A stretch of 37,025 nt of DNA. Origin: Thioalkalivibrio sp. (GTDB taxonomy: Bacteria; Pseudomonadota; Gammaproteobacteria; Ectothiorhodospirales; Ectothiorhodospiraceae). The stretch lies in NCBI GenBank assembly GCA_007116035.1, contig SKJG01000146.1:1-37025 (forward strand). The letters are read 5' to 3'. The translations under genes and the position numbers were made by a program. Numbering within the stretch: position 1 is the first letter of the stretch; the number at the start of each line of letters is the position of its first letter. Below the pieces are notes generated by a model. It was not told the DNA's origin, searched no databases, and saw only the letters and a list, made by a program, of their open reading frames with translations. This document shows positions 1 to 37,025 of the stretch, in pieces.

Positions 1-284
1 AGAAGCCGAACCTCCGACCCCGCCTCGATGTCGTTCCGGCCCGTCATCCAGAGCAGGCGGATCACGCCGTCGTCCGGCGTCTCGACGATGACGCGCAGCC
101 ACTGCGCATCCCCGCGCTCGCGTTCCACCTCGATCACCGGCACGGAGATCACGTTCGTACCTGACACCTCCGGCGCGGACCAGCGTCCATACAGCAGCAC
201 CCCGAGTACCACCAGCATCCCGAGCGCCGCCAGCGCGGCCCGGGTATTGCGGATGGCGTAGGCCATGTTGTTCCAGAAACCCAT
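1..284 (-). CDS. Membrane-anchored hypothetical protein (3'-truncated by window edge)
   Basis: The visible N-terminal 94 residues begin MGFWNNMAYAIRNTRAALAA. One hydrophobic segment (about residues 17-33, AALGMLVVLGVLLYGRW) is followed by a polar domain rich in Val and charged residues. This looks like a single N-terminal membrane anchor with an exported or cytosolic beta-rich domain. The start is supported by GGAGGT at 291-296, six bases before the ATG. It lies 69 bases downstream of the desaturase on the same strand, so co-transcription is possible. I do not recognise the family, and the C-terminus is outside the window. Confidence 0.6.
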   Translation of the reverse strand, partial: MGFWNNMAYAIRNTRAALAALGMLVVLGVLLYGRWSAPEVSGTNVISVPVIEVERERGDAQWLRVIVETPDDGVIRLLWMTGRNDIEAGSEVRL

Positions 285-353
285 GCCCGCACCTCCATTG
301 GCAGACATGCCCTGCAACGGATCGACTCCGAATGCCGGAGAAGCGCCGCCGGG

Positions 354-1487
354 TCAGACCGAGGTGGGGCTCAGGGCCGCGGTGAGCGCCCGCAGCCGGC
401 GCCGCTGCATCTTGAGCCGGTATTCGAGTTCCTTGAGCGAGGTTCTCAGCTCGGTGCGCAGCCAGCGGTCGCTCATGGCCTCCTTGCCGGCCTGGACCTT
501 GCGCGCCTGCACTTCCTGCCATTGGTTCACGGTGTCCCGGAAACGCTGGTATTCGCGCTCGATGGCCTCGCGCCAGGTTTCCTGAACCGCCCTTTCTTCC
601 GCCAGCTTGGAAAGCCGGAGCAGGTCCATTTGCAGCCGGGCCCGCTGGATCTTGAATGCGGGGGTGCGGCGACGATCATAGACCAGGCCCGTCCACGCGC
701 ATACATTGATCAGCCATTTCGAGGGATCGTATTGCCACCATTGCACGCCGTTGCGGTAATCGGCCTGGAAGGCGTGGTGATAGTTGTGATAGCCCTCACC
801 CCAGGTCAGCAACGCGACCATGCCGTTGTCCACGGCCGTGTTCTGGTCGCTGTAGGGTCGCTTGCCCCACATGTGTGCCAGCGAGTTGATGAAGAAGGTG
901 AAGTGATGGCTGAGCACCAGGCGCAGCACGCCGGCAAGCAGCAGCATTCCGACCAGATCGCCGAACAACACGCCCAGGACCAGCGGCAGGCCCAGGTTCG
1001 TGGCCCAGACCAGGGTCCAGTAGTTCCGATGCTGCCACATCACGATGGGATCCTTTTCCAGATCCTTGACGCGCGAGTAATCGGCCTGGGTGGTGGGCCA
1101 CTCGCGCAGCATCCAGCCGATGTGGGCGTGCCAGAAGCCGCGCTTGATGGAGTGGGGATCCCGCGACACATCATCGACATAGCGGTGATGCACGCGGTGC
1201 CGGGCCGCCCAGTTGAAGATGCTGTTCTGCAGCGCCATGGCACCGAAGATCGCCAGCACCAGACGCAGCGGCGCCCGGGCCTTGAAGGTGTGATGCGCCC
1301 ACAGGCGGTGATACCCGACGGTGATGCTCATGCCACCCAGGACGAGAAAGGCGGCGAAGAAGAACCAGGCCGCGCCGCTGTAGCCCTGAGTCATGCCCCA
1401 CAAGGGGACGAGGGTGACGGCGGCCACGTTGGTCAATGCGAAAAAGATCGCGTTCGACCATGCGACCGGAGGTTTGGGTTCAGCCAT
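354..1487 (-). CDS. Membrane acyl-CoA (delta-9 type) fatty acid desaturase
   Basis: Predicted 377-residue integral membrane di-iron desaturase that would introduce a cis double bond into acyl chains. The three histidine boxes are intact: HRLWAH at 60-65, HRVHH at 97-101 and HNYHH at 234-238, with hydrophobic segments around 12-55, 75-92 and 155-200. This is the stearoyl-CoA desaturase/Ole1-like arrangement. The start at 1487 (MAEPKPP) is preferred over an in-frame ATG at 1550 because AGGA lies about 8 bases before it and the extra N-terminus is unlike the family. About 100 residues after position 275 are strongly charged and probably helical or coiled-coil, making it longer than the usual bacterial enzyme. 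Substrate (acyl-CoA or phospholipid) cannot be told from sequence. Confidence 0.92.
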   Translation of the reverse strand: MAEPKPPVAWSNAIFFALTNVAAVTLVPLWGMTQGYSGAAWFFFAAFLVLGGMSITVGYHRLWAHHTFKARAPLRLVLAIFGAMALQNSIFNWAARHRVHHRYVDDVSRDPHSIKRGFWHAHIGWMLREWPTTQADYSRVKDLEKDPIVMWQHRNYWTLVWATNLGLPLVLGVLFGDLVGMLLLAGVLRLVLSHHFTFFINSLAHMWGKRPYSDQNTAVDNGMVALLTWGEGYHNYHHAFQADYRNGVQWWQYDPSKWLINVCAWTGLVYDRRRTPAFKIQRARLQMDLLRLSKLAEERAVQETWREAIEREYQRFRDTVNQWQEVQARKVQAGKEAMSDRWLRTELRTSLKELEYRLKMQRRRLRALTAALSPTSV

Positions 1488-1576
1488 GGGGATTCCTGTA
1501 GGGGTTCGCAAGCGACGCTGTTGCTCGCGCCTCGATACCATTGTGCACAACTAATGAGACCAGCGTAAGCGTGAAA

Positions 1577-1601
1577 GATGCGCCTGAAGGCGATCTTTTT
1601 T
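1577..1601 (+). terminator. Intrinsic-terminator-like hairpin, plus strand
   Basis: CGCC-TGAA-GGCG (1581-1592), flanked by GAT/ATC, is followed by six T residues at 1596-1601. On the plus strand this has the form of a Rho-independent terminator. No plus-strand gene precedes it; read leftwards it lies just after recJ but lacks a good U-tract. It could end an unannotated plus-strand transcript or antisense RNA. Confidence 0.35.
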
Positions 1602-1652
1602 CCATGCGCGTACTCAGGTTGTGTGGCTTCCGCACATCTGCGGGGAACCCGA

Positions 1653-3449
1653 TCAGGATTGCAGCCCCTGGATGCGGATCTGCAGGCGGCGTTGCCCCTG
1701 CCACCAGTTGGCTTCGGGAGTGAACACCAGGCGCGCCTCTGCGCCCACCGGGACCGGGCAATCGCGGCCCGCGTTGAACCAGATGGCGTCGACGCGTTGG
1801 CTGCCGTGACTCAGCGTCAGCTTCCAGTGCCCCCCGTCCGCCCCCACTTCACGCGCCTCGTGCACCAGGAAGAACGAACGCAGCACGGGTTCGGGGAACT
1901 CCCGGCCATAAGGCCCGATCGCCGCGAGGCCATCGAGCAAAGGCCAACCCAGATCACCGGGGACCAGGTCCACGTCCACCAGGATCCGGGGAGATAACGC
2001 GATCCCGTCCAGGCGCCGGGCGACCTCCCGCTCGAAGGCGGCCTCGAAGCCTGCCAGCCGTCCTTCCTCGATGGTCAACCCCGCTGCTCCGGCGTGACCG
2101 CCGTACTTCAGGAACAAACCGGGTTCTGCCCGCTCCAGTGCCTGCAGGACCTCCAGCATCGGCAGCCCATCGATGCTGCGGCAGGACCCGCTGAGGATCC
2201 CGGGCATACCCTGCTGCGCCGAGAGGCACACGGCGGGCCGCGCAAAGGCCTGCATCATCCGGGATGCCACGATGCCGTGCACCCCGGCGTGGCCGTCGAT
2301 CAGGGCCACCACCAGTGCCGAGCGCCCGGCCTCGACCAGCGCCTCCGCCGCCGCCAGGGCCTCGACCGTCAGCCGCTTCTCGATCGCGCGCCGCGCCTCG
2401 TTGGTGCTGTTCAAGACCGCTACACCCAGGTCTGCCGCGGCATCGTCTTCGGCCAGGAGAAAACGTACGCCGGCCATCGCATCGTGCAACCGGCCGGCCG
2501 CATTCAGGCGCGGACCGACGCCGAAGGCCAGGTCCGAAGCTGTCAGCGGCTTGTCAGGATCACCCAGGTGTGACCGCAGGGCTCGCCAGCACGGGTGCGT
2601 CCCGGCCTCGATCTGGGGAATCCCGGCGCGCACGACGATGCGGTTGTTGCGGCTGCGGGCCAGCGATACGACATCCGCAACGGTCCCGGTCGCCACCCAG
2701 CCGAAGAGCGTACCCAGGCTGGGTGTCCGGGAAGGCAGGTGGCCGATCTCGATCAGCCGCCGGCGGACCGCCCAGAGCACCAGCCATGCGACCATCACGC
2801 CGGCGATCAACGGGTCCGGGTAGCGGGCCCCGGGCCGTTGCGGGTTGACGAAGGCCAGCGCCGCATCCGGACCACCTTCGGGTGGAATGCCGTGATGATC
2901 CGTGACCACGACGTCGATCCCTGCCTCGGCAAGACGCGCGATGCGCGGGCCGTCCGAGGAGCCGATGTCCGCGGTGATCACGAGGGCCGGTCGCGGATCG
3001 GCCGCCAGAATGCGCTCGCAAACCGAATCGGACAGCCCGTAGCCCTCGGTCAGCTTCAGCCCGATGTAGTGCTGGACCCGATCCACCGGGTGCCCGAAGT
3101 GCTCCGTGAGTGCGCGGGTGAGTACCGCGCTGGCGTTCACCCCGTCGGAATCCGCGTCGGTCGCGAGAGCGATCACCTCCCCAGCCACCACCGCATGGGC
3201 GATCCGCTCGGCGGCGACGTCGATGTCCGGCAGTCCGTCCGGCGGATCCAGGGAATGCACCGAGAAGTCCAGCAACCAGTCCGGTGCCACCCCGGCCCGG
3301 CTCGCCCGGTTGGCAAGGACGCGGGTCACGACCGGATGCAGGCCCAGCCGCTGCGCCTCCCGCAGGGTGTCGGGATCGACCGGGCAAAGTTCGATGATGG
3401 GTTCCATGAGCCGATCCGGATGACCTGCAGTCGCGTGGCGCCGGGACAT
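1653..3449 (-). CDS. recJ: Single-stranded-DNA-specific exonuclease RecJ
   Basis: Predicted 598 residues, close to E. coli RecJ (577). RecJ is a cytosolic Mn/Mg-dependent 5'-3' ssDNA exonuclease acting in recombination and mismatch or base-excision repair. DHH-superfamily motifs are visible: DADSDG at 98-103 (DxDxDG), a metal-binding Asp in ITADIGSSDG around 158-167, DHH at 184-186, GPRLNAAGRL in the middle, and the DHHA1 glycine motif GGHAGAAG toward the C-terminus. A later ATG at 3407 (MEPIIEL) is an alternative start; neither has a strong ribosome binding site. It follows the symporter gene by about 47 bases on the same strand. Confidence 0.93.
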   Translation of the reverse strand: MSRRHATAGHPDRLMEPIIELCPVDPDTLREAQRLGLHPVVTRVLANRASRAGVAPDWLLDFSVHSLDPPDGLPDIDVAAERIAHAVVAGEVIALATDADSDGVNASAVLTRALTEHFGHPVDRVQHYIGLKLTEGYGLSDSVCERILAADPRPALVITADIGSSDGPRIARLAEAGIDVVVTDHHGIPPEGGPDAALAFVNPQRPGARYPDPLIAGVMVAWLVLWAVRRRLIEIGHLPSRTPSLGTLFGWVATGTVADVVSLARSRNNRIVVRAGIPQIEAGTHPCWRALRSHLGDPDKPLTASDLAFGVGPRLNAAGRLHDAMAGVRFLLAEDDAAADLGVAVLNSTNEARRAIEKRLTVEALAAAEALVEAGRSALVVALIDGHAGVHGIVASRMMQAFARPAVCLSAQQGMPGILSGSCRSIDGLPMLEVLQALERAEPGLFLKYGGHAGAAGLTIEEGRLAGFEAAFEREVARRLDGIALSPRILVDVDLVPGDLGWPLLDGLAAIGPYGREFPEPVLRSFFLVHEAREVGADGGHWKLTLSHGSQRVDAIWFNAGRDCPVPVGAEARLVFTPEANWWQGQRRLQIRIQGLQS

Positions 3450-3460
3450 CCGTCAGCAAG

Positions 3461-3486
3461 GGGGCGGGGCCGCACGGACCCGCCCC
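3461..3486 (-). terminator. GC-rich hairpin between symporter and recJ
   Basis: GGGGCGGG (3461-3468) and CCCGCCCC (3479-3486) form a perfect 8-bp stem around a 10-base loop, directly after the symporter stop on the minus strand. No U-tract follows, so it may be an attenuator or RNA-stabilising hairpin rather than a true terminator. Confidence 0.35.
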
Positions 3487-3496
3487 GAAGCCCCGA

Positions 3497-4900
3497 TCAC
3501 TGCTCGTCCGAAGGCCCCTTCTCGTCGGCGTCCTTGCGGGCCGCCTCTTCGCTCTGCTCCTTCATGTACTTCACCTTTTCCTTCACCAGCACCCCGGCCA
3601 GCAGGATCAGCGCGAGCAGGTTGGGCGCCGCCATCAGCCCGTTCAGGGTGTCGGCGATATCCCAGACCGTGGTCAGTCCGCCGATCGCGCCCAGGAACAG
3701 GAAGCCGATGAAGATCAGCCTGTAGGGGGTGACCACCTTTGGCCCGAAGGCGTATTCCCAGCTCTTTTCCCCGTAGAAGTTCCAGGTGAGCATGGTGCTG
3801 TAGGAGAAGAGCACGATCGAGACCAGCACGATCCATCCGCCGAGGCCCGGCAGGCCGCTGGCGAACGCGCTGCTGGTCAGTTCGGCGCCGGTCTGACCGG
3901 TCTGGATCACGCCGGTCACCAGAATCACCAGGGCGGTCATGGTGCAGACAACCAGGGTATCGATGAAGACTTCCCACATTCCCCAGAGGCCCTGCGCATA
4001 GGGCTTGTTCCTGGCCTGGGCATGGACGATGGACGCCGATCCCAGTCCCGCCTCGTTCGAGAAGATGCCGCGGGCAATGCCGTAGCGAATGGCCATCGCC
4101 ATGGTCGCTCCGGCGAAGCCGCCGATCGCGGACGAGGTCGTGAAGGCACCGGCGAAGATCTGGCCGAAAGCCGCCGGTATCTGATCGTAGAAGCTCACCA
4201 GGACGCCGATGGCGCCGATCACGTAGATCAGGGCCATGGTCGGAACGATACGCGCCGCGGTGATGGCGATGCGCTTGATGCCACCCAGGGTCACGAGGCC
4301 CACCAGGACCATCACCACGATGCCGGTCACCCAGTTGGGGATGCCCATGCCGGTCTCGAGGGCATGGGCCATGGTATTGGCCTGCACCATATTGCCGATG
4401 CCGAACGCGGCCAGGCCGGCGAGGACTGCATAGAGCAGGGCGAGCCACTTCCAGCGCTTTCCGAGCCCGTTTTCGATGTAGTGGAAGACGCCACCGGAGA
4501 TATTGCCCTCGCTATCGACCTGCCGGTACTTCACACCCAGCGTGGCCTCCGCGAGTTTGGTGGCCATGCCCACAAGCGCGACCATCCACATCCAGAAAAT
4601 GGCCCCGGGTCCGCCGAGGGCGATCGCGGTAGCGACCCCCGCGATGTTGCCGACCCCGATGGTTGCGGCCATCGCCGAGGTGACCGCCTGGAAGGGCGAG
4701 ATCACGCCCTTCTCTTCCTTCCGCCGGCTCCGGAACAGCGTGGCGAAGGTGCGTTGCCAGGCGAAACGCAGGTGGGTGAACTGGAAGAACCCGAGCCGAA
4801 CGGTCAGGTAGACGCCGGTGCCCACCAGCAGGATCATGAAGGGCGGGCCCCAAACGATGTTGTTGAGCCAGTCGTTGAACACCATGAGTCCGTGGATCAT
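3497..4900 (-). CDS. Sodium:alanine symporter family (AGCS) protein
   Basis: Predicted 467-residue inner-membrane transporter with about 10-11 hydrophobic segments, importing alanine, glycine or a related amino acid with Na+. The AGCS signature region (GVGNIAGVATAIALGGPGA, about residues 82-100) is present, as are the family's NEAGLGSA and QGLWGMWEVFIDT motifs. The length is typical of AlsT/DagA relatives. The C-terminus is a charged cytoplasmic tail (KEKVKYMKEQSEEAARKDAD). It is first in a minus-strand series leading into recJ. Substrate is not resolvable from sequence. Confidence 0.93.
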   Translation of the reverse strand: MIHGLMVFNDWLNNIVWGPPFMILLVGTGVYLTVRLGFFQFTHLRFAWQRTFATLFRSRRKEEKGVISPFQAVTSAMAATIGVGNIAGVATAIALGGPGAIFWMWMVALVGMATKLAEATLGVKYRQVDSEGNISGGVFHYIENGLGKRWKWLALLYAVLAGLAAFGIGNMVQANTMAHALETGMGIPNWVTGIVVMVLVGLVTLGGIKRIAITAARIVPTMALIYVIGAIGVLVSFYDQIPAAFGQIFAGAFTTSSAIGGFAGATMAMAIRYGIARGIFSNEAGLGSASIVHAQARNKPYAQGLWGMWEVFIDTLVVCTMTALVILVTGVIQTGQTGAELTSSAFASGLPGLGGWIVLVSIVLFSYSTMLTWNFYGEKSWEYAFGPKVVTPYRLIFIGFLFLGAIGGLTTVWDIADTLNGLMAAPNLLALILLAGVLVKEKVKYMKEQSEEAARKDADEKGPSDEQ

Positions 4901-5302
4901 GACTTCCCCCCTTCTCGATCCGGTCTGCGGGTTCGCGGGTCGTCCTTCCGAGCCGCATTTTCATTGTTCTGCTGCAGGCGTGACGCCCTGCACCTCTGCC
5001 CTGCAAGCGGTGGGCCAGCGGTTTTTCGGCGTACCCGGTTCCCTTTTCGCCCAAAACGGGGGCCCTGTCCAGCGGTGCGGCGCGTTTATGGTGCACTCCT
5101 CGCGTCCGGCAGCACCATCAGGGTGCGATGGGCAGACTTTGGATCCTCGGCGGTCGACGGCCGAAAACCGCTATTTTCCAGCAGGCCTTGGAGGCTCGGC
5201 CTTGCCTGCCGTGGGCATCTCGTCTACGGTGCGCGTGGCCTGGCCTTTCGGCTCTGGCATATCGTATCCGCCCGTCACTCACATCAGCGAATTGGGCCAG
5301 CC
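4901..5302. other. Divergent intergenic region, no gene seen
   Basis: This 402-base stretch separates the divergent symporter and phosphorylase genes and should hold both promoters. I see an 18-base imperfect hairpin (GCAGGCG-TGA-CGCCCTGC, 4974-4991) in the symporter leader and a 7-bp inverted repeat ATGGTGC/GCACCAT near 5090-5117. I found no convincing -10/-35 pair, riboswitch core or small ORF. Confidence 0.4.
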
Positions 5303-7099
5303 ATGCACCGCGAGCCCCAAAGCACCGAATCCCCGGCCATCGAATCCCAAGCGGTCGAGCAACTGCTCCCGCGTGGGGTGATGCTGAACGCCTACCCCGA
5401 CAGCGTCGGCGGGAAGCTGTCGGACCTCGTCACGTTGCTGAAGCGGCCCGAGCTTGCGGACACGTTCTCGCTGCTGTACATCCTGCCGACCTTTTTCAAC
5501 AGCGATCTCGATCGCGGCTTTTCCATCATCGACTACGGCATCAACCAGGAACTGGTTGTGCCGCAGGATCTGGACGAATTGGATCGGCTCGGGATCACGT
5601 TCAAGTTCGACCTGATCCTGAACCATCTCTCGGTCGCATCGCCCCAGTTCCGGGATCTGCTGGAGCACGGCGATGCCTCCGAATACAAAGACTTCTTTGT
5701 GGACTGGAACGCGTTCTGGAGCTGTTGCGGCAATCCGGGCGACGACGGATACGTGATACCGCACGACGAGCACCTGCAGAAACTCTTCCTGCGCAAGCCC
5801 GGCCTTCCGATCCTGAAGGTCGGCTTTCCCGATGGCTCCGAGCGGCCCTACTGGAACACCTTCTACCAGCAGGTCAACTACCGGCCTGTTTCCGCCACCG
5901 CATTCACCGGCCTCAGCGGCGTCACACCGGAGACGGCCGCGCAGATCGCGACCCGAATCAATGCAGCCATCGAGACCGAACCGAACATCGATCGAATCTA
6001 TCTCGATGGCCACGACTATCTGCGGGATGAGATCCACGCGATCCTGAAAGGTCACCGCTCCTACCTGGGACAAATGGATCTGAACGCCCGCTCGGAAAAG
6101 GTCTGGGAGTTCTACGATCAGACGCTGCGGCAACTGCATGAGTATGGTGCCAGAATCATCCGTCTGGATGCCTTCGCCTATCTGCACAAGGAACCCGGCC
6201 GGCCCAACTTCTTCAACAAGCCGGGGACCTGGGACTACCTGCAGCGTCTGCGGGACATGGCGCGCAAATACGACCTGGTGATCTTTCCGGAGGTGCACGC
6301 AGAGTACGGCAAGGGCCTGCATCGGGAAGTCGCTCACGAGGGCTACCCGATCTACGACTTCTTCCTCCCGGGCCTGGTCATCGACGCGCTGGAGCGGGCC
6401 GTCAGTGCGCCGCTGCTGCGCTGGATCGAAGAGATCAAGACCGAGCGACTGCAGACCATCAACATGCTCGGTTGCCACGACGGCATCCCGGTGCTCGACC
6501 TGCGCGGTGCCGAAGTCGACGGCAAATACCAATCCGGACTGCTCGGGGACCCCGAGATCGAGGCGGTGGTGCAACAGATCATCGCCCGCGGCGGCCGGGT
6601 CAAGAACCTGTACGGACCCGACGGCAGGAAGATCGCCTACTACCAGGTCAACGCCACGTTCTACAGCGCCCTGGGAGAAGACGATCGCAAGCTCCTGCTG
6701 GCCCGCGCCATCCAACTGTTCATGCCCGGCATCCCGCAGATCTGGTACCTGGATCTGTTCGCCGGGCGTAACGATCATGTCGCCGCAGACAGCGGTGGGG
6801 CTGCCGGGCACAAGGAGATCAACCGCACCAACCTGAGCAACGAGGAGATCGAGGCCCGTCTCGCCTGGCCCGTGGTCCAGGAGCAACTGACCATGATCCG
6901 GCTGCGCAACACTTCGAACGCGTTCAACGGCGAATTGACAGTCCACCCCGCCGCGCCGGACTGTCTGCATCTGTCCTGGCATCATCAGGGCAGCACCGCC
7001 ACGCTTCGGGCCAACCTGCGCAGCTTCGCCTTCACCATCAGCGCGCGCGGTGCCTCCGGCGCGGAGACCCTGATCTCAGATCAGCAGGCGGAACGCTGA
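5303..7099 (+). CDS. GH13 subfamily 18 glucosyl phosphorylase (sucrose phosphorylase family)
   Basis: Predicted 598-residue cytosolic alpha-amylase-fold enzyme. The catalytic triad is visible: nucleophile D289 in RLDAF, acid/base E330 in FPEVHAEYG, and D393 in GCHDGIPV. MLNAYPDSVGG near residue 27 and GIPQIWYLDLFAG near 478, followed by HKEINRTN, are typical of the family. These enzymes reversibly phosphorolyse sucrose, sucrose-6F-phosphate, glucosylglycerol or glucosylglycerate to glucose-1-phosphate. The sequence resembles the sucrose-6F-phosphate and glucosylglycerate branch more than Bifidobacterium sucrose phosphorylase, but acceptor choice is unresolved. The open frame continues far upstream without a stop; ATG 5303 is chosen because family homology begins shortly after it. 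Its ribosome binding site is weak. No sugar transporter or kinase gene adjoins. Confidence 0.88.
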   Translation: MHREPQSTESPAIESQAVEQLLPRGVMLNAYPDSVGGKLSDLVTLLKRPELADTFSLLYILPTFFNSDLDRGFSIIDYGINQELVVPQDLDELDRLGITFKFDLILNHLSVASPQFRDLLEHGDASEYKDFFVDWNAFWSCCGNPGDDGYVIPHDEHLQKLFLRKPGLPILKVGFPDGSERPYWNTFYQQVNYRPVSATAFTGLSGVTPETAAQIATRINAAIETEPNIDRIYLDGHDYLRDEIHAILKGHRSYLGQMDLNARSEKVWEFYDQTLRQLHEYGARIIRLDAFAYLHKEPGRPNFFNKPGTWDYLQRLRDMARKYDLVIFPEVHAEYGKGLHREVAHEGYPIYDFFLPGLVIDALERAVSAPLLRWIEEIKTERLQTINMLGCHDGIPVLDLRGAEVDGKYQSGLLGDPEIEAVVQQIIARGGRVKNLYGPDGRKIAYYQVNATFYSALGEDDRKLLLARAIQLFMPGIPQIWYLDLFAGRNDHVAADSGGAAGHKEINRTNLSNEEIEARLAWPVVQEQLTMIRLRNTSNAFNGELTVHPAAPDCLHLSWHHQGSTATLRANLRSFAFTISARGASGAETLISDQQAER

Positions 7100-7217
7100 A
7101 CGCCCGGATGCCGTTCGTGGGGACGCTGGCGAACCAGGGATGGAACCCGGTTCTTGCCATCCTTCCCGGGCTGGCCGACGGATTGGCTCAGGCCCTTACT
7201 GCCGGGGCCTGCGTCGT

Positions 7218-7697
7218 TCAGAAGAACCGCACGATCAGAAACAACCCCAGCATCGCGAAGCCGAGCGCGAGTTTGGCAGCGGTACCGAGTGCCAGGCCCA
7301 ACGTAGCGCCCCAGCCAGCACGGCCGGCGGCGAGGAGGTCCCGGCGCGCCGACAGTTCGCCGAGCAGGGCCCCAATGAACGGTCCGAGCAGCAGCCCCGG
7401 CAAGCCGAAGAAGATGCCCACCACCGCACCTGCGGCCGCACCCACGACCGACCGGGGCGAGGCCCCGTAGTGGCGGGCGCCGAAGGCGCCAGCGACGAAG
7501 TCCGCGACCGACGCCAGTACCGCCATCAGTCCCAAAGCGATGAGGGTCTTGACCCCGACGTACACGAAACCCTCGGCCCACGCAGCCGCCCACAGCCCCG
7601 CGAACAGCAGCAACGGGCCTGGCAGCGCGGGCAGCACCAGCCCCGCGATACCGACGACCACGAGCACTGCGGCGAGGATCCAGAGGAGGATGGTCAT
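7218..7697 (-). CDS. DUF456 family integral membrane protein
   Basis: Predicted 159 residues, nearly all hydrophobic, with four to five membrane segments. Glycine/proline-rich motifs typical of DUF456 are present (VGIAGLVLPALPGPLLLFAG at about 17-36; GLPGLLLGPFIGALLGEL near 98-115). The family has no established biochemical role. The ATG at 7697 gives the usual family length; much longer in-frame extensions run antisense through the lactate dehydrogenase gene and are rejected. No clear Shine-Dalgarno sequence is seen. It is divergent from the dehydrogenase and convergent with the phosphorylase. Confidence 0.85.
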   Translation of the reverse strand: MTILLWILAAVLVVVGIAGLVLPALPGPLLLFAGLWAAAWAEGFVYVGVKTLIALGLMAVLASVADFVAGAFGARHYGASPRSVVGAAAGAVVGIFFGLPGLLLGPFIGALLGELSARRDLLAAGRAGWGATLGLALGTAAKLALGFAMLGLFLIVRFF

Positions 7698-7699
7698 GG

Positions 7700-7729
7700 A
7701 CTGCCGATGATATCGTGAATCGCGGCAGT
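7700..7729. promoter_or_regulatory. Inverted repeat in the DUF456/LDH divergent region
   Basis: ACTGCCG (7700-7706) and CGGCAGT (7723-7729) form a perfect 7-bp dyad immediately upstream of the DUF456 start. It could be an operator or a leader hairpin; no regulator is known for it. Confidence 0.25.
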
Positions 7730-7871
7730 GCCTGGCACCCCGGCATCCCGGTCCGGCTTGAACAACGCCTGCCTGACCGCGAAACTGGGACCGTCGAACC
7801 CCTCGATCACGGCGACGTTCACCAGGGTTGAAGCAACGCGCCACCCCGACGTCCAAAACAGGAGCAGTGTC

Positions 7872-8816
7872 ATGGCAAGATCCGCGGTGGGCATCATCGG
7901 TACTGGCCATGTGGGCGTAGCGGCGGCCTACGCCATGTTCCAGCGTCAGCTTGCGAGCGAGATCATTCTGGTGGACAAGAACCATCAGCGGGCGGAGGGC
8001 GAGGCCATGGACCTGATGCACGGCCAGCCCCTGGTAGGCCGCGTATCCGTTCGCGCCGGGGACTACGAGCATCTCGCCCATTGCCAGGTCATCGTGATCA
8101 CCGCCGGCGTGAACCAGAAACCGGGGGAATCGCGCCTCGACCTGCTGAACCGCAACGCGGCGGTCTTCCGGGAGATTGCCGAGGAACTCGATCGCCACGC
8201 CCCCGAGGCCATCCTCGTCATCGCGACCAATCCGGTCGACATCCTGACCTACGTGATGCAGCAGCTCAGCCATCGCGCGCCGCGCCGGGTGATCGGCACG
8301 GGCACCATGCTCGACACCTCCCGCTTTCGCGCACTCCTGGGAGACAGCTACGAGGTCAACCCCCGCTCGGTGCACGCCTACATCCTCGGTGAGCACGGTG
8401 ACTCGGAGGTGCCGATCTGGAGCAGCGCCATGATCGGCGGCCTGTCGATCATGCACCACGTGATCAACGGACGGCGTTTCGAGCACGAACCCATGGACGC
8501 GCTGTTCCAGCGCGTTCGCAGTGCCGCCTTCGACATCATTTCCCGCAAGGGCTACACGAATACCGCGATCGGCCTGGTCATTGCCTACGTGGTCCGGGTG
8601 ATCCTCGAAGACCAGCGCAGTGTGCTGCCCGTATCCGTGAACCCCGAGGGCGATTACGGTCAGCGCGACGTGTGCTTCAGCGTACCCTGTGTCGTGGGAG
8701 CGCACGGCGTGGAGTACCGCCTTCCCCCGGAAGCCAACGAGGCCGAGCGGGCGGGGCTAGAGTCCTCCGCCGAGATCCTTCGCAAGAGCCTGCAAGGGAT
8801 GACCATCGTGCCTTAG
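7872..8816 (+). CDS. ldh: L-lactate dehydrogenase (NAD-dependent)
   Basis: Predicted 314-residue cytosolic enzyme interconverting pyruvate and L-lactate with NADH/NAD+. The N-terminal Rossmann motif GTGHVG lies near residues 9-14. The active-site loop reads NQKPGESRLD with Gln at 82, where lactate dehydrogenases carry Gln and malate dehydrogenases Arg; R88 follows. Substrate Arg lies in LDTSRFRALL and catalytic His175 in GEHGDSEVP. The ATG at 7872 has AGGAGC about 8 bases upstream; an in-frame ATG at 7728 would add an unrelated extension. A residual chance remains that its true substrate is another 2-oxoacid. Confidence 0.92.
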   Translation: MARSAVGIIGTGHVGVAAAYAMFQRQLASEIILVDKNHQRAEGEAMDLMHGQPLVGRVSVRAGDYEHLAHCQVIVITAGVNQKPGESRLDLLNRNAAVFREIAEELDRHAPEAILVIATNPVDILTYVMQQLSHRAPRRVIGTGTMLDTSRFRALLGDSYEVNPRSVHAYILGEHGDSEVPIWSSAMIGGLSIMHHVINGRRFEHEPMDALFQRVRSAAFDIISRKGYTNTAIGLVIAYVVRVILEDQRSVLPVSVNPEGDYGQRDVCFSVPCVVGAHGVEYRLPPEANEAERAGLESSAEILRKSLQGMTIVP

Positions 8817-9003
8817 GCAGCAGGCCGAGGGCGCGTGTGGCCACCGGTCCGAGGACGCAGCAAGGCATAGCCCGGACCGCATGGGCCGGAAAGGCGTACG
8901 CAGTGAATGCGAGAGAGGCAGACATCGGGTTCGTAGTTCTACCCATCGAACAGCAAAGTCGACTAAGTGCCTGTCCACCCGTCGCGACGGCGCCTGCAGA
9001 CGG

Positions 9004-9215
9004 TTATGCACAAGGTTCGTGCCAACGCGGAAAAATGCGAGTTAGCCTTCATTTCTTCTCGCCATCCACATGAAAAAATCGCATCTATTTGTTTTTGATG
9101 CACAAATGAAGATTGAACGTTTTTTGACCAGTCCGACATAAGTCCTTTCAGGACAGGAGACTGGGGACAGGAGGCAAGTTCTTTCCACAGACTTATCCAC
9201 AGCTTTTGTGGATAA
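9004..9215. promoter_or_regulatory. DnaA-box cluster with AT-rich tract (oriC-like or DnaA-titration site)
   Basis: Within the 469-base gene-free stretch 8817-9285 I see exact TTATNCACA DnaA boxes at 9004-9012 (TTATGCACA), 9193-9201 (TTATCCACA) and, inverted, 9207-9215. Weaker matches are TGATGCACA at 9096-9104 (one mismatch), CCATCCACA at 9062-9070 and CTTTCCACA at 9181-9189 (two each). Between them, about 9032-9128 is conspicuously AT-rich for this genome. CATCTATTTGTTT at 9082-9094 matches the E. coli oriC L 13-mer at 11 of 13 positions. That is an origin-like arrangement. Usual origin neighbours (dnaA, gyrB, gidA, parAB, rpmH) are absent, so a DnaA-titration or reactivation locus is equally possible. 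Confidence 0.5.
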
Positions 9216-9220
9216 GTCTG
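9188..9220. repeat. Perfect 14-bp inverted repeat of two DnaA boxes
   Basis: CAGACTTATCCACA (9188-9201) and TGTGGATAAGTCTG (9207-9220) are exact reverse complements around a 5-base spacer (GCTTT). The symmetry extends 5 bases beyond the DnaA consensus on each side, so it is more than two boxes meeting by chance. Confidence 0.8.
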
Positions 9221-9258
9221 CCACCTCCCGAAGGCCCTCTGTTTTTTCCTAAGGGTGT

Positions 9259-9287
9259 AAAAACCCCCCAGTGGGGCATGGCCCACT
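9259..9287 (-). terminator. Probable glnS terminator
   Basis: On the minus strand, directly from the glnS stop, AGTGGGC-CAT-GCCCCACT forms a stem with one bulge. A G-run and TTTTT (complement of 9259-9263) follow. Position and form suit an intrinsic terminator, though the G-run between stem and U-tract is atypical. Confidence 0.4.
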
Positions 9288-10968
9288 AGCTTCTGGCAGA
9301 GAGCTTGGCCCAGGTATCACGGAGAGTGATGGTGCGGTTGAAGACCAGTCGCTCCGGGGCGCTATCTCTGCTGTCTACGCAGAAGTAGCCCTCGCGCTCG
9401 AACTGAAAGCTTGCGCCCGCGGATGCCCCGGAAAGCATGGGCTCCACCACGGCCTGCAGGATGATCAGCGACTCCGGGTTCAGGTCGTCCCGCCAGTCGT
9501 GATCCCTGACCGCACCCGGGTTCGGAACCGTGAACAGGCGATCGTACAGCCGGACTTCGGCGGGAACGCCGTGACTCGCCGAGACCCAGTGAATCACCCC
9601 CTTCACCTTGCGGCCTTCCGGGTTGGCGCCCAGAGTCGCCGGATCGTAGCTGCAGCGCAGTTCGACGACATCGCCGGCTTCGTTCTTGATCGCCCGGTCG
9701 CAGCGGATGACATAGGCGTTGCGCAGGCGCACCTCGCCGCCGAGCGCGAGCCGTTTGTACTTGTTGTTGGGCGCGACTTCCATGAAGTCGTTCCGGTCGA
9801 TATACACTTCGCGGGTGAAGGGGATCAGGCGACTGCCCATGGCCTCGTCCTTGGGATGGTTCGCCGCGACCGCTTCTTCCACCTGTCCTTCCGGGTAATT
9901 CTCGATCACGACCTTCAGCGGATTGAGCACCGCCATCGCGCGCGGCGCGGTGGCGTCGAGCGCTTCCCGGACCGAGTTTTCCAGCAGCGCCATCTCGACC
10001 ATGCCGTCGGACTTGGTCACGCCGATCCGGTCACAGAAATCCTGCACCGCTTCCGGCGGGTAGCCGCGCCGGCGAATGGCCGCGATGGTGGGCATGCGCG
10101 GGTCGTCCCAGCCCTGCACGTGGCCTTCCGCGACCAGCTCGGTCAACTTGCGCTTGCTCAGTACGGTGTATTCGAGGTTGAGGCGGCCGAACTCGTATTG
10201 CCGCGGCTGTGCCGGAACGTCCAGATTCTCCAGGAACCAGTTGTACAGCGGCCGATGGTCCTCGAACTCGAGCGTGCACAACGAGTGCGTGATGCCTTCC
10301 AGCGCGTCGGAGAGGGTGTGGGTATAGTCGTACATCGGATAGATCGGCCACGCCTCGCCGGTCTGGTGATGCACGGCGCCGCGACGGATCCGGTAAAGCG
10401 TGGGGTCGCGCAGGTTGATGTTCGGCGACGCCATGTCGATTTTTGCGCGCAGCACGCGCGCGCCATCCTCGAACTCGCCGGCACGCATGCGCCGGAACAG
10501 ATCCAGGTTCTCCTCCACCGAGCGTTCCCGGAAGGGACTGTCGCGACCCGCCTCGGTGAGGGTGCCGCGGTAGTCGCGCATCTGCTCGGCGCCGAGATCG
10601 CACACGTAAGCCTTGCCGGCGCGAATCAGGTCCTCGGCAAAGCCGTACAGCGGCTCGAAGTAGTCGGAGGCGAAAAACAGCTCGGTCCAACGGTAGCCAA
10701 GCCAGCGCACGTCTTCCTTGATCGCCTCGATGTATTCGACGTTTTCCTTCTCGGGGTTGGTATCGTCGAAGCGCAGATTGCAGGTGCCGCCATAGTCCTG
10801 TGCGATACCGAAGTTGAGACAGATCGACTTGGCATGCCCCAGGTGCAGGTAGCCGTTCGGCTCCGGCGGAAAACGGGTGGCGACGCGGCCGGCGTTGCGG
10901 CCGCTTTTGAGGTCTTCGTCGATGATCTGGCGGATGAAGTTGCTGGCCGCCGCTTCGTTGTTGCTCAT
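9286..10968 (-). CDS. glnS: Glutaminyl-tRNA synthetase
   Basis: Predicted 560-residue class I aminoacyl-tRNA synthetase charging tRNA-Gln. The HIGH motif appears in [14 protein letters not shown] (about 30-43), and KMSKR is represented by VLSKRKL. Conserved [10 protein letters not shown] and a C-terminal two-barrel anticodon-binding region are present. Length matches E. coli GlnRS (554). The start [11 protein letters not shown] at 10968 is preferred over an ATG 36 bases upstream because it fits the family N-terminus and sits 45 bases after a perfect -10 box. A true GlnRS implies direct Gln charging, as in gamma- and betaproteobacteria. Confidence 0.97.
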
Positions 10969-11012
10969 GCAGTGCAGTCTTTGTCGCAGGGCCCGGACGG
11001 GCAAGTGCCGGC

Positions 11013-11018
11013 ATTATA
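11013..11018 (-). promoter_or_regulatory. glnS promoter -10 box
   Basis: TATAAT (complement of ATTATA at 11013-11018) is an exact sigma-70 -10 hexamer, 45 bases upstream of the glnS ATG. No good -35 hexamer lies at 16-18 bases. Confidence 0.55.
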
Positions 11019-11132
11019 CCCGCACCGCTTGCGCCAGACATGGCACAATGACCCCAGTGCAGGGATGATGATCGCAGCGAACCGGTTTCCCCTGCACGCT
11101 CTCTTCTTCGCCCCCAACACGGCGACCCGTCC

Positions 11133-11864
11133 ATGATCGAACCCCTTCTGCTGACCGCGGCGCGGATCTCCACCTTCGACCAGCAGCTGTTGCTGACCAA
11201 TGCCAGCGGCTTTTTCTTTGCCCGTGGCGAGCGTCTGTTCCTGGTCACGAGCCGGCACGTGATGTTCGACGAGCCCAGCAAGCATTTCCCGAACCGGATC
11301 GAGATCGAACTGCATATCGATGCGGACAACCTGGCTCGCTCCACGGGATTCTCGATTCCCCTGTACCAGGAGGGCCAGAGCGTCTGGCGCCAGGCCCTGG
11401 ACAAGTCCGGGGAGATCGACGTCGCGGTGATCGAACTGGACCGTAACGCCCTGCCCCCGACGACCCACTACAGCGCATTCACGCCGCAGCATCTGCTGAG
11501 TCCACTGGATCAGATCGAGGTCGGCACTTCACTGTTGGTGGTCGGCTTTCCACTGGGTTTTCACGACACGCTGCATCACATGCCGGTCGTCCGCCACGCC
11601 GCGGTCGCTTCCTCCTTCGGTCTGCGTTTCCAGGGCGAGGGGTATTTCCTCACCGACGCCCGCACCCACCGCGGGACCAGCGGAGCACCCGTCGTGATGC
11701 GGGTACCCAACCCGGATCCTGCCCATGGTGGCCCGCCGTGGCTGCTGCTCGGTGTGCACTCGGCACGAATCGATGTGGGTACCCGCGATCTGGTCCTGGA
11801 CGAGGCGCTCGGACTCAACTGCGCCTGGTACGCAGACATCCTGCTGACGCTGACGGAAGCCTGA
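11133..11864 (+). CDS. Trypsin-like serine protease (S1-type fold), cytosolic
   Basis: Predicted 243 residues. A complete chymotrypsin-fold triad is visible: H42 in VTSRHVMF, D96 in GEIDVAVIEL, S183 in RGTSGAPV. There is no signal peptide, membrane segment or PDZ domain, so it is unlike DegP/DegQ and probably acts in the cytosol. The motif spacing resembles trypsin-like peptidase_2 family proteins. It is divergent from glnS and convergent with the flavoprotein gene, standing alone. Its substrate is unknown. Confidence 0.8.
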   Translation: MIEPLLLTAARISTFDQQLLLTNASGFFFARGERLFLVTSRHVMFDEPSKHFPNRIEIELHIDADNLARSTGFSIPLYQEGQSVWRQALDKSGEIDVAVIELDRNALPPTTHYSAFTPQHLLSPLDQIEVGTSLLVVGFPLGFHDTLHHMPVVRHAAVASSFGLRFQGEGYFLTDARTHRGTSGAPVVMRVPNPDPAHGGPPWLLLGVHSARIDVGTRDLVLDEALGLNCAWYADILLTLTEA

Positions 11865-11995
11865 CTGCGCCCGACGGCGTGTCAGGGCCCGGTGCGCTCC
11901 CCCACAGGGTGGGCTGGTGGCCCCGACCCCAACGAGAGACCCGCGCGATTCCCTGGATGCATGGCTGTTGCGGCGACTTCCTGAAACGATTGGGA

Positions 11996-13132
11996 TCAGA
12001 CCTGCAGGCGGGGCTGGTCCCGGTGGAAGAACCAGCGGTTGAGCACCCAGTGGCGCACGAACCATTGCGAAGCCAGCAGCCGGGCCGCCAGACTCCGTTT
12101 CACACGAGCGGGGAGACCCGTCGTGACCGCCGCCGCGACACGGCGGTCGCGCGGGCCGAAGCGCTGCACCAATCGATCCGCGTAGGGCTGCAGTTGATCA
12201 CTGTCGAAACCAGCGCGGCATTGCGCGACGACGCTGGCGGCGAGCAGTGCCGATTCGATCGCCGGCCGGATACCTTCTCCGCTCTGAACGTAGGCCAGCC
12301 CGGCGGCGTCGCCCACCAGCAGCACCCCGTCGTCGACGATGCGTCGGGGGGTGTCTCCGTAGAGCAGATAGGCGTGTCCCTGAAATCCGCCGGGGACCGG
12401 TGACGGGATCCTGCCGGTGCGCGTCAGCATGTCCAGGAAAACGTCCAGATGATGGCCGAGCCGGTGACTGTCCTGTCGACCCAGGCCGATGTTGAGCCAG
12501 TTCCCCTTGCGGAAGACCCAGCCATAGCCCTTCAGGTCCTCACAGAAAAACAGTTCCGGGACGTCGGCACGAATGCCGCAGTCACGGCCCTGTTCCGGGG
12601 TCATCTCGAACTCCGTTTCCTTGGCGAGCACCGCCGCCTCTGCGCTGCCCGGTCTGGCGCCCAGCAGCCGGGCCACGGGACAGAAGTGTCCACCGGCACC
12701 GATGACCAGCGGGGCGCGGATGTGGCCGTTGACCACCCAGTTTCCGTCTGCATCACGGCGCATGTCGTCGCAGGCTTCGCCAAGGAACAGCCGGGCCCCG
12801 CTGCGCATGAGCAGGTAATGGTCGAACTCGCAACGGCGGATACCGTAGCTGACCGGCTCGTCGTAACGCACCTCCGCTTCAGGGCGTCCCATCATGCCGA
12901 TGCGGAAACCGGTCAGGGGTTGCAGGGTGCGCTCCCGGCCATAGTCGTCCAGATCCATCTCGAGGGCTTCCACCACGGCCGGGGTGATCCAGCCGGCGCA
13001 GACCTTGTCGCGGGGGAACGCGCGCTTGTCGAGCACCGCGACATCCAGACCGCTGCGGCGGAGTTGCCAGGCACAGGTGGATCCCGCCGGCCCGCCGCCG
13101 ATGACAAGAACATCCACGCGGTCCATGCTCAT
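11996..13132 (-). CDS. Geranylgeranyl-reductase-like FAD-dependent oxidoreductase
   Basis: Predicted 378 residues. The N-terminal dinucleotide fold GGGPAG (12-17) binds FAD, and RDKVCAG (41-47) matches the GGR-family active loop. KGYGWVFRKG (201-210) corresponds to the family's YxWxFPK signature, and VGDAAG (273-278) is the second FAD motif. Family members reduce isolated double bonds in prenyl or lipid chains, or hydroxylate. The gene starts 2 bases after the cfa stop on the same strand, so the two are almost surely co-expressed. This suggests a lipid substrate, possibly a product or substrate of Cfa; that link is inference. No membrane segment or signal peptide is seen. Confidence 0.85.
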   Translation of the reverse strand: MSMDRVDVLVIGGGPAGSTCAWQLRRSGLDVAVLDKRAFPRDKVCAGWITPAVVEALEMDLDDYGRERTLQPLTGFRIGMMGRPEAEVRYDEPVSYGIRRCEFDHYLLMRSGARLFLGEACDDMRRDADGNWVVNGHIRAPLVIGAGGHFCPVARLLGARPGSAEAAVLAKETEFEMTPEQGRDCGIRADVPELFFCEDLKGYGWVFRKGNWLNIGLGRQDSHRLGHHLDVFLDMLTRTGRIPSPVPGGFQGHAYLLYGDTPRRIVDDGVLLVGDAAGLAYVQSGEGIRPAIESALLAASVVAQCRAGFDSDQLQPYADRLVQRFGPRDRRVAAAVTTGLPARVKRSLAARLLASQWFVRHWVLNRWFFHRDQPRLQV

Positions 13133-13134
13133 GC

Positions 13135-14415
13135 TCAGCCCCGCCCTTCGGCCCGGTATACCTGTTCGCGGGTCGGTGGGAGCACGTTGCAGTCGGCACG
13201 GTTGAACACCACCTGGAAGAGCTGCAGTTGGCCGGTATTGAACGCCGCAATGGAACCGCAGAGATACAGGCGCCAGGCACGCTCGAAACGTTCGTCGAAC
13301 ATTTCCCGCACTCGGTCGGCATTGCGCTCGTAGCGTTGCAGCCAGTGGCGCAGGGTGGAGGCATAGTGCAGGCGCAGATTCTCCACATCCAGCACCGAAA
13401 GGTCGCGGTGCTCAAAGATCGTCATCATCTCGCGCAGCGAGGGCGGATAGGCGCCGGGAAAGATGCGCTTCTCGATCCAGGCGTTCATGGGGCCGATGGC
13501 TCGATTACGGCCGATGCTGTGGATCAGGCCCCGGCCGTCGGGTTTGAGCACCCGATCGATGACCTCCGCCATATCCGGGTAATGCTCGGTGCCGACGTGC
13601 TCGAGCATGCCGACCGAGACGAAGACGTCGCAGTCGCCACTCACGTTGCGGTAGTCGTCCTCGATGTACTCGACCTGATCCTCCAGACCTTCGGCCCGAA
13701 CGCGTTCCCGGGCAAACAGCAGCTGTTCGCGGGAGATGTTGAAGGCCCTGACGCGGGCGCCGTAATGCCGGGCCATGTGGCGTGCCAGGCCGCCCCAACC
13801 GCAGCCGGCCTCGACCACCGTGTCCCCCGGCTGCAGCTGCAGCTTGCGGCAGACGTGATCGAGCTTGGCCACCTGCGCCGCCTCCAGCGTGGCATCGGCC
13901 TGCGGAAAGTACGCGCAGGTGTACTGCATCGCTTCGCTGTCCAGCCACAGTTGATAGAAATCGTTGCCCAGATCGTAATGGTGATGGATGTTACTGCGGG
14001 AACCTTCGAGGGTATTGCGCCGGCGGCGCGTCAGGCCGCCATCAGCGAGGCGGTTCCTGAAACCCTTTCCCCGGAAAGGCGCCCGTGCCCGGTAGACCGC
14101 CTCCAGGAGGGCGACCAGATCCCCCTCGACCTCCAGTTCGCCGCTCATGTAGGCCTCGCCGAAGTACAGATCCGGATAGGAGAGCAGACGCAGCAGGGTG
14201 CTCAGGTTGTGGATCCGCACATGGGCCAGCGCGGCGCGCCCCGCGGCTCCCGCCTCGGTCCCGTCCCAAAGGCTCAGGCGTGCCGGCGGACGGCCCGCGC
14301 CCTGATAGAGTTTCTTCAGCAGCCAACGGCTCGCGGCACCGGCCTGTGTACTGCGCAGCGCCGGCCTTCTGGGCACCGCCGTGGTGGCTCCTACGTTCTT
14401 GTTGTCCGCGCGCAT
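13135..14415 (-). CDS. cfa: Cyclopropane-fatty-acyl-phospholipid synthase
   Basis: Predicted 426 residues. SAM-dependent enzyme adding a methylene bridge across cis double bonds of membrane phospholipid acyl chains. The SAM-binding glycine motif is EAGCGWGG (202-209). Residues equivalent to the E. coli bicarbonate-site set are all present: C167 (QYTCAYF), E272 (SVGMLEHVG), H299 and I301 (LIHSIG), Y351. The N-terminal domain (1-140) is longer than in E. coli. AGGAG lies about 10 bases before the ATG, and a CTATACT element lies about 80 bases upstream. It is followed 2 bases later by the GGR-like flavoprotein. The intact catalytic set argues for genuine cyclopropanation. Confidence 0.93.
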   Translation of the reverse strand: MRADNKNVGATTAVPRRPALRSTQAGAASRWLLKKLYQGAGRPPARLSLWDGTEAGAAGRAALAHVRIHNLSTLLRLLSYPDLYFGEAYMSGELEVEGDLVALLEAVYRARAPFRGKGFRNRLADGGLTRRRRNTLEGSRSNIHHHYDLGNDFYQLWLDSEAMQYTCAYFPQADATLEAAQVAKLDHVCRKLQLQPGDTVVEAGCGWGGLARHMARHYGARVRAFNISREQLLFARERVRAEGLEDQVEYIEDDYRNVSGDCDVFVSVGMLEHVGTEHYPDMAEVIDRVLKPDGRGLIHSIGRNRAIGPMNAWIEKRIFPGAYPPSLREMMTIFEHRDLSVLDVENLRLHYASTLRHWLQRYERNADRVREMFDERFERAWRLYLCGSIAAFNTGQLQLFQVVFNRADCNVLPPTREQVYRAEGRG

Positions 14416-14494
14416 GGTGCAAATTCTCCTCTGGATTCAGGTGGCGGCCGCAAACGGGCCGGCACCTTTCGCCGCGATGTCTGCATCCACTGAA

Positions 14495-14501
14495 AGTATA
14501 G
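14495..14501 (-). promoter_or_regulatory. Sigma-S-like -10 element upstream of cfa
   Basis: The minus-strand sequence reads CTATACT (complement of 14495-14501), the described sigma-S-favoured extended -10, with no good -35 hexamer at 16-18 bases. The E. coli cfa gene has a sigma-S promoter, which makes this plausible; rpoS itself is not in the window. Confidence 0.4.
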
Positions 14502-14592
14502 GCAGAACCAACGCGTTTTCCCCACCGGCACGTGGGCGCGGAGACTGCGCGCTCGCCCTGAACGCAATGCGCCATGCCTTCTTTCCGCCTCC

Positions 14593-15663
14593 TCACCCCA
14601 TCAGGGCGACCGATTTGATCAGGGCGTAAGGCTCCATCCCGGGCTCCAGCCCGAGTTTCTCCACGGCCCACGGCGTGACCTCGGCGAGGAGCAACTGCTG
14701 GTCGGCGGTGCGGGTGGCCACCACGCTGCGCCCGGCGCGCGGCGAACCGATCCGCTCGATGGTGACCCTGAGGTGGTTCTGTATGCTGATGCGACGGGGG
14801 TCATCCAAGGCAAGGCTGACATCGCGCGCGTGGATGCGCACACGGAGTCGCTGTCCGGAAGGCACGCTATCCACGTTCGGCAACCACAGACGCGCGGACT
14901 CGACACCAAACGGCCGCAGGCCATGTTCGTTGAGCGGCCCGAGGACACCCTCCAGCACAGAAGCCGCGCCGTCGTCGGCGAACAGCGGCGAGTCCGGGCG
15001 GGCCAGCGCCTGCCGCAGCGGCTCGCTGCACTCCACCCGGCCGTCGCGCATGAACACCACGCGGTCGGCGAGACGCTCGACTTCGTCCGGAGCATGGGTG
15101 ACGAGCACGATCGGCACTCCCGCCTCACTCGCCATACGCGACAGGAAAGGCATGATCTCGCGCTTGGTCTGCGAGTCCAGCGCCGCCATCGGCTCGTCCA
15201 GCAGCAGGAGTTGCGGGCTGGTCAGCAGCGCCCGGCCCAGCGAGACGCGCTGGCGTTGGCCGCCGGACAGATGGTCGATCGGGCGGTCGAGGAGTTCGCC
15301 GATGCCGAGCATGTCCGTGGCCTCGCGCAGGTGCAGCCGCCGGAGTTCCTTGGGCGTGCGCTTGTAGCCGTAGAGCAGGTTTCCGCGCACGGACAGGTGC
15401 TGCAGCAGGCTGTGCTCCTGGAACACCAGACCGATGCGCCGCCGGTGCAGCGGCACGAAATGCCGCCGCTGCTGCCATACCTGGCTGCCGAATCGGACCT
15501 CTGCCCCGCGCACCCTCTCCAGGCCGGCGATGATGCGCAGCAGCGTGGTCTTGCCGCAGCCGGAGCGCCCGAACAGCGAGGTGACCCCCACCGGTGGGAG
15601 CTCGATGTCGACATCGAGCGTGAACGCCTCGCGCTGGAGCCGGGCTCGAACGGACAGGGTCAT
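14593..15663 (-). CDS. modC: Molybdate ABC transporter ATP-binding protein ModC
   Basis: Predicted 356-residue cytosolic ATPase driving molybdate import with ModB. Walker A FGRSGCGKTT (31-40), Q-loop VFQEHS, signature LSGGQRQR and Walker B LLLLDEPMAALD are present. The C-terminal 65 residues form a Mop/TOBE domain typical of ModC. Its ATG overlaps the modB stop by 4 bases (ATGA, 15660-15663), showing translational coupling. A longer in-frame extension upstream lies within modB and is rejected. Confidence 0.95.
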   Translation of the reverse strand: MTLSVRARLQREAFTLDVDIELPPVGVTSLFGRSGCGKTTLLRIIAGLERVRGAEVRFGSQVWQQRRHFVPLHRRRIGLVFQEHSLLQHLSVRGNLLYGYKRTPKELRRLHLREATDMLGIGELLDRPIDHLSGGQRQRVSLGRALLTSPQLLLLDEPMAALDSQTKREIMPFLSRMASEAGVPIVLVTHAPDEVERLADRVVFMRDGRVECSEPLRQALARPDSPLFADDGAASVLEGVLGPLNEHGLRPFGVESARLWLPNVDSVPSGQRLRVRIHARDVSLALDDPRRISIQNHLRVTIERIGSPRAGRSVVATRTADQQLLLAEVTPWAVEKLGLEPGMEPYALIKSVALMG

Positions 15664-16346
15664 AACTTCGCCACCCCGAACCGCCGGGTGATGCTGTACA
15701 CGACGAACAGGGTCAGAAACGCGAAGATCACCAGCATCAGCGAGAGCCGGTGCGCGGCCTCGTAGTTCATCGCCTCGGCATGATCGTAAATCAGCACGGA
15801 GAGCACCTTGGTCTCCCCGGGGATGCTGCCCCCCAGCATCAGGATCACGCCGAACTCGCCGACGGTGTGGGCGAAGGTCAGGGTCGCGGCCACCACGAAG
15901 CCACCGCGTGTCAACGGCAGAATGACGGTGAAGAAGCGGTCCCAAAGGCCGGCGCCGAGGCTGCTGGCGACCTCCACCGGGCGCCGGCCGAGGTTGTTGA
16001 ACGCCTCGGTCAGCGGCTGCACCGCAAACGGCATCGAGGACAGCACCGAGGCCACCAGGATGCCCTCAAAGGTGAATGCCAGGTGATGCAGACCGATCGA
16101 CTCCAGCGTGCCACCGACGAACCCCCGCGGACCGAGCACGATCAGCAGGTAGAAACCGAGCACGGTGGGGGGCAAGACCAGCGGCAGGGCTACGACGGCC
16201 TGCACGGCCACCCGCGCGGCCGAGCGCCCGTTCGCGAGCCACCACGCCACCGGGGTGGCGAGGATCAACAGGATGATGGTGGTGTACAGGCAGAGCTTGA
16301 ACGTCAGTTCGATCGCCTGCCAGTCCGCGGGCCCAAGTCCCAGCAT
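15660..16346 (-). CDS. modB: Molybdate ABC transporter permease ModB
   Basis: Predicted 228-residue inner-membrane permease with about five helices. The ABC permease EAA loop is seen as EVASSLGAGLWDRFFTVILPL. The start MLGLGPADWQ at 16346 has GGAGGGGG upstream; an earlier in-frame ATG at 16448 would add a charged non-membrane leader. It follows modA by 132 bases and overlaps modC. Confidence 0.95.
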   Translation of the reverse strand: MLGLGPADWQAIELTFKLCLYTTIILLILATPVAWWLANGRSAARVAVQAVVALPLVLPPTVLGFYLLIVLGPRGFVGGTLESIGLHHLAFTFEGILVASVLSSMPFAVQPLTEAFNNLGRRPVEVASSLGAGLWDRFFTVILPLTRGGFVVAATLTFAHTVGEFGVILMLGGSIPGETKVLSVLIYDHAEAMNYEAAHRLSLMLVIFAFLTLFVVYSITRRFGVAKL

Positions 16347-16478
16347 ACCGTTACCCCCTCCTTCGATACGTACTGCGGAAGAGGCCGAAGGCCTGCATCC
16401 GCCGCAACGGCGCGGGCAATCCCGACGCGCGTTGATTCCGGTAAACACCCATGACGAACGACGCCGCGCTCTTCCGTC

Positions 16479-17252
16479 CTACCGGTTGGCATCCCGGCCG
16501 GGGATCACGAATCCGTAGCGCTCCATGATCTCGTGGGCTGCGTCGGTCTCCATGAAGCGGGCGAAGATCCTGGCGGCCTCGTTGTTCTCGGCGCGCTTGG
16601 TCACGATATAGGCCTGCGTCAAGGGTTCGTGCAGCGTGGCGTCGATCAGGGAGTAGGGGTGTCTGGCCATCGCGGGGAACCTGGCAAGGGACAGCGCAAT
16701 GAACCCCACATTGGCAGCCCCGGACTCGACCATCTGGGCGGTATGGGCGATGTTCTCGCCGAAGACCAGACGACGCTGGACGGCCTCCCAGACCCCGGCC
16801 GATTCCATGGCCTCCTGCGCACGCAGGCCGTAGGGCGCGTGGGAAGGCTGAGCGATGGCGATGCGGCGGATCCTGGGATCCGTCGGCAGATCTTCCAGTC
16901 GCAGTTCGGAGGCGTCGAGGGTGTTGCTCCAGATTACGATCCGGCCGATGGCATAGACCTCCGGGTCAGTGGCCGTGAAGCCCGCCGCCTGCAGCCGTTC
17001 GGGGAAGGCGATGTCGGCGGAGAAGAAGATGTCGTAGGGCGCGCCGTTCATGATCTGGGTCGTCATCTTGCCGGACGACCCGTAGATGATTTCGAACGCG
17101 TGATCCGGATGCTGCTCGCGGTAGATTTCCGCGATGTCTTCGAGCGCGAAGCGCAAATCCGCCGCCGCTGCGATGGTGAATTTCTGAGCATGGGCGGGGA
17201 GCGCAAGGGCCACCAGCAGGATGACAAGGACAAGCAGGAACCGGCGTAGCAT
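16479..17252 (-). CDS. modA: Molybdate-binding periplasmic protein ModA
   Basis: Predicted 257 residues. A Sec signal peptide (MLRRFLLVLVILLVALALPAHA, cleavage near residue 22) is followed by the mature N-terminus FTIAAAADLRFALEDIA, where ModA proteins bind the oxyanion with Ser/Ala-rich loops; YGSSGKM follows. It captures molybdate (or tungstate) for ModBC. The ATG at 17252, with AAGGAG about 9 bases upstream, is chosen over one 33 bases earlier. Confidence 0.94.
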   Translation of the reverse strand: MLRRFLLVLVILLVALALPAHAQKFTIAAAADLRFALEDIAEIYREQHPDHAFEIIYGSSGKMTTQIMNGAPYDIFFSADIAFPERLQAAGFTATDPEVYAIGRIVIWSNTLDASELRLEDLPTDPRIRRIAIAQPSHAPYGLRAQEAMESAGVWEAVQRRLVFGENIAHTAQMVESGAANVGFIALSLARFPAMARHPYSLIDATLHEPLTQAYIVTKRAENNEAARIFARFMETDAAHEIMERYGFVIPGRDANR

Positions 17253-17274
17253 GAACTCACTCCTTTGCTGGACC

Positions 17275-17292
17275 GTAAACGCCAACGGTTAC
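17275..17292. promoter_or_regulatory. Imperfect dyad just upstream of modA
   Basis: GTAAACG (17275-17281) and CGGTTAC (17286-17292) form a 7-bp dyad with one mismatch, 23 bases before the modA ATG. It could be an operator. It resembles the clear ModE site before modE only weakly. Confidence 0.25.
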
Positions 17293-17301
17293 TGTGAACA
17301 A

Positions 17302-17381
17302 AGCCACGGATGGACACGGACAACACGGAAAACGAACTTGCCCCAATCCCTTTTCAGAGTGTTTCCGTGCTTTCTGTGGCT
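17302..17381. repeat. Hairpin-forming interspersed repeat, copy 1
   Basis: Arms AGCCAC/GTGGCT (17302-17307, 17376-17381), plus inner ACACGGAA and TTTCCGTG blocks, make a long imperfect hairpin in the modE-modA gap. The CACGGA/TCCGTG repeat style recurs at 19846-19916. Sequence from here to 17573 holds no convincing gene. Confidence 0.5.
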
Positions 17382-17573
17382 CGCATTCTTCCTCCCGAGT
17401 GGCCGCCACCCATGAAAGCCCGCTGTATTGTGTGGGGCGGTACACTCGCGCCCCGCCCTGTGCAAAGCGGCGGCTGCCCGGCGACCCGGCGAGGCCAAAC
17501 GGCACGCTCTCCCGGGGCATGGCGCACCGCACCGACCATCGCGTTAACCCGGTCGAAAGACGGCCTCAGCGGT

Positions 17574-18389
17574 TCAGTCCGTGACTGCAAGGATCACGTG
17601 CGGGGCCTTGATCAGCGCACAGGCGCGTCCGCCCTCCTTCAGCCAACCCTCACTCACCGCATCCATCGTCACGATGGCCGTGAGCGTGCGGCCCGCGGAA
17701 AGGTCGAGCTTCACTTCTGCGTTCACCGCACCGGGCTGGATCCGGCTCACCGTGCCGCAGAGGCGGTTGCGGGCGCTGTAACGCATCCCTTCGACCTCCT
17801 CGCAAAGAATCACGAAGGAGGCCTTGATCAACACCTGGACTTCGCGCCCTTCGCGCAGCAGATCGAGCGACTGCGCCGCCTCGTGCGTGATCACCGAGGC
17901 GATCTCGATCCCGCTACCGATGTCGACCGTGACCACGTCATTCACCGCTCCTTCTCCGAAACGGGTCACCCTGCCCTGAAACTGGTTTCGCGCCGACGTG
18001 CGCATCGCGAATCTCCTGATGAAGTCGAAGCCGTCCGCGGGATCCCCCTCGCCCAGTTGTTCGAGGTTCTCGCGCATCAGCTTCATGAAGCGCTGGTATT
18101 CGTGTTCCGCGGCCCGGTACTGGGCAATCACCCGCTTTCCGTACGCGGTGAGCTTCGTGCCGCCGCCATGGCGGCCACCCACCTGCCGGATCAGCAGGGG
18201 CTCTTCCGCGAGGTTGTTCATCGCGTCGATCGCATCCCAGGCGGCCTTGTAGCTCATGCCCATCGCCCTCGCCGCGGCGGAGATCGAGCCCGAAGCGTCG
18301 ATCTGCTCCAACAGCTCGATGCGCCCCAGCCCAAGGAAGCCCTTGCCCTCGACATTCAGCCAGAACCGGCCATCAACATCGGGCTTCAT
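17574..18389 (-). CDS. modE: Molybdate-responsive transcriptional regulator ModE
   Basis: Predicted 271 residues. Residues 1-115 form a LysR-like winged helix (GRIELLEQIDASGSISAAARAM). Two Mop domains follow, each starting with SARN (SARNQFQGRVTRFG and SARNRLCGTVSRIQ), which bind molybdate at the dimer interface. With molybdate bound, ModE represses mod transport genes and adjusts molybdoenzyme expression. A near-perfect ModE operator lies 32 bases upstream of its own ATG, so autoregulation is likely. Transport genes follow on the same strand after a 321-base gap. Confidence 0.95.
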   Translation of the reverse strand: MKPDVDGRFWLNVEGKGFLGLGRIELLEQIDASGSISAAARAMGMSYKAAWDAIDAMNNLAEEPLLIRQVGGRHGGGTKLTAYGKRVIAQYRAAEHEYQRFMKLMRENLEQLGEGDPADGFDFIRRFAMRTSARNQFQGRVTRFGEGAVNDVVTVDIGSGIEIASVITHEAAQSLDLLREGREVQVLIKASFVILCEEVEGMRYSARNRLCGTVSRIQPGAVNAEVKLDLSAGRTLTAIVTMDAVSEGWLKEGGRACALIKAPHVILAVTD

Positions 18390-18420
18390 GCCTGCCCACC
18401 CTTCGTCACTGCTCGAAGAC

Positions 18421-18444
18421 CGTTATATAGGACAAGATATAACG
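18421..18444. promoter_or_regulatory. ModE operator
   Basis: CGTTATAT (18421-18428), N8, ATATAACG (18437-18444) is a perfect dyad matching the known ModE recognition sequence (TATA-rich arms ending in CG). Its position fits repression of modE transcription. Confidence 0.8.
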
Positions 18445-18613
18445 ACCTGCAAGCGGCGAGAGCGAGTACCGGCGCGGGACCGTCGCGGCCTGAACGCTTG
18501 CATTTCTTGTGGACAAACCGCCGCGGATGAACTATCCGAAACATATGGATGAGCGTTCCCCGTGTATCGCCTCATCCTTAAATAAAATAAAAACATGGGT
18601 TTGGAGGAGTATT

Positions 18614-18898
18614 ATGATTCATAATCGAGTCATGACCGGCGTCATTTGGACGGTGCTGCATCCCTTGAGCATGCAGAATCTGCGCAGGATCTTCGACATC
18701 CGGGATCGCCTGCGACCGAGCGAGCGCGTGAGTGACGCGCAGTTGCGTACGCTGCCGAACGGTGCCTCGAATGCCCTTCCGGCGAAGCCGTTCTTCGACG
18801 CAAATCCAGAACCTGCGCGGGTTGGCGCGAGGTGGGGCACGTTGTACCGGGGCATGCCCCTGAAGGCGTTGGGTCGCGAGTGCTCTTGGCCCGCGTAG
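18614..18898 (+). CDS. Small hypothetical protein with strong ribosome binding site
   Basis: A 94-residue ORF begins MIHNRVMTGVIWTVLHPLSM, preceded by TTGGAGGAG at 5-6 bases and a locally AT-rich leader (TTAAATAAAATAAAAA, about 18578-18594). It is basic, Arg-rich (RRIFDIRDRLRPSERVSD) and has no recognisable domain or signal. The start signal is good, but the composition toward the C-terminus is not typical of a folded protein, so it may be decayed or non-coding. Confidence 0.35.
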   Translation: MIHNRVMTGVIWTVLHPLSMQNLRRIFDIRDRLRPSERVSDAQLRTLPNGASNALPAKPFFDANPEPARVGARWGTLYRGMPLKALGRECSWPA

Positions 18899-19001
18899 GG
18901 CGAGAACCCGGTTTGCCCTCCGACACCAACAGGATTGGAGGCGCGGGACGACGCCGGAATCGGGCAACCCCGGCTCCTTCGTTCCGGCCGGGTCGTTCCC
19001 G

Positions 19002-19826
19002 ATGAGCGTGGCCCCAGAGGTGCAGATCAGCCCCATTGAGGCTTATGAGCGTTACATCGTTCGCAGCCTGCTGGGTCCTTGGTCCCGCGACCTGGTCGCC
19101 CGTGCCGTTGCCATCCAGGGCGGACGCTACCTGGACCTGGCCTGCGGTACCGGAATCGTGGGCCGTTCGCTGAGTGAGCAGGTCCCCGAGCCCGGGTGGC
19201 TCTACGGCCTGGACGTCTCCCCCGGGATGCTCGCCAAGGCAGAGTCACTGAGCGAAGGACTCGAGGAACGGGGCTGGGTTCTGGAGTGGCACGAGGGCTG
19301 TGCCTGCTCCCTGCCGTTCGTCGACCAGGCATTCGATCAGGTGCTCTGCCAACAAGGTCTGCAGTTCTTTCCGGATCCCTCGACGGCCTTGCGCGAGGTG
19401 CAGCGTGTGCTGCGCCCTGGCGGGCTTCTGGTCGCGAGCGTGTGGGGTGCCCTGGAGGGCAACCCGTTCTACACCGTGATCGATGAGCTCGTGTCCAGAC
19501 ATCTCGCCAAAGGCGCACTCGCCCGCCCTTTCGCACTCAGTGATACCGAGAAACTCCGGAGCCTCGCGCAGGGCGCTGGCCTGCAGGACGTGGCTGTGTG
19601 GGCCGTTCCGCTCACCGTCCACGCGGAGGAACCGGAGCGATTCGCTGCCATGTGCCTGCGCGGAGCCACCGCCGTATTGCCGGAATTCGCGGCACTTTCG
19701 GGGCTCCTGCGCGAGGAGGTGATGGAGCGGATGAACGGAGACCTCGAAGAACTCGTGCGACCGTTCCGGAGAGGCAAGGGGCTCGAGTTCGGGACCATGG
19801 CCAATGTGCTTACGGCCCGCGCTTAA
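19002..19826 (+). CDS. Class I SAM-dependent methyltransferase
   Basis: Predicted 274 residues. Motif I LDLACGTG (about 45-52) binds SAM, the acidic motif II lies in YGLDVSPGM, and LREVQRVLRPGGLLVASVW is the usual post-motif III region of the Methyltransf_11/UbiE-like group. The C-terminal 110 residues are not diagnostic, so the substrate (small molecule, lipid or quinone) is unknown. It stands alone on the plus strand between a small ORF and a repeat. Confidence 0.85.
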   Translation: MSVAPEVQISPIEAYERYIVRSLLGPWSRDLVARAVAIQGGRYLDLACGTGIVGRSLSEQVPEPGWLYGLDVSPGMLAKAESLSEGLEERGWVLEWHEGCACSLPFVDQAFDQVLCQQGLQFFPDPSTALREVQRVLRPGGLLVASVWGALEGNPFYTVIDELVSRHLAKGALARPFALSDTEKLRSLAQGAGLQDVAVWAVPLTVHAEEPERFAAMCLRGATAVLPEFAALSGLLREEVMERMNGDLEELVRPFRRGKGLEFGTMANVLTARA

Positions 19827-19845
19827 AGTGAGAATACAACTACGG

Positions 19846-19916
19846 AAGGAAACGTAAATAACGGAAAAAAGGACATTCAACCTCTTGTCCGCGTCTTTCC
19901 GTGGACCTCCGTGGCG
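19846..19916. repeat. Hairpin-forming interspersed repeat, copy 2
   Basis: The left part contains TACGGAAG and AACGGAAAA; the right part contains GTCTTTCCGTGG and CCTCCGTGGCG. Together they make a degenerate inverted repeat of the same CACGGA/TCCGTG style as 17302-17381. It lies just after the methyltransferase stop. Confidence 0.45.
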
Positions 19917-19917
19917 C

Positions 19918-19969
19918 GCTTTTTCACCGTCAGGGGTGGTCGCAGGGGATGACAGCTACGTGAAAAAGC
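19918..19969. repeat. 10-bp inverted repeat carrying a motif shared with 25493-25513
   Basis: GCTTTTTCAC (19918-19927) and GTGAAAAAGC (19960-19969) are exact reverse complements. Between them lies CGTCAGGGGTGGTC (19928-19941), which recurs at 25500-25513 with matching flank (20 of 21 bases identical over 19921-19941). Confidence 0.6.
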
Positions 19970-20007
19970 CATCCCCGTTGCACCAGTGACCGTCCATGCA
20001 CGGGAAC

Positions 20008-20027
20008 CGGCTGCGTTCCCGCAGCCG
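20008..20027. terminator. Hairpin downstream of the glycosyltransferase
   Basis: CGGCTGCG-TTCC-CGCAGCCG is a perfect 8-bp stem with a 4-base loop, 42 bases past the glycosyltransferase stop. No U-tract follows, so termination is uncertain. Confidence 0.35.
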
Positions 20028-20068
20028 CTGTCCACTGCCCATGAACCGGGTCGGTTTTTCGGAGCGGA

Positions 20069-21187
20069 TCAGCCGGCCGGTCCGGCCGGAAAGGAAGATC
20101 CGCCCGCGATGGGCCGGAGCAGTCGCCTGGCGACCTGATCGGCCCCGCGGGTGGCGGCGGGGCGGCGGCGACCCAGCGCCAGCAGTCGTGGCAGGTGGTC
20201 GATCCATGCGCCATCGTCCCAGTCGGAAGGCTGGAGCCTGATGCCTGGCATTTCCCGTTCGATGAAGGCATCGAGCACGGGCGATTCGGGAAAGTGTTCG
20301 CGCGGGAACCAGGCCAGCGGCACCCCCGCCTGACGCGCCTCGGCGAGGGTGCTGTAGCCGGCCTTGCAGACCAGGGCGTCGCAGGCGTTGACGAGGTCCG
20401 GATGGTAGAAGTCGGACCGCGCGGGCAGCGCCAGCAGCGCCCCTTCGCGCCGCGTTTCCGTAGCGGCACCGGGAAGCAGGCAGACACAGTCACGGCGACC
20501 ACGCAGCCGCGCCAGAAAGGGGTACTGCGCCGGCACCCCGCCCATACTGACCAGCACCAGCGGCACGTCCAGCTCGACGCCCAGGCGATCGCGCACCGCC
20601 GAGCGGGGCTCGCGCAGCTGCCGCGCGATCGGCGCAACGGTCATCGCAGCCGGGTCCGGCCGGCAGACCGGTTCGGTCTGTACGTGGACGTCGGCCCGGC
20701 TGTTGATTGCCGCCATGGCATCGACATACGGCGCCAGCGCGGGATGGGCGTCCAGGTAGGCACGGTAGATCCAGTCCCAGGTGAAATTCTCCAGCAGGAC
20801 CGAGGGCACGCCGGCTGCCGCCGCGGCAACGAGGCCCAGGGGTGAGATGTCGCAAACGACCACGTCCCGGTCGGCGATCTGCCGGGCCAACTCGTTGACC
20901 AGTGCCGGGCGAAAGGGCAGGAAGGCCGCGAGTTCATTGAGCGTGGCCGGTATATCCTCCAGCATCGGAGACCGCTGGACCAGACCGATGTCCGCGCGCA
21001 ACGGGCGGTAATCCACCTCGCCGACCGAATCGCGGAAGAACCATGCCGGGGTCTCGGTGTACACCCGCAGTTCGCTGTCCGGCCGCAGCCGCCGGAGGGA
21101 CTGCATGACCGCGCATGTGCGGGCGGCGTGGCCGAAACCGTGAGAGGACACAAAGAAGGCAATGCGCGGTGGCTCGGTATCTGGCAT
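20069..21187 (-). CDS. MurG/GT28-like glycosyltransferase, GT-B fold
   Basis: Predicted 372 residues from MPDTEPPRIAF. The N-terminal glycine motif FFVSSHGFGHAARTCAV (about 10-26) is the acceptor-side loop of GT-B enzymes of the MurG/UDP-glycosyltransferase type. LVLVSMGGVP begins the second Rossmann domain, and DALVCKAGYSTLAEARQAGVP (about 290-310) is the nucleotide-sugar-binding segment. Acceptor and donor are unknown. Starts at 21220 or 21307 are possible in frame; 21187 best matches where homology should begin. No cell-envelope genes adjoin. Confidence 0.8.
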   Translation of the reverse strand: MPDTEPPRIAFFVSSHGFGHAARTCAVMQSLRRLRPDSELRVYTETPAWFFRDSVGEVDYRPLRADIGLVQRSPMLEDIPATLNELAAFLPFRPALVNELARQIADRDVVVCDISPLGLVAAAAAGVPSVLLENFTWDWIYRAYLDAHPALAPYVDAMAAINSRADVHVQTEPVCRPDPAAMTVAPIARQLREPRSAVRDRLGVELDVPLVLVSMGGVPAQYPFLARLRGRRDCVCLLPGAATETRREGALLALPARSDFYHPDLVNACDALVCKAGYSTLAEARQAGVPLAWFPREHFPESPVLDAFIEREMPGIRLQPSDWDDGAWIDHLPRLLALGRRRPAATRGADQVARRLLRPIAGGSSFPAGPAG

Positions 21188-21613
21188 CGGGATCGGTCGG
21201 TTGGGTTCTGCACGTTGCATGGCAAACGGCCTGGGACACGAAGCATGAGGAGTCGGCGCCCGGAGTGCAAAAACCGAAGCGCCGATTCCCCCCCCCGCAC
21301 CGGTCACGCGCGGTCCGTATCACCCGGTAGGCAAGCCAATGTGCACCTGAGCCTCGTGAAGGCGATCGCCGCGGTCTACCCCGCCGTGGAGCGACTGGAA
21401 CCCCGCCGCTCCCGCGACGACACGGTCTTTCGGTATGTGCCTGCCGGGGTTTTACGGCAGACTGAGGACATACCGGAATCGCGGGCGGTACATCTTGTGG
21501 AGGCAGGATCCGAACGATTCATGCCGCACGATTGCCTCACCAAGACCGATCATTTCGTGCGGGGACCCGCACCGCCGCTGCACAACACGCCAATACCAAG
21601 AAGGAAAGGGCCC
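21188..21613. other. Divergent intergenic region, no gene seen
   Basis: The 426-base stretch between the glycosyltransferase and the TPP enzyme contains a run of nine C residues (21288-21296). I recognise no promoter pair, dyad or small ORF in it. Confidence 0.4.
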
Positions 21614-23296
21614 ATGAAGGCATCGGATCTATTCGTTCTCGCACTGGAAGCCGAAGGAGTCGAATACCTGTTCGGAGTCCCCGGGGAGGAAAGCCTGGAC
21701 CTGCTCGAATCCCTCCGTGAATCCTCGATCCGGCTGATCCTTACGCGGCACGAACAGGCGGCGGGGTTCATGGGGGCCACCTACGGGCGTCTGACCGGCC
21801 GCACCGGGGTATGCCTGTCGACCCTGGGGCCTGGCGCCACCAACCTGGTCACGGCAGCCGCCTATGCGCAGCTCGGCGCGATGCCGCTGTTGATGATCAC
21901 CGGTCAGAAACCGATCAAGGCCAGCAAACAGGGTGAATTCCAGATTCTGGACATCGTCGACATGATGCACCCGATCACCAAGTACACCCGGCAGATCAGC
22001 AGCGGCGCCAATATCCCCGCCCGGGTGCGCGAGGCCTTCCGGCGTGCCGAAGACGAGCGCCCCGGCGCGGTGCACCTGGAACTGCCGGAAGACATTGCCC
22101 GCGAGACGACCGATGCGCCCGTGATCCCGCGAAGCCGGTTCGAGACCCCCTGGGCCAGTGACGGGTCCCTTGCCGCGGCCGTGGAGATGATCGAATCGGC
22201 CCGGCACCCGCTGCTGCTGATCGGCGCCGGCGCCAATCGCCAGCACACCTGTCGTGCGCTCCCGGCTCTGGTCGAGAAAACGGGCATCCCGTTTTTCAGC
22301 ACGCAGATGGGCAAGGGCGTGGTGGACGAGCGCCACCCGCTGTTCCTGGGCAATGCCGCCCTATCCGGCGACGATTTCCTGCATCGCGCGGTCGAGGCGG
22401 CGGACCTGATCATCAATGTCGGTCACGACGTCGTGGAGAAGCCACCGTTCATCATGGGCCGACCGGAAAATGCGCCGCCCCACGTCGAGGAAACCGCCCA
22501 TGTCGGGGAGGCCAGCGTCATCCACGTGAACTACATCACCGCTGCCATCGATGCGGTCTATTACCCGGATCAGGGAGTCATCGGCGACATCACCAACAGT
22601 GTCGAACGGCTGACTGCCGCCGTCACGCCGCAGGCGCACTGGGATTTCTCGCGATTCATGGAGGTGAAGCGGCATCTCGACGCACACCTGTCCGAGGGGA
22701 TCGATGACGACCGGTTTCCGGTTTATCCGCAGCGGCTCGTCGCCGATGTGCGCAACGTCATGCCGGACGACGGCATCATTGCCCTGGACAACGGGATCTA
22801 CAAGATCTGGTTCGCCCGCAACTACAGGGCACACCAGCCCAACACGGTCTTGCTGGACAATGCGCTGGCCTCGATGGGAGCCGGTCTGCCGTCGGCGATG
22901 GCCGCCAAGATCGTGCACCCGGAACTGCCGGTGATGGCGATCTGCGGCGACGGCGGCTTCATGATGAATTCCCAGGAATTGGAGACCGCCGTCCGGCTGG
23001 GCCTGGATCTGGTGGTGCTGATCCTGCGCGATGACGCCTACGGGATGGTTCAGTGGAAGCAGGCGGCGATGGGATTCGGCAACTTCGGCCTCAGCTACGG
23101 CAACCCCGACTTCGTTCAATACGCCCGCAGCTACGGTGCCCACGGCCACCGCATCGAATCCGCCGCAGCACTGGTGCCGTCATTGGAACGCTGCTTCGCG
23201 ACTCCCGGTGTCCACGTGATCGACGTCCCGGTGGATTACCGCGACAACGACCGCATCCTGAACCAAGAGATCAAGGCGAAGAGCCGCGGGATTTGA
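21614..23296 (+). CDS. TPP-dependent acetolactate synthase-like enzyme, large subunit
   Basis: Predicted 560 residues with the three-domain fold of acetohydroxyacid synthases. Catalytic Glu47 lies in TRHEQAAGFMG, and the TPP motif starts at GDGG (445-448) and runs through NSQELETAVRL. The reaction would condense two pyruvates to 2-acetolactate. No regulatory subunit gene (ilvH/ilvN) follows, and its length suits the catabolic AlsS type or a related 2-oxoacid carboligase. The ATG at 21614 has AAGGAAAGG upstream; a 162-codon in-frame extension antisense to the glycosyltransferase is rejected. It converges with acuI after 25 bases. Alternative family identities such as oxalyl-CoA decarboxylase-like enzymes cannot be fully excluded. 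Confidence 0.83.
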   Translation: MKASDLFVLALEAEGVEYLFGVPGEESLDLLESLRESSIRLILTRHEQAAGFMGATYGRLTGRTGVCLSTLGPGATNLVTAAAYAQLGAMPLLMITGQKPIKASKQGEFQILDIVDMMHPITKYTRQISSGANIPARVREAFRRAEDERPGAVHLELPEDIARETTDAPVIPRSRFETPWASDGSLAAAVEMIESARHPLLLIGAGANRQHTCRALPALVEKTGIPFFSTQMGKGVVDERHPLFLGNAALSGDDFLHRAVEAADLIINVGHDVVEKPPFIMGRPENAPPHVEETAHVGEASVIHVNYITAAIDAVYYPDQGVIGDITNSVERLTAAVTPQAHWDFSRFMEVKRHLDAHLSEGIDDDRFPVYPQRLVADVRNVMPDDGIIALDNGIYKIWFARNYRAHQPNTVLLDNALASMGAGLPSAMAAKIVHPELPVMAICGDGGFMMNSQELETAVRLGLDLVVLILRDDAYGMVQWKQAAMGFGNFGLSYGNPDFVQYARSYGAHGHRIESAAALVPSLERCFATPGVHVIDVPVDYRDNDRILNQEIKAKSRGI

Positions 23297-23321
23297 CCTT
23301 GGCGGCCGCTTGCCATGACCG

Positions 23322-24317
23322 TCAGCCGAGCACCACCACCGTGCGTCCACGCAGCTTGCCGTTGAGGATGCGATCCGCGTAGTCGGGCAATTGCGCGAGT
23401 TCGATCTCTGTCGTCATGGCCTCCAGCGCGGAACCGGGAAGCAGGCGGGCCAGCCGCTGCCAGACGCGGACGCGGCTCTCGAAACCGCACATCACCGAGT
23501 CGATACCCAGCAGATTCACGCCGCGCAGCAGGAAGGGCAGCACCGTGGTGTTCAGCGTGGCACCGCCGGCCAGGCCGCAGGCCGCCACCGACCCGCCGTA
23601 GCGCATCTCGGCCAGCACATGGGCCAGCATGTGGCCGCCCCCCGCGTCCACACAGCCGGCCCAGCGCTCACTCAGCAGCGGCTTCCCGGGCGCTCCCGAG
23701 AGGGCCTGCCGCGGGACGACGGCGCGCGCACCCAGATCCTCGAGGTAGCCCTGGTTTTCGGGACGTCCGGTCACCGCAGCCACGTGGAAGCCGAGACGCG
23801 CAAGCAGTGCGACGGCAACACTGCCGACGCCGCCGGACGCCCCGGTGACGAGCACCTCCTCCGCTTCGCCCGCCAGCAGGCCATGATCCTCCAGCGCCTG
23901 CACTGCCAGCATGGCGGTGAACCCCGCCGTGCCCACGGCCATCGCCTGTTTCGGGGAGAGGCCATCGGGCAACGGCACGAGCCAATCCGCCTTGACCCGC
24001 GCGAGTTGCGCATAGCCACCCCAATGCGCCTCCCCGACGCGCCAGCCGGTGAGCACCACCGCGTCGCCGGGCCGGTATCGGCCGTCTGAGGACTCCAGCA
24101 CGGCCCCGGCGAGATCGATGCCCGGCACGTGGGGGTATTTCCGCGCCAGGCGCCCGAGCCCCTTGAGGATCATGCCGTCCTTGTAGTTGAGGCTCGAGTG
24201 GGACACGCGCACCAAGACCTCGCCATCCGGCAGGCCCGCTTGCTCGAGTTGCCGAAGCGACGCGACCGGGGCCTTTTTCCCTTCCTCAAGCACCAGCGCC
24301 TTGAATGTCTCGCTCAT
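23322..24317 (-). CDS. acuI: Acryloyl-CoA reductase, AcuI/YhdH family
   Basis: Predicted 331-residue zinc-free medium-chain dehydrogenase/reductase that reduces acryloyl-CoA to propionyl-CoA with NADPH. The N-terminal SSLNYKDGMILKGLGR matches the AcuI/YhdH group, and TGASGGVGSVAVALLARLG (about 158-176) is the nucleotide-binding loop. Length matches E. coli YhdH (324). GGAGG lies about 11 bases before the ATG. It is downstream of, and on the same strand as, a metallo-hydrolase and the prp genes, so its propionyl-CoA product could enter the methylcitrate cycle. Confidence 0.9.
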   Translation of the reverse strand: MSETFKALVLEEGKKAPVASLRQLEQAGLPDGEVLVRVSHSSLNYKDGMILKGLGRLARKYPHVPGIDLAGAVLESSDGRYRPGDAVVLTGWRVGEAHWGGYAQLARVKADWLVPLPDGLSPKQAMAVGTAGFTAMLAVQALEDHGLLAGEAEEVLVTGASGGVGSVAVALLARLGFHVAAVTGRPENQGYLEDLGARAVVPRQALSGAPGKPLLSERWAGCVDAGGGHMLAHVLAEMRYGGSVAACGLAGGATLNTTVLPFLLRGVNLLGIDSVMCGFESRVRVWQRLARLLPGSALEAMTTEIELAQLPDYADRILNGKLRGRTVVVLG

Positions 24318-24394
24318 CTGGAAAACGTCCTCCGGTTCTTTGGCACCCTGCCTTGCTCGCGTCCTGCCCTCAACCCCTGCCCGTCCGGGTCCCG

Positions 24395-25348
24395 TCAGGG
24401 ATCTGCCTGGTCGAGCCAGACCTCCAGTCCCTGCACATTGAGTTCCACATCGGGGTGCAGGAGCCTGCGCATCTCGTCCTCGGGGAGCCCGCAGCCGTGG
24501 TCGCGCAGCCGCCCCAGCAGCAGTTCCATCATCTCCGTGTACAGAGCCTCGTGACGCAACGGGCCATCCTTCGCGTGGACCCGCGCCATGGCCACGAAGG
24601 CGTCGATCAGTGTGTGCATGTCCGCCTGCAGGCGCGGCAGGTCGCCCACGCGACTGTAATGGGTGAGGTACATGTACCGGAGCCCTTGCGCCACCAGACG
24701 GTCCACCGACGCGTGCAATGCCTCGGGGTCGAACTGCACCGGGGTGGTGGTCGGCAGCACGAAGGGGCCGCGACCGGTATCGAACTCCCGGTAGGAGAGG
24801 CCAAAGGTATCGCCCGTGAAGATGCCGTCGCCGGTCTCGTCCACCACGCAGAAATGATGCCGGGCGTGCCCCGGAGTATCCATGAAGCGCAACCGCCGGC
24901 CGTTGAAGTCCAGCTGGAAGCCCTCATCCGCCTCGATGACCCGCTCCTTCGCAACCGGCACCACGATGCCGAACAGGCGTTCCATTTCCGTCTCGCCATA
25001 GACCGCCGCCGCACCCGCATTCAGCTTGGCGGGATCCACCATATGCCGGGCGCCGCGCGGGTGGATCACCAGCCGCGCATTCGGAAGGTGGCGCATCAGT
25101 TCCCCCGCACCGCCGGCATGGTCGAGGTGCACGTGGGTGGGAATCACGAAGTCCACGTTCTCCCGGGGGATACCCTTCCAGTCCAGGACCTGCAGCAGCG
25201 CGGGCGCGGAGTGAGCGGTACCGGTCTCGACGAAGGTCGCACGGTGGCCCTCCACCATCAGGTAGGTCGAGACCTGGCCCTGCCGGTAGAGCTGGGCATC
25301 GATCATCGTGATGCCGTGACCCAGATCCTCGAAATACACGTTGCTCAT
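24395..25348 (-). CDS. Metallo-beta-lactamase-fold hydrolase
   Basis: Predicted 317 residues. The zinc-binding motif is THVHLDHAGG with H72, H74, D76 and H77. Further metal ligands are probably in DTPGHARHH and FTGDTFG. The group includes glyoxalase-II-like thioesterases and lactonases, but the substrate is unknown. The start MSNVYFEDLG at 25348 is chosen because the longer ORF reading (from 25387) is translated from a REP-like repeat. The ribosome binding site is weak. Between prpD and acuI, a CoA-thioester substrate is possible but unproven. Confidence 0.87.
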   Translation of the reverse strand: MSNVYFEDLGHGITMIDAQLYRQGQVSTYLMVEGHRATFVETGTAHSAPALLQVLDWKGIPRENVDFVIPTHVHLDHAGGAGELMRHLPNARLVIHPRGARHMVDPAKLNAGAAAVYGETEMERLFGIVVPVAKERVIEADEGFQLDFNGRRLRFMDTPGHARHHFCVVDETGDGIFTGDTFGLSYREFDTGRGPFVLPTTTPVQFDPEALHASVDRLVAQGLRYMYLTHYSRVGDLPRLQADMHTLIDAFVAMARVHAKDGPLRHEALYTEMMELLLGRLRDHGCGLPEDEMRRLLHPDVELNVQGLEVWLDQADP

Positions 25349-25363
25349 CGTCAATTCCCGGAA

Positions 25364-25482
25364 GTAGGTCGGGTTAGCGTAGCGCAACCCGACGTGCCGA
25401 GGTGCCGGGGACGACGCTGTTTTGAAGCCATGGGTGGGTGCGAGACCCGTCGGGTTACGCCCTTTCGGCTAACCCGACCTAC
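25364..25482. repeat. REP-like inverted repeat pair
   Basis: Copy A (25364-25393) contains GTCGGGTT (25368-25375) and AACCCGAC (25386-25393). Copy B (25449-25482) contains GTCGGGTTA (25449-25457) and TAACCCGAC (25470-25478), followed by CTAC. Each is a hairpin, and B is inverted relative to A. The GTAGGTCGGGTTA...TAACCCGAC type is widespread in proteobacterial intergenic DNA. The pair sits between prpD and the hydrolase gene and reaches to 16 bases before the hydrolase start. Confidence 0.8.
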
Positions 25483-25527
25483 AGTTTGCGGCTTTTCATC
25501 GTCAGGGGTGGTCCAGGGCCATGCCCG

Positions 25528-26976
25528 TTAGACCAGGAACAGGTCGACGAACTCCTGCACCGGCGTCGCCGACAGGCGTCGTGCATCCTTGCACAGTTCG
25601 AAGATACGCGCCGCCTGGCCCCGGGGGAACCGGGTGCGCAGCGCGTCCTGGAACTTGCGCTCCAGCACCGGGATGCCCTCGGCGCGGCGGCGACGGTGGC
25701 CGATGGGATATTCCACCTCCACCTTATCAGTGCTGCTCCCGTCCCGGAAGAACACCTGCACCGCATTCGCGATGGAGCGCTTCGCCGGATCATGGTAATC
25801 CTCCGAGTAGCGGGGATCCTCCACCACCCGCATCCTGTCCCGGAGTGCGTCGATGCGCGGGTCGGCGGCAACTTCGTCCTCGTAGTGACCGGCGGTCAGC
25901 GCACCGAAGATCAGCGGCACGGCCACCATGTACTGCAGGCAGTGATCCCGGTCCGCGGGATTGTGCAGCGGGCCGTCCTTGCTGATGATCCGCACTGCCG
26001 ACTCCTGGGTGGTGAGCTCGATCCGTTCGATCTCGTCGATCCGGTCCTTCACCTCCGGGTACAGACGCAGCGCGCACTCCACCGCGGTCTGGGCGTGGAA
26101 TTCCGCCGGGAAGCTGATCTTGAACAGGATCTGTTCCATCACGTAGCTGCCGTAATCGCGCTGGAAGCGGAACCGCTCGCCCTTGAACAGCACGTCGTAG
26201 AAACCCCAGCGGGGGGCGGAGAGCACGCTGGGCAGGCCCATCTCGCCCTTCATGACCATCAGCGCCAGGCGCACAGCGCGGCCGCAGGCATCGCCGGCCG
26301 CCCAGGACTTGCGCGACCCGGTGTTGGGCGCATGACGGTAGGTACGCAGCGCCTGGCCATCGACCCACGCCTGGGACACGGCGTCGATCACCTGGTCGCG
26401 GGATGCGCCCAGCATGTGGGCAGCCACGGCCGCGGAGGCCACCTTGACCAGCACCACGTGGTCCAGGCCCACGCGGTTGAAGCTGTTCTCCAGCGCCAGC
26501 ACGCCCTGGATCTCGTGGGCCTTGATCATGTAGCGGAGCACGGCATCGATGGTCAGCGGTGCCTTGCCCTCGGACACGGCCTTGCGGCTCAGGTGGTCGG
26601 CGAGCGCGAGGATGGTACCGAGGTTGTCGGAGGGATGCCCCCACTCGGCGGCGAGCCAGGTATCGTTGAAATCCAGCCAGCGCACCATCGCACCGATGTT
26701 GAAGGCGCCCTGGATGGGGTCGAGCTGGAAGGAGGTTCCCGGAATGCGCGAGCCGCTCGGCACGATGGTACCGGGAACCACCGGACCCAGGTGCTTGGTG
26801 CACTCGGGATACTGCAGCGCCAGCAGGGCACAGCCCAGCGAATCCATCAGGCAGTTGCGCGCGGTGTCCAGGGCCTCCGCGGAATCGATGTCATGGTCGC
26901 AGACATAATCTGCGATCGCGACCAACTCCGGATCCGGGTCGGGTCTCACGTTGGCATCGGCGATGTGTTGGCTCAC
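25528..26976 (-). CDS. prpD: 2-Methylcitrate dehydratase PrpD
   Basis: Predicted 482 residues, matching E. coli PrpD (483). It dehydrates 2-methylcitrate to 2-methyl-cis-aconitate in the methylcitrate cycle. Long family-identical stretches are seen, such as [34 protein letters not shown] and [18 protein letters not shown] choose a GTG start at 26976 because AGGAG (26984-26988) lies 7 bases before it and the product then equals the family length; the ATG at 27027 would add 17 residues. It follows prpC by 111 bases. AcnD and PrpF are absent, so this is the PrpD-type pathway. Confidence 0.95.
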
Positions 26977-27087
26977 GGCTTGGCTCCTGGTTCGCAGGGA
27001 TTGACGAAACGGCATCGTATCGGGCACCAGCCACGCGTGGCGCTCATCGTGGGGCGCCGAAGTCGGCCACGAGTGGGCGCCCCGCGG

Positions 27088-28248
27088 TCAGCGGTCTTCG
27101 ATCGGGATCCAGGGCTGGTTCTCGGGTCCCGTGTAGTTGGCGCTGGGCCGGATGATCTTGCCATCCTGGCGCTGCTCGATCACATGGGCCACCCAGCCGG
27201 TGGTGCGGGAGATCACGAAGAGCGGCGTGAACAGCGCGGTCGGGATACCCATCATGTGATACGACACCGCCGAGAACCAGTCCAGATTCGGGAACATCTT
27301 CTTGAGTTCCCACATCACCCCTTCCAGACGCTCGGCCACGGCATACATGGTCGGGATCCCCCGGTGCTCGGACAGGCGGCGCGCGACGTCCTTGATCACT
27401 TCATTACGCGGGTCGCCGATGGTGTACACCGGATGGCCGAAGCCGATGATGATCTCCTTGCGCCCCACCCGCTCGCGAATATCCGCCTCCGCCGTGTCCG
27501 GGTCCGGATACCGCAGCTGGATATCGCAGGCCGCCTCATTGGCGCCGCCGTGTTTCGGGCCGCGCAGCGCGCCGATGGCGCCGGTGATGGCCGAGTAGAT
27601 GTCCGCGTTGGTGCCGGCGACCACCCGGGCGGCGAAGGTGGAGGCATTGAACTCGTGCTCCGCATAGAGGTTCAGCGATGTATGCATGGCGCGCACCCAG
27701 GGCTCCGGCGGCTCGGATCCGTGCAGCAGGCGCAGGAAATGCCCGCCTACGCTATCGTCGTCGGTGTCCACCTCGACACGCCGACCGTGATGGGCAAAGT
27801 GATACCAGACGAGCAGCGCGGGCCCGAGACAGGCCAACAGCCGGTCGCCGATCGCCCGGGCGCCGGCGACGGACATGTCCTCCTTTTCCGGTTCCAGCGT
27901 ACCCAGCATGGACACCGCCGTGCGCATCACGTCCATGGGGTGCGCCGACGGCGGAATCCTCTCGAGCACGTCGCGCAGGGCCGCAGGCACGCCGCGCAGG
28001 GCGCGCAGCCGTTGCTTGTAGTCCAGCAGTTCCGCGCGGTTCGGCAGGCGGCCGTGGATCAGCAGGTGGGCGATCTCCTCGAACTCCGCCCGGTCGGCGA
28101 AGTCCAGAATGTCGTAGCCCCGGTAGTGCAGGTCGTTGCCGGTGCGGCCCACGGTGCAGATCGCGGTGTTCCCGGCGACCGTGCCCGAAAGGGCCACGGA
28201 TTTCTTCACGCGCGGCGTCGCGGCCCCGGCATTTTCGCTGTCAGTCAT
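27088..28248 (-). CDS. prpC: 2-Methylcitrate synthase
   Basis: Predicted 386-residue citrate-synthase-family enzyme condensing propionyl-CoA with oxaloacetate. Visible features include [12 protein letters not shown] near the N-terminus, [12 protein letters not shown] with its active-site region, [13 protein letters not shown]-like ([13 protein letters not shown]), and [13 protein letters not shown]. Length suits the short PrpC/CitZ type. Its ATG overlaps the prpB stop by 4 bases (28245-28248), so the two are translationally coupled. Confidence 0.96.
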
Positions 28249-29147
28249 CTTTGCTTTTCCTTGCTGTAGAGCGCGTCGAGTTTCTCCTCGTAGGCGTGAT
28301 AGCCCAGGTGCTCGTAGAGCTGGTTGCGGGTCTGCATGGAGTCCAGCACCGCCTTCTGGGTACCGTCGCGGCGGATGGTCTCGTAGACCCGCAGCGCCGC
28401 CTGGTTCATGGCACGGAAGGCGGACAGGGGATAGAGGGCCAGTGCGACGCCGGCATCCCTCAGCTCCAGCGTGGTGAACAGGGGCGTCTTGCCGAACTCG
28501 GTGATGTTGGCGAGCACGGGCACACCCGTGGCCTCCACGAAGCGCCGGTACTGCTCGAGCTCCGTCACCGCCTCGGGAAAGATCATGTCGGCGCCGGCCT
28601 CGACACAGGCCACGGCCCGCTCGATGGCGTCCTCCAGGCCCTCGCTGGCGAGCGCGTCGGTGCGTGCCATGATCACGAAGTCCCGGTCACGCGCATCGGC
28701 CGCGGCCTTGATCCGGTCCGCCATCTCAGCCTTGGTCACGATGGCCTTGCCCGGGCGGTGACCGCAGCGCTTGGCCTGCACCTGGTCCTCGATATGGCAC
28801 CCGGCGGCCTCGGCACGAACGAGTTCGCGCACGGTGCGCGCGATATTGAAGGCGCTGGAACCGAAGCCGGTGTCCGCATCCACCAGCAGGGGCAGATCCG
28901 TAACGTAGGTGATGCGCCGGACATCCTCCAGCACGTCATGCAGCGTGCTGATGCCAAGGTCGGGCAGACCCAGTGAACCGGCCGCGACGCCGCCGCCCGA
29001 GAGGTACAGCGCGCGATAGCCGCTCTGTGCAGCGAGGGTGGCGTGATAGGCGTTGATCGCGCCCATCACCTGCAGGGGCCGTTCTTCTTCGACGGCGCGG
29101 CGCAGGCGGTCGCCAGGGGTCGTGGCCGGTGATCCGGTGTCGTTCAT
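28245..29147 (-). CDS. prpB: 2-Methylisocitrate lyase PrpB
   Basis: Predicted 300 residues. An isocitrate-lyase-superfamily TIM barrel that cleaves 2-methylisocitrate to pyruvate and succinate. The metal-binding DADTGFG and the catalytic motif KRCGHRPGK (family K-R-CGH) are intact, and the [16 protein letters not shown] loop is present. The start [10 protein letters not shown] has AGGAGC upstream. It follows prpE by 22 bases and overlaps prpC. Confidence 0.96.
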
Positions 29148-29169
29148 GCGGGGCTCCTGTAGGGACGGC

Positions 29170-31080
29170 TCAGACTTCGCCATCGGCAGACACGTTCGCG
29201 TACCCGATGGTCCTGAGACGGGTGCGGATCTCGTCGAGGATGGCCGGGTCGTCGATGGTGGCGGGGGTCTGGTAGGCCTCATTGTCGGCAATCCGGCGCA
29301 TCACGCCGCGCAGGATCTTGCCCGAGCGCGTCTTGGGCAGCCGATCCACCACGACCACCTTCCGGAACGCGGCCACGGGGCCGATTTCGTCGCGCACCTT
29401 CGCGACCAGTTCCCTGCACAGGTCGTCGGGCTCCTGGGTCACGCCGCTCTTGACCACCACCAGCCCGAGGGGCAACGAGCCCTTCAGGTCGTCGGCCACT
29501 GCGATCACTGCGCATTCGGCCACCGCCGGGTGCGCGGCAAGGATCTCCTCCATCGCGCCGCTGGAGAGCCGGTGCCCGGCCACGTTGATGGTGTCGTCGA
29601 TGCGGCCCATCACGTACAGGTCGCTGTCCTCGTCGAGGTAGCCGGAGTCGCCGGTCAGGTAGTAGCCGGGGATGTGGTCGAGGTAAGCCTCCCGGAAACG
29701 CCGGTCGTTGTTCCAAAGAGTAAGCAGGCAGCCGGGCGGCATCGGCAGCCTGAGCATGATCCGGCCCATCGTGCCGGCGGGAACCTCGTCGCCCTGGTCG
29801 TCCAGGATGCATACGTCGTATCCGGGCACGGGCCTGCCCGCACTGCCGGGCTTGACCGGCAGCCGTTCGATGCCCAGGAAGTTGCCGGCGATCGGCCAAC
29901 CGGTCTCCGTCTGCCACCAGTGGTCGATCACCGGGCGGTCGAGCATCGCCGCAGCCCAGTTCAGGGTGTCCGGGTCGCAACGCTCGCCCGCCAGGAACAG
30001 GGCACGGAACCCGGTCAGGTCATGGCGCGCGAGGTACTCGGCCCTGGGATCTTCCTTCTTGATCGCTCGGAACGCGGTGGGTGCCGTGAACATCACCGAG
30101 ACCCCGTGCTCGGCGATCACCCGCCAGAACGCGCCCGGGTCGGGCGTGCCCACCGGCTTGCCCTCGTAGACGATCGTGGTGCAGCCGTGCAGCAACGGGC
30201 CATAGACGATGTAGGAGTGGCCCACCACCCAGCCGACGTCGGAGGCGGCCCAGTACACCTCGCCGGGCTTCACGCCGTAGACGTGTTCCATGCTCCACTG
30301 GAGCGCCACCGCATGGCCGCCGTTGTCGCGCACCACACCCTTGGGCCGGCCCGTGGTGCCGGAGGTGTACAGAATATAGAGGGGATCGGTGGCTGCCACG
30401 GATACGCATCCTTGAGGCTCGGCGCCCACTAGCGCTTCGCTCCATTCCAGATCCCGACCGGGCACCATCGTGGCCGGCCCCTGGGGCCGCTGCAGGATGA
30501 TGCAGTGTTCGGGCTTGTGCTCGGCCTGTTCGATGGCCCGGTCCAGCATGGGCTTGTACGGCACCACCCGGCTGGGCTCGATGCCGCAGGATCCCGCCAC
30601 CACCACCCGGGGCCTGGCGTCGTCGATGCGGGCCGCGAGTTCGTGGGCGGAGAAGCCACCGAACACGACCGAGTGCACGGCACCGATCCGGGCACAGGCC
30701 AGCATGCTGATCAATGCCTCGGGTACCATCGGCATATAGATAATCACCCGGTCGCCCTTGCCGACGCCCAACCTGGCCAGGGCGCCGGCGAACAGCGCCA
30801 CTTCGTCGCGCATCTCCCGATAGCGGATGCTTCGTTTGGTTCCCGTCACCGGACTGTCGTAAATCACCGCCGGCTGGTCGCCCCGGCCGGCGTCCACGTG
30901 CCGGTCCAACGCGTTGTAGCAGGTGTTCAGCCGCCCGCCCGGGAACCAGCGGTAAAACGGCGCCCCACTGTCGTCGAGAACCTTCTCCCAGGGCGCATCC
31001 CAGTGAATGGCACCGGCGGCCTCGCCCCAGAAGGACTCGGGATCGCGCAATGCGCGGTCGTAGATCTCGGCATATCCCAT
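29170..31080 (-). CDS. prpE: Propionyl-CoA synthetase PrpE
   Basis: Predicted 636-residue acyl-adenylate-forming enzyme activating propionate to propionyl-CoA (E. coli PrpE is 628). The P-loop [11 protein letters not shown] and the motif WWQTETGWP are present, as are [21 protein letters not shown] and the C-terminal [13 protein letters not shown] with the acetylatable, catalytic Lys. The start [11 protein letters not shown] at 31080 is preferred since GGAGAG then lies about 8 bases upstream; an ATG 9 bases earlier is too close to it. First gene of the prpE-B-C-D operon. Confidence 0.93.
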
Positions 31081-31203
31081 GGCTTGCATCTCTCCCTGTC
31101 CCTGAGAGGACATGACCCTTGGACCAGCCGCCCCTGGACCTCCGACAACAACCGCGCAAAGAACTGTCCGGACCGGGCGCAGAGGCGGACCCGGATCCAA
31201 TAG

Positions 31204-31231
31204 ACGCTAGCCCATTCGTTCGAAGTGTCAA
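31204..31231 (-). promoter_or_regulatory. Candidate prpE promoter
   Basis: On the minus strand TTGACA (complement of 31226-31231) is an exact -35 hexamer, followed 16 bases later by TAGCGT (complement of 31204-31209), a poor -10. The spacing from the prpE start (about 120 bases) leaves room for a leader. The 31081-31363 gap otherwise shows no gene and no recognised operator. Confidence 0.35.
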
Positions 31232-31363
31232 CCGATTTTGGCACCAGCATGTAATAACCTATTGGCAACGCGAGCGATTTTCCCAACGGCCCGGATCGTG
31301 CCGAATGGCTGGAAATCGGTCGGTGCGCCTAGCAGCCCGTCGGGCGAAACACGCCGCGTTCGA

Positions 31364-32980
31364 TCAGCGGTCGTCGGAAACCTGGAGCAGTTTGTGCAGG
31401 TTCGACACGAGGTCCGCTGCCTGGAAGGGCTTGTGCAGGAGGACAATGTCATCCATGTCCTCCGTCAGGTCCGCGTAACCGGTCACCAGCATGACGGGCA
31501 GGTCGGGCCTCAGGCTGCGGGCCTCGTCAATCAGCTCGACCCCATTCATGCCTTCCATGGCGTAGTCGGTCACCAGCACATCGACGTTATCGGGTCCGCG
31601 CAGAATCTCCAGTGCGGCTGCACCATCGGTCGCGGCCAACACGCGGTGGCCGAGTGCCCGCAAGGTCATCTCCAAGGCCTTTCGCACGAGCTCGTTGTCA
31701 TCGACGATCAGGACCGTCCTGCCGACGACCGGCGACGTTGCCACCGTCGGTGCAGACCCAACCGACGAGACAACCGGCACGGCGCGCGGCAGATACAGCG
31801 TGACGGTCGTCCCCTGGCCTGGTGCACTCCTGACAGAGACTGCGCCCCCCGACTGCACGGCCATGCCATGCACGATGGCCAGGCCCAGCCCCGACCCGTG
31901 ACCGAATGCCTTCGTGGTATAAAAAGGCTCGAAAACCCGCGCCAGTGTCTGCTCGTCCATGCCGCTACCGGTGTCGGCGACGCTGATGGTCACGTACTCG
32001 CCCACCGAAAGCTCCGGTGGCAGGCCACGGTCATTCTCGCTCACGCGCTCGGCCGCGGCGCGCACGGTGAGCGTGCCACCGGAAACCATCGCATCGTGAG
32101 CATTGATCGCCAGATTCATGATCGCCGACTCCAGCTGGGCGCGATCGGCCAGGACCGGGGCTACGGCCGGCGATACGTCGATCTCGATGCGAATCTTACC
32201 GCCCAGGGTGCGTTCCAGGAGCGGTCCGATTTCGTCGAACAGGTCGCGCAGGTCGATCGACTCGGGCACGAGCGCCTGGCGCCGCGCGAAGGCGAGCAGT
32301 GCCTGCGTCAGCCTGGCACCTTGCTCGATGGATTGCTTCGCGGCATGCAACAGGTTTCGTGGAGCACCCTCGGGCACGTAGGGGTCGATCACGAACAAAC
32401 AGTTCCCGAGTCCCTGGAGCACGTTGTTGAAATCATGCGCCACGCCGGCGGTGAGCTGACCGATGGCCTCCATCTTCTGCAACTGCAACAGCTGCGCCGT
32501 CCGTTCCCGCACCTGCCCCTCCAGGTCGGCATTGAGGCGCAGGATCTCGGCCTCGGCTGCCTTGCGGCGGGCGATGTCCTCGACCACGGCGATGAAATAG
32601 TCCGGCGCACCCGTCTCGTCCCGCACCAGGGTACCGGTGAGATTGATCCAGATAGGGCTGCCGTCCTTGCGCAGGTAGCGTTTCTCCATGCTGTACTGTT
32701 CGATCTCGCCCGCAAGCAGCGCCTGCATCTGTTCCAGGTCGGAATCGAGGTCCTCGGGATGGGTGATGTCCTGGAAACTGCAGTCCATCAGTTCGTCGGG
32801 CGAGTAGCCGACGATGTGACACAGCTTCTCGTTGACCCGCAACCAGCGACCGTCGGTCGCCACCTGGGCGATGCCCACGGCCGCCCGTTCGAAGGTCGTG
32901 CGAAACCTTTCGTCGCTCGGAGACTCGCTTCGCCCCCGGTTCCGAACGAGCCCGGCAGCACTCTCTCTTTCCTTGCTCAT
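31364..32980 (-). CDS. PAS-domain hybrid sensor histidine kinase
   Basis: Predicted 538 residues with no membrane segments, so a cytosolic sensor. A PAS domain covers about 25-140. A linker coiled coil (about 140-172) leads to the HisKA box with phosphorylatable H182 (GVAHDFNNVLQG). An HATPase_c domain follows (NLAINAHDAM, DTGSGM, GSGLGLAIV), then a receiver domain from about 422 with D472 (VLVTDYAMEG) and K517 (LHKPF). AAGGAG precedes two consecutive ATGs at 32983 and 32980; the second has the better spacing. It lies 283 bases upstream of prpE on the same strand. No DNA-binding partner adjoins, so its output and signal are unknown. Confidence 0.93.
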   Translation of the reverse strand: MSKERESAAGLVRNRGRSESPSDERFRTTFERAAVGIAQVATDGRWLRVNEKLCHIVGYSPDELMDCSFQDITHPEDLDSDLEQMQALLAGEIEQYSMEKRYLRKDGSPIWINLTGTLVRDETGAPDYFIAVVEDIARRKAAEAEILRLNADLEGQVRERTAQLLQLQKMEAIGQLTAGVAHDFNNVLQGLGNCLFVIDPYVPEGAPRNLLHAAKQSIEQGARLTQALLAFARRQALVPESIDLRDLFDEIGPLLERTLGGKIRIEIDVSPAVAPVLADRAQLESAIMNLAINAHDAMVSGGTLTVRAAAERVSENDRGLPPELSVGEYVTISVADTGSGMDEQTLARVFEPFYTTKAFGHGSGLGLAIVHGMAVQSGGAVSVRSAPGQGTTVTLYLPRAVPVVSSVGSAPTVATSPVVGRTVLIVDDNELVRKALEMTLRALGHRVLAATDGAAALEILRGPDNVDVLVTDYAMEGMNGVELIDEARSLRPDLPVMLVTGYADLTEDMDDIVLLHKPFQAADLVSNLHKLLQVSDDR

Positions 32981-33198
32981 CATTGAGCTCCTTACATCCG
33001 GCAGCAGCCACACTTCTCTATATCACAGCGAGTGCGGGAAGGCGCCATCATCCCACTTTGCCCGCGAACGGTATTGCCACACGCCAAGATTGGAGGATCG
33101 CCCCCCAGGGATTCAAGCCAGGGCAACAGGAAGTTCCGGGATGCAGGCTGACGTTGCGACCATCCGTCTCGACGAAGTAGCGGGAGGCAACCAGAGCC

Positions 33199-33696
33199 AT
33201 GGTGGCGCAGGCAACCAGAGTCCTCGCCGGAGCGAACCAAGGTGGATCTCGCCCGTGGCTCGGCCGTACTATCGCGTCCAGAGAGCGCTGGATGGAGGCA
33301 GGATCTGGCCGCGACGTCTGGCGCGAACGTCTGGCCTGGGGGCCGGTTCCGCTGCTGACGCTGGTGGTTTTCCTGATCGCCGGCGCACAGGTGGGTGTCG
33401 TCCGGGATTCGGGTCCCGTGCTGTTGCTGGTATGGCCCGTTTTCGTCGGCTTTGCGCTGGCGGCTGCACTGCTCGCACGGCTGTTGATGCACTGGTTTCG
33501 TCTGCCCGTGACGTCCGGACGCACCCTGGCCTTCCGTCTCGGAACACGCAACTCGTTCGTCGTCCTGCCGTTCGCCCTCACCCTGCCCAGCGGCTGGGAG
33601 GTAACCGTGGTGGTGATCGTGTTCCAGACGCTGGTGGAACTGTTCGCCACGGTCTTCTACCTGTGGTGGATTCCACGCCGGCTTTTCCGAGCCTGA
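33199..33696 (+). pseudogene. Truncated BASS/ACR3-type transporter (C-terminal remnant)
   Basis: From about residue 40, the 165-residue frame looks like the last 120-130 residues of a bile-acid:sodium-symporter/arsenite-efflux family protein. It has three hydrophobic segments and the stretch RTLAFRLGTRNSFVVLPFAL ending in FYLWWIPRRLFRA. Whole family members are about 300-340 residues. The first 40 residues here are unrelated and polar, and no upstream frame supplies the missing helices. It has no good ribosome binding site. I call it a 5'-deleted remnant; a functional small membrane protein is less likely. Confidence 0.65.
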
Positions 33697-33945
33697 GCCG
33701 GCAGGTTCCCGAGCGCTGGCGATGCATCGTTTGCACGCTGTCGCGAAGGCTGACATCGGGTCGCGGCGGGAACCCGGTCTAGATTCATGCCCGGATCGGA
33801 ACGAGTGACTGCTCTCAATCCTGCTGCCGACGGTGCGCCCAACGGGATGCTGTGAATCGGTTGACCTCGTCGTTCTCTCCGTCTAGGGTCAGGCTATCCG
33901 TCACAGCCCCGCAGTCTTCTCAGCCTTTCAACCGACAGGATCGTG

Positions 33946-34152
33946 ATGTCCATCACCCGAAACCACCTGCCAGGACCGCTATTCCTGCTTTTCCTGCTTG
34001 CGCTGCTGAGCAGTGGCTGCACTGCCGTCAAGGTTGTTGACGCTGCTGCGAGTACCGCGATCGGCGTGACCAAGGGCACCGTGAAGACCACCGGCAGAGT
34101 CGTCGGAGCGGCCATTCCAAGTGGCAAGGACGAAAAAGAAGACGGCGAGTAA
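33946..34152 (+). CDS. Small lipoprotein
   Basis: Predicted 68 residues. A lipoprotein signal peptide (FLLFLLALLSSGC) has Cys at about residue 25 as lipid acceptor. A short Ala/Thr/Val-rich mature part (TAVKVVDAAASTAIGVTKGTVKTTGRVVG) and an acidic tail follow. It resembles a family of short uncharacterised gammaproteobacterial lipoproteins. ATG 33946 is chosen over the adjacent GTG 33943 because AGGA then has workable spacing. Probably an envelope protein of unknown role. Confidence 0.72.
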   Translation: MSITRNHLPGPLFLLFLLALLSSGCTAVKVVDAAASTAIGVTKGTVKTTGRVVGAAIPSGKDEKEDGE

Positions 34153-34438
34153 GCTCAGGAACCGAAAGACATCCTGTGGGTCCAGGCCGTTTTGGAAGGC
34201 CGATCGACCGCCTTTCCTCCGAACGCACCTGCGCTCGCTCTCGTCGGCGCCCGAGTTGACCGGCAGATTTTCCATCGACCTCTCCCTCCAGGGGCCGCCA
34301 GGCCCGCCCATGCATCGAGGCGCATGATCGCGGTGCAACGGTGCAAAGGCTTGCTTGCGGACGATCCGGGCCGGGATACTGGCGCAGGGTTTTCGGATCG
34401 GATTGGGGGCGGCAGCGTCGATGGAAAACGGGGAACGG

Positions 34439-34876
34439 ATGGAATTTTCAAGGGAAACATCAGCAGTGCGGGGGTTCAGCCGCTGGGTGGCCGTCGTCGG
34501 ACCGTTCATCATCCTTGTGTTGACGGGTTGTGCTTCGTTGGAAAAGGACCGTCGCGCGATGGGACTGGAGGCCGCAACGAATGCCTATCAGTCCGCGCTC
34601 CGTTGGGGTGATTTCGATGCTGCCATGGGCCTTCTCTCGCCGGAGCTGCGAAGGGACGAGGAACTGCCGCAGGATCTCACCGATCTGCGCATCACTCGGT
34701 ACGAGGTCGTGCAACCACCCGTCATCCGAACCGACGATAGCGCGACCCAGACCGTGCATATCGAATACCTCTTCGAGTACAACCAGATCGTCCGGCGCCT
34801 GACCGACCGCCAAGTCTGGCGCTGGGATGAACTGGACAAGGCCTGGTGGCTGCAGTCGGGACTGCCGGCGTTCTGA
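34439..34876 (+). CDS. Hypothetical lipoprotein, NTF2-like mature domain
   Basis: Predicted 145 residues. The lipobox LVLTGC puts the lipidated Cys near residue 31 after a hydrophobic core (WVAVVGPFIILVLTG). The mature part (AYQSALRWGDFDAAMGLLSPE ... VWRWDELDKAWWLQ) has the helix-then-beta pattern of small NTF2-like domains. In-frame ATGs at 34355 and 34421 are alternatives; 34439 gives the most signal-peptide-like N-terminus, with GGGGAACGG just upstream. Function unknown. Confidence 0.68.
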   Translation: MEFSRETSAVRGFSRWVAVVGPFIILVLTGCASLEKDRRAMGLEAATNAYQSALRWGDFDAAMGLLSPELRRDEELPQDLTDLRITRYEVVQPPVIRTDDSATQTVHIEYLFEYNQIVRRLTDRQVWRWDELDKAWWLQSGLPAF

Positions 34877-34933
34877 CCCGCACACCACGGGGACACCCCT
34901 GCGTCGTTGCTCCGGACTCCAGGAGGCTTCATC

Positions 34934-35104
34934 ATGAGGGGCCAACAACACCCTGATACGGTCACCTCCAGCACCCGCACGGCGATCACAGCGATGACCA
35001 CAGCCCAATACAACGCGGGCCAATACAGGTCGTCGGCGAACCGGCATCTGGGGAAAGCACCCCCGATCGTGGACGGTCCGCGCCGTCGGGCGGCTGGAGC
35101 GTAG
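34934..35104 (+). CDS. Small hypothetical ORF with strong ribosome binding site
   Basis: 56 residues, MRGQQHPDTVTSSTRTAITA onward, with AGGAGG 7 bases before the ATG. It is hydrophilic with no recognisable domain. The opposite strand carries a strikingly hydrophobic frame here (YWPALYWAVVIAVIAVRVLE) but that frame lacks a nearby start. Either, or neither, may be coding. Confidence 0.3.
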   Translation: MRGQQHPDTVTSSTRTAITAMTTAQYNAGQYRSSANRHLGKAPPIVDGPRRRAAGA

Positions 35105-35200
35105 GGCGGCCACCGTCGGGTCCCTGCTCCGGCCACGGGTCCACTCAAGGATCCACTCGAGAGGAATACCGTGCACCGAAGCCTCACGAAGGAGGAAACC

Positions 35201-35695
35201 ATGATGAAAATGAAATATGTGCTGCTGCTTCTGCTCGGAATGATCCTGTTCCCGTTCGCCACCCTGGCCGGGCAGCCCGATGACGCGGCAGCACTTGAGG
35301 GGGTCGAGCGCGGCAAAGTCGTCTTCGACATCAACAACTCGAGCGCGAGTTCTCTGAACCTTTACCTGGCAGTCATCCGCGAGACCCACGACGACTTGGT
35401 CAGACAGGGCGTTGAACCCGACATCCTGCTCGCCTTCCGGGGGCCCGCCGTGACCCTGGTATCGACGGATCGGGAACGGCTCGATCTCACCGATTTTGAC
35501 GCGCTGGACCAGATTGCCGATCACATCGCGGATCTGGAGATGCTCGGCGTGCGGATGGAAGGCTGCGGCGTTGCCACCCGATTGTTTCAGGTCGACAACC
35601 AGACCCTGCTGGACGGCATCGAGCCGGTCGGCAACACGTTTGTATCGCTGATCGGCTACCAGGCTCGGGGATACGCGGTCATTCCAATCTACTGA
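35201..35695 (+). CDS. Exported DsrE-family protein
   Basis: Predicted 164 residues. An N-terminal Sec signal (KYVLLLLLGMILFPFATLAG, cleavage near residue 23) is followed by a DsrE/DsrF-like alpha-beta domain: KVVFDINN, SASSLNLYLAVIRETHDDLVRQG, DILLAFRGPAV, and a segment with Cys122 (MEGCGVATRLF). DsrE-like proteins bind or transfer sulfur through a Cys in this region. Here the domain is periplasmic, and Cys122 is the only cysteine in the mature part. Excellent ribosome binding site (AAGGAGG). Function unknown, but sulfur or redox chemistry in the periplasm is plausible. Confidence 0.8.
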   Translation: MMKMKYVLLLLLGMILFPFATLAGQPDDAAALEGVERGKVVFDINNSSASSLNLYLAVIRETHDDLVRQGVEPDILLAFRGPAVTLVSTDRERLDLTDFDALDQIADHIADLEMLGVRMEGCGVATRLFQVDNQTLLDGIEPVGNTFVSLIGYQARGYAVIPIY

Positions 35696-35728
35696 GCATC
35701 ACGCTCATCCACACGAACGGTCAGGCAC

Positions 35729-35743
35729 GTCGGGGAACCCGAC
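35729..35743. terminator. Small hairpin downstream of the DsrE-like gene
   Basis: GTCGGG-GAA-CCCGAC is a perfect 6-bp stem with a 3-base loop, 34 bases past the stop. It lacks a U-tract; it may protect the 3' end or weakly terminate. Confidence 0.3.
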
Positions 35744-35774
35744 CGACACACGCTTGCTTCCCGGAAGATTGATA

Positions 35775-35793
35775 AATGCGAATCGTTCCTATT
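35775..35793. promoter_or_regulatory. Fur-box-like site upstream of hemP
   Basis: AATGCGAATCGTTCCTATT matches the Fur-type palindrome AATGAGAATCATTCTCATT at 15 of 19 positions. It overlaps TTGACA (35792-35797), a perfect -35 hexamer with TACCGT 17 bases later, so Fur binding would block transcription when iron is plentiful. Confidence 0.6.
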
Positions 35794-35920
35794 GACATTC
35801 CTATTCGCTACGCTTACCGTTTGGGCCATGCGCGGGATCGCGCGGAGCGGCCCATCGGCCGGTGGCGGCAAGTCCTGCGGCAGCAATTTACAACCAAACC
35901 CAATTTCCTGGAGAGTCGGA

Positions 35921-36106
35921 ATGTGGGAACACCATCAGCCAAAATCCGAACGCCCGGGTTCGAACGCCCCGAGGGCCAGCACTGAATCCCAGCGAATCAA
36001 CAGCGCGGCATTGTTCTCTTCGGGGGACGTGGTCCTGATCCACCATCAGGGAACCGTCTACACCTTGCGCAAGACGCGCAACGGCAAGCTGATTCTGACC
36101 AAATGA
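35921..36106 (+). CDS. hemP: Hemin uptake protein HemP
   Basis: Predicted 61 residues. The C-terminal half (RINSAALFSSGDVVLIHHQG then TVYTLRKTRNGKLILTK) is the HemP domain, with its ending GKLILTK intact. HemP is a small cytosolic protein needed for expression of haemin-uptake genes in several proteobacteria. ATG 35921 has GGAG 8 bases upstream, and the resulting length is typical of the family. A Fur-box-like site lies about 130 bases upstream. Unusually, no TonB-dependent haem receptor or haem ABC transporter gene follows. Confidence 0.88.
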   Translation: MWEHHQPKSERPGSNAPRASTESQRINSAALFSSGDVVLIHHQGTVYTLRKTRNGKLILTK

Positions 36107-36254
36107 GACCAAACGCAACCATTCTTGATCGATACCGCCCTCCCACGCGTATCGCAACCTTCAAGCCTGCTGCCATCCGGCAGGATTCGGCGGTTCCCTT
36201 CTCAGCTGCCCTGATTGCGGCGTCTGCGGACAAACAGCCACCGACCTCGACCAC

Positions 36255-36542
36255 ATGATTCTGCGCGCTCACAGGTTCCGGAAAGGAACCGACTCGAAAC
36301 AACGGGCGCTGGGATCGCTTGGTGTCTCGCACCGCGCGCAGATCCTGGACGCAGCCGATTCCGCGGCCCTGCGCGCTCTGGTCCTTCTGGGGTTGATCGA
36401 AGGCTCGGAGATCCGCGTCGAGGCCCGGGATTTCCGCGGCGGCGTCACCATCGAAGCGGGGGGTCGACGGATGCACATCCCCGCCTACCTTGCGCAACGG
36501 ATCTGGGTTCAACCCGTGTACGCGCCTGGAATCATTGGATAG
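36255..36542 (+). CDS. FeoA-domain protein
   Basis: Predicted 95 residues. Residues 30-90 fit the SH3-like FeoA domain: ILDAADSAALRALVLLGLIEGSEIRVEARDF (shown as LRALVLLGLIEGSEI), then GGVTIEAGGRRMHIPAYLAQRIWV. FeoA proteins assist the FeoB ferrous iron transporter or serve as small regulators. No feoB follows. It lies 148 bases after hemP on the same strand and may be under the same iron control. The ribosome binding site is weak, so the start is uncertain. Confidence 0.72.
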   Translation: MILRAHRFRKGTDSKQRALGSLGVSHRAQILDAADSAALRALVLLGLIEGSEIRVEARDFRGGVTIEAGGRRMHIPAYLAQRIWVQPVYAPGIIG

Positions 36543-36845
36543 TGGACCACCTGGGATCCCTTCAACCCCTCTTCCTGCAACCCGCCAAAGCCCTGGAATG
36601 AAGGGATACCGGAGCGAATCATCCCTGCCCTGCCGAAACAGCAATCCTCCCGGGCCCCTCCCCCGGTCGGCAAGCTTTTGCCCCAGGCTTTAGGGCCTGC
36701 CCCCTGCGCTGCACTGCCCGGCCATCGCTGTAGATTCCTGTCCTCCACCGGACGGCCAGGCTGCTGACTCCCCTGTACAGATTTTACTACCCCCCCCTTG
36801 CACTTGCAGTTACGCTGGCCCTGTCGGGCTGCGGCAGCAGCAGTA
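36543..36845. other. Gene-poor stretch with poly-C tract and orphan lipoprotein signal frame
   Basis: No complete gene is seen in these 303 bases. A run of eight C (36790-36797) is followed by a frame reading LALAVTLALSGCGSSS (Cys codon 36830-36832), a textbook lipoprotein signal. That frame has no ATG/GTG/TTG start and is out of frame with the downstream coding region. Confidence 0.5.
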
Positions 36846-37025
36846 ATGACTCGCACCGAGGCGATGATCCGCGTCGCCCCGGAAGCCTCCGCCTTGAGCG
36901 AAGCGGATATCCTCACCCTGCCTGCGCGCCAGTGCGGCTATGCGATGCGCGATGACCACGGCAAGGATTTGCTCGTGCTGACTGTGGACGGGTATCTGCA
37001 TAGCGTGGATTTGGCCGACTGGGAA
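36846..37025 (+). CDS. Hypothetical protein (3'-truncated by window edge)
   Basis: Open to the window end: MTRTEAMIRVAPEASALSEA ... LLVLTVDGYLHSVDLADWE, 60 residues. High GC at third codon positions supports this as the coding frame. It has no ribosome binding site, and the true N-terminus may be the lipoprotein signal upstream in another frame, which would need a one-base shift near 36845. Family not recognised. Confidence 0.5.
   Translation, partial: MTRTEAMIRVAPEASALSEADILTLPARQCGYAMRDDHGKDLLVLTVDGYLHSVDLADWE

Follow-up and report, generated by a model that had tools for sequence, protein, structure and literature searches.

The window analyzed here, a 37-kb stretch of DNA from a Thioalkalivibrio draft genome, carries a cluster of DnaA boxes in the intergenic region between two convergent genes, ldh (L-lactate dehydrogenase; 7728 to 8816, + strand) and glnS (glutamine--tRNA ligase; 9286 to 11004, − strand). 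Exact copies of TTATNCACA occur at 9004 (+), 9193 (+), and 9207 (−) and nowhere else in the window. This number compares with an expectation of 0.17, and three or more copies were reached in 1 of 100 shuffles. A preliminary description of the sequence had named these boxes, the last of them as inverted, together with weaker ones at 9062, 9096, and 9181. All are present, the weaker ones with two mismatches (CCATCCACA, read by eye), one mismatch, and two mismatches, respectively.

Three of the boxes form a core. Box II (TTATCCACA; 9193 to 9201, + strand), which is exact, stands head-to-head with box I (TTATCCACA; 9207 to 9215, − strand) at an offset of +14 bp, while the weak box III (CTTTCCACA; 9181 to 9189, + strand) lies at an offset of −12 bp from box II. 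Boxes II and I are contained in the arms (9188 to 9201 and 9207 to 9220) of a perfect 14-bp inverted repeat that spans 9188 to 9220. The remaining exact box, which we call the distal box (TTATGCACA; 9004 to 9012, + strand), is located 189 bp 5' of box II and shares the orientation of boxes II and III. Between the distal box and the core, there is a Fis-type 15-mer (GAACGTTTTTTGACC; 9115 to 9129) at −78 from box II, which agrees with the Fis consensus pattern GNNYRNNWNNYRNNC at 7/7 positions and is one position off the stricter consensus, GnnYAnnnnnTRnnC, found in passages of PMC4245941. Farther out is a degenerate IHF-type site (CATCTATTTGTTT; 9082 to 9094, − strand), at −111 from box II, with a 7/9 match to YAANNNNTTGATW. 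This is the 13-mer of the preliminary description, and it does end one base short of the weak box at 9096.

Besides the box palindrome, the only repeat reported between 8800 and 9300 is a weak 16-nt inverted pair (75 percent; 9063 to 9078 and 9242 to 9257, 163 nt apart), which is probably due to chance. An RNA gene was ruled out, since the window had no Rfam family at the gathering score and a search for tRNA found none.

Core geometry and recurrence across the class

The geometry of the core is that of the DnaA-reactivating sequences (DARS) of Escherichia coli. All three boxes are found, with box I opposed and with the offsets of 14 and 12 bp that characterize the cores of DARS1 and DARS2. 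Likewise, passages of PMC5742627 describe the same box spacing in DARS1 and DARS2, with box I opposed to boxes II and III. When we scanned the E. coli oriC, datA, and priA regions, the three-box DARS core was not found.

The preliminary description had proposed a comparison with related genomes, and this revealed that the pairing of the distal box with box II recurs widely. A pattern for a same-strand pair at 187 to 195 bp, TTATNCACA-N178..186-TTATCCACAG, was present in 167 of 369 gammaproteobacterial genomes, which corresponds to 144 of 314 when only good genomes are counted and to 126 of 271 genera. With a control spacing (gap of 138 to 146), the count was 4 of 369, and the reversed pattern returned nothing throughout the 369. 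The exact pattern was absent from 202 of the 369 genomes, which counts against a DARS-type reading. In a sample of the phylum, 29 of 398 genomes contained the pair; by a hand count from the table, 23 of these were among the 137 genomes of the class and 6 among the 261 genomes from other classes. Two of the six out-of-class matches were inspected (L280 and L281), and box I was not within two mismatches in either. Among eight later matches from the phylum sample (L280 to L287; six within the class and two outside, none belonging to the collection described below), box III was recognized with at most two mismatches in six and box I in none. The failure of box I in these loci also counts against a DARS-type reading, and our confidence was set slightly lower.

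For the class, we assembled 106 distinct elements from 45 families, defined as loci having TT(A/G)TNCACA and TTATCCACAG at 187 to 195 bp. Boxes I and III were not part of this search pattern, which was built from the distal box and box II, and they therefore constitute independent evidence. With up to two mismatches allowed, box III was found at offset −12 in 102 of the 106 elements and box I at offset +14 in 95, while the other offsets scanned gave 0 to 3 percent. A full match to the Fis pattern occurred at −77 to −79 in 61 elements versus 0 to 1 at nine shifted offsets, and shuffling the surrounding 50 bp produced a mean of 1.4 such matches (largest, 6 in 200 runs). When the threshold was relaxed to at least 6/7, the count rose to 85 elements versus 1 to 10 at shifted offsets. 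At −109 to −112, 81 elements had a match of at least 7/9 to the IHF consensus, versus 0 to 5 at nine shifted offsets, and 23 of the 106 had the exact consensus. The preliminary description had taken the 13-mer to be part of a duplex-unwinding element, but given these counts it is better read as the position of an IHF site. Box III, box I, and the Fis-type and IHF-type positions were all present in 64 of 106 elements. When one element was drawn at random from each of the 45 families, the mean counts were 35 for Fis, 39 for IHF, 42 for box III, 40 for box I, and 30 for all four. Consensus matches at −78 and −111 thus recur across families and mark candidate Fis and IHF sites beside the core, the IHF match of the window itself being 7/9.

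Five priA-linked copies within the genus (L026, L027, L033, L035, and L136) retain the core and the Fis-type and IHF-type positions and have no distal box at one mismatch or fewer, which indicates that the distal box is not indispensable. Separately, two rimO-linked copies (L134 and L137, from G029 and G026) keep the 189-bp pair, have an odd base composition, and contain a box I that is unrecognizable by eye.

Copies, neighbors, and relationships

The draft genome, which is in 186 contigs, contains 13 exact boxes and three same-strand pairs that are 189 to 191 bp apart: the window copy (contig C111), a copy adjoining priA (C14), and a copy adjoining rimO (C37). A fourth copy (C177), with its distal box TTGTGCACA 191 bp away, follows a gene for a UbiH-like FAD oxidoreductase. 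These four are exactly the matches obtained when the genome was scanned with a pattern of the three core boxes that tolerated at most two mismatches. A recent duplication was among the readings rejected: positions 9002 to 9155 of the window are 73 percent identical to the priA copy of the same genome. The rimO and UbiH-like copies of this genome match 4/9 and 5/9 at the IHF position. Also encoded in the genome is a homologue of Fis, 54 percent identical over 69 residues. The core scan was applied to 11 genomes of 8 genera, which were selected for being mostly complete and were already known to carry the box pair. It yielded 27 cores, with four in the draft genome and either two or three in every one of the 10 relatives; the reversed core pattern, used as a control, had no match in the same 11 genomes.

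The most common neighbor is priA, which adjoins 44 of the 106 elements in 25 families. Every one of these 44 elements is upstream of priA with its core facing the gene, and the 10 rimO-linked elements, likewise upstream without exception, have the distal box turned toward rimO. A UbiH-like gene accounts for another 4 and the ldh-glnS interval of the window for 1, leaving 47 elsewhere. For 46 loci without these marker genes, open reading frames were grouped by similarity and one representative per group was named by Pfam. In this manner, we identified a HemW/HemN-type gene at 8 loci, metG with an apbC/mrp-type gene at 7, rsmA and pdxA at 6, aroE at 5, and a polA-type exonuclease at 4. The IHF-type position was kept in 2 of 10 rimO-linked and 0 of 4 UbiH-like-linked copies, and this, too, counts against a DARS-type reading.

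The copy beside glnS was also found in G018, G014, and L049, the last with an element identical to that of G018. These copies end in TTATCCACAA and therefore fall outside the 106 elements. A scan of the 79 remaining named glnS loci, several of them of partial length, did not find the glnS copy. A tree of 27 copies, which has long branches and several weak forks, placed the four glnS copies in one supported group and united the UbiH-like copies with support as well. The priA copies were not united in a single group; nested among them were the groups of glnS and metG copies.

Some features of genomic placement deserve mention in their own right. On the main chromosomes of G010, G012, G029, and G034, with contigs taken as circular, the priA element is on one arm and the rimO element on the other, 0.24 to 0.42 Mb from dnaA (4/4), an arrangement that gene order alone could produce. 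Elements also occur in tandem, about 270 to 380 bp apart, upstream of priA in L046 (G041:C15, 1042 to 1505) and in G340:C167 (7529 to 8095) and G267:C209 (4950 to 5527). Finally, a DARS-type core sits near position 2500 of a plasmid-sized contig of 240 kb (L135; G029:C2). At −65 this core has the Fis-like palindrome GATCAAATTTTGATC, and no distal box was seen within the scanned range.

Known DnaA sites and alternative explanations

In E. coli, we take DARS1 to lie at bioD-uvrB, DARS2 at mutH, and datA beside the glyVXY tRNAs; the positions used for all three were checked by box geometry or by IHF match. With DARS2, the window element has in common the core offsets and orientation, matches for IHF and Fis, and one exact DnaA box set apart from the core by about 200 bp. 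However, DARS2 runs from the core to IHF (−99/−83), Fis (−137), and an inverted distal box (−197), whereas the window element runs from the core to Fis (−78), IHF (−111), and a distal box (−189) with the same orientation as box II, and thus has neither the core-IHF-Fis order nor the spacing of E. coli. Nor is it seated beside mutH, being found between ldh and glnS here and at priA, rimO, and other genes elsewhere, and its genome carries four copies. DARS1 (L179) is identical in core geometry and also has a 7/9 IHF-like match at −111 from box II, which may be due to chance, but it has no Fis match at −78 and its nearest distal box-like sequence, TTATCCCCA, is at −209. The IHF-like match and TTATCCCCA hint that DARS1 could have arisen from the element by decay, although this resemblance, too, may be fortuitous.

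An argument can be made that the element serves as a datA-like or titration site, where DnaA bound together with IHF would be inactivated or sequestered and not reactivated. Such a role would fit the strength of the boxes, the IHF-type site, and the presence of several copies in a genome, and datA likewise has a full IHF consensus between DnaA boxes. We nevertheless consider this explanation unlikely. At datA, an IHF site is flanked by strong boxes, and there is no DARS core: the 12/14 three-box arrangement is missing, the spacing is different, and the scanned region gave no full Fis match, whereas the core in the window has DARS geometry. It is also conceivable that the element originated as a promoter element of priA, a gene of replication restart, under the control of DnaA, Fis, and IHF, and was then copied to other sites. 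The uniform upstream position of the priA-linked and rimO-linked elements would be in keeping with this history, as would the nesting of glnS and metG copies among priA copies in the tree. Yet the orientation toward priA is opposite to that toward rimO, and the neighbors at other loci differ (HemW-type, metG/apbC, aroE/rsmA/pdxA, and polA). Furthermore, the window copy lies between converging genes, so that a promoter of a flanking gene was ruled out for it and a chromosomal site is indicated instead. For these reasons, we view a priA promoter as quite improbable.

The two other explanations have far less in their favor. The preliminary description had raised the possibility that the chromosomal origin moved to this region, with the 13-mer as its unwinding element. 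DnaA boxes, an AT-rich stretch, and an IHF-type site are indeed reminiscent of oriC, and in E. coli oriC has IHF and Fis sites. But in the complete relative G012, which alone stands in for the draft genome, the cumulative GC skew (40 samples of 20 kb, with two short gaps between them) has a shallow minimum from about 3.7 Mb to 0.05 Mb that includes dnaA (position 482), whereas the three elements of that genome are at 0.424, 2.466, and 3.514 Mb, positions that the minimum does not span. In the draft genome, dnaA is on a different contig from the window, and among 14 genomes in which dnaA was mapped, no listed element was at dnaA, the nearest being about 84 kb off (G345). In addition, the draft genome has four elements, each of the 11 genomes scanned for cores has between two and four, and the E. 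coli oriC region is without such a core. On the skew of G012 and the copy number of the element, we reject a displaced origin and assign this reading almost no probability. A remnant of a mobile element or plasmid origin is scarcely more credible. It would account for the core on the 240-kb second contig of G029 and for matches to plasmid DNA over 31 to 47 bp, but among the 20 of 41 matching records listed, these matches were confined to the surroundings of the core and extended over no more than 15 percent of the query. The element contains no genes, the same gene hosts copies across different species and families, and the position at priA is stably inherited across families in the sampled loci. 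Phage origin was ruled out because the phage collection had no match. The other proposal of the preliminary description, a DARS-like site, is the one that gains support from the core geometry, the fixed Fis-type and IHF-type positions, and the conservation across the class.

A candidate role in DnaA reactivation

Our comparisons suggest that positions 9004 to 9215 are, with reasonable likelihood, a DARS-type element. It has the core of a DARS and probably functions as one, and it is not a copy of DARS2. Passages of PMC5742627, PMC4245941, and PMC8682772 describe how, in E. coli, ADP-DnaA paired on the DARS core loses its ADP, after which apo-DnaA binds ATP, and passages of PMC4245941 (Kasho 2014) describe a requirement of DARS2 for IHF and Fis. 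By analogy, we infer that the element would reactivate DnaA as follows. ADP-DnaA would sit head-to-head on boxes I and II with help from box III, while IHF and Fis would bend the 190-bp arm such that the distal box, with its own DnaA, meets the core; the distal box may serve to load the complex or to regulate it. Release of ADP would then allow apo-DnaA to leave and be recharged with ATP, and the resulting ATP-DnaA would favor initiation at the dnaA-proximal origin.

In the passages available from PMC4245941, PMC8682772, and PMC5742627, DARS are reported for E. coli and for beta- and gammaproteobacteria close to it, such as Vibrio cholerae and Shewanella. Among the titles and abstracts listed in searches of an open-access library, we found nothing on such an element at priA, nor on DARS far from E. 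coli. More speculatively, and with distinctly less confidence than we place in the DARS-type reading itself, the element may represent an ancient, class-wide means of DnaA reactivation in the Gammaproteobacteria that consists of a distal box, IHF, Fis, and a three-box core, spread over an arm whose length is fixed at about 18 helical turns. Its old seat in front of priA might couple the recharging of the initiator with replication restart, and DARS1 and DARS2 might be relocated and rearranged descendants.

If the element is a DARS, then the recharging of the initiator at a DNA site would be an old and general feature of the Gammaproteobacteria. Its layout could be found with a simple pattern, in several copies per chromosome and with a preferred seat by the gene of the restart helicase, and the origin and geometry of the mechanism would become testable through comparison.
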